NCBI GenBank assembly: GCA_017795005.1
Contig: CP051242.1
Location: 930,001-994,000, forward strand
Length of the DNA: 64,000 nt
From: Balneolaceae bacterium
GTDB taxonomy: Bacteria; Bacteroidota; Rhodothermia; Balneolales; Balneolaceae
Direction: 5' to 3'
The notes beneath the pieces were generated by a model. It was not told where the DNA came from, searched no databases, and saw nothing but the letters and a program-made list of their open reading frames with translations. Below, piece after piece: positions 1 through 64,000 of the stretch (its first letter is position 1; each line of letters starts with the position of its first letter). Made by a program: the position numbers and the translations under genes.

Positions 1-215
1 CGATAATTAGTAAGGGCACCCCATTTTCCGGAGTTATTGATTCCCATCCAGGTTCCTCCGGCTTCTAAATCCTTTCCGGCAAGAATATTCGGGAGATTTT
101 CTTGGTTCCAAAACTGAGCTTTACGAGTAGGTCTAGAATAAAATTCATCCCGGTTTGCAGCAAGGATTAATTTATATTCAGGGTGAACACGATAAGCAAA
201 AGTTATTAAGCACAT
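1..215 (-). CDS. NRDE/TANGO2-family protein, N-terminal part only
   Basis: The first 71 codons of a gene that runs off the left edge. Reverse translation from the ATG at 215 begins [16 protein letters not shown] and continues with [13 protein letters not shown], then [15 protein letters not shown] and GALTNY. This is the signature of the NRDE (DUF833, TANGO2-like) family: Cys2 directly after the initiator Met, the NRDE motif, and the AG-DLE-GGTW block. The family's biochemical role is poorly known; an N-terminal nucleophile fold has been suggested because of the invariant Cys2. It is divergent from the SpoIIE-type gene, with about 80 bp between the two starts. Family assignment is confident; function is not. 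Confidence 0.85.
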
Positions 216-298
216 AAATGGGGAAACAAGGGTTTTAAAAACGGAGGAATCTAAGCATATTCCTGCAACCTAAATAAAGATTTCCGTATAGAATTTTT

Positions 299-2860
299 AT
301 GTTTGCATTACACGATCAACGCTTTAGGGATATACTGCTTCTTACACTGGGATTTTTTGGGGCACTATGGTTTTTTTACGACCTGGGGAATAACCACCCG
401 CTGGGGCCGGTAGAAATTAAGCTAACTAATGATGAAGCTATTCATCATGCTGATTCAATATTCCTTAATTGGCAGTATCAACCAGTAAATCTTAAAAAAA
501 GAGCCCGGGTTGATTCCTATTCGGGAATGATTGATCATCTTCAAGCTAAGTACGGTCGCTCAGAATTTATTCGGAATATGAAGGATACATCACCTAATAA
601 GTTACCTGCTTATTTTTGGCAGGTTCAGGAATTTTCAGTTGATGACGGGGTAATCAAAAATGCATTTGGCGCCCGGTTAAGCAAACAAGGTGAACTTATT
701 TCATTTAATGTAGAAGATGATTTGATTGTACAGCAAACCCCGTTCAATCGGTCTATGATACGATACGCATATAGCAGAGGTCGGGAATTCACAAAGGTTT
801 TTGAAGATTCGATCATTACCCGACTGGTAAATTTTCAGCATATGAGAGACGACATTGAAAGCTCTATGGAGTTTATCAGTGATCAATTAGATAGTGAGGA
901 AGAGTATCATACAAGCTATATATGGTCAGGAATCGATTATTATATACAAAATTCATATTGGAAAAGGTTTTCTTTTCGTAGAGATTCGATGAGTTTTAAT
1001 GATAATGGTAGCTTCAGATATGCAATAGCTAATCTTACTTCTCAAGATACAGTGATGGGTGTTGTTCCTAAACTTACAGTAGAGCTGTTACCGGCAGGTG
1101 TAGTTAAGAGCTTTAATGTAGAACTTGGGGATGGCTTTTCAACAAGTGCAATGGGCGTGGAGGAAAGCAGAAGGAACCACATCCTGGGCGTCTTTCTGTT
1201 TTTTGGAATTTGGTTGCTAATCTCTTTTTATCTCAGAATTAAATCCCGAGCTGTTGATACTCGTCCAGCGCTGGTTGTTGCTGTAATCTGTGGATTTCTT
1301 GTACCACTCCTGTTCGTTCTTCAGTATACACGGGAATTCGCTCTCAGTTTTGAAGCTGAGCAGCTATCGTCATTTATCAGCGTTCTTTTTTCATTTGGAG
1401 TGATGGGTGCATTGGCCGCAACGGGTTTCTTTGTAATAACTGCAGTTGGTGATTCTGTAACCAGACAATATTGGCCGGTTCAGCTTAAAACATGGGACTT
1501 GGTTCGTCGAGGCATGTTTAAAAATAAACCTGTCGGTTGGGCGATAGTAAGGGCAATTTCAATTGGTGGAATTTTAGCCGGTGCTTTTTCCATCATTCTT
1601 AGCTTCTTTCCAAGTCTGTATATCAGAGGGAATGTACTTTTTTCTGAAGGAGCGTATGCCTTTTCTCCACTTGCCAACATAATTATTACCCTTTTAATAG
1701 GGTTACCTTTTGTTTTAGTTTGTTTCCTCATTCTGGGAAATCAGATATATGCTTTAACATCAAAAAAATGGGCAATTCCTATAGTAAGTGGATTAGTTTT
1801 TGCGTTAGTCGATCTGGTCCCAATGGACATGGACCCAATGTTTACAGAATTTATCCTGAACTTTATTTTGGGATTTTTGATAGGAGTATTTTACATCAAC
1901 TTTGATTTTCTGACTATTGCTCTTGGTTTTTTCATTTTCCTAAACTTTATAACTACTTCAAAAGGATGGTTAGTGAATGGCTCGCCTGACGCTCCGATAT
2001 TTGTAGGATTTATGGCAACTATGATAGTGATGTCATTAATTGCTTTATACTTCTTGGTAACAGGAGAAGAAAAAGATCAACTACCCGACTACATCCCGGA
2101 ATACATAGAAGATTTAGCAAAAGAAGAACGTGTAAAACAGGAGCTGGATATTGCCAGAACTGTTCAGAAAACTTTTCTCCCCATAACTACTCCTGATATT
2201 AATGGAATTGACTCTTCCGCCGTTTGTAATCCAGCGCAAGAGACAGGGGGAGATTATTATGATATCATTAGCTTAGATGATGATCGAGTTGCTGTAGCGA
2301 TTGGCGATGTAAGTGGAAAGGGAATCCAGGCGGCATTCTATATGACATTCATAAAAGGAGTGATCCATAGTCTGTGCTCAATTTTCCCTTCTCCTAAAAT
2401 GATGTTGTATAGAGTTAATAAGATATTCAATCAACATGCTACCCGTGGAACCTTCATTTCTATGATTTATGGAGTCCTGAATTCAAAGGATTGCACATTC
2501 ACATATATCCGGGCCGGACATAACCCGATGCTATACAAAAGCAAAGGAAAGATCGAGTGGATGCAACCAAAAGGGGTTGCGATTGGAATGAGTAAGGGCG
2601 AGGCTTTTAATAAGGTGATGGAAGAAGATACTATCAAGATTGAGAAAGGGGATGTTCTGGTGCTTTATACTGACGGAATAACCGAAGCACAAAATGAAGC
2701 CGGGGAATTTTATGATGAGAAAAGGTTGTTTAAGTTAATAAAACGTGAAAAAACCAATTCATCCAAAGAACTTCGCGATTTAATTATTGAAGATGTTCGT
2801 ACCTTTATTGGAGATGCACTCCAATATGACGACATGACGCTCGTTGTTATTAAAGGTTAA
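299..2860 (+). CDS. membrane PP2C/SpoIIE-type serine phosphatase
   Basis: An 853-residue sensor-phosphatase. One membrane segment near residues 10-30 is followed by a soluble, probably extracytoplasmic, region to about 295. Then come roughly eight hydrophobic segments to about 600, and a cytoplasmic SpoIIE/RsbU-type PP2C domain from about 615 to the end. Metal-binding motifs are visible: ETGGDYYD, GDVSGKG and YTDGITEA. A short linker at about 600-635 (EERVKQELDIARTVQKTFLP) matches the helix usually preceding this phosphatase domain. Such enzymes dephosphorylate anti-sigma-factor antagonists in partner-switching pathways; no partner gene lies in the window. The start is the first ATG, with no clear Shine-Dalgarno sequence. 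It is followed 12 bp later by the thioredoxin-like gene. Confidence 0.88.
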   Translation: MFALHDQRFRDILLLTLGFFGALWFFYDLGNNHPLGPVEIKLTNDEAIHHADSIFLNWQYQPVNLKKRARVDSYSGMIDHLQAKYGRSEFIRNMKDTSPNKLPAYFWQVQEFSVDDGVIKNAFGARLSKQGELISFNVEDDLIVQQTPFNRSMIRYAYSRGREFTKVFEDSIITRLVNFQHMRDDIESSMEFISDQLDSEEEYHTSYIWSGIDYYIQNSYWKRFSFRRDSMSFNDNGSFRYAIANLTSQDTVMGVVPKLTVELLPAGVVKSFNVELGDGFSTSAMGVEESRRNHILGVFLFFGIWLLISFYLRIKSRAVDTRPALVVAVICGFLVPLLFVLQYTREFALSFEAEQLSSFISVLFSFGVMGALAATGFFVITAVGDSVTRQYWPVQLKTWDLVRRGMFKNKPVGWAIVRAISIGGILAGAFSIILSFFPSLYIRGNVLFSEGAYAFSPLANIIITLLIGLPFVLVCFLILGNQIYALTSKKWAIPIVSGLVFALVDLVPMDMDPMFTEFILNFILGFLIGVFYINFDFLTIALGFFIFLNFITTSKGWLVNGSPDAPIFVGFMATMIVMSLIALYFLVTGEEKDQLPDYIPEYIEDLAKEERVKQELDIARTVQKTFLPITTPDINGIDSSAVCNPAQETGGDYYDIISLDDDRVAVAIGDVSGKGIQAAFYMTFIKGVIHSLCSIFPSPKMMLYRVNKIFNQHATRGTFISMIYGVLNSKDCTFTYIRAGHNPMLYKSKGKIEWMQPKGVAIGMSKGEAFNKVMEEDTIKIEKGDVLVLYTDGITEAQNEAGEFYDEKRLFKLIKREKTNSSKELRDLIIEDVRTFIGDALQYDDMTLVVIKG

Positions 2861-2872
2861 TCTAAGGAAAAC

Positions 2873-3397
2873 ATGAAACCCCGGATTTTATTTGTAACGC
2901 TGATACTGACCCTATTTCTAAGTATGGATAGTTTTGGTCAGTCTCAATCAGAAATTAACTCTGGCTTTAAATGGTATAGCCTTGATGAGGCACAACAAAA
3001 AGCCAAAGAGACCGGGAAAAGTATATTGCTTTTTGGATATGCTGAATGGTGTACGTACTGCTTAAAAATGAGAAAGGAATCCTTTCCAGATTTTTCGGTT
3101 CAGAAGTCTCTTGCTGATTATTATTTACCAGTTCAGCTTGATGGTGAATCTGAAGAAAGAGTGACCTATAACGGGAAAACCATGCCGGCAAAAGAACTGG
3201 CTCGATATTTAGGGTTATACTCATTTCCCACTCATTATTTCATAGATTCAAATGGTGAAATTCTAGGAGCACAACCAGGTTATATCGAACCGGAAGTATA
3301 TTCACCACTATTAGATTATGTCGGGTCCGGAGCTTTTGGAAACATGGGATTCGAAGAATGGCTGGAAAAGGAAGGTAAACTTCAGGAAGACGAATGA
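2873..3397 (+). CDS. exported thioredoxin-like protein
   Basis: 174 residues with a signal peptide (about 1-23, ending FGQS) and a thioredoxin fold. The active-site pair is C60-T-Y-C63 in AEWCTYCLKM, and the cis-proline region is FPTHYF. It resembles the thioredoxin_7/DUF255-like single-domain periplasmic proteins that reduce or isomerise disulfides. The gene ends inside the start of the DtxR-family regulator (ATGA overlap, 3394-3397), so the two are translationally coupled. Because the regulator is metal-responsive and four more thioredoxin-type or TonB genes lie just downstream on the other strand, a role in metal-linked redox work in the envelope is plausible but inferred. The substrate is unknown. 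Confidence 0.85.
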   Translation: MKPRILFVTLILTLFLSMDSFGQSQSEINSGFKWYSLDEAQQKAKETGKSILLFGYAEWCTYCLKMRKESFPDFSVQKSLADYYLPVQLDGESEERVTYNGKTMPAKELARYLGLYSFPTHYFIDSNGEILGAQPGYIEPEVYSPLLDYVGSGAFGNMGFEEWLEKEGKLQEDE

Positions 3398-4047
3398 GTT
3401 TAAGTCAGTCGGTTGAAGATTATTTAAAAGCCATTTATATCCTGGAAACAGAAGGAGAGGGCGCAACTACAACCAACATCGCTGAAATATTGGATGTCTC
3501 ATCAGCATCGGTTACCAATATGTTGAAGCGTTTAGCAGGGATGAACTTCATTGAGCATAAGTCTTATCATGGGGCATCACTTACAGAAGCAGGGAAAAAG
3601 ATTGCTCTGGAGATTTTACGTCATCACCGACTTCTGGAATTGTACCTCAAAGAAATAATGGGCTATTCATGGGATGAAGTTCATGAAGAAGCAGAAAAAC
3701 TGGAACATCATATTTCCGAGCAATTTGAAGACAAAATTGCCGAACTGTTAGATAACCCGACTCATGATCCGCATGGTGATCCTATCCCTACGAAGGATGG
3801 TGTAGTTCCGGAAATGGCTTCTTTATCGGTTTGCGATGCAGATGAGAATAAGCCATATTTGATAGGCAGGGTCAAAGACCAGGATCCTGAATTACTTCGA
3901 TATCTTGAAAAAACAGGAGTAATTCCGGGAGTTAAAATTACCATTCTTGAAAAAGCACCTTTCGAAGGTCCAATCAGAGTGCTACTTGAAGAAGAAGAAA
4001 AAATGCTTGGTTTTACTATTGCTAAGCAAATTTATCTGGTAGAGTAA
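3394..4047 (+). CDS. DtxR/MntR-family metal-dependent transcriptional regulator
   Basis: 217 residues. The N-terminal winged helix-turn-helix (about 1-65) has SQSVEDYLKAIY and VSSASVTNMLKRL, the DtxR/MntR/IdeR signature. A helical metal-binding and dimerisation domain follows (about 65-140: HHRLLELYL, DEVHEEAEKLEHHIS, DPHGDPIP), then a C-terminal SH3/FeoA-like domain (about 145-217). These regulators bind Fe(II) or Mn(II) and repress metal-uptake genes. It overlaps the thioredoxin-like gene by 4 bp and converges on the TonB-dependent receptor gene with only 9 bp between stops. A 9-bp inverted repeat in front of that receptor gene (6290-6314) is a plausible operator. Which metal it senses cannot be read from the sequence. 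Confidence 0.92.
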   Translation: MSLSQSVEDYLKAIYILETEGEGATTTNIAEILDVSSASVTNMLKRLAGMNFIEHKSYHGASLTEAGKKIALEILRHHRLLELYLKEIMGYSWDEVHEEAEKLEHHISEQFEDKIAELLDNPTHDPHGDPIPTKDGVVPEMASLSVCDADENKPYLIGRVKDQDPELLRYLEKTGVIPGVKITILEKAPFEGPIRVLLEEEEKMLGFTIAKQIYLVE

Positions 4048-4056
4048 AAAGCTTTT

Positions 4057-6249
4057 CTAGTTAATCTGATATTTTATTCCCGCTATAAAACGACGCCCTT
4101 GTAAAGGTCCATAGACGTAATCAGTGGCAAAGTCGTCACTAAATGGACGATCAGCAGCAATAATCGCATCTCTTTGAACATAATTAAAGAGGTTTTTCCC
4201 GCTAACAAAGAATTCAAAATTTTCAGATATAATCTTCGTGACTTTCAGGTTGTGTTCGCTGAATGTATTGGAGTATAAATCTTTATTGGGGTATTCCGGC
4301 AGGCGCATTTTCCCAATAATTCTTCCAGTATAATCCAGATTAACCTTTGCTGCCGTAAATCTGTAGGTAAGACTTAAAACAGAATTAAAAGCCGGGGCAA
4401 AGGGAAGGTCTTCTTTAATATCATTTTCTATAGAAAACACATCCTGGAAGGTAATCCCAATTGTATAGGTAAGCGGAGCAATAAAATTATGTGCCATACT
4501 AATTGCGAGACCTCTTGATACAGAATAACCATCCAGATTAGCATAAATGATTTTACCAGGGGTATCGTAATCAGGAATGATCTGATTTGAAAATCGGGTG
4601 TGGTAAATATCAAAATCAACGTTAAGTACCGACGCGCCTATATCAATAATCTGATTTAAGTTGAATGCCACATTAAACGACCGCTCAGGATCAAGAGCTT
4701 CAGCCACTTCTACTTGTCTTGATCCTGTTAAGGATTCATGCTCTTCAGTGAACAAATTCACAATTCGGAATCCTGTACCAACATTTAACCGTACAGTTGA
4801 ATGTGAAAATGGATCTCCTTTAAGATTTAATCGGGGCGAAAGAATAACGCCATGGTCCTGATGATGATCTGCGCGTATTCCCACCAACCCTCTGAATTTA
4901 GACGAGAATCTATGGTCATACTGAGAAAATATTCCCGGAACGAAACGGGTATCCTCGGAGCCACCATCTAATTGTACATCATTAAAAAGTTGATTTAGGT
5001 AATCATAACGTGCACTTAATCCTGTGACAAAGCCATTATCTTTGGTTATCTGCTTGTCCCAGATCAGATTAGTAAATGCCGTTTGTTGATCTGCTACATA
5101 ATGATATTCCCCGTAATAGCTGTCCTGATCATGATAGCTGTAAGAAGCATCTAGCCGAAGTATTTCCTGATCAAAGGGAAGTTCATAACTTCCGAAGAGT
5201 TCAAAGCGGTTAGTATAAATCGATTCTCCATAAACCGAAGTACTCCCTCTCATATCTCTGTCGAAATCAGAAGTACCTCCCATTCTGTCTTCAAAATAAT
5301 ATTTACCGGCAAGACTAAATTTCTTGCCAGATGGGCGGTGAATCTCCCACTTGTTAAATAACGAAACCCGAACATTCTGCGTTATATCAGCAAAATTATC
5401 TCCATTCTCATCGATAAAACGGTCTTGCAAATAAACACTACCACTAAACATTGTAGCTGTTTTCCCAATCTCCGGCACTAAAGAAAAATCAAGATTATGT
5501 TCACTATGACTGCTGGTTGTTGAAGATATATCAAAGAGTGGAGCTACTTTGGGGTTCTCTGTGATTATGTTGATAACACCGCCCATTGCCTGACTTCCAT
5601 AAAGTGTGGAGTTTGGCCCTTTGATTACTTCCAGATTCCTTATTATGGATGGGGTAATTCCGTTCAAGCCATATACAGAAGCCAAAGCTCCCATAACAGG
5701 CATTCCATCAATGAGCACGGAGGTGTAAGGACCTTCCATCCCATTTATTCTAATATTATTGGTGCCACATACGGCACAATCAACCTGATTATATAAACCA
5801 TTTACATATTGAATGGCATCCATGATATTGTTGCTACCCGATTTGCTCAGGAAGCTCTGAGAAATCAGATTTACTTTGACTGGAGAATCTTTTACTGACA
5901 TCTCTTTCATAGTTCCAGTTACTACCATTTCATCCAGCTGAAGCAAAGATTTTTCAAGGACAATGGTAACAAAAGTTGTGTCAGTATTATAAATGGTGAT
6001 CGAAACCTTTTTTTCTTTAAAGCCGATTGCACTAACGCTAAGTTGATGATTCCCAGCGGGAACTTCTTTTATGAGAAAGCTTCCATCTTCCCTCGTATAG
6101 CTTCCGATTCCGAGTTCTTTAATTCCTACCGTTGCATTTTCAATGACTTCTGACCCAGATGTAACGACTCCATTAATTGTACCTATTTCTTGAGCGTTGA
6201 TCTCATGAAATGTAACCAGAATCAATAAAATGATGGATACTTTTTTCAT
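4057..6249 (-). CDS. TonB-dependent outer-membrane receptor
   Basis: 730 residues. Signal peptide about 1-20, a CarboxypepD_reg-like beta-sandwich (about 22-100), a plug domain with typical LIDGMPVMGALASVYGLNGI and IKGPNSTLYGSQAMGGVINI motifs, then a 22-strand barrel region ending in GRRFIAGIKYQIN. Active uptake of a ligand through the outer membrane, powered by TonB-ExbBD. The plug carries a cysteine pair, C158-A-V-C161, just before NNIRINGMEGPYTSVL; this is unusual for a receptor and suggests thiol or soft-metal chemistry. It is last in a minus-strand set of thioredoxin-type and barrel genes but has its own 100-bp leader with a palindrome. Ligand unknown; iron, copper or a thiol-containing siderophore-like compound are all possible. 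Confidence 0.93.
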   Translation of the reverse strand: MKKVSIILLILVTFHEINAQEIGTINGVVTSGSEVIENATVGIKELGIGSYTREDGSFLIKEVPAGNHQLSVSAIGFKEKKVSITIYNTDTTFVTIVLEKSLLQLDEMVVTGTMKEMSVKDSPVKVNLISQSFLSKSGSNNIMDAIQYVNGLYNQVDCAVCGTNNIRINGMEGPYTSVLIDGMPVMGALASVYGLNGITPSIIRNLEVIKGPNSTLYGSQAMGGVINIITENPKVAPLFDISSTTSSHSEHNLDFSLVPEIGKTATMFSGSVYLQDRFIDENGDNFADITQNVRVSLFNKWEIHRPSGKKFSLAGKYYFEDRMGGTSDFDRDMRGSTSVYGESIYTNRFELFGSYELPFDQEILRLDASYSYHDQDSYYGEYHYVADQQTAFTNLIWDKQITKDNGFVTGLSARYDYLNQLFNDVQLDGGSEDTRFVPGIFSQYDHRFSSKFRGLVGIRADHHQDHGVILSPRLNLKGDPFSHSTVRLNVGTGFRIVNLFTEEHESLTGSRQVEVAEALDPERSFNVAFNLNQIIDIGASVLNVDFDIYHTRFSNQIIPDYDTPGKIIYANLDGYSVSRGLAISMAHNFIAPLTYTIGITFQDVFSIENDIKEDLPFAPAFNSVLSLTYRFTAAKVNLDYTGRIIGKMRLPEYPNKDLYSNTFSEHNLKVTKIISENFEFFVSGKNLFNYVQRDAIIAADRPFSDDFATDYVYGPLQGRRFIAGIKYQIN

Positions 6250-6289
6250 ATAATTTAAATTTGATTAGAGTCTAAGTTCTGATTCAATC

Positions 6290-6314
6290 AAAATTTAGTC
6301 AAAGGCTAAATTTT
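6290..6314 (-). promoter_or_regulatory. candidate DtxR-family operator (9-bp inverted repeat)
   Basis: A perfect inverted repeat, AAAATTTAG-(7 bp)-CTAAATTTT, lies about 40-65 bp upstream of the TonB receptor start codon. DtxR/IdeR/MntR-type regulators bind palindromes of the TTAG...CTAA style, and a member of that family is encoded convergently at 3394-4047. The link is inference; the palindrome itself is plain in the sequence. Confidence 0.5.
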
Positions 6315-6349
6315 TAAATTAAGTAAAAATGCGGGTAAAAAAATATCCT

Positions 6350-7162
6350 CTACTTTAAAAGGAGCATGCTTTTGGTGAGTACTTGATTGTCCGTTGAAAG
6401 TCGATAAATATAAATTCCGGAAGGAACTCCAATCGCATTCCAGGTCACAGATTGATTACCGGGAGATTGAACACCATCAACAAGAGTAGCAACTTGTTGT
6501 CCCAGACTGTTAAAAATTTCAAGTTTTACTTGTGAGATACTTTCGAGTTGGTAGGAAATAGTTGTAGTTGGATTAAAAGGGTTTGGATAATTCTGGTTTA
6601 ATCTGAACTCGGTTGGTTCTTCACTTCCTATCGATTCTGACGAAGTAGATATTTTTTCTAATTCAGTTGAAATATTTGCCACTACATCCTGATAGTCTGA
6701 ATTAACCCAACCGGATCCTTTATAACTAACTAGTCCATCCGCTCCAATAACTAACGAACGATCATAAAACCCGGAACCACCATAATAATCGACCAGTACA
6801 CTTTGACCATTAAGTAAAAGCGGGTAAGTGATACCCGTTACATTTTTAAAGCTGTTATTAGAACTGGCATTCTGATTCCAGGTATCAATTCCAAGAGCAA
6901 CAAAATTGGTATCATCTTTGAAAGTCTGATAAATTTCAGTTTCTGTAACTGGACCATTTGATCGGCAATGAGGACAACCGGCACCGTAAAAGAAAATGTA
7001 CACCACTTTACCTTCCTGACTTTCTAATGAGATTTGGTCATCCATTGAACCTCCTAAATAAGGAAGAGAAAATCCTGGTGCAGCTTCCCCAACAGAAACC
7101 TGTGCCACTGCTGATGAGACTAATAAAAAGAGCAATAATAAAGATAGAGTAAGTTTTTTCAT
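6350..7162 (-). CDS. secreted redoxin with C-terminal type A sorting domain
   Basis: 270 residues. Signal peptide (1-20, ...SSAVAQ), an AhpC/TSA-Redoxin-type thioredoxin domain (about 22-175) with C63-P-H-C66 in FFYGAGCPHCRSNGP, then a C-terminal type A sorting domain (about 190-270). The latter has NQNYPNPFNPTTTISY, LEIFNSLGQQVATL and GIYIYRLST, ending with a short basic tail. Such domains direct export and surface attachment by the type IX secretion system in Bacteroidota and relatives. The redoxin part is strikingly similar to the next gene upstream (7175-7702), which is instead a lipoprotein, so the pair probably arose by duplication and now works at two locations. Electron donor and substrate are unknown. 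Confidence 0.9.
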   Translation of the reverse strand: MKKLTLSLLLLFLLVSSAVAQVSVGEAAPGFSLPYLGGSMDDQISLESQEGKVVYIFFYGAGCPHCRSNGPVTETEIYQTFKDDTNFVALGIDTWNQNASSNNSFKNVTGITYPLLLNGQSVLVDYYGGSGFYDRSLVIGADGLVSYKGSGWVNSDYQDVVANISTELEKISTSSESIGSEEPTEFRLNQNYPNPFNPTTTISYQLESISQVKLEIFNSLGQQVATLVDGVQSPGNQSVTWNAIGVPSGIYIYRLSTDNQVLTKSMLLLK

Positions 7163-7174
7163 GGCTTTAAATAA

Positions 7175-7702
7175 TTAATTAATCTCGTTTAATTTTTCCT
7201 GAATAACTTCCTGAACACGATCAGAATCAGTATTTACAAATCCTGTTCCTTTGTAGGCAATGTTTCCCTCGGCATCGATTACTACCGATCGGTCATAAGC
7301 CCCGGCGCTATTGTAGTAAGCAACTAGTGTTTGTTGTGCATTTAACAATAAAGGATAACTTATACCGGTAGAGTTTCTGAATGATTGATTACTTGAAACG
7401 GATTGGTTCCAGGTATCCAGACCAAGAGCAATAAAATTCTGATTGCCTAGAAATTGCTGGTGTATATTTTCTGTAACCGGACCATTTGATCTACAATGAG
7501 GACATCCTGCTCCATAGAAAAAAAGATAAACCACTTTGCCTCGGAAGTCATTTAGAGTGAATTCCTCACCTTCTAAACTGGTATGTGTAAAATTTGGTGC
7601 GGGAAGACCAACTGCTTCTGTATCTTCACCACCTCCATTCGTTGCGGAGCAACCGGAAATGAAAAAAAATAAAATAAGAGAGTAGGATAATAATCTATTC
7701 AT
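7175..7702 (-). CDS. redoxin lipoprotein
   Basis: 175 residues. Lipoprotein signal with lipobox FISGC (Cys18), then a Gly/acidic linker and a Redoxin/AhpC-TSA-type domain with C67-P-H-C70 in FFYGAGCPHCRSNGP, NDFRGKVVYLF, and GISYPLLLNAQQTLVAYYN. Membrane-anchored thiol oxidoreductase. The core is shared nearly word for word with the sorting-domain redoxin that follows 12 bp downstream. It lies between the DUF6029 barrel gene (9 bp upstream) and that paralog, so all three should be co-transcribed. The CPHC active site is more like DsbA/DsbC-type oxidases or isomerases than the CGPC of reducing thioredoxins. Confidence 0.9.
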   Translation of the reverse strand: MNRLLSYSLILFFFISGCSATNGGGEDTEAVGLPAPNFTHTSLEGEEFTLNDFRGKVVYLFFYGAGCPHCRSNGPVTENIHQQFLGNQNFIALGLDTWNQSVSSNQSFRNSTGISYPLLLNAQQTLVAYYNSAGAYDRSVVIDAEGNIAYKGTGFVNTDSDRVQEVIQEKLNEIN

Positions 7703-7711
7703 AGTATGGTG

Positions 7712-9220
7712 TTAAAATCTGGTTGAAAAACGAAGTTCTACCCCTTCAAAGTCTAAAATTTCGTAGCAGATGCCAGAAGTACATGCAGGTCCACCTCTTC
7801 GTTTCCCTACAAATACATCCATTCGATGGGATGAGTTAAAGGTATAAGAGGCATTTCCTCCCAGCCAAAAACGTGTGTCGGTTTCAAATGTGGCAAATGT
7901 ACGCGGGTCATCTGTTAGCTGTGGATCAGTAGTAGCCTCAAAGATTAAACCTGCTGAAAGATCTGACTGATAATTAAATGTAAGAGAGCCATAATAGTTT
8001 TCGGTACCAGTGTTTTCAAAATCTCTGTTCAGGGTTTGAAATTGGAGATCCAGAACAAACCCCCATTCATAATTAAAACTTTTGTCCGAGATGAAACCCA
8101 CAGATATACGCTGCTCCTCAAGTTTTGGGTCATCATGAGCATAATCGAAGAAGGACTTGAAGGATAAATAATCATCTACCACATAATATCCCTCTAAGAA
8201 AATTTCACGGTATTTCTGCTCAATAAAAACATTATTGTTAGCCATGGTAAAATTTGAAACAATGGTGTGTCCTGCATCAAAGGTGTAGTATATTTCAGCT
8301 TGGATTCCCGTCTCATTTGATGTCTCGAGCACGTGTGTACTTCTGTTTAATACCGGATATGTGTGTTCCTTGATCAAGGAGGGAGGGTCATTGAAACCCT
8401 GTCCTAATCTGAAATTATTATAATTTTTGTACTCAAAACTCGCACCGAAAGAACCGGAATAAAAGTTTAGTCCAGAGTACAAAGCGAATGCGTCTTCATC
8501 TTCAAAGCCAAGTAATGTTGCATCACTTTGAAAGGCATACTCACCAAAAAACTGGAGGTTTGTCGTAGGATTTATATCCAGTAATAAAGAGCCATATTCC
8601 TGAAAATCGTTTGTAAAACTTGGATTATGGCGCATATAGGCACCACCAACACTAATCAGGTCATTTACAAAAACATTAATTTGTAGTGCCTCCACTAAAT
8701 CCGGTCTTCGGGCGGAATCAGGTTTAAAATTCGGAGGGTTCACATTAAAAAGTGGCTTTGCTCTTATCGCTTTAACCTCAATCCAATCATTGTAACCTTC
8801 TACTGAAATACCCTCTAAATCACGAAAGAAGGCATATCGGGTTCTTTCAAAAGCATCTTCATATACAGAACCGGGAATATCATAACTTCTCAGAAGTAAA
8901 CCTCTTCCAATAGTTTCGTAGAAATTTCCAACTCTTATACTAAAATGATCGTCGCGGTATTGAACTTGTTTCTGAGTGAGATCAAAGTAATTACGTTCTT
9001 CAATAGGAGTGATGAACTGCTCAACTTTTCCATAAAAGCTTAGATTATCTGAATCGTAGAATAAATTTAGCTGGTTGTAGGATGTCGTCAGTTCTTTATT
9101 ATTCTGATATGGAAGATTACCATACTGGAATTCAAATATATTAGAACCATAGATTTGAGCAATGGTATTTTGATGAAGTCCAAGAAAAATTAAAAGTGCT
9201 ATGAAAATCCCTTTCTTCAT
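7712..9220 (-). CDS. DUF6029-like outer-membrane beta-barrel protein
   Basis: 502 residues with a signal peptide (1-21) and alternating amphipathic strands throughout, ending in an aromatic C-terminal residue (VELRFSTRF), as expected for an outer-membrane barrel. The N-terminal part (QIYGSNIFEFQYGNLPY, VRVGNFYETIGRGLLLRSY-like) matches the DUF6029 family as I recall it. Near the end is a cysteine pair, C480-TSGI-C485. The start overlaps the stop of the TlpA-like gene by 4 bp (ATGA), so it is translationally coupled to a thioredoxin. No function is established for the family. The neighbourhood suggests an envelope complex that moves or handles thiol-reactive material. Confidence 0.8.
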   Translation of the reverse strand: MKKGIFIALLIFLGLHQNTIAQIYGSNIFEFQYGNLPYQNNKELTTSYNQLNLFYDSDNLSFYGKVEQFITPIEERNYFDLTQKQVQYRDDHFSIRVGNFYETIGRGLLLRSYDIPGSVYEDAFERTRYAFFRDLEGISVEGYNDWIEVKAIRAKPLFNVNPPNFKPDSARRPDLVEALQINVFVNDLISVGGAYMRHNPSFTNDFQEYGSLLLDINPTTNLQFFGEYAFQSDATLLGFEDEDAFALYSGLNFYSGSFGASFEYKNYNNFRLGQGFNDPPSLIKEHTYPVLNRSTHVLETSNETGIQAEIYYTFDAGHTIVSNFTMANNNVFIEQKYREIFLEGYYVVDDYLSFKSFFDYAHDDPKLEEQRISVGFISDKSFNYEWGFVLDLQFQTLNRDFENTGTENYYGSLTFNYQSDLSAGLIFEATTDPQLTDDPRTFATFETDTRFWLGGNASYTFNSSHRMDVFVGKRRGGPACTSGICYEILDFEGVELRFSTRF

Positions 9221-9696
9221 TCAGCCAGCAATTCAAGGATTTTGTCCCTAATCTCAACTTCTTCACCAGGTTTGTAACCTTCATGAAAGTAGACAATTTC
9301 GTCATCCTGGTTGATAATAAGTAAAGATGGAACAGCTCTTACTCCCAGTTTTCCCATTACTTCACTATTGGTGTCTAATAAAACAGGATATGTAAGACCT
9401 AATGAACGAGCGAATGGCTTAACTTTGGCCAGGTTTCTGGGACCGTCCACACTTATTCCAACAAAATTAACGCCTTCATCTTCAAACTCATCAGACATTT
9501 CCACGAGTTTAGGAATAGATTGGATACAAGGTTTACACCAGGTAGCCCAGAAGTCAATAACTGTGAAGGTATCTCCCTTTACATCTTTGTATGACGTAGT
9601 ACGGTTGTCCAGATTCTTAAGGCGGAAATTATTCACTTTAGGAGGGGTATAAACAAAACCTCCTAGAAGAATGACCAATGATAAAAAAAGTTTCAT
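9217..9696 (-). CDS. TlpA/ResA-like thiol-disulfide oxidoreductase
   Basis: 159 residues. Hydrophobic N-terminus (1-17) acting as signal or anchor, then an AhpC/TSA-Redoxin fold with C54-K-P-C57 in DFWATWCKPCIQSIPKL, and the cis-Pro segment VRAVPSLLIIN. WCxPC places it with TlpA/ResA/CcmG-type periplasmic reductases. It is the first gene of a minus-strand run (TlpA-like, DUF6029 barrel, redoxin lipoprotein, redoxin with sorting domain, TonB receptor), with a 4-bp ATGA overlap to the barrel gene. Probable role: supplying reducing equivalents to the other Cys-containing proteins of the locus (inferred). Confidence 0.9.
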   Translation of the reverse strand: MKLFLSLVILLGGFVYTPPKVNNFRLKNLDNRTTSYKDVKGDTFTVIDFWATWCKPCIQSIPKLVEMSDEFEDEGVNFVGISVDGPRNLAKVKPFARSLGLTYPVLLDTNSEVMGKLGVRAVPSLLIINQDDEIVYFHEGYKPGEEVEIRDKILELLAE

Positions 9697-9844
9697 AGCA
9701 AAAGTGTGATGTATAATAAAACATCAACAATTTAGGTCATTCAATTATCACAAAAAGATAAAATCTTGATTGGGTAAAAAAGTAGTTACAAACCCAATCC
9801 ACTATCCTCTCCAGTAAAGGGGAAGCTCATTAGGTAAACTCTTG

Positions 9845-9886
9845 AGACCTGCCTACCGGACAGGCAGGGGGGATTTAAGGGTGTGT
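9845..9886. repeat. dispersed intergenic palindromic repeat, copy a
   Basis: Contains CCTGCC-TACCGGA-CAGGCAGG-like arms followed by GGGGGATTTAAGGGTGTGT. The second part recurs, with variations, at 16566, 19525, 24402 and 52602. The preceding 50 bp (from about 9795) has related ATCCTCTCCAGTAAAGGGGA sequence. No coding potential. Confidence 0.6.
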
Positions 9887-9889
9887 AAA

Positions 9890-10437
9890 CTAATCTACCC
9901 AGTCTGCAATAAATACATTACTAGACGATCTCCACCATTATATCGGTTGGAAGCAAAAACTATTTTGGTTCCATCTTAGGAGAACATTGGGAATGAATCA
10001 AAAGTAATATCAAAACTGATTTGTTTTAACCCGGTTCCATCAAGATTGATCATATAAATATTGAATGGAAACCCTCTTTCAGAAGCATGGTTCGAAGAGA
10101 AAGCAATTTTTTCGCCAGATGGGTGGAAGTAAGGAGCCCAGTTCGCATTGCCCAAATCAGTAATTTGTCGTAACTCAGTGCCATCTATATTCACTACAAA
10201 GAGTTCCATATCTGTAGGTTCTACTAATCCTTGTTCAAGCAATGAGGTATACTTTTCAATTTCTTCATGTGTCTCAGGACGTAAAGCCCGGAAAATCAGC
10301 TTGGTAACATTCGGAGATAAAGTGGCTTCTACATCGTAACCAGGACTGTCTTCGGTTAGGTTTGTAATAATTTCTCCATCGGAACTTGACGTGAAAGTCG
10401 GACTATAACGGGAAGATTTTTGAAAGAATCATTTTTA
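9890..10437 (-). pseudogene. decayed TolB-like (PD40 beta-propeller) gene fragment
   Basis: Translation of the minus strand gives readable PD40-propeller sequence: GYDVEATLSPNVTKLIFRAL, ELFVVNIDGTELRQITDLG, APYFHPSGEKIAFSSNH, YMINLDGTGLKQIS and FDSFPMFS. An in-frame TAA then sits where the family has SPDG (MFS-stop-DGTKIVFASNRYNGG), and a frameshift just after that is needed to reach SNVFIADWVD and the real stop. The N-terminal half, including any signal peptide, is missing, and the first propeller blade is shortened (FTSSSDGEIITNLT, lacking the expected IYxMNxDG segment). An 88-codon ORF survives (9976-10242). It is a remnant of a formerly about 300-residue exported protein. Confidence 0.8.
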
Positions 10438-10439
10438 GG

Positions 10440-11099
10440 TTAAAAAAGTGCCTGAACTCCGATAGAAAAAAAAGTGAGATCAAATTCTATCTCATGAATA
10501 ATTGCAGGTTCAATTACAATCTTTGCTGATTCACCAGTTCTAAACTGTATGGTTGGAGAAAAATAAAGCTGAATCTGAAGGGGAGCGACTATAGATTCTT
10601 TGAAAAAAGATCCTTCAAAAACTATTGCCTCTGATACAGGAATCATTGTTGCTCCAAACTGAAACAATAGAGCCTGAGGATTGTGTTTTTTTGAAACTCT
10701 TTCAGTAACAAAAACACCAATTCCATACGAATTAGTTTCTATTTCTGTAAGGCTTAAATCCCGGGCATAGACTAAATTTGTAAAAAATAAACCTATATCG
10801 ACTCCTACTAAATTTCCCCTTGCTTCACTAACTGGAGTAAAACTAACCGAACCTCCATATCCATTTCCATTATATTCTTCATCTTCATACTGTATGGTAC
10901 CAAAAAGATAACTGGCACCAAAATTCAGGGTTGAGTTAAGGGTGAAGCCTATACCTACAGATCCGGAAGTTATATCCTCGTAAGCGCCAAATGATGCATT
11001 TACAGAGAACGCATTCTCTAATGTATCCAGATACACAGACTGTGCCAGCGAAAAGGTGTTAAATGCAAGAAAAACTATAGTTAAGAGTAGTGTCTTCAT
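10440..11099 (-). CDS. exported protein, probable small outer-membrane beta-barrel
   Basis: 219 residues with a clear signal peptide (1-19, ...FNTFSLAQS). The rest alternates polar and hydrophobic residues in strand-length blocks (NASFGAYEDITSGSVGIGF, LNFGASYLFGTIQY, GNLVGVDIGLFFTNLVYA, AQLLFQFGATM-type segments) and ends in an aromatic (GVQALF), typical of 8-stranded barrels. I do not recognise a named family. It is monocistronic: the TolB-like remnant abuts its stop and a divergent lipoprotein gene lies 75 bp upstream. A TATTTTTG box lies just in front. Confidence 0.7.
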   Translation of the reverse strand: MKTLLLTIVFLAFNTFSLAQSVYLDTLENAFSVNASFGAYEDITSGSVGIGFTLNSTLNFGASYLFGTIQYEDEEYNGNGYGGSVSFTPVSEARGNLVGVDIGLFFTNLVYARDLSLTEIETNSYGIGVFVTERVSKKHNPQALLFQFGATMIPVSEAIVFEGSFFKESIVAPLQIQLYFSPTIQFRTGESAKIVIEPAIIHEIEFDLTFFSIGVQALF

Positions 11100-11122
11100 T
11101 TCAAAAGATTAGAAAGTTGAAA

Positions 11123-11154
11123 CAAAAATAAAAGTTGAAACTCTATTTACTAAA
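11123..11154 (-). promoter_or_regulatory. candidate Bacteroidota-type promoter
   Basis: On the minus strand TTTA, then 20 bp, then TATTTTTG. The latter is a perfect match to the TAnnTTTG -7 element used by the primary sigma factor of Bacteroidota; the upstream element matches 3 of 4 of the TTTG -33 box. It sits about 25 bp before the start codon of the barrel gene at 11099. Called by eye. Confidence 0.4.
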
Positions 11155-11174
11155 CCTAAATAAACAATTGAATA

Positions 11175-11585
11175 ATGAAGAAATATGCAGTTTTAAATTT
11201 CACCATGATATTCGCAGTGTTGTTAAGTGCCTGTACCGCAGAGATGAAGGAAAACCTAAATGAGCTTTCAACAAACTCTAAACAGAAAATTGAAAATAAT
11301 AAGACCGAGTTTATCTCAGAAGTATCCAAAGAATTGGAAAAAGCAGAAATTGTATTGTTGGAAATAGAAAATGAAGCAAAAAAGACTTCCGAAAAATTGA
11401 GTGAGGATACCCTTAGGAAATTAGAGGATATAGAAAAAGAACGATCCAAGCTTGAAAGACAAATTGATAGTCTTAAGAATGTATCTCAGGAAAATTGGGC
11501 ATTTGTGAAAAATACTTATACGGAAAGTATAGAGAACTTTAAAAGCGATTTTAATAGTCTGATGGACGAATTAGAAATCAGTTGA
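11175..11585 (+). CDS. small coiled-coil lipoprotein
   Basis: 136 residues. Lipoprotein signal with lipobox LLSAC (Cys20), followed by an almost uninterrupted, Lys/Glu-rich amphipathic helix (about 25-130) with heptad character (EKAEIVLLEIENEAKKTSEK, EKERSKLERQIDSLKN). No family recognised. The composition suggests an extended periplasmic coiled coil anchored in a membrane, perhaps a structural or tethering lipoprotein. Monocistronic, divergent from the barrel gene and ending at a bidirectional terminator. The overlapping 97-codon minus-strand ORF is a shadow. Confidence 0.8.
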   Translation: MKKYAVLNFTMIFAVLLSACTAEMKENLNELSTNSKQKIENNKTEFISEVSKELEKAEIVLLEIENEAKKTSEKLSEDTLRKLEDIEKERSKLERQIDSLKNVSQENWAFVKNTYTESIENFKSDFNSLMDELEIS

Positions 11586-11588
11586 CTT

Positions 11589-11617
11589 AAAAAAGCCCCG
11601 ATTACCGGGGCTTTTTT
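11589..11617. terminator. bidirectional intrinsic terminator
   Basis: AAAAAAGCCCCG - ATTAC - CGGGGCTTTTTT: a 12-bp perfect stem with A and T tracts on both sides, so it can stop transcription from both convergent genes. Its right arm overlaps the stop codon of the SGNH hydrolase gene (11616-11618). Confidence 0.9.
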
Positions 11618-13118
11618 ATTTAGGACTTTTGCCAGTGGAAACCAAATCCATAAGCTGGGTAAATATTCCTTTGCTCGCCTTAAAAAGTCGCTCCTGACTT
11701 CCCATTGCAAGATATCTGAGTACCAAACGTAATTCAGAAAGTAAAACAGGAGGATTAGTGACTAATGAATCTTCACGTATGATATGATCCCAATCCATTG
11801 GTTTCTGGAACTTTACTCCTGCTTTTCGCATCACTTCACGGTATACATTAGCCATTAACCCATATCCAATAGTAGTTGGATGAAGACCATCCAGGCTGAA
11901 AATACCACCTTTATACATTTTACCGGTTTCCTTATCAACCCGAATAAAATCTGTAGAAAGCAATGCTTCATTATGTTTATCCACTAGATGTACTGTAGCA
12001 GGATTTCTTTTAAGCGCAGCAACAAAATCATTCGGATAACTTCGAAGTAATTCCCCTCCTAAACGACGGCGAGCCATACTGGCAACATTTTTTGCCATAG
12101 GAACAACATGCCAATCGTATTCCCTTGCTACTTTTCGAATTATCGAATTGAATTCATCAACGGCAAAGTCGATTTGAATGGCTTCATCTTTTGTTAGATG
12201 AGGATGCTTTTCCGGATCAAAATCTTCATCCCAAATCCAGAAACGGGTGTAATAATCGAAATGCCCAAGATGGTTACTCGAAAATTCGGAATTCACCCCT
12301 CTGCAAACAGGAGGGATTGTCGGGTAAGGGATTGTTGGAACAAAGACTCTTTGTGCTCCAATGGCGGTTATTTTATCTGCGAGTTTTCTGTATTCAGCTT
12401 CAAAATGTTCCGGGCGGTAAATGGAGTGTTTTCTGAATGCAGTAAATGATTCCAGATCTTCAGGTTCAGACCAGGTGAGTTTAAGATTCACAACAGCACC
12501 CAAGGCATTATTATGTCCCAGACATACAATCAGATTTTCGATTCCACCATCCTGAGCGAGAATTTCTACATTTTTAAGTTGAGTGTACTCTTCGTATTCA
12601 GGAGTTAATCTTGGGTTTAGTACTAATCTTGAGGTGATATATTTAGCATGTTCAGGAAGAAAGCCAAATACTGAATATCGTTCTTTATGTTCGTCAATAA
12701 ATTCACGGCTGTTCTTCTCGTGCACAATCCATGAGTCATTAACCGCAAGTCCCCAAATAGCCTGATTATGAAATGGGGTGTGTTGGTTCACGCTCAAATC
12801 TTTTAAACCACCTTCCCAGTATTTTTTTATTCTCTTGAGTGTTTTGAATGTGTGAGAAGCTACGCCAGCATATTCACCCCAATCAATATCGGGTCCATAT
12901 TCATCAGAAAGTCCTCTGAGTAGTACTTCAAGATTTAAGGGAATACCAGCTTGAGCTGTAAAAGAAGGTTGGTCAAATGTAGGAAGGGGATCGAAACAGC
13001 GACTAAGAAATGAAGGGAAATTGATATCGGTTCTGTATATCCCGCCATTATTAAATCCCTGAGCCAGACTGTCTCCGATTACAACAAGTTTATGTTTAGG
13101 CTGCTTTCTTCCGAACAT
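11616..13118 (-). CDS. SGNH/GDSL-family hydrolase
   Basis: About 500 residues, all cytoplasmic in appearance (no signal peptide). SGNH blocks: GDSL near the N-terminus (VVIGDSLAQGF), a Gly/Asn region (GHNNALGAV) and the C-terminal catalytic D-x-x-H (SLDGLHPTTIGYG). This fold covers esterases, lipases and acyl hydrolases; the substrate is not evident. At about 500 residues it is much longer than the usual 200-250 for the fold, with large insertions between blocks. The start chosen is the ATG at 13118; an in-frame GTG at 13136 would add six residues. It is followed by the shared terminator and is divergent from the VPS10 gene. Confidence 0.85.
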   Translation of the reverse strand: MFGRKQPKHKLVVIGDSLAQGFNNGGIYRTDINFPSFLSRCFDPLPTFDQPSFTAQAGIPLNLEVLLRGLSDEYGPDIDWGEYAGVASHTFKTLKRIKKYWEGGLKDLSVNQHTPFHNQAIWGLAVNDSWIVHEKNSREFIDEHKERYSVFGFLPEHAKYITSRLVLNPRLTPEYEEYTQLKNVEILAQDGGIENLIVCLGHNNALGAVVNLKLTWSEPEDLESFTAFRKHSIYRPEHFEAEYRKLADKITAIGAQRVFVPTIPYPTIPPVCRGVNSEFSSNHLGHFDYYTRFWIWDEDFDPEKHPHLTKDEAIQIDFAVDEFNSIIRKVAREYDWHVVPMAKNVASMARRRLGGELLRSYPNDFVAALKRNPATVHLVDKHNEALLSTDFIRVDKETGKMYKGGIFSLDGLHPTTIGYGLMANVYREVMRKAGVKFQKPMDWDHIIREDSLVTNPPVLLSELRLVLRYLAMGSQERLFKASKGIFTQLMDLVSTGKSPK

Positions 13119-13248
13119 GATGTTGGAATTTGCCACTAAATACTGAGATCACAAAAAGTTTGTTTTCAAAAAAAGTGTAAAACCATTGGTAACACTCCAT
13201 CAGATTTATTAACTAATGGCAACTAACTGCAACTACATCTCAAAAAAA

Positions 13249-16200
13249 ATGAAAAAGCTACTTTCTCTGTGTATAGGTCTGTTGATTTTCACACTAGGCC
13301 TACCGGAATCTTCTTATGCTCAAGATGAAGGCTCCACTGTTTCTCAAGCAAATTATAATGCATTCAAGCTCAGGAATATTGGTCCTGCACTAAAATCCGG
13401 CAGGATTTCTGATCTTGCCATTCACCCGGATGATGACAATGTCTGGTATGCCGCGGTAGGATCCGGTGGCGTCTGGAAAACCAACAATGCGGGTGTAACC
13501 TGGAATCCCATTTTTGATAATCAATCGGTGTATTCCATTGGTTCTGTAACTATCGATCCCAATAACCCACATATAGTATGGGTAGGAACCGGAGAAGATG
13601 TTGGTGGACGACATGTTGGTTTTGGTGATGGTATTTATAAAAGTACCGATGGTGGAAAAAGCTGGAAAAATATGGGATTGGAAGCTTCTGAGCATATTTC
13701 GGAAGTTATAATTCATCCCGAAAATTCAGATGTTGTTTGGGTCTGTGCTCAGGGGCCACTTTGGAGTAAAGGTGGAGAAAGAGGATTATACAAAACGACC
13801 GACGGCGGAGAAAGCTGGAATAAAGTGTTAGGTGACGATGAGTGGGTTGGTGTTACTGATCTTGTAGCCGATCCTAGAAATCCGGATGTACTATATGCCG
13901 CAACATGGCAACGTCACAGAACGGTAGCAGCTTATATGGGTGGTGGACCAGGTACCGGAATTCATAAAAGTACGGACGGGGGAGAAACCTGGACAGAACT
14001 TAAAAGTGGTCTTCCAAGCTCAAATATGGGGAAAATTGGATTGGCAATTTCGCCACAAAACCCTGACTACGTATATGCTGCCATCGAGCTGGACAGAACT
14101 TCCGGTGGATTATATATGACTTCTGATCGTGGTGCATCATGGAAAAAAATGTCAGACGCGGTAGCCGGTGGAACAGGTCCCCATTATTATCAGGAGCTGT
14201 ATGCATCTCCACATGCTTTTGGAAGAATTTATTTAATGAATGTAAGAGTGCTTGTTTCAGACGATCACGGTGATAATTTCAGAACTATGAGGGAAACAGC
14301 TAAACACTCTGATAACCACGCCATGGCTTTCAGGATGGATGATCCTGATTACTTATTAGTTGGAAGTGATGGTGGAATCTATGAAAGTTTTGATCTCGCT
14401 GAAAACTGGCGGTTTATAGATAATATGCCCATTACTCAGTTCTACAAAATTTCGGTAGACGATGCCAAGCCATTTTATAATGTATATGGTGGCACGCAAG
14501 ATAACGGTTCAATGGGTGGGCCTTCAAGAACTGATAATGATGACGGAATCAGAAATGCAGATTGGAAAAGTACCTTATTCGCAGACGGTCATGATTCGGC
14601 TACTGAACCTGGTAATCCTAATATAGTATATGCCGAAACACAACAGGGCGGACTATTCCGAATAGATATGATTACCGGAGATCAGGTTAGTATACAACCA
14701 CAAGCTAAAATCGGAGAACCTTATGAACGCTATAACTGGGACGCTCCAATCGAAGTAAGTGCTCACAAACCTAGCCGGGTTTATTTTGCTTCACAAAGGG
14801 TCTGGCGGTCTGAAAACAGAGGAGATAGCTGGACAGCAATTTCCGGTGATTTAACCCGGAACGAAGAACGTATCGAACTTCCGATTATGGGAAGGGTCCA
14901 AAGCTGGGATAACGCATGGGATGTAAATGCAATGTCTAATTACAACACCATAACCTCACTTGCTGAATCTCCATTAAATGAAAATCTGATTTATGCAGGT
15001 ACTGATGATGGAATTATTCAGGTTACTGAAGACGGCGGAGCGAACTGGAGAAAAGTTGAAGTTGGTTCGATAAGAGGAATCCCTTCCACAGCTTTTGTAA
15101 ATGATATCTATGCAGATTTACATAATGAAGGAACAGTATATGCGGCGCTTGATAATCACAAATATGGAGATTTTTCACCATATCTGATTAAAAGTGAAAA
15201 TATGGGAAGATCGTGGACTTCCATTGCAGGAAATCTTCCGGAAAAACATTTAGTATGGAGAATAGTTCAGGATCATGAAGTTCCAAATCTTCTATTTGCA
15301 GCCACCGAGTTTGGTATTTTCTTCTCTGTTGACGGTGGAAAAGAATGGATGGAATTGAATGGTGGAGCACCAACAATTGCTTTCCGGGATTTAGTAATCC
15401 AAAAAGACCACGATGATTTAGTAGGTGGTTCTTTTGGACGAAGTATTTTTGTGTTAGATGATTATTCCCCACTTCGTGAATTAAGTGAAGAAGCGATGGA
15501 ACAAACGGCCCATTTATTTCAAACAAGAGATGCATTCTGGTATTTCGAAAATAGTGTGGTCGGATCTGAAGGCGCTCAAATGTATAAAGCAGATAATCCC
15601 CCATTTGGTGCCGTATTCACTTATTATCTTAAAGATGGATATCAATCCAAAAAGCAGGAACGGGTAGCCGCAGAACGTAAAATTTCTGAAGATGAAGATA
15701 TTCCTTTCCCCGGTTGGGACGAACTGGATGCAGAAGTTCGTGAAATGGGGCCTACTGTTTTCATAACCGTTAAAGATCAAAACGGAAATGTAATAAACAG
15801 AGTTACTGGTCCGGCAAGAAAAGGGATCCATCGAATTAACTGGAGATTAGATTATTCCTCCAAGAACGTCATTCCTCTGGAGCAACGTGGCGGTGGAGGA
15901 GGCTTCTTCGGTGGTGGATTTATGGTTCCTCCGGGAACATATAGTGCCAGTCTTGCGGTGATGGAAGAAGGAATGATTACCGAATTATCAGAACCAATTT
16001 CATTTGATGTAGTTCCTTTACATACTCCGGCTGTAGAAGGTGGAAGTATTGAAGCCAGACAACAGTTTCTGGATGATCTTATTTCTTTCCAACAGGAAAT
16101 GGATAAAACAGAGGCGATGCTCACAAATCATATCAATAAAATAAATGCTATGCGAACAGCATTAACCCGAGCTGAAAAAGATGATTTCGCACTCGCTAAA

Positions 16201-16497
16201 CAATTGAATGACGCCAGACTAACCCTGCTTGAAATGCAAGCTAAGCTGGAAGGAAGTGAATCGAAAAATGAGATCGGTGAAAGAAATCCACCAAATCCAT
16301 CTTCAGCAATGTTCACGGGGTTTGTAGCACTTCGCGGAACGTACGGCCCTACCGAATTGCACAAGCAGACAATCAGTGACGCGTCTCAGGGATTGGAAAC
16401 ACTGAAAGATGAAATAAATAGCTACATCAATAGTACAATGCCAGGTCTGGAACGGGCTTTGGAAGCAACAAACCCACCTCCAATCGAGGAAAATTAA
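13249..16497 (+). CDS. exported VPS10/sortilin-like BNR-repeat protein
   Basis: About 1080 residues. The start at 13249 gives an immediate signal peptide (MKKLLSLCIGLLIF...SSYAQ); an in-frame ATG at 13216 would add 11 residues in front. The body is a beta-propeller of Asp-box/BNR repeats: YKSTDGGKSWKN, YKTTDGGESWNK, HKSTDGGETWTE, MTSDRGASWKK, SENMGRSWTS and SVDGGKEW. It matches the VPS10 domain proteins common in this group. The C-terminal 300 residues include a Gly-rich stretch (RGGGGGFFGGGF) and a helical tail with no sorting domain. These proteins are predicted periplasmic or exported glycan- or peptide-binding propellers, and their activity is largely untested. A strong terminator follows, so it is probably monocistronic. 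Confidence 0.88.
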   Translation: MKKLLSLCIGLLIFTLGLPESSYAQDEGSTVSQANYNAFKLRNIGPALKSGRISDLAIHPDDDNVWYAAVGSGGVWKTNNAGVTWNPIFDNQSVYSIGSVTIDPNNPHIVWVGTGEDVGGRHVGFGDGIYKSTDGGKSWKNMGLEASEHISEVIIHPENSDVVWVCAQGPLWSKGGERGLYKTTDGGESWNKVLGDDEWVGVTDLVADPRNPDVLYAATWQRHRTVAAYMGGGPGTGIHKSTDGGETWTELKSGLPSSNMGKIGLAISPQNPDYVYAAIELDRTSGGLYMTSDRGASWKKMSDAVAGGTGPHYYQELYASPHAFGRIYLMNVRVLVSDDHGDNFRTMRETAKHSDNHAMAFRMDDPDYLLVGSDGGIYESFDLAENWRFIDNMPITQFYKISVDDAKPFYNVYGGTQDNGSMGGPSRTDNDDGIRNADWKSTLFADGHDSATEPGNPNIVYAETQQGGLFRIDMITGDQVSIQPQAKIGEPYERYNWDAPIEVSAHKPSRVYFASQRVWRSENRGDSWTAISGDLTRNEERIELPIMGRVQSWDNAWDVNAMSNYNTITSLAESPLNENLIYAGTDDGIIQVTEDGGANWRKVEVGSIRGIPSTAFVNDIYADLHNEGTVYAALDNHKYGDFSPYLIKSENMGRSWTSIAGNLPEKHLVWRIVQDHEVPNLLFAATEFGIFFSVDGGKEWMELNGGAPTIAFRDLVIQKDHDDLVGGSFGRSIFVLDDYSPLRELSEEAMEQTAHLFQTRDAFWYFENSVVGSEGAQMYKADNPPFGAVFTYYLKDGYQSKKQERVAAERKISEDEDIPFPGWDELDAEVREMGPTVFITVKDQNGNVINRVTGPARKGIHRINWRLDYSSKNVIPLEQRGGGGGFFGGGFMVPPGTYSASLAVMEEGMITELSEPISFDVVPLHTPAVEGGSIEARQQFLDDLISFQQEMDKTEAMLTNHINKINAMRTALTRAEKDDFALAKQLNDARLTLLEMQAKLEGSESKNEIGERNPPNPSSAMFTGFVALRGTYGPTELHKQTISDASQGLETLKDEINSYINSTMPGLERALEATNPPPIEEN

Positions 16498-16509
16498 TTT
16501 AAATAATCG

Positions 16510-16538
16510 AAAGAGCGGTCAGTTGGCCGCTCTTTTTT
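16510..16538 (+). terminator. intrinsic terminator of the VPS10 gene
   Basis: AAGAGCGG - loop - CCGCTCTT followed by a run of seven T. It lies 13 bp after the stop codon. Confidence 0.88.
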
Positions 16539-16565
16539 TATAGGGAATTATTCTTCAGATTCACT

Positions 16566-16600
16566 AAGTCCCTTCTTGAGAGGGGATTTAGGGGTGTGTA
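16566..16600. repeat. dispersed intergenic palindromic repeat, copy b
   Basis: AGTCCCTTCTTGAGAGGGG followed by ATTTAGGGGTGTGTA. Same family as copies at 19525, 24402 (second half) and, in inverted orientation, 52602. Confidence 0.75.
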
Positions 16601-16630
16601 TTTTGTCTCAACTTTTAAATCGCTTCAGAA

Positions 16631-17014
16631 ATGTCAAATTCAGAAAACAAAAACAGACTACAGGAATTCAGAGAAAGACGGGCTGCTCAAAATGATAAAG
16701 TAATGGATCTTGGTCATTTAGGAATCAAGCGATTCTTTAATATGGATACCAATACGTACCGGGATGGAGTGCTCGATTCCAAAACCAAAGAGTTACTGGG
16801 TTTGGTGGCTTCTACCGTTTTAAGATGCAATGACTGTATTGATTACCATCTAGAGCAATGTGCCAAAACCGGCTCAACCAAAGAAGAAATTATTGACTCT
16901 CTGAATGTGGCCTTAATTGTTGGTGGGAGTATTGTCATTCCTCACCTCAGACATGCAGTAGATACGATTGAGATGCTGGAAGAAGAAGGGAGTTTCAATT
17001 CAATTAAGAATTAA
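16631..17014 (+). CDS. carboxymuconolactone decarboxylase / AhpD-like protein
   Basis: 127 residues with the AhpD-like core: helix LLGLVASTVLRCNDCIDYHL containing C66-N-D-C69 and the following His73, then KEEIIDSLNVALIVGGSIVIPHLRHAV. In AhpD-like proteins the CxxC-H trio performs thiol-disulfide exchange in peroxide detoxification. Despite the family name, decarboxylase activity is not implied. The gene is preceded by a dispersed repeat and converges on mutS2, with a 12-bp inverted repeat between them. Confidence 0.88.
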   Translation: MSNSENKNRLQEFRERRAAQNDKVMDLGHLGIKRFFNMDTNTYRDGVLDSKTKELLGLVASTVLRCNDCIDYHLEQCAKTGSTKEEIIDSLNVALIVGGSIVIPHLRHAVDTIEMLEEEGSFNSIKN

Positions 17015-17015
17015 G

Positions 17016-17064
17016 AATGATTCAATTAAAAAATGACAATAAGACCATTCTAAATTGAATCATT
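17016..17064. other. inverted repeat between convergent genes
   Basis: AATGATTCAATT (17016-17027) is repeated inverted as AATTGAATCATT (17053-17064) with 25 bp between. The right arm overlaps the last codons of mutS2. It could fold as a weak terminator for both strands, but it is AT-rich and lacks a clean U-tract, so the role is uncertain. Confidence 0.4.
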
Positions 17065-19468
17065 TTAAATTGACAAGGGTTATTCCCGCTCCGCCGAAAT
17101 CCTCATTAGCCAGTTCGTATTTTTTAACTTCCGATCGGTCTCTTAAATATTTATGAATTTGATCTTTTAGGATACCATCACCTTTACCATGAAGGATTTC
17201 AACTTGGTTAAGTCCCTTGAATACAGCTTTATCCAGATAATGGGTGACTTCATTTAAGGCTTCTTCCGCTCGTTTACCTCTCAAATCCAGTCGCGAGGAA
17301 ACCGATCCTTTCAAAAAATCGGAATCACCTACTATTACCGCAGAACGAGCTTTTTTCTTCTCTTTCTTTTTTGGAGGATCCACTTTAACCAGGTTTTTGT
17401 ATTTGGTTCGGAGTCGGAGTCCATCTGCCTGAACGGTAGCGTTATTACCTTTATGCTCGACCAGTTCGCCGGTGGTGTTTCCATCTAAAAAACGAACATA
17501 ATCGCCCACTTGTGGAGGTTTGTTACTTTTTCTGAATTTGGCTTCCCGTTTCTCTTTTACCTCATCCAGACTCCCTTCAATCGCGGCTTTTTCCTGGTCA
17601 ATACCTTTTCGTATGTCTTTAATCTGATTTTTATCTGCCTGATTCTTAACAATAATCTGTTCAACAGCCTGCTCTACTTTTTGATTGGCTTTGTCCATGA
17701 TAGACTTGGCTTCAATTAAGGCTTTTTCTCTGATCTTATCTTTTTCCCGGTTAATTCCATCCAGTTTATTAAGGTAACGGTTCCGATCCGATTCTGCTTT
17801 AGACTTCAAATTCTCGAATTTTGACTTGAGGTCCTCTGCTTGCTGTGTTTTAGTTTCCAGCTCGGTAATCAACGATTCCATTTTATTCTTCGCTTCCCCA
17901 AGCAATTCCCTCGAACGTTTCAGGATAGTTGAGTCCAGATTCATTCGTTCCGCGATTTCGAATGCATAACTACTTCCCGGAATACCTTTTTTAAATTTAT
18001 AGGTAGGAGATAGGGTAGCCTGATCAAATTCCATAGATCCGTTTACAGCAAATGGATGTTCGTGAGCGAACACTTTTAAGGAACCATGGTGCGTAGTTAC
18101 CAGTACTTTACAGTCTTTGTCGAGTAAATATTCTATGAATGCCTGGAAGAGTGATCCACCTTCTTCAGGATCGGTTCCGGCCGCGGCTTCATCAATCAAA
18201 ACAAGACTTCCAGGTTTGAGCTGTTTTTGAGTTTCACGCATCCATTGCAATCGGGATGAAAACGTACTCAGATCATTTTCTATGGATTGATCATCTCCCA
18301 GATCAACAAAGACTCCGGAGAATACTGGAAGTTCAGAAGCAGGATCAGCAGGGATTGCATATCCGCTTTGATTCATCAATGCTGAAATTCCAACAGTTTT
18401 CATGGCCACCGATTTCCCACCTGCATTTGGTCCGGTAATCATCAGGCAGCGTTCATCATCATCCAAATCCATAAACAATGGAATTATCTTTTCCCTATGA
18501 TCCTTCTTCAGTGCTAGATTTTTCAGCTTAAGATTGGCGTTGTAAGCTTCCTTCAGTTTAAGCCTTCCATTTAGTGCTGTAATTGGAATTTCACCTTCCA
18601 GTTTTATAGAGACTTTTGCTTTTGCTGCAATCACATCCAGTTCAGCAAGTGCTTCGATATTCTGATAAATGAATTTCGAATTTTGACGAACATGATTCGT
18701 CAACTCTCTTAATATGCGTTCAATCTCACGCTGTTCTTCAATTTCAAACTGGCGAATTTCATTGTTTAAGTGCAGTGCTTCAGCAGGTTCGAGATATACC
18801 GTTTGTCCGGTGGAAGAAACATCATGAATAAAACCGGGAATCTTACGCTTGTATTCGGCAAGAATAGGAATCACCATTCGCCCATTTCTGATGGTTGCAC
18901 CTTCATCAGATGTCATACCATCTTTATTGGCATTTCTCATCAGTTTATTGATGGTGGTACGGAGTTCATTTCTTTTTCCATTCAGTCTTTTACGAATGGA
19001 TTTTAATTCAGAGCTTGCATCATCTTTAAGCTGACCGCCATGGGTTACTTTTTGTTTGATAGATGCTTCAAGTTCTTTTAGCGAAATTAATTCTTCAGAA
19101 ATGGAATAGAGCTCAGGTTTGTGATCAGCTCTGGCTTTTAAAAACTTTTTAAGTAAACGAGCAGAACTACAAATTCCTAAGATGTAAGGGAAGGCGGTAA
19201 GTGGAATAATGCTGCCTTGTGCTTTTGCAGTTTTTAGGAAATCCCGAACATCCGGAAGTTCACCAAGTGGGAAAGGATCTGGGTTTCTTAGTATGTCCAT
19301 CATCTCCCGGGTTTGAGTTAACAATACTTTTACGCGATCAGTACTGCTTGTTGGATGCAGCTCTTCAATCATCTCGAAAGAGCGCTCAGATTGAGCGGCA
19401 TCCAGAGTTGCCTGTCTTAGTTGCTCAAAGCCTAATTTTTCTAATATGGAAGATGGATATAATTGCAT
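17060..19468 (-). CDS. mutS2: MutS2 family endonuclease / ribosome-rescue ATPase
   Basis: About 802 residues. Order: MutS-like core and clamp, ATPase with Walker A GPNAGGKS, Walker B VLIDEAAAGTDPEEG, a long coiled coil (about 510-650), a small KOW/beta domain (KPPQVGDYVRFLDGNTTGEL) and a C-terminal Smr nuclease domain with DLRGKRAEEAL and HGKGDGILK. MutS2 proteins suppress recombination and, in some bacteria, split collided ribosomes; the Smr domain can nick nucleic acid. The start is set at the ATG at 19468 (MQLYPSSILEKLGFEQLR), which fits the family. The open frame continues 31 codons further to a TTG inside an intergenic repeat and should not be used. Confidence 0.93.
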   Translation of the reverse strand: MQLYPSSILEKLGFEQLRQATLDAAQSERSFEMIEELHPTSSTDRVKVLLTQTREMMDILRNPDPFPLGELPDVRDFLKTAKAQGSIIPLTAFPYILGICSSARLLKKFLKARADHKPELYSISEELISLKELEASIKQKVTHGGQLKDDASSELKSIRKRLNGKRNELRTTINKLMRNANKDGMTSDEGATIRNGRMVIPILAEYKRKIPGFIHDVSSTGQTVYLEPAEALHLNNEIRQFEIEEQREIERILRELTNHVRQNSKFIYQNIEALAELDVIAAKAKVSIKLEGEIPITALNGRLKLKEAYNANLKLKNLALKKDHREKIIPLFMDLDDDERCLMITGPNAGGKSVAMKTVGISALMNQSGYAIPADPASELPVFSGVFVDLGDDQSIENDLSTFSSRLQWMRETQKQLKPGSLVLIDEAAAGTDPEEGGSLFQAFIEYLLDKDCKVLVTTHHGSLKVFAHEHPFAVNGSMEFDQATLSPTYKFKKGIPGSSYAFEIAERMNLDSTILKRSRELLGEAKNKMESLITELETKTQQAEDLKSKFENLKSKAESDRNRYLNKLDGINREKDKIREKALIEAKSIMDKANQKVEQAVEQIIVKNQADKNQIKDIRKGIDQEKAAIEGSLDEVKEKREAKFRKSNKPPQVGDYVRFLDGNTTGELVEHKGNNATVQADGLRLRTKYKNLVKVDPPKKKEKKKARSAVIVGDSDFLKGSVSSRLDLRGKRAEEALNEVTHYLDKAVFKGLNQVEILHGKGDGILKDQIHKYLRDRSEVKKYELANEDFGGAGITLVNLK

Positions 19469-19524
19469 ACCGGTTTGAATTCGGTAAAGATAAACCGAAT
19501 TAAGATGGAATTCGATCACTAAAT

Positions 19525-19835
19525 AGTCCCCTCTTGAGAGGGGATACAGCCCGCCTGCCAAAGTATTTGTACGGCGGACAGGGGGTGTGTTACCAAGTAA
19601 GTTCGGATTTTAAATAAGTCCTCCTTTGAAGGAGGTGGATTTCCCCAAAAACTTTTGGGGAAAGACGGAGGTTGTTGAACAATGCCAATAAGCACAGTAA
19701 CATCTCGCGTCCCTACGGGACACCCCCTTCGAAGGGGGACTGTATAGTATCACAAATAATTCTGAGGTCAGATTACAAAGTCATCCTCCTTTAGAAGCCT
19801 GCCTCTTCGGCAGACAGGGAAGAGACAAAGGAGGT
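19525..19835. repeat. cluster of four different intergenic palindromic repeats
   Basis: The mutS2-phzF gap is filled by repeats. (1) 19525-19590: AGTCCCCTCTTGAGAGGGG, then a CCGCCTGCC...GGCGGACAGG unit and GGGGTGTGT. (2) 19617-19673: TCCTCCTTTGAAGGAGG, then TTTCCCC-AAAAACTTTT-GGGGAAA and GACGGAGG. (3) 19709-19738: GTCCCTACGGGAC and the perfect 16-mer CCCCCTTCGAAGGGGG. (4) 19783-19835: TCCTCCTTTAGA, a GCCTGCCTCTTCGGCAGAC hairpin and ACAAAGGAGG. Unit 2 recurs inverted at 51386-51441. No convincing gene lies here. Confidence 0.75.
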
Positions 19836-19913
19836 CGAAAGAATGCACTTCATTTTGTATCCCTCACCAAATGCCTCTACTTTAAGCCTTTAAGAAAATA
19901 CATGGAGAGCCTT

Positions 19914-20696
19914 ATGAAAATTAAGATGTTTCAGGCGGATGCTTTTACAGAATCCTTATTCGGAGGAAATCCCGCCGCAGTTTGTCCTTTAAGAGAATGG
20001 ATAAGCGATGACTTAATGCAGAATATCGCAAAAGAGAACAATCTATCAGAAACGGCTTTCTTTGTTAGGGAAGGGGATGTATTTGGTCTACGATGGTTTA
20101 CTCCTGCCGCAGAAGTTGATCTTTGTGGCCATGCTACACTGGCTACAGCACATATTTTATTTGATGAGCTCGGATACGAAAAAGAAGAAATCAATTTTGA
20201 AACTAAAAGTGGAAGATTGGTTGTAAAAAAGGACGGAGATCATCTGCTTATGGATTTTCCATCTGATGCAATGAGTCAGGTTGAAGCCCCGCCAATTTTA
20301 TTTCAGGCGCTGGGAATACGTCCTACCTCGCATACATTTAAATCTGATGACTATATGGTTGTACTGAATTCTGAAAAAGACGTGGCCAATTTACAACCCG
20401 ATTTCCGAATGCTGAAAGAAGTGAACGCTCGTGGAATTATCGTAACTGCCCCGGGAAATGAGGTGGACTTTGTATCCAGGTTTTTTGCCCCACAAGTTGG
20501 GATTGATGAAGATCCGGTTACCGGATCAGCACATACTAAATTAACTCCATATTGGTCAGAACGACTTGGGAAAAAAGAAATGAAAGCACATCAAATTTCT
20601 GAAAGAGTAGGTACTTTAATGGTGAGAGATATGGGAGAAAGGGTTGAGATTATTGGTAAAGCGGTTACTTATTTAAAAGGGGAAATAGAAGTTTAG
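19914..20696 (+). CDS. PhzF-family epimerase/isomerase
   Basis: 260 residues with the PhzF/YddE diaminopimelate-epimerase-like fold: FQADAFTESLFGGNPAAVCPL, AKENNLSETAFF (catalytic Glu), LRWFTPAAEVDLCGHATLA and DEDPVTGSAHTKLTPYW. Members isomerise or epimerise small metabolites; the name comes from phenazine biosynthesis, but most, like this lone copy, have no known substrate and no other phenazine genes nearby. The start at 19914 is preceded by GGAGAG at good spacing; an ATG four codons upstream (19902) overlaps that ribosome-binding site. The stop overlaps the GTG start of the TauE-like gene (TAGTG). Confidence 0.88.
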   Translation: MKIKMFQADAFTESLFGGNPAAVCPLREWISDDLMQNIAKENNLSETAFFVREGDVFGLRWFTPAAEVDLCGHATLATAHILFDELGYEKEEINFETKSGRLVVKKDGDHLLMDFPSDAMSQVEAPPILFQALGIRPTSHTFKSDDYMVVLNSEKDVANLQPDFRMLKEVNARGIIVTAPGNEVDFVSRFFAPQVGIDEDPVTGSAHTKLTPYWSERLGKKEMKAHQISERVGTLMVRDMGERVEIIGKAVTYLKGEIEV

Positions 20697-21508
20697 TGGA
20701 ACTAATCGTACTCCTCATTATTGGATTAGTAGCTGGACTAATTGCCGGTTTAATGGGCGTTGGTGGAGGTGTTATCTTCACTCCTGTACTCTTTGTGTTA
20801 TTTGAAGAAGCAGGGGTTGAAAATTCTGTGCAATGGTCAGTTGCATCAGGGTTGTTGTGTACATTTGTTGCTGCAGGAAGTAGTACCGTTCGACAATATT
20901 TACAGGATAATATTTTCTGGGTTGAAGGAATTAAGCTCGGAATTCTTGGCGCAATTGGGATAACATTGGGTAAACTATTACTTACTTCCTCCTACTACAA
21001 CCGCGAACAGTTCGTGATTTTCTTTAGCCTCATTTTATTTTATGCAGCATATATGATGTTCAGAAGAGGAAATGATAGTTCCAAAGAATCTAATCGCGAT
21101 TTCAAAGAGTTAAAGTTTCCCCAATTATTCGTTACAGGTGGAGTAGGTGGATTTATTGCTTCTTTAGCAGGAGTTGGTGGAGGTGGAATTATGGTTCCAA
21201 TTATGAATCTGTTTTACAAACAACCGTTTCGAAAAGCAGTAAGTGTTTCTCAGCTGGGAATGACAATCCTGATATTGTCAGGTGTTATTCAATTAGCATT
21301 GATAGATGTATCCATAGAAGGAATAACCAAGTTTAGCATGGGTTATGTTGATTTTGGAGCAGCGTTACCATTGGCTTTTGGTGGGTTGATTGGTGGATTT
21401 GGTGGTGCTTTTCTAAATCATAAAATTAACCGAAAATACCTTCAATGGGGTTTTGCGGTACTTGCAGTTGTGATGGCATTCAGACTTTTATGGGGCGTTT
21501 TTGGGTAA
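20696..21508 (+). CDS. TauE/SafE-family sulfite/sulfoacetate exporter-like permease
   Basis: 270 residues, about eight membrane helices in two repeats. Each half carries the glycine motif (LMGVGGGVIFTPVL near residue 20; LAGVGGGGIMVPIM near 165). The TauE/SafE (DUF81) family moves anions such as sulfite or organosulfonates across the inner membrane. The start is GTG at 20696, sharing one base with the phzF stop, so translation is coupled. A sulfur-compound role would fit loosely with the redox genes but is not supported directly. Confidence 0.88.
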   Translation: MELIVLLIIGLVAGLIAGLMGVGGGVIFTPVLFVLFEEAGVENSVQWSVASGLLCTFVAAGSSTVRQYLQDNIFWVEGIKLGILGAIGITLGKLLLTSSYYNREQFVIFFSLILFYAAYMMFRRGNDSSKESNRDFKELKFPQLFVTGGVGGFIASLAGVGGGGIMVPIMNLFYKQPFRKAVSVSQLGMTILILSGVIQLALIDVSIEGITKFSMGYVDFGAALPLAFGGLIGGFGGAFLNHKINRKYLQWGFAVLAVVMAFRLLWGVFG

Positions 21509-21540
21509 TTTTCGGATTTCTTCTTTGATTGGATAACATA

Positions 21541-21573
21541 AAAAAAGAAGCCCCGATCAAAGGGCTTCTTTTA
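21541..21573. terminator. bidirectional intrinsic terminator
   Basis: AAAAGAAGCCC - CGATCAAA - GGGCTTCTTTT, an 11-bp stem flanked by A and T tracts. On the plus strand it ends the phzF-tauE unit; on the minus strand it ends transcription coming from ftsZ, after the structured spacer at 21586-21698. Confidence 0.88.
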
Positions 21574-21585
21574 TTGTTAGCAATC

Positions 21586-21698
21586 TATAGCCTGCCGTCT
21601 GTAGGCCTGGACGCTTAAATGCGACCTTGGCTATATTCATCCAGTAAACTAGTCCGGCTTAGAGAAACCATTCCCATGGCAACTCTGGGGAAAGCCGG
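21586..21698 (-). other. structured spacer downstream of ftsZ, candidate RNA element
   Basis: Two foldable modules fill the gap between the ftsZ stop and the terminator. Module A (21654-21698, read on either strand): CCGGCTT / AAGCCGG outer stem, AGAG / CTCT, then CCAT-4 nt-ATGG; on the minus strand the loop is GGGA, a GNRA-type tetraloop. Module B (21586-21635): outer stem TATAGCC / GGCTATA enclosing two hairpins, GGtCGC-ATTTAA-GCGtCC and GCC-7 nt-GGC, i.e. a three-way junction. No known RNA family is recognised. Part of it could derive from the local palindromic repeats. Confidence 0.4.
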
Positions 21699-21710
21699 TT
21701 TTTGGGGAAA

Positions 21711-23015
21711 TTAATCCATGATCTTTCGCAGGAATGCGGGCTGATCTGAATCGTCTTTTCTAATGCGCTCCGTTCTGCTCTGGAAAGGAGCAACATTAGT
21801 ATTTTGTTCTGTTTCTGGTGTGTTGTCTTCTTGTGCTGTGGGCTGTTCTTCTTTCTTTACGCTGAGGTCACGGCGTAAGTAAGAAGGGGTATCCAGCCGC
21901 TTTAAGTTTCCTTCACCTTTATAGAAATCACCGGTGGTTCTGGTAAAACGAGTGGCAATTTCCTGTTTTGGCTGAGCCTGATTTTTAATGGCATTCTCAG
22001 CTGCTACATTCATAGGCTTATTTGGAGCAACTCTGGCAGTGCTTCGGTCTTCTGCTAAATCAAATCCGGTAGCTATTACGGTCACGCGAATTTCATCACC
22101 GAATTCTTCATCAAGTACGGTACCTAAGATGATTTCCGCATCATCACCTGCTTCCTGCTGGATAATGCTTGTTGCCATCGTTGTTTCACGCATACCAAGG
22201 TTCGAGCCTGCTGAAATATTAACCAATACATTTCTTGCTCCACGTATGCTTACTCCATCAAGAAGTGGAGAATTGATTGCTTCACGGGCAGCAAGTTCTG
22301 CTCTGTCTGAACCTGAAGCGGTAGAAGAACCCATAATTGCTGCTCCGCCATCGGTCATAGTAGTACGAACGTCAGCAAAGTCAAGGTTGATCAGACCCGG
22401 CATCAGGATAAGATCGCTGATTCCACGAGTTGCGTTGTATAGTACTTCATTTGCCAGAGCAAAAGCTTCCATTAAAGAAGTATTTTCGTCCGCGATATCC
22501 AGTAGACGCTCATTTGGAATCACTATAACGGTGTCACAGTTTTTCTTTAGCTCGTTAATACCTTCCAAGGCATATTTTTTACGAATCTTTCCTTCACATT
22601 CAAATGGGGTAGTAATAATACCCACGGTGAGAATTCCTTTTCTTTTGGCCATTCCTGCTACTACAGGTGCACCTCCGGTTCCTGTTCCACCACCCATTCC
22701 GGCAGTTACAAAAACCATATCAGCACTTTCAATGGCCTCTTCGATTTCGTGACGGTTTTCTTCAACCGCTTCACGTCCGATTTCAGGTCGGGCTCCTGCT
22801 CCCAGACCGCTGGTCAGGGCAGATCCAACCTGAATTTTGAGGTCAGCCATGCTGTTTTTAAGTGCCTGGGCGTCGGTATTCAACGCGATATATTCTACGC
22901 TGTCGAGGCCCATATTTATCATATTATTGATAGCGTTTCCGCCACCACCACCAACGCCAATCACTTTGATTTTAGCGTTTTCCTGGCTTTGTTCATCAAA
23001 AAAGAAAGTAGCCAT
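21711..23015 (-). CDS. ftsZ: cell division protein FtsZ
   Basis: 434 residues. Tubulin-like GTPase that forms the division ring. GTP-binding elements: VIGVGGGGGNAINNM (N-terminal loop), GMGGGTGTGGAP (tubulin signature) and IVIPNERLL with the T7-loop region NLDFADVRTTM. After the GTPase core (to about 320) comes a variable linker rich in Gln/Glu/Thr, then the conserved C-terminal peptide DDSDQPAFLRKIMD that binds FtsA. Last gene of the minus-strand dcw cluster, 60 bp after ftsA. Confidence 0.97.
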   Translation of the reverse strand: MATFFFDEQSQENAKIKVIGVGGGGGNAINNMINMGLDSVEYIALNTDAQALKNSMADLKIQVGSALTSGLGAGARPEIGREAVEENRHEIEEAIESADMVFVTAGMGGGTGTGGAPVVAGMAKRKGILTVGIITTPFECEGKIRKKYALEGINELKKNCDTVIVIPNERLLDIADENTSLMEAFALANEVLYNATRGISDLILMPGLINLDFADVRTTMTDGGAAIMGSSTASGSDRAELAAREAINSPLLDGVSIRGARNVLVNISAGSNLGMRETTMATSIIQQEAGDDAEIILGTVLDEEFGDEIRVTVIATGFDLAEDRSTARVAPNKPMNVAAENAIKNQAQPKQEIATRFTRTTGDFYKGEGNLKRLDTPSYLRRDLSVKKEEQPTAQEDNTPETEQNTNVAPFQSRTERIRKDDSDQPAFLRKIMD

Positions 23016-23075
23016 GATTACTCCTGTTTATGTTTGTTTACTGAATTATTTATTCTGTTTGTAGATGATTGCTGT

Positions 23076-24335
23076 TTAAAGTTCTTTGAACCAGCTTTTC
23101 ATGCGGTCGGCAATTTTTGCCATCACTTGCTCTACGCTGGTTGCTTTAGCCGAAGAAGGAATCATCGTTTTATTGGTGTTTGTGCCGGTTTGAAGGGCAT
23201 GTACTACCAACCCAACGCCTGTAGCGTAAATCGGACTGTTCACTTCTTCCACCAATCCTCCGGTAATGCCGAGAGGAATGCCCACTTTGGCATCCATTCC
23301 CAGAATTTCTGATCCGAGGGATGTAATATTCTTAATGAGAGATCCGCCACCGGTTAATACAACTCCGGCACTGAGTGATTCCTGATATCCGCTTCTTTTA
23401 ATCTCAATGCTTACGATTTCAAGAATCTCTTCCATCCTTGCTTGAATAATTTTAGCGAGGATGCTCTTTGTAATTTCTTTAGGAGGACGGCCTGCAATAC
23501 CCGGAACGGTGATTACTTCATCGTTCTGAATCATATCTGCATAACTTTCACCATGATTTCGTTTAAGCGTCTCAGCCTGATCATCCAGTACGCTGAGTCC
23601 GAGCCGAATATCGTCAGTTACTTTTTGTCCCGCGATGGCAATTACCGCGGTATGCCGGATCGTATTATCCTGGAAGATGGCCACATCGGTAGTTCCGCCA
23701 CCAATATCCACCAAAACCACACCTGCTTCCTTTTCTTCCTGATCGAGTACGGCATACGAAGAGGCGAGAGGTTCAAGAATGATGTCTGCCACCTGGTAAC
23801 CGGCACGTTCCACACAGCGATAAATATTTTTGGCAGCAGAAACGAGTCCTGTGATAATGTGTACTTCAGCTTCCATACGCATACCACTCATACCAACCGG
23901 ATCGCTGATACCATCCTGGCCATCAACTACAAACTCCTGCGGAATTACGTGAAGAATCTGCTGATCTGTTGGAAGCATAATGCGTTGGCAGTCTTCTAAT
24001 AAGCGTTCCACATCATGCCCTGTAATTTCGTTGTCCTTATTGTTGATGGTGATCACACCTTTGCTGCGCATGCTACGGATGTGATCACCGGCAATACCCA
24101 CATTCACCGAGTTGACCTGTATTCCGGAGGCGAGCTCAGCCTGTGCGATGGCATCTTTGATGGCGTTCACCGTTTTATCGATGTTAACGACCACACCCCG
24201 ATTTAACCCGTCGCTGGGAGCTTTCCCAACCCCGAGGATATTAATTCGTTCCTGCTCATCAATTGAGGCTACAATTGCGCATATTTTTGTTGTCCCGATA
24301 TCGAGACCGACCATGATGTTTTCTTGTTCTGACAT
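23076..24335 (-). CDS. ftsA: cell division protein FtsA
   Basis: 419 residues, actin-like ATPase tethering FtsZ to the membrane. N-terminal MVGLDIGTTKICAIV phosphate-1 motif, VLVDIGGGTTDVAIF phosphate-2 motif, and GVVLTGGGSLIKNI in the adenosine motif. The C-terminus KIADRMKSWFKEL forms the amphipathic membrane-targeting helix. It sits between ftsQ and ftsZ as usual, but a 180-bp spacer containing dispersed repeats separates it from ftsQ, so it may have extra promoter or processing signals. Confidence 0.96.
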   Translation of the reverse strand: MSEQENIMVGLDIGTTKICAIVASIDEQERINILGVGKAPSDGLNRGVVVNIDKTVNAIKDAIAQAELASGIQVNSVNVGIAGDHIRSMRSKGVITINNKDNEITGHDVERLLEDCQRIMLPTDQQILHVIPQEFVVDGQDGISDPVGMSGMRMEAEVHIITGLVSAAKNIYRCVERAGYQVADIILEPLASSYAVLDQEEKEAGVVLVDIGGGTTDVAIFQDNTIRHTAVIAIAGQKVTDDIRLGLSVLDDQAETLKRNHGESYADMIQNDEVITVPGIAGRPPKEITKSILAKIIQARMEEILEIVSIEIKRSGYQESLSAGVVLTGGGSLIKNITSLGSEILGMDAKVGIPLGITGGLVEEVNSPIYATGVGLVVHALQTGTNTNKTMIPSSAKATSVEQVMAKIADRMKSWFKEL

Positions 24336-24401
24336 GTCAGTTCCGCTTGTTTAATTGATTGCTAAAATTTTGTTCTCCATTAAAACTGGTAAGTCGTAAT
24401 G

Positions 24402-24497
24402 ACCCACCCCTCAATCCCCTCCGGTGGAGGGGAGGCTCAAATTGTTCTTTCCAATCCCCAATAAGTCCCCTCTTGAGAGGGGATACAGGGGTGTGTA
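24402..24497. repeat. dispersed repeats inserted between ftsQ and ftsA
   Basis: Two units in tandem: ACCCACCCCTCAATCCCC-TCCGGTGGAGGGGAGGCTC, then AGTCCCCTCTTGAGAGGGGA followed by TACAGGGGTGTGTAC. The second unit matches the copy at 19525 closely. They interrupt the otherwise overlapping dcw genes. A 60-codon ORF across the spacer (24337-24519, minus) is repeat-derived. Confidence 0.75.
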
Positions 24498-24515
24498 CAA
24501 GTAGTTGAAACGGAA

Positions 24516-25268
24516 TCACGATTCTACCTCCCGGGTTACGACCTGATTTTTGAATCTGAGATCCACCTGTTGCATTGTTTGAATTCCTTTAGTGCGGATT
24601 ACATCTGCATAAAAGGCTTCCCAATTCCGAAGTTTAGTTTCGAAATCGTTGGTGCCGAAGAGAAGCTTAACTCCATTCTCGTGACTTAGGGCTACTACTC
24701 CTTCTTCGGTGCTATAGGCAACTTCACTTATGGTTGCCCATCCAAATTCATTAGTTCTGGCTCCCACCAAAAAATCCCGTATTTGCAGAAACTCGTTAGA
24801 TTTTAGCGTATCCATTCCGGCTGTAGCTCCGAACCCATACACAATGGGTAAATCCAGAGTTTTATTTTCCAGAATAGTAAGGCGTACACCGTCTTCATCT
24901 ACATACATGCGATTTGAACCCTGAACCAAAACGGCCATTGGAGTGCGTTCGGAAATTGTGAGCGTTAAATCGCCACTGGGTTCCACATAAGGAGTAACTG
25001 ATTTCACATAATTCAATACTTCTACTCTGGCAACTAACGCAACCAGATCAAGACTATCGGGTTTAATTCCAAGAGGTACATTTGCAGCTTGTTCAATTTC
25101 TTCTGGGGTAGAGAAATAAGTACCTGTTACTTCAACCTCATTGATAGTTACATTTCTATTCCAGTACAGTGCAGCAAGCACAGCAACTCCAAGAATCATC
25201 AAAATGGTTGTTAGCCAAGGAAGAAGTTTTCCTTTTTGAGTTTCAATATGTGAGTCTTTCTTACTCAA
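24516..25268 (-). CDS. ftsQ: cell division protein FtsQ/DivIB-like
   Basis: 250 residues. Short cytoplasmic tail, one membrane helix (about 15-33, LLPWLTTILMILGVAVLAALYW), then a POTRA domain (VNEVEVTGTYFSTPEEIEQAANV-type) and the FtsQ beta-domain. Bitopic scaffold of the divisome joining early and late proteins. It starts with TTG directly after the murC TAA (TAATTGAGTAAG), so it must be read by coupled re-initiation; the next in-frame ATG lies inside the membrane helix. Low sequence conservation is normal for FtsQ; position between murC and ftsA supports the name. Confidence 0.85.
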   Translation of the reverse strand: MSKKDSHIETQKGKLLPWLTTILMILGVAVLAALYWNRNVTINEVEVTGTYFSTPEEIEQAANVPLGIKPDSLDLVALVARVEVLNYVKSVTPYVEPSGDLTLTISERTPMAVLVQGSNRMYVDEDGVRLTILENKTLDLPIVYGFGATAGMDTLKSNEFLQIRDFLVGARTNEFGWATISEVAYSTEEGVVALSHENGVKLLFGTNDFETKLRNWEAFYADVIRTKGIQTMQQVDLRFKNQVVTREVES

Positions 25269-26696
25269 TTAGGCTTCACTTACTTTAAAATTTCCTGATT
25301 CAATTTCGTCCACAAAACTTTCACCGGACCGGTAAATATCTCCGGCACCCATAGTAATGATGATATCTCCAGCTTTAGTTATTTCCTTTAGTTTATCAGT
25401 TACATCATGTTTGTCTTCCACATACATCACATTCTTGTGACCGTATTGCTCAGCGGTATCAGCAATAAGCTTCCCGGTTACTCCTTCAATTGGTTTTTCT
25501 CGGGATGGATACACATCTGTTACAACCAGTACCTCTGCATCAAAAAAGGAGAGACCAAATTCTTTATATAATTCCTGAGTTCTTGAATATAAATGAGGTT
25601 GAAACACTGCTACCACTCTTCGATCGGGCCAGCCTTTATGAGCCGCTTTTAACGTAGCCTGAACTTCTGTTGGGTGATGAGCATAATCATCAATTACCAT
25701 TATTCCATTATTGTATTTCTGCTGAAAACGACGATATACACCCTGAAAGCTTTCAATACCTGCTTTAATCAATTTGAAATCAATATCCAGTTCAATTCCC
25801 GTTGCAATGGATGCCAAAGCATTCAGAACATTATGTTCTCCAGGACTTTTTAAAGTGATGACCCCAAGTTTCTCGCCATTATAAGTCACAGTAAAAGTGG
25901 AGGTAAATTTGGAAAGAACAATATCAGTTGCCCGAAGCTGTGCCTGTGGAGTTAATCCATAAGAAATTACACGGCGCTGAAGTTCAGGAAGAATACTTCG
26001 CACATTCGGATCATCCAGACAAACAATAACTGCACCATAAAAAGGAACTTTATTGGCATAGTCGACGAAGGCTTGCTTTACATCTTCCAGATCATCGTAA
26101 ATATCCAGATGTTCGGCTTCAATATTCGTGATAATAGCAATAGAAGGAGTGAGGCGAAGGAAGGTACGGTCGAATTCATCTGCTTCAACAACAATTACAT
26201 CTCCTTTACCAACTACTGCGTTTGTTTTATCGAAACTATGCACCTTACCGCCTACAATGATGGTTGGATCATAATTTCCTTCCCGGGTAACTAATCCTAC
26301 CATAGTGGTAGTTGTAGTCTTTCCGTGAGTACCTGCTACACCAATCCCATATTTCATTTTCATCAACTCGGCCAGCATTTCAGCACGTTTGATGGTTGGG
26401 ATTCGCTGGTCTAAAGCTGCTTTGGTTTCCTCGTTTTCTTCAGCTTTAACTGCGCTGGTATAGACTACTACATCGGCACCTTCAATATTTCCGGCACTGT
26501 GACCTTCATAAATGGTAGCACCAATTTCTACCAGGCGTTTCGTAGTATCACTTAAAGCTCCATCAGAACCGGATACTTTATACCCACGATGGATCAAAAT
26601 CTCAGCCATCCCGCTCATACCAATTCCACCTATCCCAACCATATGGATATGTTTGGTTCTACCAAAAATGGGTTGTGTTTCGATTCTTTTTTCCAT
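25269..26696 (-). CDS. murC: UDP-N-acetylmuramate-L-alanine ligase
   Basis: 475 residues. Joins L-Ala to UDP-MurNAc, the first Mur ligase step. Rossmann-type HMVGIGGIGMSGMAEIL, ATP loop GVAGTHGKTTTTTMVG, EADEFDRTFL, and the C-terminal domain DDYAHHPTEVQATL. Start at the ATG at 26696, which shares a base with the murG stop (TGATG); a TTG one codon upstream opens the frame slightly longer. The stop is immediately followed by the TTG start of ftsQ. Confidence 0.96.
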   Translation of the reverse strand: MEKRIETQPIFGRTKHIHMVGIGGIGMSGMAEILIHRGYKVSGSDGALSDTTKRLVEIGATIYEGHSAGNIEGADVVVYTSAVKAEENEETKAALDQRIPTIKRAEMLAELMKMKYGIGVAGTHGKTTTTTMVGLVTREGNYDPTIIVGGKVHSFDKTNAVVGKGDVIVVEADEFDRTFLRLTPSIAIITNIEAEHLDIYDDLEDVKQAFVDYANKVPFYGAVIVCLDDPNVRSILPELQRRVISYGLTPQAQLRATDIVLSKFTSTFTVTYNGEKLGVITLKSPGEHNVLNALASIATGIELDIDFKLIKAGIESFQGVYRRFQQKYNNGIMVIDDYAHHPTEVQATLKAAHKGWPDRRVVAVFQPHLYSRTQELYKEFGLSFFDAEVLVVTDVYPSREKPIEGVTGKLIADTAEQYGHKNVMYVEDKHDVTDKLKEITKAGDIIITMGAGDIYRSGESFVDEIESGNFKVSEA

Positions 26697-27805
26697 CAAT
26701 TCAATTGGGATTTAGCGAGTTCTAAAATTTCTTTGGCGATTTCTTTGGCAGCATTTGGCTTTGCGAGACTCAGTGCGGCCTGATTCATTTTCTTCAGCTT
26801 TTCCTGGTCAGAAATCAAACTGTTTACCAATTTCGGAAGTGCATTCTTTGCATCTTCGTCTTTCAATAATTCAGAAGCACCGGCTTCAACCATTGCTTTA
26901 GCATTTTCAGTCTGATGATCTCCAGCAACATTTGGGGAAGGAATCAACACACTTGGTATTCCGGTAAGCATAAATTCCGAGCAAGAACCTGCTCCTGCAC
27001 GACTAATTACTAAATCGGCTGCAGCATAAGCTTCAGGCATATCGTCAATAAATTCTGTTAGTCTGAGCCTCGGGTACTTAGCCTGATCAATTTCTGCCGA
27101 GATTGCTTCATAATATCTTGAACCGCACTGCCAGATGATCTGGAGACCCGCTGCATTATGTAATGCATCCAGATTTTCTTTGATAGCTTCGTTGATGGAT
27201 TTTGCTCCCCCACTTCCTCCCATAATTAAAAGCACTGGTTTTGAGTCTTCAAACCCATAAGTTTGCAACCCTGCTTTTTTATCAACGGCAGTTAACGTAT
27301 TTCGGGTAGGGTTTCCAGTTATAGTGATTTTATCAGCAGGAAGGAATTTCTCTGCTTCTTTGAAAGCTGTGAATATCTTATTCGCAAACTTAGCTAGAAG
27401 TCTATTCGTGACTCCAGGAAAACCATTTTGCTCCTGTATTACAATAGGAATTCCTTTCTTGCCTGCAACCCAGCCTATAGGTCCAGCAACATATCCTCCA
27501 CAGGAAACCACAACGTTTGGGTTGAAACTTGAAATAATTTTCAGGCTTTGAGTCAGAGCTGTAATAAGCTTAACCGGGAAGAGCAGGGTTTTCAAAGTAA
27601 GTCTTCGGTGGAAACCGCTGATCCATACATTCACAATTTCGTGACCCGCTTTTGGAACTGCTCTCCATTCCATGTGATTTCGGGTTCCAACAAATAGAAT
27701 CTCTGTGGCCGAGTCTTCCGCTTTAAGCGCATCAGCGATAGCAATAGCCGGATAAACATGTCCTCCGGTTCCACCTGCTGCTATTAAAATCTTAGGATTA
27801 GCCAT
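26696..27805 (-). CDS. murG: undecaprenyl-diphospho-muramoylpentapeptide GlcNAc transferase
   Basis: 369 residues, GT-B fold. Converts lipid I to lipid II at the inner face of the membrane. Motifs: AAGGTGGHVYPAIAIADAL (acceptor-side glycine loop), GGYVAGPIGWVA, GGSGGAKSINEA and the nucleotide-sugar site SRAGAGSCSEFMLTGIPSVLIP. The start overlaps the ftsW stop by 8 bp and the stop overlaps the murC start. Confidence 0.97.
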   Translation of the reverse strand: MANPKILIAAGGTGGHVYPAIAIADALKAEDSATEILFVGTRNHMEWRAVPKAGHEIVNVWISGFHRRLTLKTLLFPVKLITALTQSLKIISSFNPNVVVSCGGYVAGPIGWVAGKKGIPIVIQEQNGFPGVTNRLLAKFANKIFTAFKEAEKFLPADKITITGNPTRNTLTAVDKKAGLQTYGFEDSKPVLLIMGGSGGAKSINEAIKENLDALHNAAGLQIIWQCGSRYYEAISAEIDQAKYPRLRLTEFIDDMPEAYAAADLVISRAGAGSCSEFMLTGIPSVLIPSPNVAGDHQTENAKAMVEAGASELLKDEDAKNALPKLVNSLISDQEKLKKMNQAALSLAKPNAAKEIAKEILELAKSQLN

Positions 27806-28988
27806 AGTAGAAGGCCCCCTGATCCCGGTTATGTTTCGAGATATTGAGGATGATGCCGACCATTAAACCGGCAAACATCATACTAGTACCGCCATAACTA
27901 ACAAATGGCATAGGAAGTCCGGTTACAGGAAGTAATCCACTGGCTACACTCGCATTTACAAAACCATATAGCACTATGGTAAGTGTGCATCCTACTGCGA
28001 GAAGTGAACCCAATGTATCTTCAGCCTTTCGGGCAATGAAAACTACTCCTCGTATCAAAATCAGACTGAATAACACAATTAACGCCATTGCACCTGCAAT
28101 ACCATATTCTTCAGCTATGATGGCAAAAATAAAATCGTTATAGGGAGCAGGGAGGAAATCACGTTGCGTACTTTTTCCAATTCCAACACCAAGTAATTCA
28201 CCCTTTGCTATAGCAATATGAGCTTGTTGGGCCTGATACCCACTGCCTGTTAAAAACTCCTGGGTTTCAATATTCTTAATTTGCTGAACATACTGTTCAA
28301 TTCTATCCTGTCTGTTTGTGGATTGGCTAAGAAGAAGCATACCACCAAGTACCGCTACTGTAATCATAGAGCCAAGCTGAAACACACTTACCCTTCCAAT
28401 AAACATCATGATGAGGCAGATACTCATCAAAATTCCGGCGCTACTGAAATCTTCTATTCCGATCAAACCACAAGTTAGTGTTACCCAAACCATAATGGGC
28501 AGGAATGATTTTTTGAAGTCCTTGATGTATTCCTGTTTCTCACTTAATAATACACTCACATGCAGTAAGAGGGCTACAGTAGCAACCGTAGAAGGCTGGA
28601 AACTGAATCCCCCTAAATTGAGCCATCTTTTGGCTCCAAATTGTTCTGTTCCAAATATCAGTACTGCTACCAGCAGGAACAGGCTTACAACCATACCAAT
28701 ACGACTGAATTTAGCCAATGTGTGGTAGTTGATTTTAGATACGATCAGCATCACAAAAAATGCAATTCCCAGTTTGATAATGTGACGAGTAACCAGTGCA
28801 AAAGCAGAAGTTTCATTGGAAGCAGCAAAAAAGGCGATAGAAGAATACACTGCAAGCACTCCAAACATCATAAGTATGATGATGGTCATAAGCAGAATCC
28901 TGTCACTACCTTGCTTACGGGTATCGATGTCCTCAGGGCTTGTCCCAAGAACGCTGGATAAATTGCTATGTGGACTCGTGTAGATCAT
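27798..28988 (-). CDS. ftsW: peptidoglycan polymerase FtsW (SEDS family)
   Basis: About 396 residues with ten membrane helices. SEDS glycosyltransferase that polymerises lipid II with its cognate PBP at the septum. Typical motifs: RWLNLGGFSFQPST, DFSSAGILM, PAPYNDFIFAIIAEEYG, and LPVTGLPMPFVSYGGTSM near the end. Start placed at the ATG at 28988 (MIYTSPHSNLSS); the frame stays open for 10 more codons to a TTG inside the long inverted repeat upstream, which is unlikely to be coding. Confidence 0.95.
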   Translation of the reverse strand: MIYTSPHSNLSSVLGTSPEDIDTRKQGSDRILLMTIIILMMFGVLAVYSSIAFFAASNETSAFALVTRHIIKLGIAFFVMLIVSKINYHTLAKFSRIGMVVSLFLLVAVLIFGTEQFGAKRWLNLGGFSFQPSTVATVALLLHVSVLLSEKQEYIKDFKKSFLPIMVWVTLTCGLIGIEDFSSAGILMSICLIMMFIGRVSVFQLGSMITVAVLGGMLLLSQSTNRQDRIEQYVQQIKNIETQEFLTGSGYQAQQAHIAIAKGELLGVGIGKSTQRDFLPAPYNDFIFAIIAEEYGIAGAMALIVLFSLILIRGVVFIARKAEDTLGSLLAVGCTLTIVLYGFVNASVASGLLPVTGLPMPFVSYGGTSMMFAGLMVGIILNISKHNRDQGAFYYG

Positions 28989-29000
28989 AAATGCAGTTGC

Positions 29001-29071
29001 AGAGTGACAAAGGCACAAAGTGACAAAGCAGAATTCTTCTGCACTTTGTTACTTTGTGCCTTTGTTACTCT
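29001..29071. repeat. long imperfect inverted repeat between murD and ftsW
   Basis: Arms 29001-29033 and 29037-29071, separated by only 3 bp. They match along their whole length except for two G/A differences (G-T pairs when folded) and a 2-nt bulge. Each arm contains two AGTGACAAAG- or AGTAACAAAG-type decamers around GGCACA. Transcribed from murD toward ftsW it would form a hairpin of more than 30 bp just before the ftsW start. No U-tract follows, so it is not a standard terminator. Confidence 0.85.
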
Positions 29072-29079
29072 TTCTCTTT

Positions 29080-30435
29080 TCATAGCTTATTCACTTCTTC
29101 TTTAAAAACTTTACCTCGATGCTCGTAATCATCAAACATATCAAAGGAAGAGCATGCCGGACTTAGCAGAACAACTTCACCTCTTTTAGCTACTTTCTTT
29201 GCTGCTCTAACGGCATCTCGCATAGTCTCAGCTGTTTCAAAGTTGGGCGTTATCGCGGCTAGTTGTTCCTTAACACGATCTTTTGACTCACCAATAGCTA
29301 TAATGGTGTGTACTTTTTCTTTGATTTGATCAACAAGTTCAGAATAGTCATTACCTTTGTCACGACCTCCTAGAATCAACGTCATAGGTACGTTATAGCT
29401 ATCAAGGGCAAACCAAACTGCATTCACGTTGGTCGCTTTGCTGTCATTGATGTATTTAACACCATCAACTACCCGGGCGATTTCCAGCCTGTGTTCAACA
29501 CCTGTAAAGGTTTTGAGGCTTTCTCGTATAGCTTCATTTTTAATTTCAGCGGCACGAGCTGCAAGAGCAGCAGCGAGTCCGTTTTGTAAATTATGTTGGC
29601 CTTTAAGACCGATTTCGAACACTGACATAAGGGTTTCTTCCTTATTATTGAATCTGAAGATGATTTGGTCGTTGCGAATGAAAGCTCCTTCCGGGACTTC
29701 ATTTTTATTTGAAAATCCCCATAACTGCGGGAAGCTTTCTTTCTTTTGTAGTGCTTCAACATGTTGTTTGATGAGCGGATCATCATAGTTGAAGATGAAC
29801 CAGTTTTCTGCCGTCTGGTTTTCTGTAATTCTGAATTTTGATGCAGCGTAATTATCTAAACTATATCCATATCGATCTAAATGATCAGGAGTGATGTTTA
29901 GCAAAACGCTAATTGCAGGTTTAAAACTGTCAATATGGTCAAGCTGGAAGCTGCTAACCTCGAGGATATGTTCTCCTTTTACTTCTTCAATTTTTTCTGA
30001 AAAAGCGTAACCAATATTTCCGGCGAGGCTGAAATCAACCTGAGCTGTTTCCCAAATATAGCTTAACCAGGTTGTTACAGTAGTTTTCCCATTACTTCCG
30101 GTAATCGCTACAATTTTATTATTTGTAAACCAGCTTGCTACTTCAATTTCTGAAAAGACTTCTTTTCCTGTATTTAAATAAGTTTGAACGATGGGCGCTT
30201 CTGTAGGAACACCCGGACTTAAAACAGCAAAATTTCCTTGTTCTGCTAAATCGGTGTGACCGTTTTCTTCAAAGTTGATCTGAGTATCAATAAGTTTAGC
30301 TTTTGAAGACATTGAAATTGCACCTGCATCAGACACAAAAACTTCAGCACCTTTCTTCTTAAGCAAGATAGCAGCAGCTACTCCACTTCTTGCAGCTCCG
30401 ATAACTACGATATGTATTCCTCGTATTTCTCTCAT
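29080..30435 (-). CDS. murD: UDP-N-acetylmuramoylalanine-D-glutamate ligase
   Basis: About 451 residues. Adds D-Glu to UDP-MurNAc-L-Ala. N-terminal HIVVIGAARSGVAAAILL, ATP loop VAITGSNGKTTVTTWL, LNITPDHLDRYG, and the C-terminal domain EHRLEIARVVDGVKYINDSKATN and LILGGRDKGNDY. Start placed at ATG 30435, giving the ATGA overlap with the mraY stop (30432-30435); the open frame extends 18 codons further to a TTG inside mraY. The stop is followed by the inverted repeat and then ftsW. Confidence 0.96.
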   Translation of the reverse strand: MREIRGIHIVVIGAARSGVAAAILLKKKGAEVFVSDAGAISMSSKAKLIDTQINFEENGHTDLAEQGNFAVLSPGVPTEAPIVQTYLNTGKEVFSEIEVASWFTNNKIVAITGSNGKTTVTTWLSYIWETAQVDFSLAGNIGYAFSEKIEEVKGEHILEVSSFQLDHIDSFKPAISVLLNITPDHLDRYGYSLDNYAASKFRITENQTAENWFIFNYDDPLIKQHVEALQKKESFPQLWGFSNKNEVPEGAFIRNDQIIFRFNNKEETLMSVFEIGLKGQHNLQNGLAAALAARAAEIKNEAIRESLKTFTGVEHRLEIARVVDGVKYINDSKATNVNAVWFALDSYNVPMTLILGGRDKGNDYSELVDQIKEKVHTIIAIGESKDRVKEQLAAITPNFETAETMRDAVRAAKKVAKRGEVVLLSPACSSFDMFDDYEHRGKVFKEEVNKL

Positions 30436-31568
30436 CGGATTTTTAGAGTTAAAAGGCTTATCAACGCCATGAGGATTGTAATGATCCAAAAGCGAACCAC
30501 AATTTTCTGTTCAGACCATCCTTTCTTTTCAAAATGATGATGAATTGGAGTCATCAAAAATATTCTTCGACCTTCACCATACTTACGTTTGGTATATTTG
30601 AAATAAGTCGTTTGGATGATTACAGAAAGTGTTTCAAAGAAGAAAACCCCACAAATGAAAGGCAGAAGCAATTCTTTGTGCAACATCAAAGCTAATGCGC
30701 CAAAAGCTCCACCAATTGCCAATGAACCTGTATCACCCATAAAAACCGAAGCAGGATTTGTATTGTACCATAGGAATCCCATACAAGCTCCAATCAATGA
30801 AGCACAGAAAATGGTAAGCTCGCCTGCACCGGGGAGGTACATAATATCCAGGAATCCCGAGAAGTCGAAACGACCAGACACATAAGCAAAAATTGCAAAT
30901 ACAAATCCACAGATTGCAGAAATACCTGAAGCTAGTCCATCAAGGCCATCGGTAAGATTCGTGGCATTACTTACAGCAGTTATAATAAATACAGAAACGG
31001 GAAGATAAATTACCCATCCCCATTGTTCTCCAAAAAATGCATAGTCGATATTTAAGTCTTTGGCGAATGGAACTGTAGATAATGTATTGAAAAGCTCAAA
31101 ATCGGGGTGGAAATAAAGAACTGACCCCAAAACTAATCCCACGGTAACCTGGCCAGCAATCTTAAATCGACCTGCCAATCCACTTTTATCTTTCTTAACT
31201 ACTTTGATGTAATCATCAATAAAACCAACGACACCTAAAGAAAACATCACAAAGAAAATGAGCCACCCATATATGCTGTCCATTTTAACAAATAGTAATG
31301 TTGGGATTAGCGTAGCCAGCAAAATGATTACTCCACCCATAGACGGAGTTCCTCGCTTACTTGCATGATGATCAAGACCAATATCATCTCTTATAACTTC
31401 TCCAAGCTGCATTTTGCTAAGCCATTTTATAATACGACGCCCAATAATCAGGCTGATAACTAAAGAAGTTACAGCAGCAAGTCCGGTTCTGGTTGAAATG
31501 AACTCCATTGCAGTGGCACCAGGGAGTTCGTACGTAGTTTCAAGCCAGGCGAATAATTCGTATAACAT
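30432..31568 (-). CDS. mraY: phospho-MurNAc-pentapeptide translocase
   Basis: 378 residues, ten membrane helices. Makes lipid I from UDP-MurNAc-pentapeptide and undecaprenyl phosphate. Characteristic motifs: KRGTPSMGGVIIL, FIDDYIKVVKKDKSGLAGRFK, ATNLTDGLDGLASG (Mg-binding Asp pair), NTNPASVFMGDTGSLAIGG and TPIHHHFEKKGWSE. It overlaps both neighbours: TGATG with murE and ATGA with murD. murF, often found before mraY, is absent here. Confidence 0.97.
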   Translation of the reverse strand: MLYELFAWLETTYELPGATAMEFISTRTGLAAVTSLVISLIIGRRIIKWLSKMQLGEVIRDDIGLDHHASKRGTPSMGGVIILLATLIPTLLFVKMDSIYGWLIFFVMFSLGVVGFIDDYIKVVKKDKSGLAGRFKIAGQVTVGLVLGSVLYFHPDFELFNTLSTVPFAKDLNIDYAFFGEQWGWVIYLPVSVFIITAVSNATNLTDGLDGLASGISAICGFVFAIFAYVSGRFDFSGFLDIMYLPGAGELTIFCASLIGACMGFLWYNTNPASVFMGDTGSLAIGGAFGALALMLHKELLLPFICGVFFFETLSVIIQTTYFKYTKRKYGEGRRIFLMTPIHHHFEKKGWSEQKIVVRFWIITILMALISLLTLKIR

Positions 31569-33025
31569 CAGATACCTCCTTTTACAAAAAGTTCAAGGGC
31601 ATCTCTTGCGATAAGTCGGTCGTCAAATGGATATTTTGTTCCCTCCACATCCTGATAGTCTTCATGACCTTTGCCGGCAATCAGAATAATGTCTCTTTTT
31701 CCAGCTGATTTGATCGCTGCATGAATAGCGTCTTTGCGGTTGGTGATTTTTTTAACATTCTCAGTGTTCTCAAATCCCTTCATTATATCGGATATGATTT
31801 TCTCCGGGTTTTCAAAACGCGGATTATCACTGGTCACAAAGATGTTATCAGAGTAAGCTTCAGATGCTTTGGCCATTTCAGGACGTTTAAGAGAATCTCT
31901 GTCTCCACCTGCTCCGAATACCGTAATTAATTTCTGGTTAGGTTCTTTAACCTGATGTAAAGTAGAGAGTACGTTCTTTAATGCATCGGGAGTATGGGCA
32001 TAGTCTACAATTGCAAGTGGTGCTGAATCCAATTCTACTTTCTCCATCCTTCCTGAGGCGCCATGTGCAGATTGAAGTGCTTTTGAAATAGAGCTCGAAT
32101 TCATATTCAAAGCTTTACAGATAAGAAAAGACTGAGCAACGTTGTAAGCATTAAATTCACCAATTAGTGGTGAAGAGATGAGATTACCTTCGACAACAAT
32201 ATTAAGTCCGTCTGAAGTATTTGATTGGATATAATTCTGATCGGTTCCAAATGAAAGCAATAGCTTTTTTGCGAAACAATCGGCAAGCATAAATGCACCA
32301 TGTTGATCATCAGAATTAATTACAGCTGTGGAAGTAGAAGGAAGTTCATCAAAGAGGATTTTTTTGGCTTTCGCATATTCTTCCAGTGTTACATGATAAT
32401 CGAGATGATCATGACTCAAGTTAGTAAAAGCAGCCACTTCAAAATCGAATCCTGTTACTCTGGATTGTACCAACGCATGTGATGAAACTTCCATAACCAG
32501 ATATTCGGATCCCGCATCGACCATCGCTTTCATGTCGTTAGCCAGTTCGATAGGATCAGAAGTTGTAAGTGAGCTGTCTAGTTCTTCTTCCAGAATTTTC
32601 TTGGATACAGTTCCAAGTAAAGAAGCTTTTTCACCAAGTGTGCATAATACCTGATGCACTAAGGTAGCGGTAGTAGTTTTACCATTGGTTCCGGTAATAC
32701 CAATTACTTTTAGCTTCTTTGCCGGATTTCCTGCAAAAGCCTGAGCAAGTTTACCAACTAAAACACGGGTATTTTCAACTTCCATCACACAAACACCTTT
32801 GGCATCAGTGTAATAGCTTTCTTCAGTGATTAAAACTTTAGCACCTTTTGAAATGGCATCTTCAAGGAACATATGCCCATCTACTTCATGACCTTTAACT
32901 GCGATAAAAACGGTGTTTTCAGTAACGTGGCGGGAATCCTGATAAACAGCGAGTAAATCTCCATCAGGTTTCGTTCTCGAAACATGCAAAGGGTTTACTA
33001 ATTCTATAAGATCATTTATATACAA
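31568..33025 (-). CDS. murE: UDP-MurNAc-tripeptide synthetase (third-residue ligase)
   Basis: 485 residues. Adds the third amino acid to the stem peptide. ATP loop VIGITGTNGKTTTATLV, the EVSSHAL motif, FTNLSHDHLDYH, and the C-terminal DYAHTPDALKNVL and TSDNPRFENPEKI. The DNPR motif is that of diaminopimelate-adding MurE enzymes, so meso-DAP is the likely substrate. The start codon is TTG, one base after the PBP stop (TAAGTTG), with GGAGAG about 10 bp upstream. An ATG a few bases downstream is out of frame, so TTG appears genuine. Confidence 0.95.
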   Translation of the reverse strand: MYINDLIELVNPLHVSRTKPDGDLLAVYQDSRHVTENTVFIAVKGHEVDGHMFLEDAISKGAKVLITEESYYTDAKGVCVMEVENTRVLVGKLAQAFAGNPAKKLKVIGITGTNGKTTTATLVHQVLCTLGEKASLLGTVSKKILEEELDSSLTTSDPIELANDMKAMVDAGSEYLVMEVSSHALVQSRVTGFDFEVAAFTNLSHDHLDYHVTLEEYAKAKKILFDELPSTSTAVINSDDQHGAFMLADCFAKKLLLSFGTDQNYIQSNTSDGLNIVVEGNLISSPLIGEFNAYNVAQSFLICKALNMNSSSISKALQSAHGASGRMEKVELDSAPLAIVDYAHTPDALKNVLSTLHQVKEPNQKLITVFGAGGDRDSLKRPEMAKASEAYSDNIFVTSDNPRFENPEKIISDIMKGFENTENVKKITNRKDAIHAAIKSAGKRDIILIAGKGHEDYQDVEGTKYPFDDRLIARDALELFVKGGI

Positions 33026-33026
33026 C

Positions 33027-35189
33027 TTATTTTTCTCTCCTGGCTTCAGTTACGCTTTCCAGTGATTTTGCTTTACCTCTGATGGTCACTTCATTTCCTT
33101 TCCTCATCAATTCACCAGCTTTAGGGAATTGAGCAAATACAGTTCCTGAACCAATCATAGTAGACTTTAAGCCGAGAGAGGTAAGCAAATTGGAAGCACT
33201 TCTCATACTCATTCCTCTTAAGTCAGGAATTTCTGCAAGTCCTTCTTTGATGCTTGCACTATCAATTGGCGTATAGGTTTCCGAAAGAGTTAATAAAAGT
33301 TCTTGTCCGGCTAATATTTTTGTGCCAGCTATGGGTTGTTGAGTTACAACTATCCCATCTTTTCCTGAAATTTTAAAATCAATATTTAACTCAGATAAAA
33401 TTTTCTCAGCCTGATCAACTGGCAAACCCTCTAGAAAAGGAGTAAAGGCAAAGTTTTCTGATGAATTATCTTCTAAATTAAACTGGTGTTGTAAATCACT
33501 ATCGAGTCCCGCAATACGGGTAGCAATCTGGCGGAATATTGGTCCTGCAGTATAGCCCCCATAACCAACAGGCTTAGGCTCATCTAAAAGAATGAGGCAA
33601 ACATATTTTGGATCTTCAACAGGGAAGAATCCAACAAATGAACCGCGATATTTATTAGTATAACGACCGTTTACTACTTTTTTGGCCGTTCCTGTTTTAC
33701 CTGCTATAGACAGTCCGTCTACTTGTGCAAATTCTCCAGTACCCGAATCAGAAACCACGCTTTCAAAAACAGGTAATAGCGCATCCAGTGTTTTCTTTTT
33801 AGCAATACGACGGATTTCAACAGGAACATGCTCATCGAGAATATTTCCTTGCTTGTCTTCAATCCTGTTTACAATGTACGGTCGCATCATTAAACCATCA
33901 TTCGCAAATGCAGCATAAGCCTGGGCAACCTGAATTGGGGTGGCCAGTAACTCGTATCCATGAGACATCCATGGAAGACTCACTAAACTCCACTCATAAG
34001 GCTTTGCCATCCGGCCACTTTCTTCCCCGGCAATATCTACGTAGCTAGGTGTACCAAATCCCATGTTTCGGGCATATTGATAGAATTTGTCTTTATCAAG
34101 CCGCATAGCAATTTCTGCAGTCGCCACATTTGAAGATTGACGCATAACACCAGCGAAATCCATGTTTCCAAGAGGGTCGTGATCACGAAGTGTAAGTCCA
34201 TGAATTACAACTTCACCACTTTCAGGTGTTTCGAAGATTTCATCAAAATCGACTTTATTCTGCTCTACAGCGGCTATCGCAGTAACCAATTTGAAAGTAG
34301 ATCCGGGTTCAATCATGTCAGAAACAGCGAAGTTTCTTCGGTTGATATCATCATCGTTTCCGGGAAAGTTTGGGTCGAAAGTGGGGTAATTGGCTAAAGC
34401 TTTAATAGCACCAGTCTTAGGATCAAGAATAATTCCGGTACCATAGTTAGCTTGATGTTTCTCAACACCAGCTTTTAATTCATCTTCAAGGATAGCCTGG
34501 ATATAAGCATCTATAGTTGTATGTAGAGAATATCCATCCTGCGGAAGTTTTTTCGGAGCTCCAACATATTCAAAGATTCGGTTGAATGGATCTTTTCGTA
34601 CCTGCCGTACACCATCTTCACCTTTAAGCTCTGTATTGTAGAAAGACTCAATGCCGGTACGCCCATCCATATTATGATTCACAAAACCAAGTGAATGTGC
34701 AGCTAATGTTCCAAAAGTATATTTACGACGGAAGTTTTCTTCAATAATTACCCCGCGAATTCCTAAAGCTTTGATTTCATCCTTAGCAATTCCCGATAGA
34801 TTTTTACCAAGGACTACATATCTGGATCGTTTTGGAGCTGAATCGATTTTATTTAAATAGAAAGATGAAGGCTGGTTAGTTACTTCAGCCATCTTTTTTG
34901 TTAGCTGGATAAGCTGATCCCTTGTAATTCCATCAATTTTTGGATCAACGGCAATTTGATAATCTGTTGCATTAGTGGCCAGTAGAGTACCGTTTTGGTC
35001 GTAAATGTTACCACGTTGAGCAGGAATAGATATATAGTCGATCGCCTGTTGACTCCATAATTCGCGAAGACCTTCACCCTCAACATAGTTAATGCGAAAT
35101 AGTTGGAAAGCCAGTGCACAAGGAAGCAGAAATAGTAATCCAAGTACAATGAACATCCTACTTAATATGGCGGTTCGGTGTTCTGTCAT
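33027..35189 (-). CDS. ftsI: division transpeptidase, FtsI-type class B PBP with PASTA domains
   Basis: 720 residues. One N-terminal membrane helix (about 11-30), PBP dimerisation domain (IPAQRGNIYDQNG), transpeptidase with the three active-site motifs S-T-F-K (EPGSTFKLVT), S-S-N (RQSSNVATAE) and K-T-G (AGKTGTAKK), then two C-terminal PASTA domains (about 575-640 and 645-710). Cross-links septal peptidoglycan as the partner of FtsW. PASTA domains on an FtsI are reminiscent of SpoVD and PBP2x. It overlaps ftsL by 4 bp (ATGA) and is followed by the TTG-started murE. Confidence 0.95.
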   Translation of the reverse strand: MTEHRTAILSRMFIVLGLLFLLPCALAFQLFRINYVEGEGLRELWSQQAIDYISIPAQRGNIYDQNGTLLATNATDYQIAVDPKIDGITRDQLIQLTKKMAEVTNQPSSFYLNKIDSAPKRSRYVVLGKNLSGIAKDEIKALGIRGVIIEENFRRKYTFGTLAAHSLGFVNHNMDGRTGIESFYNTELKGEDGVRQVRKDPFNRIFEYVGAPKKLPQDGYSLHTTIDAYIQAILEDELKAGVEKHQANYGTGIILDPKTGAIKALANYPTFDPNFPGNDDDINRRNFAVSDMIEPGSTFKLVTAIAAVEQNKVDFDEIFETPESGEVVIHGLTLRDHDPLGNMDFAGVMRQSSNVATAEIAMRLDKDKFYQYARNMGFGTPSYVDIAGEESGRMAKPYEWSLVSLPWMSHGYELLATPIQVAQAYAAFANDGLMMRPYIVNRIEDKQGNILDEHVPVEIRRIAKKKTLDALLPVFESVVSDSGTGEFAQVDGLSIAGKTGTAKKVVNGRYTNKYRGSFVGFFPVEDPKYVCLILLDEPKPVGYGGYTAGPIFRQIATRIAGLDSDLQHQFNLEDNSSENFAFTPFLEGLPVDQAEKILSELNIDFKISGKDGIVVTQQPIAGTKILAGQELLLTLSETYTPIDSASIKEGLAEIPDLRGMSMRSASNLLTSLGLKSTMIGSGTVFAQFPKAGELMRKGNEVTIRGKAKSLESVTEARREK

Positions 35190-35602
35190 TCTTTTACTAT
35201 GATTACTTTGTCGGCAGGACCGCCATTAACAAAACCTTGTTCTTTTGCTTTTTGATAAATTTCAGCTGGTCCGACCATTCGGTCATACCTAAGCTTTAAT
35301 TCGTCATGCATTTGCCTGGCTTTATTGTATTCCTGTTCCAGAGCTTGCACTTCCTGTAATAGTTTTTGAGTAGCAAAAACATGTGTCAGGTATGCAAAAC
35401 CAAAAACAGCTAAAATGATCGAAACCAGAATTACTTTTCCGGGTTTGATCTGAGGGAATCCAACACTTTTAGCAGGTGTCTTTCTGACTTTCTTTCCTTT
35501 GGCTTTTTTAGCCGCAGGGGGTGAGGGTGTTATGTCAGGTTTAGGGACTTTTCGGAGATTTGGCTTCACTTCTTGGCGCTTAAGCGGGGATTGAACCATC
35601 AT
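35186..35602 (-). CDS. ftsL: FtsL-like divisome protein
   Basis: 138 residues. A basic, Pro/Lys-rich cytoplasmic tail of about 50 residues, one membrane helix (about 53-72, VILVSIILAVFGFAYLTHVF), then a short periplasmic leucine-zipper-like coiled coil (LLQEVQALEQEYNKARQMHD). Sequence is poorly conserved in this family, so the call rests on topology and position between rsmH and the PBP gene. Start MM at 35602 or 35599; the rsmH stop overlaps it. Bridges the PBP-FtsW synthase and FtsQ. Confidence 0.82.
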   Translation of the reverse strand: MMVQSPLKRQEVKPNLRKVPKPDITPSPPAAKKAKGKKVRKTPAKSVGFPQIKPGKVILVSIILAVFGFAYLTHVFATQKLLQEVQALEQEYNKARQMHDELKLRYDRMVGPAEIYQKAKEQGFVNGGPADKVIIVKE

Positions 35603-36525
35603 GAGCCGCCTCCGTTTGTTTTTTCAGCGACCCGTAGTTTAGCACTGCGGGCGGCTGGGTTTTTGGAAACTTCTACTTCAGAAGGGGTGATAACCTGTCT
35701 GGTTATAGGTTGAAGCGGGGAAATGACGTTTCCATAAAAATCTTTTTCAATCTTGCCTTCTAAATTGCCGGCTTTAAAAAATCGTTTAACAATGCGATCC
35801 TCAAGAGAGTGATACGACATTACTACCAACCGACCTCCGGGTTTAAGCATCTCGAGAGATTGAGTAAGTACATTCTTGAGCATTTCAAGCTCTCTGTTTA
35901 CTTCAATTCGGATACCCTGGAAAACACGAGCCAGCGATTTTACCTGAAACTTACCTTTAATAACTTCGGCAACGGCTGCCTTCAGTTCGCTAGTAGTTTC
36001 AATTGGTCGAGCATCAATAATAGCTTTAGCAATTTGGCGACTTGCCTTTTCTTCACCATAGTGAAAAATGACGTCTCGTAGTTGTTCGTACTCGTAATTA
36101 TTTACCACCTGATAAGCTGAAACTCCGGTAAGGTTACCCATCCGCATATCTAATGGGCCATCTTCCTGGAAGCTGAATCCTCTCTCAGCTTCTTTTAATT
36201 GATGAGTTGAAACTCCAAGGTCTAAAAGGATTCCGGCTACCTGACCGTGTACTTGGGGAGGTAGAAGAGTAGACAGGTAGCCAAAGTTTCCTTTTAAAAT
36301 AGTAAATCTGGAATCGTCTCCGATTCGGGCAGAAGCTGCAGCAATAGCTTCATCATCTTGATCTATAGCAAAAAGTTGTCCGTCTTCACCTAAGTGAGAT
36401 AAAATTTCTTTTGAGTGTCCACCTCCTCCAAGAGTGCCGTCCACATAAATGCCGTCTTTTTCAATAGTAAGACCATCCATGCATTCCTGAAGCATAACCG
36501 GGATATGCTCATAATATGTAGTCAT
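35599..36525 (-). CDS. rsmH: 16S rRNA m4C1402 methyltransferase
   Basis: About 308 residues (formerly MraW). N4-methylates C1402 of 16S rRNA at the decoding site using SAM. Motifs: HIPVMLQECMDGL, YVDGTLGGGGHSKEIL (SAM loop), LLDLGVSTHQLKEAERGFSF, GPLDMRM, and SYHSLEDRIVKRFF near the end. Start placed at ATG 36525, two bases from the mraZ stop (TAATATG); an in-frame ATG at 36537 inside mraZ is an alternative. Stop overlaps ftsL. Confidence 0.96.
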   Translation of the reverse strand: MTTYYEHIPVMLQECMDGLTIEKDGIYVDGTLGGGGHSKEILSHLGEDGQLFAIDQDDEAIAAASARIGDDSRFTILKGNFGYLSTLLPPQVHGQVAGILLDLGVSTHQLKEAERGFSFQEDGPLDMRMGNLTGVSAYQVVNNYEYEQLRDVIFHYGEEKASRQIAKAIIDARPIETTSELKAAVAEVIKGKFQVKSLARVFQGIRIEVNRELEMLKNVLTQSLEMLKPGGRLVVMSYHSLEDRIVKRFFKAGNLEGKIEKDFYGNVISPLQPITRQVITPSEVEVSKNPAARSAKLRVAEKTNGGGS

Positions 36526-36526
36526 A

Positions 36527-36994
36527 TTAATCAGCATCGGTTTGTGAGCCGCCTCCCATCACTTGTTCAAAAATTTCTTCAAATGCATCCGGGTCAAGAT
36601 TTTCGTCGGCTTCATTTAATTTTTCAGGGGACCAGATTTCGATGTATTGTCCCATGCCAATAAAAACGGCTTTTGAGTTTATTCCGGCAAAAGCAGAATG
36701 GTCGGAGGGGATAGCAATTCTGTTCTGCTTATCAAGAGATACATCTTCGGCGTAACGAAGAAAATTACGTTTTGCAATACGTCCTGAGCGGGTGAAATTA
36801 TTAGCCTGAGAAAGAGCTTCTTCTACATTTTTCCATTCATTTTCGGGGTATAAATATAGGCAACCTTCTAACCCACGTACTACAACGAAGCGATCCTGTG
36901 CGGAAGGGCTAAGCACTTTGCGCATTTTAGCCGGGAAGGAAATACGTCCTTTCTCGTCTACACTATGCTCATATTGGCCTTTAAAACTATACAC
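36527..36994 (-). CDS. mraZ: transcriptional regulator MraZ
   Basis: 155 residues, two tandem SpoVT-AbrB-like DNA-binding halves: GQYEHSVDEKGRISFPAKMRK near the N-terminus and the matching second copy around residue 78-105 (FLRYAEDVSLDKQNRIAIPS). First gene of the dcw cluster, whose own promoter MraZ binds in other bacteria. The start is GTG at 36994. Three TGGGN repeats with 10-bp period lie 52-76 bp upstream, right on the predicted transcription start, which supports autoregulation. Confidence 0.96.
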   Translation of the reverse strand: MYSFKGQYEHSVDEKGRISFPAKMRKVLSPSAQDRFVVVRGLEGCLYLYPENEWKNVEEALSQANNFTRSGRIAKRNFLRYAEDVSLDKQNRIAIPSDHSAFAGINSKAVFIGMGQYIEIWSPEKLNEADENLDPDAFEEIFEQVMGGGSQTDAD

Positions 36995-37045
36995 GATTCC
37001 CGCTGCGTGAATTCAGATTGCTAATTTGATCAGAGAAGAGAAAGT

Positions 37046-37070
37046 CCCCACTATCTCCCACATCACCCCA
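37046..37070 (-). promoter_or_regulatory. MraZ operator: three TGGGN direct repeats
   Basis: Minus strand: TGGGG-TGATG-TGGGA-GATAG-TGGGG, three TGGGN boxes exactly 10 bp apart. This is the arrangement recognised by MraZ in Escherichia coli (TGGGN repeats separated by 5 bp). It lies directly downstream of the -10 element, across the probable start of transcription. Confidence 0.88.
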
Positions 37071-37071
37071 T

Positions 37072-37101
37072 AATGTACCCTAATTTGCCACAATGTGTCA
37101 A
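37072..37101 (-). promoter_or_regulatory. sigma70-like promoter of the dcw cluster
   Basis: Minus strand TTGACA (37096-37101), 18 bp, TACATT (37072-37077). The -35 box is a perfect consensus and the -10 matches 4 of 6. The MraZ boxes start 2 bp further on. From here to 37205 no gene is visible; the DNA is AT-rich. Confidence 0.6.
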
Positions 37102-37205
37102 GAACTTTCCACTTTGATCATAAAATTTATTTTTAGTGCAGAATTTCAGTAGTAGTAAAGATCTTTAGAAAAGAGAGAGATGGTGAAATACTATTCAGAA
37201 ACAGC

Positions 37206-39425
37206 CTACTTAATCACCATGATTTTTTTGGTGATATTGAGGTTTAATCCTTTAGTCTGGATTAAATAAATACCTGTTGAAAGGGAAGAGGTATTAAGCT
37301 GGAAGAATCTATGATTTCCAACTTTTTGGCTAAGCACTTTTTGTCCAAGTATATTATATACGTTTATTTCGAGATTAGCAGAGAGTGTATTGAATTGAAT
37401 TTGTAAAGGGATTCCCTTTTGAACAGGATTGGGATAAAGTGATAGTCCCGAATTTTTCTCTACAGATCCGTCAGAGCTTATACTCACCATAGTATTATTG
37501 AATAATTGATCAGCTAAAGCAGTTGCATCTTTAGCTACTTCAATGCCAATTATTCGACCAGGTATATCATCAGCGGGCGGGTGTATTCCTCCCCATATTC
37601 TGGAAAGGCTTGTTTGGTCAGAAGCATCCTGGTAGGTAGCCCATTGAAGAGTAACATCAACACTGGGACCTTCTTCAAATACAAGGAATTCATTTTTTGG
37701 AGCAAAAAATTCTCCCATTCCACCAGGAAAATATTCACTACCAGTAAGAAAAGTAATGGCATCAGCAGCCGCTCTGGAAAAAGTAGAGTGACCTGAAACA
37801 TAGCCTGCAAATGGTGGAGTTACGAAACTCGGTCGTTGGTAGCTCCACCATTCTCCCGCTGGAATCCAACCAACTCCAGCAGAAGAACTATCAGGATCAT
37901 CGATATAAAAATGTCCTTTCCAGGCTTTAAGTTTAATGGTGCCAATGAGTTCAGCACTATCTCTGGCGGTAACTAAAGAGTCTCCCTCTTCTATCAGTTC
38001 GATAAACTCATCAATAAGTGGAATACCGGCTGGATGATAATTGGGAAGTTCCGGATCAGTACTTTGTCCGAGATCTGTCATATACCGAAGTGCAGAAATT
38101 GGCCTAATATAATCGTACCAACCCTTTACTCCCCAGGCCGCAATAGCTGCATCATGCATCGTACCAGCCAGAAGCATATATGATTTGATATCCCATTCGA
38201 GGTCATCCAATATTTCACCTTCACCACGATATTTTTTAATCAGATCCGGGTGATCATTTACATAATTCAAAATAGTAAACCAATGTCCCGGTGGGGTTTC
38301 AGAATCTGGTCCATCTGCCCAGAATTCGGCAAGTACTCGAGCATAATCGGCACGCGGGACAATCTGAGGTTCATAAGGCTCTCCTGTTGCGGGATTAATT
38401 TCCCAACCCAGGCTTTGATCTCCGCCATTAATTATATCGTAGTACTCTTTGTATTCGTCAAAAGATTGAGGGAAATCCGGGTTGTTTCCGATTGATGCAG
38501 GAGAAATATCCCACATTACTCCATCGGTAGGATCAAGATGAGAAGACCAGGTTGAGACTAAAGAAAAGGTCCATTTATAATGTTCAGATAGGTCAACTCC
38601 GGCAGTATCTAAATAGGGAGGAGGTCCCGGATCATGGTATACCCAATAATCATAATTATCCCGATTATGAATAGTTAGGTCGGTAATTTTTAGCGAAAAA
38701 GGCACAACTTGTCCCCACTCGGCACCTAAGAAAGTAGGAACAGAAGAAGGAAGAGGATTACCGGACTGATCAATAAAAGTACCGAATTGAAGTGGCTGCC
38801 AACGATTGGGGTCAGCAATACGTGGGTTTCCCGCTAATACTGGGTCAAGAGTATTAAAAGTGTAACTGTTTACAGGTTGATAAAAGAAGTTCCCGTAACC
38901 AAATTGCTCATTTGAACCATCCTGTAGTCCGAATTCAATTACTTTTTGGGCAATATAGTTTCCAACTGCTGCCGCATCTCTATTTTGAAAATTTGTCGAA
39001 GTAAACTCAAGGTCATATCCCAATTCAGTCATAAGTGAATCAATTAAAGGGATACTTTCGGCAGCTCCGGGAGAAAACTCGAATCGATGCTTTAAAATCC
39101 GGTATGCAGCATAACTAATAGCTTTTTCCCTTTCTGCAACCGGATCCCCGGTCGGACTAAAACTAGGGGGGAAATCAAACTCAAAACCGCTTATTGTTTT
39201 ACCAAGAAAATAAGTGTCAGCTGTTTCATCAAACAAAGCCCAAGCGTCATACATAGCAGCTGATACATGAAAGAGATTGCGGGCATGTACAGTTGGTCGG
39301 GCAAAATCATTTCGTATTGCTTCAAGTAAGACTTCATTCCACTCACGTGCTACAGAGTGTTGAGCATAGGTGATTTGAGTGCTAAGGAGCAGAAGTATGG
39401 AAATTATGGTTAATCTAATTTTCAC
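37206..39425 (-). CDS. vanadium-dependent haloperoxidase-like PAP2 protein with sorting domain
   Basis: 739 residues. Signal peptide (1-21), a large helical PAP2/haloperoxidase domain, and a C-terminal type A sorting domain (about 660-739, LSLYPNPVQKGIPLQIQF...GIYLIQTKG). The vanadate/phosphate pocket is present: K-x6-R-P (KGWYDYIRP), SGH (YVSGHSTFSRA) and S-R-x3-G-x-H (SRIWGGIH). The family includes vanadium chloro- and bromoperoxidases and related acid phosphatases; halide specificity cannot be told. Secreted, probably surface-attached through type IX secretion. First gene after the dcw promoter region, separated by about 50 bp from the CRTAC1 gene that follows. Confidence 0.88.
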   Translation of the reverse strand: MKIRLTIISILLLLSTQITYAQHSVAREWNEVLLEAIRNDFARPTVHARNLFHVSAAMYDAWALFDETADTYFLGKTISGFEFDFPPSFSPTGDPVAEREKAISYAAYRILKHRFEFSPGAAESIPLIDSLMTELGYDLEFTSTNFQNRDAAAVGNYIAQKVIEFGLQDGSNEQFGYGNFFYQPVNSYTFNTLDPVLAGNPRIADPNRWQPLQFGTFIDQSGNPLPSSVPTFLGAEWGQVVPFSLKITDLTIHNRDNYDYWVYHDPGPPPYLDTAGVDLSEHYKWTFSLVSTWSSHLDPTDGVMWDISPASIGNNPDFPQSFDEYKEYYDIINGGDQSLGWEINPATGEPYEPQIVPRADYARVLAEFWADGPDSETPPGHWFTILNYVNDHPDLIKKYRGEGEILDDLEWDIKSYMLLAGTMHDAAIAAWGVKGWYDYIRPISALRYMTDLGQSTDPELPNYHPAGIPLIDEFIELIEEGDSLVTARDSAELIGTIKLKAWKGHFYIDDPDSSSAGVGWIPAGEWWSYQRPSFVTPPFAGYVSGHSTFSRAAADAITFLTGSEYFPGGMGEFFAPKNEFLVFEEGPSVDVTLQWATYQDASDQTSLSRIWGGIHPPADDIPGRIIGIEVAKDATALADQLFNNTMVSISSDGSVEKNSGLSLYPNPVQKGIPLQIQFNTLSANLEINVYNILGQKVLSQKVGNHRFFQLNTSSLSTGIYLIQTKGLNLNITKKIMVIK

Positions 39426-39477
39426 AGCTATAAAATTCTATATGAGAATGTATCTTCTTGAGCTACAATTCACAACG

Positions 39478-41343
39478 TTATTTAAGGAAAAGCATTTTTC
39501 CGGTTTTAGCTGAGCCTTTAGTATCAGAAATTTTATAAAAGTACATTCCCGAATTAAGAGTAACTGAATTCCACTTGTACTTATTAAGTCCTTGTTCAAA
39601 CACTTTGCTTTCTGTATGAATTAGTTGTCCAATAGTATTAAATATTTCAATGGTGATTTGGGATCTGCTTTGAAGTTCAAACAGGATTATTGTTTCAGGA
39701 TTAAAAGGGTTCGGATAGTTTCCAATTAACCGAATTTGATTTGGGGAAATTTGCGATGTGTTTTCAATTGTAGTAGCTACTAAACCATCAAACTCACGTA
39801 ATTTTATTATTTGATTAACGGGAACATCAAACACTTCATCAACCTGGCCATTCAACCAATTCACGCTAATTTTATCAATTAAGTCATATTCATCTAAGCC
39901 GAAATGTATTGGAAGGATGTTCTGAGTAAATAATCCTGAACCATGATAATAGCGGGAAAATGTATTTCCATTTATTTCCAGAGTAACTATTGATCCAAAT
40001 CCATTTCGATTTGTTTCAACACCTTCCAACAAGATTTTAATCCAGTTTTTATCTCCACCCGAATTCTGAAAAAAGAGAGGTTTTTTAAAAGTATTTGAAG
40101 TTATTATATCCAGATAGCCATCATTATTTTGATCAAAAACGGCATTAGTAAATGATTCAGTCTCTTCGGTAAATCCTGAGTTTCCGGAAACATCAGAAAA
40201 GAGCAGGGTGTCATTCTCTATCATTTTATTTTGAAAAAGCCGATTGATTTGTTTTCCGGCCTCAAAGCCATATCCATTTGCTACTAAAAGGTCTTCATCA
40301 CCATCATTATCGAAATCAAAAAAGTCCGTTCCCCATCCCCATCCGGCCTTAGATACTCTTGCAAGAAATTCTGTTTTTGTAAAAGAACTATCTCCCGAAT
40401 TGATGAATAGTCTGTTGTTATTATCAGGATGGTCATCCAGTTCAGTTATGTTAGTCAGGTAAAAGTCGAAAAGCCCATCCAGATTAGGGTCTCCAATGGC
40501 GAGCCCCATTCCATTTGCTCCGTCTTCTAAACCATATTCTGCGGTTTTTTCAGTAAAAGTCTTGTCTCCATTATTGATATAAAATTTATTAGGCCCGAAA
40601 TCATTAGCTACATATACATCAAGATGTCCATCTTTATTTACATCTAAGGCAACTGAGGTCCATGTAAAGCCGGAATCGTTTAAACCACTAGATAAAGAGA
40701 CATTTTCGAATTCATCATCTCCCAAATTTTCATACATACGGTTGGCTTTATTGTCAGAATCCTGATTCTGATCCATTTGTACAGAAACATAAAGGTCCAG
40801 ATCACCATCTTTATCGTAATCAAACCAAAGTCCCTGAGAACTTAACTGAGTCACACTTCCCGCTACACCGGCTATATTGGTAATGTTTGAAAAACTTCCA
40901 TCTCCATTATTTTTTAAGAGGAGATCATGCCCACTATTTGAAAGAAAAAGATCGGGGTATCCATCATTATTATAATCACCCCAAGAAGCACCGAATTTGT
41001 AATCGTACTGGCTTTGTGTTAAGGTGGTAAGTCCTTTTGCGGCATTCCCTGCTATAGAAGTTTTATCAGAATAAGAAGTGCCATCAAAAGAAAATAATCG
41101 GTTCCAGGAACTGGCATCACCACCAGAACTTTGTTCTTTTACCACAAAATAAATATCCAGATACCCATCCTGATTATAGTCAGCAATTGCAATTCCTTTT
41201 GTACCGCTATTAACTTTTAAGATAAGATCATTTGGGTTGCTGAAATTTAACGTACTATCTATGAACACCTGAGCATGTACATCATTTAATCCCAGATTGA
41301 TTACCAGCAAAAAGAGAGCAAGTATTTTTGCGCGCATAGGCAT
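39478..41343 (-). CDS. secreted CRTAC1/FG-GAP protein with sorting domain (paralog 1)
   Basis: 621 residues. Signal peptide (1-24), five or more FG-GAP/VCBS-type repeats with Ca-binding DxNxDGxxD loops (DYNQDGYLDIYF, DYNNDGYPDLFL, DYDKDGDLDLYV, DVNKDGHLDVYV, DFDNDGDEDLLV), an ASPIC/UnbV-like domain (about 430-520: GSIVTLEINGNTFSRYYHG, WLNGQVDEVF), and a type A sorting domain (IGNYPNPFNPETIILF). A calcium-stabilised beta-propeller on the cell surface; binding partner unknown. Close paralog of the next gene upstream (41425-43293), nearly equal in length, hence a tandem duplication. Starts MPMRAK or, two codons in, MRAK. Confidence 0.9.
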   Translation of the reverse strand: MPMRAKILALFLLVINLGLNDVHAQVFIDSTLNFSNPNDLILKVNSGTKGIAIADYNQDGYLDIYFVVKEQSSGGDASSWNRLFSFDGTSYSDKTSIAGNAAKGLTTLTQSQYDYKFGASWGDYNNDGYPDLFLSNSGHDLLLKNNGDGSFSNITNIAGVAGSVTQLSSQGLWFDYDKDGDLDLYVSVQMDQNQDSDNKANRMYENLGDDEFENVSLSSGLNDSGFTWTSVALDVNKDGHLDVYVANDFGPNKFYINNGDKTFTEKTAEYGLEDGANGMGLAIGDPNLDGLFDFYLTNITELDDHPDNNNRLFINSGDSSFTKTEFLARVSKAGWGWGTDFFDFDNDGDEDLLVANGYGFEAGKQINRLFQNKMIENDTLLFSDVSGNSGFTEETESFTNAVFDQNNDGYLDIITSNTFKKPLFFQNSGGDKNWIKILLEGVETNRNGFGSIVTLEINGNTFSRYYHGSGLFTQNILPIHFGLDEYDLIDKISVNWLNGQVDEVFDVPVNQIIKLREFDGLVATTIENTSQISPNQIRLIGNYPNPFNPETIILFELQSRSQITIEIFNTIGQLIHTESKVFEQGLNKYKWNSVTLNSGMYFYKISDTKGSAKTGKMLFLK

Positions 41344-41424
41344 TGATCACATCTTTTAAGAATGAATGTCGACAATATCCGTTTATTAAAAAAAGAATAT
41401 TTGAAATTGTGAATAGCTAAATGA

Positions 41425-43293
41425 CTACTTCAGGTAAAGTATTTTTCCCTTTTTTGTTATTCCCGAAGAAGTTTTTATTTGATAAAAATAAACTCCTGAA
41501 TTTAGATTGGATACCTTCCAATGAATAGAGTTAGTACCAGATGGAAAGTTTTTTGAAGTCTGATATACCTTTTGTCCTATGGAATTAAATATCTCAACAT
41601 CTACTTCTTCAGCCCGGTTAAGTTGGAAACGGATAACGGTAGCATTATTGAAAGGATTAGGATAGTTGCCTAAGAGCTTTAAGTGGTTAGGTTTTTCCAA
41701 ATCAGGGGCATGTTCATTAGCTGTAATTAAACCTCCTTCCTTGATTCTTATTACCTGATTGATCTCTATATCAAAGAATCGATTTATGTTTCCGTTTAAC
41801 CACTTTACCTCTACTGAATCGATTATAGTTGCTTGTTGAAGTCCAAAGTGAATCGGTAATACATGTTGTGTGTAAAGTCCCGCACCATGATAGTATCTGT
41901 GTTGTGCTTTTCCATCACTATACAAAGTAATCGTACTTCCAAAGCCATTTCTGTTTGTTTCTACACCTTCCAGCCAAATTTTAATCCAACTTCCCTGATT
42001 CAGAGTGTTTTCATAGAAAACCGGTTTTTGATAGAAATTCGAAGTAACAAGATCTAAAAAGCCGTCATTATTTTGATCAAAAACTGCATTAGTATAAGAA
42101 ACAGAGTTGCCTGAAATTCCAGCTTCTTCCTCAAAAGCCTCAAAAACAAGAGTGTCATTTTCAGAGATATTATTTCTGAATAGTCGGTTTATATCGGGTT
42201 CGGTTTGTGTCTGATACCCATTTGCGATTAGTAAATCTTCATCACCGTCATTATCGAAATCAAAAAACTCGGTTCCCCAGCCCCAACCAGCTTCAGAAAC
42301 ACCTTTTACGAATTCCTTCTTTTCAAAAAAGTTTTGTCCTGTATTTATAAACAAGCGATTAAATCGAAGTGGACTTTCTCCATTTTCGGTTACATTAGTT
42401 AAATAGAAATCAAATAGTCCATTATTATCAGGGTCTCCAATGGCAAGTCCCATTCCTTCTCCCTGATCACTTAACCCAAAGGTCTCAGTTAGATCAGTAA
42501 ATGTTTTATCCCCATTGTTCATATAGAGTTTATTTGGACCAAAATCATTGGCAAGGTATAAATCCAGATCTCCATCGTTATCAATATCCAATGGGAGGGA
42601 GGTAAAAGTTAAACCTGTATCATGTAATCCAGTTAATTCCGATACATCTATAAAAGTATCGTTTCCAGTATTCTCATACATTCTGTTTGCGTGAGACCTG
42701 TTTGATGTGCTCCAGTCTTGTCTCACAGAAACATATAAATCCAGATCACCATCTTTATCATAATCGAACCAAAGACCCTGAGAACTTTGAGCTGAGTCTT
42801 TGCCGGCAACTCCGGCAATAGTTGTAATGTCCGTGAATTGCCCGGTCCCGGTATTTTTTAAAAGGATGTCTTTACCACTATTGGCAAGAAATAAATCCGG
42901 AAATCCGTCATTATTATAGTCTCCCCAGGATGCTCCAATTTTATATCCGTAGGGAGTATTGATGACATCTGTAAATCCTGAAATTCCATTTCCTAATGTA
43001 GCTGTTTTGTCTACATATTTTTCGCCATCGTAAAGAAAAAGTCTGTTTCGAGTACTGAAATCTGCACCGGATGCTTCTTCTTTTACAACGAAATAAATGT
43101 CCAAATATCCGTCCCGGTTATAATCAGCTACTGAGATTCCATTGGTTCCGCTGTTTACCTTCAGGGTTAAGTCATTAGCGTTAAAAAAAGGCAGGTTAGT
43201 TCGGTTAAAAATTTGGGAATGTGCTTTTTCCGGAAAGCTTATAACAGCAAGAGGGAAAATTGTAGCTGTAAGAAATTTTTTAAAAAAAGGCAT
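41425..43293 (-). CDS. secreted CRTAC1/FG-GAP protein with sorting domain (paralog 2)
   Basis: 622 residues with the same architecture as 39478-41343: signal peptide (1-26), FG-GAP repeats (DYNRDGYLDIYF, DYNNDGFPDLFL, DYDKDGDLDLYV, DIDNDGDLDLYL, DFDNDGDEDLLI, DQNNDGFLDLVT), ASPIC/UnbV domain (HRYYHGAGLYTQHVLP, WLNGNINRFF) and sorting domain (LGNYPNPFNNATVIRF). Identity between the two copies is high in the propeller and lower in the sorting domain. The pair and the haloperoxidase are all exported to the surface, so this block looks like an extracellular module. Not a known enzyme. Confidence 0.9.
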   Translation of the reverse strand: MPFFKKFLTATIFPLAVISFPEKAHSQIFNRTNLPFFNANDLTLKVNSGTNGISVADYNRDGYLDIYFVVKEEASGADFSTRNRLFLYDGEKYVDKTATLGNGISGFTDVINTPYGYKIGASWGDYNNDGFPDLFLANSGKDILLKNTGTGQFTDITTIAGVAGKDSAQSSQGLWFDYDKDGDLDLYVSVRQDWSTSNRSHANRMYENTGNDTFIDVSELTGLHDTGLTFTSLPLDIDNDGDLDLYLANDFGPNKLYMNNGDKTFTDLTETFGLSDQGEGMGLAIGDPDNNGLFDFYLTNVTENGESPLRFNRLFINTGQNFFEKKEFVKGVSEAGWGWGTEFFDFDNDGDEDLLIANGYQTQTEPDINRLFRNNISENDTLVFEAFEEEAGISGNSVSYTNAVFDQNNDGFLDLVTSNFYQKPVFYENTLNQGSWIKIWLEGVETNRNGFGSTITLYSDGKAQHRYYHGAGLYTQHVLPIHFGLQQATIIDSVEVKWLNGNINRFFDIEINQVIRIKEGGLITANEHAPDLEKPNHLKLLGNYPNPFNNATVIRFQLNRAEEVDVEIFNSIGQKVYQTSKNFPSGTNSIHWKVSNLNSGVYFYQIKTSSGITKKGKILYLK

Positions 43294-43326
43294 TTTAAAA
43301 TCTGAATCCGTAAAAAGATAAAATGA

Positions 43327-44106
43327 TTATTTTTTAAAGGTATGTATTACTTCGCCATTTTCAGAACTAAGAAATAATGTATTATTTCGGATTCTAAAAT
43401 TAGATGAGTTTATTAAATCGTTTATAGGAAAAGAACTTTTTGATACGCTTGTAGTGGTGCGGTACATTTTGATTTTGTTGTTGTTTACTCCCCAAATACC
43501 GGAGGATTGATTACAACCAAAAATATTATCTGGTTGGCATTTCCATTCGAATCTAAAATTCCGATTCGAATCAAAGTTTAAAGTTACTCCTGATTTATGC
43601 TCATGGTTATTAATCAAGGTGTCATTCGAAGAAATAAGAGGCCATTTTTTCCCAATCAATTTATTATACCTTATGACATCAGGGTATCCAGTCTTGAAAA
43701 CAAAAAGCCCATCTTTATTATTTAGGTAAAGTGTATTTGTATTATTAAAATTTATAGTATGCTCATTTAACAGAAAATCAATTGGATAGGTGTTTGCACC
43801 ACAGCCTCTGGCAGTTGAACCTACACTTACAGCTGTACTTATATGGCCTCTTATAATTTGTTCTGATCGAAGCCAGTTACATCCATCATATCCAATAAAT
43901 CCGGTGAAATTATCTTCTTCAACATAAATTAAATAGAAGGGTTCGTATCCGGAAATATTTAAAAAACTTCGTCCCTCTTTTACTGAATTCAGCTCAAAGA
44001 TCAGTTTTTCGGAATTTGAAAATCGGCTAAAGGTTGGATTATTATCATTTATTGAGCAATGAGCTAATAGTGGCAAAGAAAGAATCAATAAGACTTTAGT
44101 ATTCAT
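43327..44106 (-). CDS. META/HslJ-like lipoprotein
   Basis: 259 residues. Lipoprotein signal with lipobox LLAHC (Cys17). Two similar halves resemble META (HslJ-type) domains: FTGFIGYDGCNWLRSEQI in the first, and GVTLNFDSNRNFRFEWKCQPDNIFGCNQSSGIWGV in the second, where the Gly-Cys-Asn plus repeated-strand pattern recurs. META proteins are envelope-stress and metal-related lipoproteins of unclear function. AT-rich compared with neighbours. 41 bp lie between its start and the metX stop, so it may be read from the methionine unit, though nothing connects them functionally. Confidence 0.6.
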   Translation of the reverse strand: MNTKVLLILSLPLLAHCSINDNNPTFSRFSNSEKLIFELNSVKEGRSFLNISGYEPFYLIYVEEDNFTGFIGYDGCNWLRSEQIIRGHISTAVSVGSTARGCGANTYPIDFLLNEHTINFNNTNTLYLNNKDGLFVFKTGYPDVIRYNKLIGKKWPLISSNDTLINNHEHKSGVTLNFDSNRNFRFEWKCQPDNIFGCNQSSGIWGVNNNKIKMYRTTTSVSKSSFPINDLINSSNFRIRNNTLFLSSENGEVIHTFKK

Positions 44107-44146
44107 TAGGTTGCTACAATTAATGAAATAAACTAACTATAGAATA

Positions 44147-45172
44147 CTATATTATGAAAGACTTTTTTAATGCGTCATTAATCTGCTCAAATTCAATTAA
44201 AAAGGCATCGTGACCATAAGGAGAGTTAATCTCTTCATAAACAGCATTAGGAATTAACTTTGCTAATTCTTTTTGCTCTGAGGTTGGATAGAGATTGTCT
44301 GAATCTATTCCCAGGATTAGAACAGGAATTGAGATATTGCCAAGTACTTCTTCAAAAGTTCCCCGTTCTCTTGAAACGTCGTGAGTGTCCATTGATTTAG
44401 TCAGGCGATCGTAGGTGAGTGCATCAAAACGATCCACCAGTTTTTTCCCCTGGTATTCCAGGTAAGATTCAACCTCAAAGACTTTTTTCTCTTTGTTAAA
44501 ATTTCGGTCAAATTTTTGTTGATAATTTTTGGGAGAGCGGTAGGTAATCATTGCCATTGCGCGGGCAGCTGACAGACCTTCGGAAGGGGGATAATCTTTT
44601 TCATAGAAGCCACCTTTCCATTTAAGATCAGCATACAATGCCATTCTTTGAGCATGACTTATCCCAATCGCCCATGGTGAATGAGATTTTCCCATCGCAG
44701 TTAAACAAGCACTTTTGATTCGATTATCCATAAGAATAAATTCAAGTCCAATCATCCCGCCATAAGACCCTCCAAGCACAAGTTCTATTCCTGTAATATC
44801 TAAATGGTCTAAAAGTTCTTGCTGAAAACGAACTACGTCCCTTACAGTGAACACAGGAAAATCACCTCTGTAAGGTTCCTGAGTATCTGGATTAATACTC
44901 CATGGATTTAATGAGCCATAGCAACTACCCGGAATGTTCATGCAAATCACAAAATGTTTATCCAGATTAACAGGGCTGCTTTTAGCAAAAAAACCAGAAA
45001 ACCAATCTTCAATATTCGAGTTACCGGTAAGGGCGTGAATAACCAGGATTACATTATCTTTTCGTTCATTTAGTGTTCCCCAGGTATGGTAGGCTACATT
45101 TGCCTCTTCGAATGTAAAACCAGATTCTGTTGAAAAGCTATGTGGAAATTTGTGTTTCTTAAGGTTGCTCAT
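44147..45172 (-). CDS. metX: homoserine O-acetyltransferase
   Basis: 341 residues, alpha/beta-hydrolase fold. Acetylates L-homoserine with acetyl-CoA, the entry step of methionine synthesis by direct sulfhydrylation. Motifs: AYHTWGTLN, VIHALTGNSN, nucleophile Ser136 in LVLGGSYGGMIGLEF, acid Asp in LILGIDSDNLYP, His in SPYGHDAFLIE. Substrate type (acetyl versus succinyl) follows family precedent and the neighbouring metY. It is downstream of metY and the OsmC-like gene on the same strand, with repeat-filled gaps between, so the SAM-I riboswitch at 47.6 kb may control it too. Confidence 0.93.
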   Translation of the reverse strand: MSNLKKHKFPHSFSTESGFTFEEANVAYHTWGTLNERKDNVILVIHALTGNSNIEDWFSGFFAKSSPVNLDKHFVICMNIPGSCYGSLNPWSINPDTQEPYRGDFPVFTVRDVVRFQQELLDHLDITGIELVLGGSYGGMIGLEFILMDNRIKSACLTAMGKSHSPWAIGISHAQRMALYADLKWKGGFYEKDYPPSEGLSAARAMAMITYRSPKNYQQKFDRNFNKEKKVFEVESYLEYQGKKLVDRFDALTYDRLTKSMDTHDVSRERGTFEEVLGNISIPVLILGIDSDNLYPTSEQKELAKLIPNAVYEEINSPYGHDAFLIEFEQINDALKKSFII

Positions 45173-45216
45173 GGATGATAATATGATTTAATCATATATC
45201 ATTTTATCAAATAATA

Positions 45217-45288
45217 GTCATTCTGAGCGAGAGCGAAGAAACTAAGCGGATATCCGTTCAGATCCTTCGGAGGTGTCCTCAGGATGAC
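45217..45288. repeat. palindromic repeat, GTCATTCTGAG family
   Basis: Begins GTCATTCTGAGCGAGAGCG and ends CCTCAGGATGAC, with terminal arms GTCATtCTGAG / CTCAGgATGAC and an internal GGATATCC-type centre. A second, unrelated hairpin (CTCATTG-6 nt-CAATGAG, 45366-45385) sits between it and the OsmC-like stop. The metX-OsmC gap contains no gene. Confidence 0.7.
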
Positions 45289-45396
45289 TTTTATTGACAA
45301 AATTTCAATATGAAACAAAGAACGACAAAACCGGAGTGAAGGTCTTGCCGAACTTTGTTGTGTCGCTCATTGGTATTTCAATGAGTGAGTGAGTTT

Positions 45397-45933
45397 CTAA
45401 CTTACATATACCACTTCCCCAGTTACTGGAACTGGATTAGAAATGATATCTAAAACCGGGCATCGATCGGTTGAAAAATCTTTCAAAAGCTGAAGTTTAG
45501 CCGGATTGGTTTCATCAGTAGAAATAACAGTTTTATATTTTACATTATTGAACCCAGGTCTTTTGTCCGAAAGATTGAAAAATCCCTGCAGGTCAAGGTC
45601 ACCCGATGCTTCTACTTTAATTGACTTAAGATCAATTCCAAGTTGACCGGCATAAGCTTTGATCACAATTTCCTGACAGGAAGCCAAAGCTCCAAGCACA
45701 TATTCAACTGGGTTTGGTGCTTCATTTTCTCCACCCAAACTTTCTGGTTCATCTACGATAAACTGAAACCCTCGAACATTGATCTCAGACCTGAAACCAC
45801 GATCCAGTTTTGAATCTACCGCGAAGGTAACATCCTTCGCTGAAGGATTATTCTTTACATGGTTGATTAAGTTTGATATGGTTTCATTTAGTTTTTGATC
45901 GATGCTGTTTATTTCTGTTGTTATAGTACTCAT
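45397..45933 (-). CDS. OsmC-family protein
   Basis: 178 residues with the OsmC/Ohr fold and both conserved cysteines: NPVEYVLGALASCQEIVIKAYA and FSTDRCPVLDIISNPVPV. OsmC and Ohr proteins reduce organic hydroperoxides through this cysteine pair; members encoded beside sulfur genes may act on other substrates. It lies between metY and metX on the same strand, which hints at a sulfur-metabolism role, but no reaction can be assigned. Confidence 0.88.
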   Translation of the reverse strand: MSTITTEINSIDQKLNETISNLINHVKNNPSAKDVTFAVDSKLDRGFRSEINVRGFQFIVDEPESLGGENEAPNPVEYVLGALASCQEIVIKAYAGQLGIDLKSIKVEASGDLDLQGFFNLSDKRPGFNNVKYKTVISTDETNPAKLQLLKDFSTDRCPVLDIISNPVPVTGEVVYVS

Positions 45934-45990
45934 TGTATTTTTATTTTAGTGTTCTGGATCGTTTGCAGAATTTCTGCGAATGGTTTTAAT

Positions 45991-46166
45991 CGGATGCGGG
46001 GTGGCAAGACCTCGCATCCTTTTTTGTTTGAAAGAAAAAAGCATAGGAAGAAAAATGGATTCGAAATCTATCTTTCTATGATTGACCTCCCCTGATTCCA
46101 AGCTGGTATACTGTTCAGGGCAAATCCTCCCCTCCTTGAGAAGGAGGGGATAGAGGGGAGGTCGGG
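45991..46166. repeat. repeat-rich metY-osmC spacer
   Basis: Two palindromic units. (1) 45992-46025: GGATGCG-14 nt-CGCATCC followed by TTTTTT on the plus strand, which would be an intrinsic terminator there although no plus-strand gene precedes it; on the minus strand it is a hairpin without a U-tract. (2) 46085-46166: CCTCCCC...TCCTCCCCTCCTTGAGAAGGAGGGGA and ...GGGGAGGT, related to the CCCTCTTGAGAGGG repeats. A 66- and an 81-codon frame crossing it are not genes. Confidence 0.65.
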
Positions 46167-46190
46167 AGTTATTGATGAAGGTAAGATTCA

Positions 46191-47546
<1,356 letters not shown>

Positions 47547-47560
47547 TTAAAATTCATGTT

Positions 47561-47600
47561 AAAAAAAAGCCTTGTTCAGAAGATGAATCCGAACAAGGCT
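47561..47600 (-). terminator. SAM-I riboswitch expression-platform terminator
   Basis: Minus strand AGCCTTGTTC-13 nt-GAACAAGGCT followed by a run of T, ending 41 bp before the metY start. Its loop contains TCATCTT, complementary to AAGATGA in the 3' strand of the riboswitch P1 helix, so antiterminator and P1 are mutually exclusive. Confidence 0.92.
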
Positions 47601-47621
47601 GGTAACCAAAACTGTTTCGAA

Positions 47622-47741
47622 CTCATCTTTCCCAGTGCCGGCTTACTGAACACTGAGCAGGATGTAGCACCTTCCCCCAATTTTCATCGGGGCGGTTGCC
47701 AAGGTTTCACAGGACCTGATCCCTCCACCTTTCTTAATGAG
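47622..47741 (-). ncRNA. SAM-I (S-box) riboswitch aptamer
   Basis: Minus-strand RNA with the SAM-I core: CTCATTAAGAAAGGTGGAGG (5' P1 and P2 start), GGAGGGATCAGGTCCTGTGA, AAACCTTGGCAACC, AAGGTGCTACATCCTGC, and closing GGGAAAGATGAG. P1 pairs CTCAT with ATGAG. SAM binding stabilises P1 and permits the downstream terminator, switching metY off when SAM is plentiful. Confidence 0.95.
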
Positions 47742-47784
47742 AATGCAATTGTATGTTAAAGAACGTCTGAGATTTACTCCCAAC

Positions 47785-47826
47785 AAAAAAGCCCTTCTGA
47801 TATTGCATTCAAAAGGGCTTTTTTTG
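47785..47826 (-). terminator. first leader terminator (attenuator)
   Basis: Minus strand AAAAAAGCCCTT-16 nt-AAGGGCTTTTTT: a 12-bp stem plus T-tract. It lies between the Met/Cys leader ORF and the SAM-I aptamer. Its 5' arm (AAGCCC) can alternatively pair with GGGGCTT immediately after the leader ORF stop codon. Confidence 0.9.
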
Positions 47827-47855
47827 TTTTTACAAACTGGTTATACCTAAGCCCC

Positions 47856-47882
47856 TCAGGTGCACATCATGCACATACACAT
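47856..47882 (-). CDS. Met/Cys leader peptide MCMCMMCT
   Basis: Nine codons on the minus strand: ATG TGT ATG TGC ATG ATG TGC ACC TGA, giving M-C-M-C-M-M-C-T. Seven of eight residues are Met or Cys, the end products of the pathway downstream. Flanking segments are TAAGCCC (47895-47901) before the start and GGGGCTTA (47848-47855) directly after the stop. They can pair with each other, or the second can pair with the 5' arm of the terminator at 47785-47826. This is the layout of a classical ribosome-mediated attenuator. No strong Shine-Dalgarno sequence is seen, and translation is inferred, not shown. Confidence 0.65.
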   Translation of the reverse strand: MCMCMMCT

Positions 47883-47932
47883 GCAATTACATGCGGGCTT
47901 ACAAATAGTATGTTGGATTGAAAATTTCATCA

Positions 47933-47961
47933 CTTATAGCTTAAGGGAAGATGTTCATCAA
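47933..47961 (-). promoter_or_regulatory. candidate promoter of the metY leader
   Basis: Minus strand TTGATG (47956-47961), 17 bp, TATAAG (47933-47938). Predicted start of transcription near 47926, so the transcript includes both pairing segments, the leader ORF, both terminators and the SAM-I aptamer. Called by eye against the sigma70 consensus. Confidence 0.5.
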
Positions 47962-48048
47962 AACAAGAGCTGTTAGAAAAAAATTTAATCGTTTTAGGAT
48001 TAATGCTTTTATGTTGGTTTAAGTCCAATAATTTCAATACATGATTTT

Positions 48049-48085
48049 ATTCTTTTTTTAGGCGATAAAAACCTAAAAAAAGAAT
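48049..48085. terminator. AT-rich perfect hairpin after the tricorn-like gene
   Basis: ATTCTTTTTTTAGG (48049-48062) and CCTAAAAAAAGAAT (48072-48085) form a perfect 14-bp inverted repeat with a 9-bp loop. It lies 55 bp beyond the stop of the tricorn-like gene and before the metY leader promoter. It probably separates the two units, though the stem is A/T dominated. The rest of 47962-48139 shows no gene. Confidence 0.5.
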
Positions 48086-48139
48086 AATTATCGAGTAAAA
48101 AAGTAATTAATAGTAGATTATTCTGTGCGCGATCCGTAA

Positions 48140-51100
48140 TTATTTTTCCAGTTGTTCTAAAGCCAACTCAATTGCTTTTTCAAGTTGAGGATCGCTACCT
48201 GTAAGTCTGTCTTTGAAATTATTATGAATCGAAATGTCGGGAGCGACCCCGGTAAGTTCGAGATTCGCTCCATCTAAAGAATACACTCCTACTTTCGGAA
48301 GCCGGTAAAAAGAACCATCTACCAGGCTTTTTCCAGAAGTAAAAATTATCCATCGATAGGTTTCAGTTCCAACTACTGTTCCCAGGCCAAGCTCTTTAAA
48401 TCCGGCAGTGGTAACCTCGGCATCACTTAGTGTTTGCTCATTAATAAGTAAAATAATTGGTTTATCAGCGGGATTAAAATTAGACTGTCCGGTCAGTTTT
48501 CCTTCACGGTATTTCCATTGGGCATACTTTCTCTGAGACAAAAATCTGAGGACGTCGTCATGAACATTTCCACCCGTGTTATATCTTAAATCGAAGATCA
48601 GAGCATCTCTGTTATAAGCTTCAGAGGTCATTTCAAGAAGAAAGTTTTGTAATTCACCACCGCTCATATTTTTCATGTGTACATAAGCAACTCTTTTGTT
48701 TGTTTTCTGATCAACCGCTTGCTGGTTTTTATCAACCCATTGATCGTATAAGTTAGTTCTGGTAGAGAAATAGGATTCAGGATGAACATTTATATCAAAA
48801 CTTTCACCGCTTCTTTTAAATGTTAGTTTAAGTTCATCAGGCATAGTTGGGAAAGAGAAATAGTATTCTCTGTTCATTTTTTTGTCTATATCAACTCCGT
48901 TGACCGCGACTAATTCATCTCCTTCACTTAGATCCTTCCCGGTTATGTCCAGAGGTCCCCTATTAATAATAGAAGAGATGGAATATGGGTTGTCTTCTTC
49001 AAACAATAGTCCAACCGAAGCTGTACTTGTTGAATAGAATTCATTTTCTTCGGAGCCAAACGAATTAAACCCTAGGTGCGAAGAGTTTAACTCGCCTAAC
49101 ATATCATTATTCATTCTTCGGAAATCACCTCTGCTGGTAACATATGGCAGATATTTCTTGTATTGGTCTCTTATTTTTTCCCAGTCTACACCGTGAAAAG
49201 TTTCGTTATAAAAGTTCTCTTCAATATTTGCCCAGAATTCCTCAAACATTTGATTAAACTCATCAGAGAGATTTCTTTCGAAAGAAAACTTAGTGTCAAT
49301 TTTAGAAGCTTTAGCGGAGCTTAAATCCACTTTATAAATTGATCCTCCTCCAATTGCATATAATTTTCCATTTGAGACTGTGAAGAAACTAACTCTGTTT
49401 AACCCATCAATTTTGGAAGTTTTAGTTTGTTCAAAAGGCTCAGATGTTGTTACATACATAGCAGTGTTACCTTCATCATGATTACTTAAATAGGCAACCA
49501 TTGTTTTATCTCCACTCTGCAGAACCACAGGAGCAAATTGACTTCCAAAGAGTTCACCAACACTTTCTATGCGTTCTAATAATCCTTCTTTTTCAATTGA
49601 AATTGTAAGTTTTTCGTCTTCCTGATTCTCTTCTTCATTCTCACTTTCTTCTTTTTCTTCAGCAAAAAGCTCATCAAATTTTTCTGATTTATAGGGCTCT
49701 TCAAAACGACTCAGAGCCATCCTGTAAATATTAGATTCGCCACCTCCCCTAGGATAGGTAGGAGTTACACGATTCGAGGAAAAATAAATATATTTTCCAT
49801 CTGGTGACCAGACCGGGGCAAATTCAGTCACTCCCGTATTAGTAAGATTTTGAATTTCTTTACTTTCAATATGGTATACAAAAATATCCTGTTCGAAATC
49901 TCTTTTTGCATTATAAAGCAGGTATTCATCGTTAGGGGAGAAATACGCCTGAGTATTCTGAAAGCCCCAGAACTCGTCTTTGACAACGGTTTCACTTTTA
50001 AATGATTCGAGGTCGATAATTCTGAGTTCATCTCTTCCACTATGATAAACAGCTTTAGACCTGTCTGAATTAACTTCAATATTCCTGTTATTCTGATCGT
50101 CTGAAGTATGCTGTTGTTCTTTTTCAGAACCATCAGCAGTTATTGTAAAAAGGTTCTGATACCCATTGTCCGTTTGATTAAAGAGAAGAGTTTTGTTGTC
50201 CTTCAGCCATTTTACTTCAAGAACACGACCCATTTTAGAGGTATGAATCTTTCGAATAAACTTACCTTCAGCATCTGATACAAAAAGTTCTCCGCGCGAA
50301 ATAAAAGCCATTTTTTCCCCATCCACAGAAATATCGACTCCTGTAACACTTCCATTAACATCAAAGCTTTGGCTTTGTGACAAGGTTTCATTTTGGAATA
50401 GTTTAATTGGTACAATCTGGCTTTTTCCTGAAGCCACATGGAACGAATGAATCTGATAGTCTTTTTCGAAAACTATTAGTTCTCCATTGGCACTTATTTT
50501 TGGATACTTTACTGAAGTTTTAAAAGAAGTAAGTCTTTTAGGATTGCTATTTTCAAGGGTGTATAGATTGTACTCTCCGTTGAATTCATCAGAAACATAA
50601 AACAGGTTTCCATTTTTATCGACCATTGGCCAAAGGTCTTTTCCTTCCCAACTGGTATGTTCTGTATACTCCTGTGAATCTAGATTATAGGATTTGATTT
50701 CGGGATTAAAAGAGCCTTTATATCTTTTTCTTTGAGGAAAGATGAAACTTTCCCATGATTCATTAAAGAAGTATTCTTTTTTGGATGGGTGTTCAATTAA
50801 GTTATGAACGTTGTTGTGATAATGACCGAAAAGACGTTCCGGAGTCCCTCCTGTTAAAGGGATTTTGTATGAGCTAATCCGGTTATATCTTGCGGATGTG
50901 AAATAAATGTGCTCAGAATCCCAGCTCCATGATTCTACCTGATCTCCTGCCTGATGATAGGTAAGTCTTTTAATTTCTCCACCCGTAACTGGCATTACAT
51001 ATACATCATCATTACCAAACTGATCCGAAGAAAAAGCTATCCATTTGCCATCCGGTGAAATACTGGTTGCTGTTTCATCACCATCCATACCGGTTAACCG

Positions 51101-51286
51101 CACTGCAGTTCCACCGCCAGAGGGGACTTTCCAAAGATCGCTATCATAGCTGAAAATGATAGTCGAGCCGTCGGGAGTAACAGAAGGAGAAGTGGTAAAA
51201 CGGGGTGAAGTTGAATTCTGGGCAAAACCAATAAACGTCAGAGAACAACTTAAAAGAATAGAAAAAAGAGTGCTTTTTGTAATCAT
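48140..51286 (-). CDS. tricorn-like S41 protease
   Basis: 1048 residues. Signal peptide (1-22), a long PD40/WD40-like beta-propeller region (about 25-560: SPDGKWIAFSSDQFGNDDVYVMP, WSPDGKYIYFSSNRV), an acidic linker (EEKEESENEEENQEDE), a helical C1-type domain, a PDZ domain (GPLDITGKDLSEGDELVAVNG) and a C-terminal S41 peptidase core (LIFDLRYNTGGNV, LINEQTLSDAEVTTAGF with the candidate nucleophile Ser in LSDAE). Exported homolog of the archaeal tricorn protease, which degrades peptides. Ends with a 14-bp hairpin and stands alone on its strand. Confidence 0.93.
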   Translation of the reverse strand: MITKSTLFSILLSCSLTFIGFAQNSTSPRFTTSPSVTPDGSTIIFSYDSDLWKVPSGGGTAVRLTGMDGDETATSISPDGKWIAFSSDQFGNDDVYVMPVTGGEIKRLTYHQAGDQVESWSWDSEHIYFTSARYNRISSYKIPLTGGTPERLFGHYHNNVHNLIEHPSKKEYFFNESWESFIFPQRKRYKGSFNPEIKSYNLDSQEYTEHTSWEGKDLWPMVDKNGNLFYVSDEFNGEYNLYTLENSNPKRLTSFKTSVKYPKISANGELIVFEKDYQIHSFHVASGKSQIVPIKLFQNETLSQSQSFDVNGSVTGVDISVDGEKMAFISRGELFVSDAEGKFIRKIHTSKMGRVLEVKWLKDNKTLLFNQTDNGYQNLFTITADGSEKEQQHTSDDQNNRNIEVNSDRSKAVYHSGRDELRIIDLESFKSETVVKDEFWGFQNTQAYFSPNDEYLLYNAKRDFEQDIFVYHIESKEIQNLTNTGVTEFAPVWSPDGKYIYFSSNRVTPTYPRGGGESNIYRMALSRFEEPYKSEKFDELFAEEKEESENEEENQEDEKLTISIEKEGLLERIESVGELFGSQFAPVVLQSGDKTMVAYLSNHDEGNTAMYVTTSEPFEQTKTSKIDGLNRVSFFTVSNGKLYAIGGGSIYKVDLSSAKASKIDTKFSFERNLSDEFNQMFEEFWANIEENFYNETFHGVDWEKIRDQYKKYLPYVTSRGDFRRMNNDMLGELNSSHLGFNSFGSEENEFYSTSTASVGLLFEEDNPYSISSIINRGPLDITGKDLSEGDELVAVNGVDIDKKMNREYYFSFPTMPDELKLTFKRSGESFDINVHPESYFSTRTNLYDQWVDKNQQAVDQKTNKRVAYVHMKNMSGGELQNFLLEMTSEAYNRDALIFDLRYNTGGNVHDDVLRFLSQRKYAQWKYREGKLTGQSNFNPADKPIILLINEQTLSDAEVTTAGFKELGLGTVVGTETYRWIIFTSGKSLVDGSFYRLPKVGVYSLDGANLELTGVAPDISIHNNFKDRLTGSDPQLEKAIELALEQLEK

Positions 51287-51385
51287 AATAATTGATAATT
51301 AAAATGATTACAGAGTATTAAATAGGGATTAAAACGAAAAGCGGAAGATCAACAAAAGATGTAAAATTGATGGCGGAAAGAGTAG

Positions 51386-51441
51386 CATCCTCCGTCTTTC
51401 CCCGAAAGTGTTCGGGAAAATCCACCTCCTTCAAAGGAGGA
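51386..51441. repeat. dispersed palindromic repeat, inverted copy of the 19617 unit
   Basis: ATCCTCCGTCTTTCCCCGAA...TTCGGGAAAATCCACCTCCTTCAAAGGAGGA: the same order of blocks as 19617-19673 read on the other strand. Confidence 0.75.
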
Positions 51442-51510
51442 ATTATTATTTGGATAGATATTATTAGGTGGGATAAATAGGATTAATTCGGGTTAAGACA
51501 CTCTGAGTCG

Positions 51511-51550
51511 TATCCGTCTCGCTCCAACGCAGAGTATTGGAGCGAGGATA
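51511..51550. repeat. hairpin repeat with CTCGCTCCAA arms
   Basis: TATCC-(GT)-CTCGCTCCAA, 9-bp loop, TTGGAGCGAG-GATA: an extended stem of 14 bp with a 2-nt bulge. Lies 20-59 bp downstream of the PIN-like gene stop. No U-tract, so it is classed as a repeat, not a terminator. The remainder of 51287-51569 holds no gene. Confidence 0.7.
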
Positions 51551-51569
51551 GAGAAGTTAATTATTGATT

Positions 51570-52562
51570 TTAGCTCAATATTAACTCTTCAAGTTTTTTT
51601 TCTTTTATCGCTATCATTTTATCAATGTCGGATACCTTTATTTCAGGAATTTTTCTTTGAAGGTAGATATTAGATTTTAAGTCTATAATTTCCCTTCCTT
51701 TTTCTTTACCAAATATTTCAATGAATATATTATCGGATCGTATGATAGTTCTTGTAAAGAGCTTTTTAAGCTCTTTATCCATAGTTGCGAAAAGAAAAAA
51801 GTCTTTGCCTGATGATTCATAAGAATAAAAAGAACTCCAACCTGAAAGATATGTTAAATCCCATGCTTGGTTTTGACAGGCCTTTTTAATTCCCTCAAAG
51901 CTTTTAGTTTGATTCTTGAAGATTTTTGATTTTCCACCGAATAGAAAAGCAGCTAAATAGGTTGTGTATTTACAAATCAATATGTTGTCATATACCCATT
52001 GATAAAAATGCTGAAACTTTTGTTCTACTTTTTTAGATGTATCAAAATACAATTGAGCGAGTTTTAACATTTCTAGGTAATGTATTTTATAACGATCTAA
52101 TTCAACCCAAAAAGACTTAAGATTTTGTTTTTGATGGGTAATTTTTGGGATTGTTTTTCTTTTTTCGAGAGCTAATTCTAACCAAACTCTAACTGGATAT
52201 TGCTGAAATATTTCAAAGAAAATATCTCTTTCCTCATTGGATTGAATATTACTTTTATGGTGATGAGAGTATTCAGCTAAAGCAAGTCCTGAAGTAATAT
52301 TAATTCCATTAAAACTAGTCCAAAAAAGCAGGCTACTTACAACTTTTCGAAGATATGGGTCCTTTAATGTTCCACTTTTAACTAGTTTTATCAACGATGA
52401 GAGCAAATTACGATCAAAAATTAGGGTGAATTTCTCTCCTTCATAACCAGTAAAATCAGGAGTGCCTTCTGGAGATATTTTTAGATGTAAAATGAGTTTT
52501 TTCTTAATTAGAAAAAGTGTTATTGACTTAATATCTGTTTCATGAAGAGATAGAATTTCCAT
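51570..52562 (-). CDS. hypothetical protein with PIN-nuclease-like acidic motifs
   Basis: 330 residues, Lys/Leu-rich, no signal peptide or membrane segment. I do not recognise a named family. The order of acidic residues resembles a PIN-type nuclease: Asp50 after a beta strand (FTLIFDRNLLSSLIKLV), Glu97 in INITSGLALAEYS, Asp235 in NQAWDLTYLSGW and Asp262 in FFLFATMDKELKKL (the T-x-D type motif after a strand). A helical insertion occupies about 100-225. More AT-rich than neighbours, flanked on both sides by dispersed repeats, and alone on its strand, so it may be an acquired gene. Function unknown; the PIN fold is inference. Confidence 0.6.
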   Translation of the reverse strand: MEILSLHETDIKSITLFLIKKKLILHLKISPEGTPDFTGYEGEKFTLIFDRNLLSSLIKLVKSGTLKDPYLRKVVSSLLFWTSFNGINITSGLALAEYSHHHKSNIQSNEERDIFFEIFQQYPVRVWLELALEKRKTIPKITHQKQNLKSFWVELDRYKIHYLEMLKLAQLYFDTSKKVEQKFQHFYQWVYDNILICKYTTYLAAFLFGGKSKIFKNQTKSFEGIKKACQNQAWDLTYLSGWSSFYSYESSGKDFFLFATMDKELKKLFTRTIIRSDNIFIEIFGKEKGREIIDLKSNIYLQRKIPEIKVSDIDKMIAIKEKKLEELILS

Positions 52563-52601
52563 AATCTTGGTCTTGAATAATCAAAAGTAAATAAGAAAAG
52601 A

Positions 52602-52635
52602 ACACACCCCTAAATCCCCTCTCAAGAGGGGACTT
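52602..52635. repeat. dispersed intergenic palindromic repeat, copy h
   Basis: ACACACCCCTAAATCCCC-TCTCAAGAGGGGACTT, the reverse orientation of the copy at 16566. Lies between era and the PIN-like gene; the next 50 bp are pyrimidine-rich and hold no gene. Confidence 0.75.
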
Positions 52636-52696
52636 TGGGTATAAGTTCTAAAAAATCTCCTCTCACCTCTCACTCCTCATACCTCACCACTCAAAC

Positions 52697-53584
52697 CTAC
52701 CTATACCCCAAATTTCTAACCATATTTTCATTTTCTCTCCATTTCTCTCTTACTTTTACATGGAGATCCAGGAAAACCTTTCGATCAACAAATTCTTCAA
52801 TAGATTTTCGCGACTCGGTGCCTAGTTTTTTAATCGCACGGCCACCTTTACCAATAATCATTCCTTTCTGCGACTTTCGGTTTACGATTACCTCAGCGTT
52901 GATGTAATCCAGATCTTCACGTTCTTCATACTGGATGACTTCTACTGTTGCGGAGTAGGGAAGTTCTTCATGGAACTGTAAAAACAATTGTTCCCTGATG
53001 AGTTCAGAAGCAAAAAAACGAAGCGGGTGTTCACTTAGTTCATCTTTTGGATAAAAGGGAGGTCCTGGTTTTAACGTATTAATGATTGATTCCATTAATC
53101 CTTGTATTCCAATTCCTTCCAGGGCGGAAACAAAAACGGTCTCCGAAAATTTAAATTTCCTATTAAGGTCTTCTTTTAATTTCTCAACATGCTCCTGACT
53201 TTCAGTATCAATTTTATTGATGACCAATAGTACCGGTTTTCTGAGATGCTTAAGTTGTTCGAAGGCATAATCAGGAATATTGGATTCATCAGATTCCACA
53301 ATAAAAAGAATAACATCAGCTTCTTTTTCTGCTTTTTCTACAAAGCGCATCATGGCTTTTTGCAGCTCATATTTAGGATTGATTATTCCGGGAGTATCAA
53401 GAAAAATTACCTGTGCGTTTTCCTCTGAATGGATCCCTACTATTTGATGCCGTGTAGTCTGAGCTTTATGTGTTGCAATAGAAAGTTTAGTTCCCAGAAT
53501 CTGGTTCATAAGAGTAGATTTACCAGCATTGGGTTTTCCAACAATAGCTACATAACCGGATTTGTGTGTTAGCTCAGTACTCAA
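52697..53584 (-). CDS. era: GTPase Era
   Basis: 295 residues. GTPase that binds 16S rRNA 3' end during 30S maturation. G1 VAIVGKPNAGKSTLMN, G2 THKAQTTRHQIVGI, G3 LDTPGI, G4 NKID, G5 VSALEG, and a C-terminal KH domain with GKGGRAIKKLG. The start is TTG at 53584 (TAATTGAGTACTGAG): an in-frame TAA is directly upstream, and the next ATG falls inside the P-loop, so TTG is forced. Ten copies of a heptamer end 8 bp before the start codon, where the ribosome would land. Confidence 0.95.
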   Translation of the reverse strand: MSTELTHKSGYVAIVGKPNAGKSTLMNQILGTKLSIATHKAQTTRHQIVGIHSEENAQVIFLDTPGIINPKYELQKAMMRFVEKAEKEADVILFIVESDESNIPDYAFEQLKHLRKPVLLVINKIDTESQEHVEKLKEDLNRKFKFSETVFVSALEGIGIQGLMESIINTLKPGPPFYPKDELSEHPLRFFASELIREQLFLQFHEELPYSATVEVIQYEEREDLDYINAEVIVNRKSQKGMIIGKGGRAIKKLGTESRKSIEEFVDRKVFLDLHVKVREKWRENENMVRNLGYR

Positions 53585-53592
53585 TTATTTTT

Positions 53593-53662
53593 TTGGATGT
53601 TGGATGTTGGATGTTGGATGTTGGATGTTGGATGTTGGATGTTGGATGTTGGATGTTGGATG
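53593..53662. repeat. tandem heptamer repeat, TTGGATG x 10
   Basis: Ten perfect, uninterrupted copies of TTGGATG (CATCCAA on the coding strand of era) fill almost the entire pdxJ-era spacer, from 4 bp past the pdxJ stop to 8 bp before the era TTG start. A pure microsatellite-like array such as this is prone to slippage. Confidence 0.97.
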
Positions 53663-53666
53663 TTCA

Positions 53667-54401
53667 TCATTTCACATCTTCATAAATGCTCATAATTTCT
53701 AAATAAGCTTTTACTGTTTTAGGTAGCCCCCAAAAAAGTGATTTACTAATCAATGCATGACCTATACTTACTTCGTTCAGATAAGGCACTACATCAAGAA
53801 AAACAGGAAGATTTTCAAGATTCAGACCATGCCCTGCATTTACTTTCATGCCAAGTTCATGAATCTGAATGGCAGCTTTCTTCAATCGCTTCAACTCTTC
53901 AATTCGATCTTCATCCGTGGTAGCATTGGCAAAAGTACCGGTATGCAGTTCAACTGCATCACTGCCAAGTTCAAATGCCATATTTATATCTTCGCGATTT
54001 GGATTTAAAAACAAAGAGATTTCGATATCAGTCTCTCTGATAGATGGGAATACACGTTCTTCGAAATCATCGAAGACTACAGACATGTTTAAACCACCTT
54101 CTGTAGTAAGTTCTTCACGTCCTTCGGGCACAAGTGTACATAAATCAGGCTTCGTTTTCTTAAGAATTTCCAGCATCTCGTCCGTTGCAGCCATTTCAAA
54201 ATCTAGCGTGCCTTTCACTGCATTTTTTAATTGTGCTACGTCTTCGTCTTTTATATGACGCCTGTCACCTCTGAGATGAAAAACAATTCCTGACGCTCCC
54301 GCTTCTTCACAAATAATGGCTGCTTCTGTTGGAACCGGATATCCTTCTCCTCGAGCATTTCTTAAGGTGGCTACATGATCTATATTTACAAGTAATTTCA
54401 T
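53667..54401 (-). CDS. pdxJ: pyridoxine 5'-phosphate synthase
   Basis: 244 residues, TIM barrel. Condenses 1-deoxy-xylulose 5-phosphate with 3-amino-2-oxopropyl phosphate to make pyridoxine 5'-phosphate. Family motifs: LVNIDHVATLRNARG, GIVFHLRGDRRHI, LVPEGREELTTEGGL, ELHTGTFA, and VNAGHGLNLENL. Upstream partner of era across the heptamer array. Confidence 0.96.
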   Translation of the reverse strand: MKLLVNIDHVATLRNARGEGYPVPTEAAIICEEAGASGIVFHLRGDRRHIKDEDVAQLKNAVKGTLDFEMAATDEMLEILKKTKPDLCTLVPEGREELTTEGGLNMSVVFDDFEERVFPSIRETDIEISLFLNPNREDINMAFELGSDAVELHTGTFANATTDEDRIEELKRLKKAAIQIHELGMKVNAGHGLNLENLPVFLDVVPYLNEVSIGHALISKSLFWGLPKTVKAYLEIMSIYEDVK

Positions 54402-54488
54402 TCCTTTTTATTCACTATCTCTTAGATTCAAGTATTCTTTTTGAAAATAGGCATTCGCAGCATTATTTTTCAGAAACAAATTGATTGT

Positions 54489-55040
54489 ATGATTCGCAAC
54501 TTATCGTTGATACTTCTTTTTGGAATATTAGCATCCTCTTGTGGCATGGTAAAACGAGGGACGATTCCCTGGGAAGAGAGAAAAAAGAAAGAAACTATTC
54601 AAGCCGCAATTGCTGCTACCAAAGTTCCTGCAACCGAACCAGAAAAACCTGCCCGACTTTCAAGAGGAGAAAGAGCTATAAAATCTTCCCTGGATCAGGC
54701 TTTTAAAGATTGGAAAGGTGTACCCTATGTGTTAGGTGGAACCGGGTATAATGGAGTTGATTGTTCCTCATTTATGCAGATTGTTTTTGCTGATTATTTC
54801 GAGATTGATTTACCCAGAAATACCCGTGAGCAAATGAAAGAAGGATCATCTGTAAAGAGAAACAAAATTAAGTTGGGTGATATGGTATTTTTCAAAACAG
54901 GGAGAGATTCATACCATGTTGGAGTAATGATAAACAACGAACAGTTTCTTCACGCTTCCACAAGCTCAGGGGTTATGGTATCAGGTTTACAAGATAGGTA
55001 TTGGGCGGATGCATACCTGACAACCCGTAGAATTATGTAA
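54489..55040 (+). CDS. NlpC/P60 family lipoprotein, cell-wall peptidase
   Basis: 183 residues. Lipoprotein signal with lipobox LASSC (about Cys18), a basic spacer, then an NlpC/P60 domain (about 70-183) with catalytic Cys in YNGVDCSSFMQIVF, His in SYHVGVM and the third polar residue in FLHASTSSGV. Cleaves the D-Glu-meso-DAP bond in peptidoglycan stems in characterised members. The frame stays open 16 codons upstream to a TTG at 54441, but the ATG at 54489 begins the lipoprotein signal. Followed by a 180-bp non-coding gap containing only a TGTTTG-8 nt-CAAACA hairpin (55140-55159). Confidence 0.9.
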   Translation: MIRNLSLILLFGILASSCGMVKRGTIPWEERKKKETIQAAIAATKVPATEPEKPARLSRGERAIKSSLDQAFKDWKGVPYVLGGTGYNGVDCSSFMQIVFADYFEIDLPRNTREQMKEGSSVKRNKIKLGDMVFFKTGRDSYHVGVMINNEQFLHASTSSGVMVSGLQDRYWADAYLTTRRIM

Positions 55041-55221
55041 GTCCTGAATTATTAATAAGAACTAATATGTATTAATTGTAAAGGAATGTAAACTGTTGAT
55101 TGTTATATCGAGGTTCCGTTTATTGTTAAATATTTCTAATGTTTGTTTAAAATCAAACAGATAGGCTTTTAAAATACACTTAATACGTGCAACAGGCTTA
55201 ATTCCAGGAAGTTAGTCAAAT

Positions 55222-56682
55222 ATGGGTAGTAAGATCGGGGGTAAATTCTCAAAGAAAAGTGCATATCTGATAGGATTAACTACCGTTATTCTGCTCACCT
55301 TATTTAATCAGTTTTTGATTCAGCAGATTTTAACTGAGCAAAAATATGATGCCACTGTAATAAATCTGGCTGGACGACAAAGAATGTTAAACCAGAAGAT
55401 TGTCAAAGAAGTCCTAAAAGAAGATGTTCCATTAAGCTCATTAAAAGCTACCACATCAAATTGGACCCAGGTTCATGAAGGATTACAAATAGGGGATGAT
55501 GAACTTGGCTTACCAGCGTTAGAAAGCGAATCTATTCAAACTCTTTTTGATGAGCTAAGTCCCTATCAGCAAAATATTTCTGACATAATTCTTAACGCTT
55601 CTTCAAAAGAAGATCTAAATGATAATCTGGAAGCCATTTTTGAAAGTGAGCAACGTTACCTTCCATTAATGGACACGATTGTTAATACCTTTGAAGAAGA
55701 ATCAGGGCAAAGAGTTAGAAGGTTGATTTATCTGGAGATATTTCTTGCCTTCTTTTCGTTGATATTGCTGGCCGGTGAGTTCATATTCATTTTCAAGCCA
55801 ATCTATGAAGAACTGGAAGATGAAAATGAAAAGCTCGATAACACAATTAAAGAACTGACTCATTCAAAAGGGGAATTATTTAAAGCCACCCAACGGTATG
55901 ATCTTTCTATTGAAGCCATTAATGCGGGAATTTGGGATTGGTATATTCCTGATGGAAGCGAGTGGTGGTCGGATAAGTTCTATCAACTTCTGGGATATGA
56001 AAGGGGAGAAATAACTGCCTCGTACAATACTTTTTTATATGAGTTATTACATGAAGATGATCGTGAGAAAGTTGAGAAAGCAGTAAAAGCACATCTCGAA
56101 AAAAAGAAGAAGTATAAGCTTGAAATCAGAATGAAAACCAAAAAAGGGTTTTATCGCTGGTTTGAAACGGTAGGACAAGCAAGCTGGGGCTATGATGAAG
56201 AGCCTATTAGAATGGTGGGTTCGATCATTGATATTGAAGAGAAAAAACAATTTGAGGCACAGCTTACCAGAGATGAAGAGACTCTTCGAATACAAAAAGA
56301 GGAACTGGAAAACGCTTTACATGATCTTGCAGAAATACAAAAAGTAGCCAAAATAGGTACCTGGAAAGTTGATCTTAAAACAATGAAGGTCTTTTGGTCA
56401 GATGAAGTATATCGAATTCATCAGGTTCCTACAGGGATAGATATCAAAGTAGAAGATGGTATAAATTATTACAGGGAAGATTATCAGCCGATCATTCAAA
56501 AGGCAATAAATAATGCAATCGAAAACAAGGAGTCTTGGGATGAAGAGTGCATATTGATCACTGCTCTTGGAAATGAAGTATGGGTCAGAGCGATAGGGTT
56601 TCCTGTTTTTGAGCGGGGAAAATTAACGGCTTTAAGTGGCTTATTTATTGATATCAATAATGAAAAGAGCCAGAAGTTATAA
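55222..56682 (+). CDS. PilJ-like/PAS sensor protein without output domain
   Basis: 486 residues. Short cytoplasmic start, membrane helix 1 (about 15-33), an extracytoplasmic PilJ/type IV pili methyl-accepting-type N-terminal domain (VINLAGRQRMLNQKIVKEVL), membrane helix 2 (about 175-195), a short coiled coil, then two PAS domains (about 225-340 and 370-480). There is no kinase, cyclase or methyl-accepting segment; the protein ends right after the second PAS. That second PAS is very close in sequence to the first PAS of the ethylene-receptor-like kinase encoded next (both have [28 protein letters not shown]). It probably passes a signal by pairing with that kinase, or is a truncated kinase. 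Confidence 0.82.
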   Translation: MGSKIGGKFSKKSAYLIGLTTVILLTLFNQFLIQQILTEQKYDATVINLAGRQRMLNQKIVKEVLKEDVPLSSLKATTSNWTQVHEGLQIGDDELGLPALESESIQTLFDELSPYQQNISDIILNASSKEDLNDNLEAIFESEQRYLPLMDTIVNTFEEESGQRVRRLIYLEIFLAFFSLILLAGEFIFIFKPIYEELEDENEKLDNTIKELTHSKGELFKATQRYDLSIEAINAGIWDWYIPDGSEWWSDKFYQLLGYERGEITASYNTFLYELLHEDDREKVEKAVKAHLEKKKKYKLEIRMKTKKGFYRWFETVGQASWGYDEEPIRMVGSIIDIEEKKQFEAQLTRDEETLRIQKEELENALHDLAEIQKVAKIGTWKVDLKTMKVFWSDEVYRIHQVPTGIDIKVEDGINYYREDYQPIIQKAINNAIENKESWDEECILITALGNEVWVRAIGFPVFERGKLTALSGLFIDINNEKSQKL

Positions 56683-56769
56683 CAAATACAGTATGGATAG
56701 TTAAAAGTTGTATAAGGATTAATAGATAAATCCGGGTCAATTGCTATCAAAAAAATACATGGAGGTATT

Positions 56770-58728
56770 ATGCAATTTTCTTTTATAGAATGGTTAAACC
56801 AGCTTACTGATTCTGAGTTTATGCCACACGGAATGTGTTATTTGTGGCAACCCGCTACATTATGGTCTAATGTTCTGGGTGATGGTGTTACAGCACTTTC
56901 ATATTTCTTGATTCCTGGGCTGTTGGTTTATTTTGTGCAAAAAAAAGAAAACCTTGAATTCAAAGGGGTTTTTTGGGCTTTCGCTGCATTTATTATTTCC
57001 TGCGGAGTAGTGCATGTTATTGGTATGGTTAATGTGTGGATTCCATTGTATAACCTCTCAGGTTTTTTAAAAATAGTTATGGCAACGGTTTCTTTGGGCA
57101 CAGTAATATTACTTTACCTGAAACTGCCAGAAGCCTTGACTATCCCCACTCCCGGAGAGATTGAGATAGTTAATCAACAATTACGGGGAGAAATAGCCCA
57201 AAAAGAATCTCTTCAAAAAGAACTGGAAAAGAAAGCTGAAGAACTTCAGAATACTATTGATGCATTAAAAGAAGTGCAAAGCATTGCTAAGATCGGGACC
57301 TGGGAAGTTGATATTGAAGAAATGCAATGTACATGGTCCGATGAAGTATACCGTATACATGAGGTACCCCAGGGGACCCCGATAAATGTGGAAGATGGGA
57401 TCAATTTTTATAGGGAAGATTACCGGCCGATAATAGAAAAAGCTGTTAATAAAGGTATTTCTGAAGATGCCAGTTGGGACGAGGTGTGTGTCTTGGTTAC
57501 CCAAAACAAAAGAGAGGTTTGGGTGCGGGCTATTGGACATCCTAAGTACGAGAATGGAGAGTTAAAAAAGCTTCATGGTTTGTTTATGGATATAAACGAC
57601 CAGAAGATTGCAACAGATAAACTCGAGCTTAGAGAACGCCAGTTACAGCTGTTTGTACAGCAAGCACCTGTAGCTGTAGCTATGGTGGATCATGAAATGA
57701 AATATATTACAGCCAGTAATAAATGGTATAAAGACTATGGAATTGAAGGAAAGAAGATTATTGGTCGATCACATTACGATATCTTTCCTGAAATTAGAAA
57801 AATGAAGGAATGGTTGGAAATTCATAAGAACGCATTGAATGGCGAAGGCATGTCCAGAGAAAAAGACAGATTTGCGAGAGCTGATGGTTCGATACAGTGG
57901 ATTAGTTGGAAAATCATTCCCTGGTATATGAATCCTGGTGAAATAGGAGGGATTATTATGTATACATCTGATATTACTAATCAGATACAATATCAGGAGA
58001 AACTGGAAAACTTAAACGAAGTATTAGAGGATCAGGTACAAAAAAGAACAGAAGAGTTAAATAATGCAAACAAGGAGTTAGAGGCGTTCAGTTATTCTGT
58101 TTCACATGATTTGCGCGCTCCTCTTCGTTCTATAAATGGCTTTGCAGATATATTAGAAGAAGATTATAAAGAGGTACTGGATGATGAAGGGAAGCGGTTG
58201 ATTGGAATTATAAAGTCAAGCGGGGTTAAAATGGGGCAGCTAATAGATGATATTTTGTCTTTCTCCAGGCTTGGAAGGAAAGCTCTGCAGAAAACTGATG
58301 TGGATATGAATTTGGTGTTCAATGAAGTTATGAGAGAATTGGATAAAGGTGAATCAGAATTCAAATTAGCAAAGCTTCATTCGGTGAAAGGGGACCTTTC
58401 GCTTTTAAAACAGGTAGTTACAAATCTTGTTTCAAATGCTGTTAAGTATTCTTCCCAAGAGAATAAAAGTGTTGTAAAAATTGAGTCCACCCAAAAAGAT
58501 AACACGATCATATTTTCTATTCAGGACAATGGAACCGGATTCGATATGAAATATCACGATAAGCTTTTTGGTGTTTTTCAGCGCCTGCATAGCGAAAAGG
58601 AATTCGAGGGAACGGGGGTAGGTTTAGCTATAGTTAAACGCATTATTACAAAACACGATGGAGAAATATGGGCAGAAAGTGAGATCGGAAAAGGATCAAC
58701 ATTCTATTTTTCTTTACCATTAACATAA
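56770..58728 (+). CDS. ethylene-receptor-like (ETR1-type) sensor histidine kinase
   Basis: 652 residues. N-terminal membrane domain of three helices (about 38-115), coiled coil, two PAS domains (about 165-280 and 285-410), coiled coil, HisKA with phosphoacceptor His446 ([19 protein letters not shown]) and HATPase with DNGTGFD and GTGVGLAIV. The membrane domain is homologous to the plant ethylene receptor: Asp38, Tyr45, Ile48, Pro49, Ile75, Cys78 and His82 lie at exactly the spacing of ETR1 Asp25, Tyr32, Ile35, Pro36, Ile62, Cys65 and His69 ([25 protein letters not shown]). Cys/His bind the Cu(I) cofactor in ETR1. GGAGG lies 6 bp before the ATG. Two-component kinase, likely signalling to the receivers that follow. 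Confidence 0.92.
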
Positions 58729-58742
58729 ATAGGTTAGTTAGG

Positions 58743-59183
58743 ATGTCAGAAAATAAAACGGTAGAAATACTATTAATAGAAGATAGTGATCAGGATGCAG
58801 AACTGGCAATTCGGGCTTTGGAAAAAAGCAATGTTGCCAACGAAATCGTTCGACTGAAAAATGGAGAGGAGGCTTTGGATTTTATTTTTGGAAAAGGTGA
58901 TTACGAACACCGAAGTGTTATGAATCAACCCAAAGTAGTATTACTCGACCTTAAAATGCCAAAAGTAGATGGTTTGGAAGTACTAAAGGAAATCCGGGCC
59001 AACGAAGCAACCAGCAAACTACCGGTTGTGATTCTTACTTCTTCCAAAGAGGAACGTGATGTAATAAAAAGCTACGAATTGGGTGTGAACAGTTACATTG
59101 TTAAACCGGTAGATTTTAAACGTTTTACTCAAGCAGTGAGCGAAATAGGTTTGTATTGGGTGCTTCTAAATCAGAAACCATAA
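58743..59183 (+). CDS. single-domain response regulator (Rcp1/CheY-like)
   Basis: 146 residues, receiver only. Acidic pair ED at 13-14 (LIEDSDQD), phosphoacceptor Asp69 in [17 protein letters not shown], Thr/Ser in VILTSSKEE and conserved Lys in YIVKPVDF. The NQP/H-rich loop before Asp69 resembles the Rcp1-type regulators paired with phytochrome-like kinases. It lies 14 bp after the ethylene-receptor-like kinase and is its most likely phosphorylation partner. Confidence 0.92.
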
Positions 59184-59209
59184 CTTTGGTTTAATAAACA
59201 GCTTTTAAA

Positions 59210-60805
59210 ATGAGTGCTATTAAGCTTTTAATGCTGGAAGATAACGATTTGGATGCGCAGCTAACATTACGGGAGTTACGCAGTATGGAGCAGGAATTTG
59301 ATACCAAAATAGTATCTGAAAAGTATGAATTTGAAAGAGAGGTACAGAACTGGTCTCCTGACCTAATTATTTCTGATTTCAACCTTCAAACCTTTAATGG
59401 AGATGAAGCGCTTGCGTTTGCTAAAAAAGTAAGTCCTGACACGCCATTTATTACTCTTTCCGGTTCAATTACAAAAAATATGGAGGTCACGTTACTAAAA
59501 GAAAGAGCAAATGATGTACTGACAAAAGACAATCTAAAGAGATTACCATTTGCAATAAATAGAGTTCTAAAGGAGAAGGGTGAACAAGAGAAATTAAATG
59601 CTACCTTAGTTGAGCTTGAGGATAACCTTAAATTTCAGGAAGCTTTGGCAGAAATTTCCATTATTTTTAATTCTTCAGAAGTATTTGCTGATATGATAGA
59701 GAAGGCTCTGAAAAAGATAGGCGAAGTTACAAATGTTTCCAGAGTATATATTTTTGAGGAGAGTGAGGATACACTTAAGTACAGTAATACGTATGAATGG
59801 TGTGCCGAGGGTGTTGAACCACAAATTGGGAATCTCAAAAATGTTCCTTACTCAGACACGCCCTCTTTGAGACCAATGCTTATCAGAGAAGAAGAGATCT
59901 ATGCAGATAATATTTCAACTTTACCACAGGATCTGATCAATGTGCTAGAACCACAGGATATTAAAGCATTAATGGTTAGACCATTATTTTTAGCAGATAA
60001 ATTTTTTGGTTTTATAGGCCTGGATGAAATATATAGGGAACGTAAATGGAGCAAGTCAGAGGATAAGCTATTGAAATCTATCTCCGGAATTATTTCAAAT
60101 GCCTATAGTGAATATTTAGCTCAAAAAGAGTTGCTCACAAAAAATAAAAAGTTAAATCATCTGCTAAAAGAAAAAGAAATGCTGGTTGGGGAAGTTCATC
60201 ATCGGGTAAAAAATAATTTAGCGTTAATCTCTAGTTTTTTGCAGTTAGAGAAATTTGGAGTAACTAAATCAGATTCTATTGAACAGCTTATAGAAGCTAA
60301 TATTTTAAGAGTAAGATCTATCGGGATTGTTCATGAAACGGTATATAAAAAAGGTTCTTTTTCGGATATCGATGTATTAAGCGTACTAAAAGAAATAATC
60401 CAATCGACTTTTTCGGGAAAACCCGATTTAGTTTCTTCTATAGAGATAGATAAGCCAGATTCTTCAGTTACTTTTAACATAAATACTGCAGTTCCCTTTT
60501 CTTTGTTAGTAAGTGAGGTAATGTTCCAGGTACTTAACTTAATAAAAGCGGAGGACCTTGATTTTTCGGAAAGAATAATATTATCTGCCTCTGAAGATGC
60601 AGGTTCTAAAAGTATTTTTATCGAACAACCCGAGCTGACTAAAGCCCTTTTAAAATTAAAAACTGAAGATGAATTCACCGAAGTTATTGAGGTGTTGACA
60701 AACCAAATAAAAGCTAAAATTAGCGTTTTACCCGGAGGTAAAGTTTCAAAAATTACGTTTTTTGATAAAAACGTGAAAGGATCAAGTAGTGCTGTTCAAA
60801 TATAA
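59210..60805 (+). CDS. receiver-GAF-HisKA_2 hybrid with degraded ATPase domain
   Basis: 531 residues. Receiver domain (1-120, Asp56 in LIISDFNLQTFNGDE), coiled coil, GAF domain (about 150-310), then a HisKA_2/HWE-type dimerisation helix with His330-His331 (VGEVHHRVKNNLALISSFLQL). The following ATPase-like region (about 400-520) keeps the family's fold pattern but its N-box reads VPFSLLVSEVMFQVLNLI without the usual Asn, and no DxGxG motif is seen. It may therefore accept or relay phosphate rather than make it. 26 bp after the single-domain regulator, in the same operon. Confidence 0.85.
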   Translation: MSAIKLLMLEDNDLDAQLTLRELRSMEQEFDTKIVSEKYEFEREVQNWSPDLIISDFNLQTFNGDEALAFAKKVSPDTPFITLSGSITKNMEVTLLKERANDVLTKDNLKRLPFAINRVLKEKGEQEKLNATLVELEDNLKFQEALAEISIIFNSSEVFADMIEKALKKIGEVTNVSRVYIFEESEDTLKYSNTYEWCAEGVEPQIGNLKNVPYSDTPSLRPMLIREEEIYADNISTLPQDLINVLEPQDIKALMVRPLFLADKFFGFIGLDEIYRERKWSKSEDKLLKSISGIISNAYSEYLAQKELLTKNKKLNHLLKEKEMLVGEVHHRVKNNLALISSFLQLEKFGVTKSDSIEQLIEANILRVRSIGIVHETVYKKGSFSDIDVLSVLKEIIQSTFSGKPDLVSSIEIDKPDSSVTFNINTAVPFSLLVSEVMFQVLNLIKAEDLDFSERIILSASEDAGSKSIFIEQPELTKALLKLKTEDEFTEVIEVLTNQIKAKISVLPGGKVSKITFFDKNVKGSSSAVQI

Positions 60806-60806
60806 A

Positions 60807-61991
60807 CTACATTTTATGGTCGAAAATGTATTTCATCATTTTCTCATATTCGTCGCTTAGCGTAATTTTCCTCCTGATCATCATTGCTTTCATTACCTCC
60901 AATGCCTTATCAAATCTAAATTCAGGATTATCTAAGCCATTTAACCAGGTAAATGAAGGGATATACTTTTGTGGAAACCCAGAGGTGAAGATATTTGAAG
61001 ATACGCCACAAGTTGTGCCTGTACTTAGCATTGTATTGATTGAAGTTTTCGAGTGGTCTCCCATAACAGTACCAAAAAACTGAAAACCAATCTTATATAA
61101 CTCCCTAGTCTCCCAATCCTGGATTCTCACATAATCATAGTTATTTTTTAAATTTGATGTATTTGAGTCTGCTCCAAGATTACACCATTGGCCAAATAAC
61201 GAGTTTCCAACAAAACCATCATGAGCTTTATTGGAATAAGAGTGAAAGATAGAGTGAGAAACTTCACCTCCAACTTTACAAACAGGTCCAATAGTAGAAG
61301 AGTCATAAACTCTTGCTTTCATTTTTATAGTAGCACCATTGCATACAGCTACAGGACCTCTTAAGATACACCCAGCTTCTAAAATTACATTATCTCCTAT
61401 ATAGATAGGTCCCGTATCTCCCATAAGTATTACCCCGGGTTCAATATGAGAAGTTTCAGAGATATATAAGTTATTCGGTTTCGATACTATTACATTTTCC
61501 TTCTTATAATTTGTAGCAGGTTTAAGATTAAGTAATTCTATGTCCGACTTAATTTGCTCAGTATTCTGTTCTAATAAATCCCACAGATAATTTATTATCT
61601 TAGGTTTTACTTGAATATCTGTTTTCTCTTTGATTTGCTTTGTTATTTGTTCGAATGAGTTTTCAAGCGATTTTAAATGGCATGCAATTAGAACCGAATT
61701 AGCATAAATCCCCTGACCAGGTTCTAATGATAAAATTAGTTCAATTATTTCATATGAGGGAAGGAGCCTGCTGTTTAAATAATAAATTGAATCTTTTTTG
61801 GGGGATTTAGGTGAAGGGAAAACAGGAGATAAGTATTCATCAATGTGCCAATTTGTATTTTCAGGAGATAAGCTTTTTTCCCACTTTTCTTTTATTGTCA
61901 GTATACCTAACCTTAAGTCCCAGACCGGTCTGGTTAAAGTAAGCGGTTTAAAATGCTTTACTTTGTGGTCATTAAAAAAAAAGATATGCAT
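60807..61991 (-). CDS. GlmU-like sugar nucleotidyltransferase/acetyltransferase
   Basis: 394 residues. N-terminal part HIFFFNDHKVKHFKPLTLTR and PVWDLRLGILTIKEKWEKS is the signature of the alternative bacterial GlmU family (TIGR03991-like), which lacks the standard GxGTRM loop. The C-terminal half is a left-handed beta-helix with hexapeptide repeats (IEPGVILMGDTGPIYIGDNV, ILEAGCILRGPVAVCNGATI) and the GDHSKTSINTMLSTGT segment. Presumed to supply the GlcN-1-P acetyltransferase and/or uridylyltransferase step toward UDP-GlcNAc. Divergent from glmS, 80 bp apart, which fits the pathway. Biochemical role is inferred. Confidence 0.85.
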   Translation of the reverse strand: MHIFFFNDHKVKHFKPLTLTRPVWDLRLGILTIKEKWEKSLSPENTNWHIDEYLSPVFPSPKSPKKDSIYYLNSRLLPSYEIIELILSLEPGQGIYANSVLIACHLKSLENSFEQITKQIKEKTDIQVKPKIINYLWDLLEQNTEQIKSDIELLNLKPATNYKKENVIVSKPNNLYISETSHIEPGVILMGDTGPIYIGDNVILEAGCILRGPVAVCNGATIKMKARVYDSSTIGPVCKVGGEVSHSIFHSYSNKAHDGFVGNSLFGQWCNLGADSNTSNLKNNYDYVRIQDWETRELYKIGFQFFGTVMGDHSKTSINTMLSTGTTCGVSSNIFTSGFPQKYIPSFTWLNGLDNPEFRFDKALEVMKAMMIRRKITLSDEYEKMMKYIFDHKM

Positions 61992-62072
61992 AACTGAGAA
62001 TTAGATTAAAATAGTAAGTAACGAATAATTATATTTCAAAGCTGAAGAAATAATAGCAATAAATCGAAAAGT

Positions 62073-63908
62073 ATGTGTGGCATTGTAGGTTATATTGGGA
62101 ATAGTCAAGCAAAAGACGTTGTAATTAAAGGGCTTAAAAGGTTAGAATATCGAGGGTACGACTCGGCTGGTATCGCACTTATTAATGGAAGTCTATCGAT
62201 TAAAAAGTGCAAAGGAAAAGTATCGGCTCTGGAGAAATTGCTTAGCGATAGTGAAAAAGGATCTATTGCAATAGGACATACCAGATGGGCAACCCATGGA
62301 GAACCAAATGATGTCAACTCGCACCCACATGTCAGTTCTTCAGGCAAAATCGCTGTTGTACATAATGGTATTATTGAAAATTACAATGCTCTCAAACTTA
62401 AATTGCAGGAAGAAGGATATAAGTTTTATTCAGAAACAGATACAGAGATTGTAGCTAAACTCATTGAAAGTTTCATAGATAAAAATCCATCTATTGAATT
62501 TGTAAAAGCAGTAAAGTTAGCTTTGGCTCAAATAAATGGGACCTATGGCTTAGCTATCCTGAACTCGGATAATCCTGAAACAATATTCGTAGCGAGAAAA
62601 GGTTCCCCACTTCTAATTGGTGTTGGTGAAGGGGAGATGCTAATCGCATCAGATGCATCTGCAGTAGCAGAGTATACCGATAAAGTAGTTTATCTGGACG
62701 ATGGAGAGTTGGCAATCATTAAAAAGGATGAATATCAGGTAATAAATGCCGATGATGTTGAACTCACCAAAGAAGTGCATGAATTGGCTATGAGTTTGGA
62801 AGAAATTGAAAAAAGTGGTTTCCCTTTTTTTATGTTAAAAGAAATTTTTGAGCAACCTAAAACTATTTCAGACAGCCTCAGAGGCCGAATAAACGTTGAG
62901 GATGGAAGTATCACACTAGGAGGGATAACGAGTGTGATGGATAAGCTTGTTAATGCAAAACGCATCATTATTGCTGCTTGCGGTACAAGTTGGCATTCGG
63001 CATTAGTTGGAGAATATCTTATTGAGTGGTTAGCTAAAACCCCTGTAGAAGTTGAATATGCTTCTGAATTTCGATATAAGGATCCTCTAATAGGAGAAGG
63101 CGACGTACTTTTTGTCATTTCGCAAAGTGGAGAGACTGCTGATACTTTAGCAGCATTAAGAGAAGCAAAAGAAAAAGGAGCAACAGTTCTAGGGATAGTA
63201 AATGTAGTTGGTTCTACCATAGCTCGTGAAACGGACGCAGGAGTTTACTTACACGCTGGTCCTGAAATCGGGGTAGCTTCAACAAAAGCCTTTACCGGAC
63301 AAGTTACTGTATTGGCACTCATTGCACTTAGTCTTGCTCAGCATAAAGGTGCGATTGATAAAAAAAGTTCAAAAAAAATAATATCTGCACTTTCTAAGAT
63401 TCCGTCTCAAGTGGAAGAGATATTAAAGCAAAGTGATCAGATTAAAGAAATTTCAAACCTTTTTACTTACGCGCCAAACTTTCTCTATTTAGGGAGGTCT
63501 TATAGTTTTCCAGTTGCTTTAGAAGGTGCCCTGAAATTAAAGGAAATTTCATATATCCATGCAGAGGGTTATCCTGCAGCAGAAATGAAGCACGGTCCGA
63601 TTGCACTTATCGACGATATGATGCCCGTAGTAGTTATCGCTTCAACAAAACATACTAATGATAAAATGGTAAGTAATGTTGAAGAAGTAAAAGCAAGAAA
63701 GGGAAGAATTATAGCTATCACATCACCTTCAAATGAAGAAGTAAGAGATCTTGCTGAGTTTAGCTGTATGATACCTGAAACAGAAGATGTTTTATCTCCT
63801 CTATTAAGCGTAATCCCTCTGCAATTACTCTCATATTACGTGGCAGTAAACCGAGGTTGTGATGTTGATCAACCAAGGAATCTTGCGAAAAGCGTTACTG
63901 TGGAATAA
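62073..63908 (+). CDS. glmS: glutamine-fructose-6-phosphate aminotransferase
   Basis: 611 residues, full length. N-terminal glutamine amidotransferase (Cys2 nucleophile, MCGIVGYIGN; LEYRGYDSAGIAL; HTRWATHGEPNDVNSHPH), then two SIS sugar-isomerase domains (ACGTSWHSALVGEYLIE, VISQSGETADTLAALREAK, HAGPEIGVASTKAFT, AEMKHGPIALID) and the C-terminal LAKSVTVE. Makes glucosamine-6-phosphate, first committed step to UDP-GlcNAc, and so feeds MurG, MraY and lipid A synthesis. No glmS ribozyme is apparent in the 80-bp upstream gap. Bases 63909-64000 contain no further gene. Confidence 0.97.
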   Translation: MCGIVGYIGNSQAKDVVIKGLKRLEYRGYDSAGIALINGSLSIKKCKGKVSALEKLLSDSEKGSIAIGHTRWATHGEPNDVNSHPHVSSSGKIAVVHNGIIENYNALKLKLQEEGYKFYSETDTEIVAKLIESFIDKNPSIEFVKAVKLALAQINGTYGLAILNSDNPETIFVARKGSPLLIGVGEGEMLIASDASAVAEYTDKVVYLDDGELAIIKKDEYQVINADDVELTKEVHELAMSLEEIEKSGFPFFMLKEIFEQPKTISDSLRGRINVEDGSITLGGITSVMDKLVNAKRIIIAACGTSWHSALVGEYLIEWLAKTPVEVEYASEFRYKDPLIGEGDVLFVISQSGETADTLAALREAKEKGATVLGIVNVVGSTIARETDAGVYLHAGPEIGVASTKAFTGQVTVLALIALSLAQHKGAIDKKSSKKIISALSKIPSQVEEILKQSDQIKEISNLFTYAPNFLYLGRSYSFPVALEGALKLKEISYIHAEGYPAAEMKHGPIALIDDMMPVVVIASTKHTNDKMVSNVEEVKARKGRIIAITSPSNEEVRDLAEFSCMIPETEDVLSPLLSVIPLQLLSYYVAVNRGCDVDQPRNLAKSVTVE

Positions 63909-64000
63909 CGTAAATCAATTTCTTTAGAATTAATTTAATTAGGTTTTATTCAGTAAAATTAATTACCTAACTCTTTTAAGGTTTAAAAAAAATCCTTTTT

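Follow-up and report, generated by a model that had tools for sequence, protein, structure and literature searches.

Trp-type attenuators are built from a leader ORF with codons for the amino acids of the pathway, a terminator and its antiterminator, and a stop codon that lies beside segment 2. Leaderless polycysteine ORFs of mycobacteria were reportedly described by Canestrari in 2020. The mycobacterial ilvB1 leader is an example of a ribosome-mediated attenuator (PMC13236596), and Cys leader ORFs have been described in Actinobacteria (PMC1262725), where no conserved terminator hairpin was seen in the mycobacterial cys leaders considered, and before cysS, as uORFC-8-2 (PMC8632094). The T-boxMet/SAM-I tandems place a T box (Met) before a SAM-I element in two examples, which gives the logic A AND NOT B, the reverse order being found in seven (PMC9481103). 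Three further papers (PMC2965389, PMC6230763 and PMC4239095) deal with other attenuators or with Met leaders and, in the parts available, describe no Met/Cys peptide.

The window, that is, the whole stretch of 64,000 nucleotides that was analysed, belongs to a genome of 3.75 Mb in a single contig and contains a metY gene whose nearest named relatives at the protein level, with 96% identity, come from Balneolaceae MAGs. The first-pass annotation had read the leader of this gene as a peptide attenuator stacked in front of a riboswitch, and the present analysis supports that reading: the metY leader is likely to be a ribosome-mediated attenuator that responds to Met and Cys, followed in series by a SAM-I riboswitch, a conclusion that is computed throughout and has no experiment behind it. 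All the elements that had been named could be located by sequence inspection on the minus strand before metY, and they are arranged as follows.

47961–47966, minus strand: −35-like element TTGTTT, from the sequence; its TTG is kept in relatives
47938–47943, minus strand: −10-like element TAAGCT, 17 nt from the −35-like element, its last base 7 nt before the ATG
47856–47930, minus strand: leader ORF MKFSIQHTICKPACNCMCMCMMCT followed by a stop, 24 codons, probably leaderless; open frame kept in 74 family leaders
47862–47885, minus strand: Met/Cys codon run CMCMCMMC, codons 16–23, from the sequence and the frame bias over 74 leaders
47895–47901, minus strand: segment 1, TAAGCCC, partner of segment 2 in the leader MFE
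47848–47857, minus strand: segment 2, GGGGCTTA (47855–47848); the feature extends into the stop codon and has either segment 1 or segment 3 as its partner
47785–47822, minus strand: terminator 1, with one arm at 47822–47809 (containing segment 3), a loop, the other arm at 47800–47787 and a T-run at 47790–47785
47758–47764, minus strand: GTTCTTT box, candidate boxA, conserved before metY-type aptamers; string also present in both rRNA leaders
47620–47743, minus strand: SAM-I riboswitch aptamer, RF00162, 74.6 bits
47616–47629, minus strand: P1 3' strand, forming antiterminator 2 with 47593–47580, duplex −19.4 kcal/mol
47560–47600, minus strand: terminator 2, from a mechanical scan of the window; counterpart in 73 of 74 leaders
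46191–47519, minus strand: metY, O-acetylhomoserine sulfhydrylase family, TIGR01326 at 681.7 bits (cutoff 495.1)
44147–45172, minus strand: metX-like homoserine O-acetyltransferase gene, NF001209 at 339.6 bits (cutoff 331); same strand as metY, operon membership not shown

The metX-like gene stayed below the cutoff of TIGR01392 in the profile search, and a gene for an OsmC-like protein (45397–45933, minus strand) lies between it and metY. With regard to the leader itself, the nine-codon ORF for MCMCMMCT that had been annotated is indeed present, with its ATG at 47882 and its stop codon TGA at 47858–47856, as part of a frame of 24 codons that opens at the ATG at 47930. As a consequence, segment 1 (47901–47895), which had been placed upstream of the ORF, exists as described and lies within it. 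The sigma70-like promoter was also found where it had been proposed, although on its own it is weak, matching 6 of 12 consensus bases in a manual count, and the mechanical scan of the window reported neither this promoter nor terminator 1. The case rests on conservation in relatives.

This conservation, which had been suggested as a check, was followed through a search for RF00162 in 92 genomes of the family, of which 82 matched, giving 104 sites that were each read with their surroundings. By the first downstream gene, 82 of these sites belong to metY operons, with metY itself in 45 and a gene for a CoA-binding domain (PF13380), which precedes metY in the named relatives, in 37. The other 22 precede a metH-like gene, whose homocysteine S-methyltransferase domain was tested in the copy of this genome. 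A Met/Cys ORF of 18–28 codons was observed at 74 of the 82 metY-operon sites and at none of the 22 metH-like sites, and a stricter automatic detector returned 72 and none, respectively. The set of 74 leaders used below includes two (from G012 and G035) that this detector misses and one (from G061) whose start was set by hand; a seventy-fifth pick, G000_L001, was dropped since it lies in another gene. That locus is the second SAM-I element of the genome (G000:C1:1962067-1962172), which precedes the metH-like homocysteine S-methyltransferase gene and has no Met/Cys ORF. Of the eight metY-operon sites that lack the ORF, six belong to genus g19 and the other two to G037 and G060. At the G060 site (L019, identical to L126), a promoter-like pair lies close to the SAM-I aptamer and both the ORF and terminator 1 are absent, a natural lack of the first layer. 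Nine genomes without SAM-I, when queried with MetY, returned distant relatives (29–45% identity) and two pieces at contig edges (75–76%), and therefore provide no evidence on leaders that lack SAM-I.

The composition of the leader ORFs points to the amino acids that would be sensed. Met and Cys make up 33% of the 1645 non-start codons of the 74 ORFs, and their excess over shuffles is significant in every leader (p<0.01 in 74/74). Summed over the leaders, Cys (311) and Met (229) are far the commonest residues, followed by Ile (133), and the Cys codons are TGT 214 times and TGC 97 times, with TGG found only twice. The geometry of the leader, with its stop codon adjoining segment 2, would answer any stall in the run, and the ORF could accordingly be imagined as a general translation sensor, in which any slowing of the ribosome leads to read-through and Met and Cys are not specifically read. 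This residue bias, together with the position of the ORF before metY and not before metH-like genes, makes such a sensor improbable. A sensor for one amino acid alone, either Cys or Met, with the codons of the other being incidental, is also unlikely, if less so; the proportions do shift, some leaders of another family of the order (f5) being mostly Cys (CCCMCC) and one mostly Met (MSMSMSMMSC). Against this stands the presence of both residues in all 74 family leaders, with at least two of each in 70.

The reading frame bears on another possibility, namely that the TGYATG repeats form a binding site for a protein or an RNA at the nucleotide level and are not used as codons. These repeats are near-identical in several genera, and the 15-mer TGYATGTGYATGTGY, present once in this genome, at the leader, has matches in 20 of the 89 family genomes searched, 15 of which, judged by coordinates, have it at the leader; the reversed pattern has six matches in all. 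Yet Met and Cys codons number 540 in frame, compared with 187 and 23 in the two alternative frames and 76 expected from shuffles, and in other families the amino acids are retained within different strings (such as CCMSCC and CCCMCC), which leaves a binding site of this kind scarcely credible. It also seems very improbable that the product is a functional small peptide, binding metals via Met and Cys for example, with the terminator merely limiting read-through. Strings of Met and Cys do resemble ligands of soft metals, but the order of the residues and their flanks differ between genera while the arrangement of stop codon, segment 2 and terminator is kept, and the ORF occurs at metY-type sites only. 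An ORF that reads Met and Cys together thus remains the preferred interpretation, its translation being an inference. Within the same ORFs, a string xATAT (47909–47914, minus strand, codons 6–8) is more than 90% conserved at several columns (A18, A20, T21, A22) of the 74 leaders, with variable flanks.

In 58 of the 74 leaders the best −10 element ends 6–8 nt before the start codon, and from this spacing it is inferred that the ORF probably has a leaderless start. The start site is unmapped. A transcription start downstream of 47856 would have refuted the first-pass annotation, and the conserved promoter places it upstream, near 47931, by inference only. A Shine-Dalgarno-like string was found in four of the 74 leaders; its lack in the others carries little weight, since members of the wider group often have no such string.

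The first layer further requires RNA structures that exclude each other. The leader of the window folds at −44.7 kcal/mol (z −4.26), a value equalled by none of 200 dinucleotide shuffles, with the pairings of segments 1 and 2 and of segments 3 and 4 in the MFE structure; when it is cut before the 3' arm of the terminator, it folds with segments 2 and 3 paired. Terminator 1, the 3:4 pairing, lies between the ORF and the aptamer in all 74 family leaders, and termination at 47785 is inferred from it. The alternative 2:3 pairing has a mean energy over the 74 leaders of −14.2 kcal/mol with the leader's own segments, −11.5 kcal/mol across genera and −7.4 kcal/mol after shuffling; it reaches p<0.05 in 69 leaders and misses in five, and the own pairing is better than the cross-genus mean in 71. 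Its variable positions show AU, GC, GU and UA pairs between genera. The compensatory changes derive from comparisons between genera, with a 9-nt partner picked by best match and hence biased towards pairing. Within genus g3 alone, no 2:3 pair was changed on both sides. The search for segment 2 covered only some 20 nt on each side of the stop codon. Within that range the best 9-mer starts from −12 to +4 nt relative to the end of the ORF, and its position close to the stop codon is in part a product of this restriction. The pick in G003 is probably not the true segment.

The 1:2 pairing is less general. While it forms in the MFE structure of the window and reaches p<0.05 against shuffles in 51 of the 74 leaders, it does not exceed cross-genus pairing in genera g11, g12, g15 and g17, and its claim to be a general device for keeping the leader OFF without translation was rejected. 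A helix joining the start codon to bases that follow the stop codon (ATGAAACGAA with TTCGTTTCAT) was likewise discarded as a universal feature, with p<0.05 in 29 of 74 leaders and in none of the three of the window's genus. In g3, two pairs of this helix are changed on both sides, a number that 155 of 500 shuffles equal, and none of the 500 reaches its covariation score. The alignment of the g11 clade misplaced the terminator arm and therefore yielded no pair counts, and alignments A1, A3 and A4 were also left out of them. Rfam also gave weak hits to the leader, sau-19 and Thr_leader among them, all well short of their cutoffs, and these were set aside.

According to the mechanism proposed here, a ribosome would start on the probably leaderless ORF as the RNA emerges and, when charged tRNA-Met or tRNA-Cys is short, would stall in the Met/Cys run, leaving segment 2 free to pair with segment 3 so that terminator 1 could not form. 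When both charged tRNAs are plentiful, the ribosome would reach the stop codon and cover segment 2, and transcription would end near 47785. The stalling is inferred, as is the resulting rise in read-through on Met or Cys limitation, for which there are no transcript, ribosome or starvation data. The scheme was modelled by masking one ribosome footprint and scoring the upstream pairing of the 5' arm of the terminator while its 3' arm is partly made. Over 74 models, the mean number of antiterminator pairs fell from 7.86 with the ribosome at the best Met/Cys codon to 2.65 with it at the stop codon, and was 5.34 without a ribosome; in the model of the window the antiterminator falls at codons 22–23. 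A ribosome at the stop codon left less than 60% of the best Met/Cys-stalled antiterminator in 66 models, and within this model the part of the original claim by which such a ribosome frees the terminator appears well supported. In ribosome-free RNA the antiterminator stayed at 60% or more of that value in 47 models, the window included, and fell below it in only 27; the modelled OFF state in the absence of translation is thus supported only in some lineages. For the window it is not established, since its ribosome-free RNA still favours the 2:3 pairing. In the full transcript of the window at equilibrium, the terminator wins at every ribosome position, which means that the switch must be kinetic.

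The second layer had been correctly recognised. The aptamer at 47743–47620 scores well above the gathering score of RF00162 (44.4 bits), and terminator 2 is accompanied by a switch in which the P1 3' strand pairs with the 5' arm and loop of the terminator. Terminator 2 was found in 73 of the 74 leaders, and 72 have an antiterminator duplex with an energy below −8 kcal/mol. By its sequence this layer is of the usual SAM-I OFF design, SAM binding being inferred, and it would act as an ordinary OFF switch. The inferred logic of the whole leader is that metY would be read when the charging of Met or Cys tRNA is low AND NOT when SAM is high.

Between the two layers lies the GTTCTTT box. GTTCTT occurs in the 45 nt that precede the aptamer at 78 of the 82 metY sites of the family and at one of the 22 metH-like sites, against a background of 29 in 2726 windows. 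It is similarly placed in 9/10 sites of family f2, 4/4 of f3, 1/1 of f4, 11/12 of f5 and 12/53 outside the order. In this genome GTTCTTTGA is present in both rRNA operons, 123 nt before the 16S gene and again about 440 nt after it, and the boxA of E. coli lies at corresponding places before and after 16S. It is thus proposed that the box is a boxA, a candidate identified by sequence and conservation and without data on NusB/NusE binding, which perhaps guards the long untranslated leader against Rho. The occurrence of boxA before non-rRNA genes has been reported elsewhere (PMC5725501), in a text whose available portion contains neither 'riboswitch' nor 'Bacteroid'.

Beyond the family, the search for RF00162 across the class (244 genomes) gave 80 further sites, from ten matched genomes of f2, four of f3, one of f4, 12 of 17 of f5 and, as part of the matches there, 53 from outside the order. 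The detector was positive in 4/10 sites of f2, 1/1 of f4 and 12/12 of f5; it failed in f3 (0/4), was positive in one of the 53 sites outside the order and was negative at all 28 loci sampled from the phylum's other classes, two of which loci (L278 and L287) carry a short ORF with four Met/Cys codons. By eye, further Met/Cys ORFs are seen in f2 (G092, G094 and G095), along with weaker ones in f3 (RSCMMLC). Among 19 leaders of f2 to f5 that were tested, 18 have the terminator and 12 a 2:3 pairing at p<0.05. The two-layer arrangement is found again in other families of the order. By eye, the start codon in f5 lies well downstream of the visible promoter, and a leaderless start is therefore not an order-wide feature. 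Four leaders of f2 (L210, L205, L207 and L211, from G092, G094, G095 and G096) have a Met/Cys ORF without terminator 1, as judged by eye; the ORF ends some 22 nt short of the aptamer, and the ORF start is able to pair with the bases immediately preceding the aptamer. Here the same parts are arranged differently. An order-wide leader in three parts can be put forward only tentatively, as a possibility that remains doubtful: a leaderless peptide would sense the charging of tRNA-Met and tRNA-Cys together, a boxA would serve to load Nus factors past terminator 1, and a SAM-I riboswitch would follow, so that one transcript would combine low charged Met/Cys tRNA AND NOT high SAM. If true, both a Met-codon leader peptide and a peptide attenuator placed in series with a metabolite riboswitch would be seen here for the first time, as far as the literature was searched.

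No description of a Met/Cys leader peptide joined to SAM-I was found in the open-licence PubMed Central literature searched. Nor did that literature show a described attenuator from this bacterial group, and neither the codon specificity of the leader nor its combination of two well-known types of switch was found there. As in trp-type attenuators, it has an ORF, pathway codons, a terminator with an antiterminator and a stop codon adjoining segment 2, and it differs from them in its specificity for Met and Cys, its probable leaderless start, the riboswitch in series and the variable protector helix 1:2. With the Cys leader ORFs, as far as the accessible parts of those papers allow, it has in common a short, Cys-containing ORF ahead of sulfur-related genes, the mycobacterial ORFs being leaderless; it departs from them in mixing in Met, in its clear intrinsic terminator, in its target metY and in the SAM-I element downstream. 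The Cys-only run of the mycobacterial leaderless polycysteine type is not matched, as Met is present in all 74 leaders. Compared with SAM-I riboswitches in general (RF00162), the leader has an aptamer over the cutoff and the terminator/antiterminator platform, and differs in that the aptamer is preceded by its own attenuator and the GTTCTTT box. No T-box match was obtained in the window at the gathering score, nor at E values up to 5 in 47560–48000. The T-boxMet/SAM-I tandem, from what is available of its description, likewise reads the charging of tRNA-Met first and SAM second, with the same logic, and the first sensor of the metY leader differs in being a translated leader peptide and not a T box. 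This suggests that the logic of the T-box/SAM-I tandem has been reached a second way, with the translating ribosome as the tRNA sensor.
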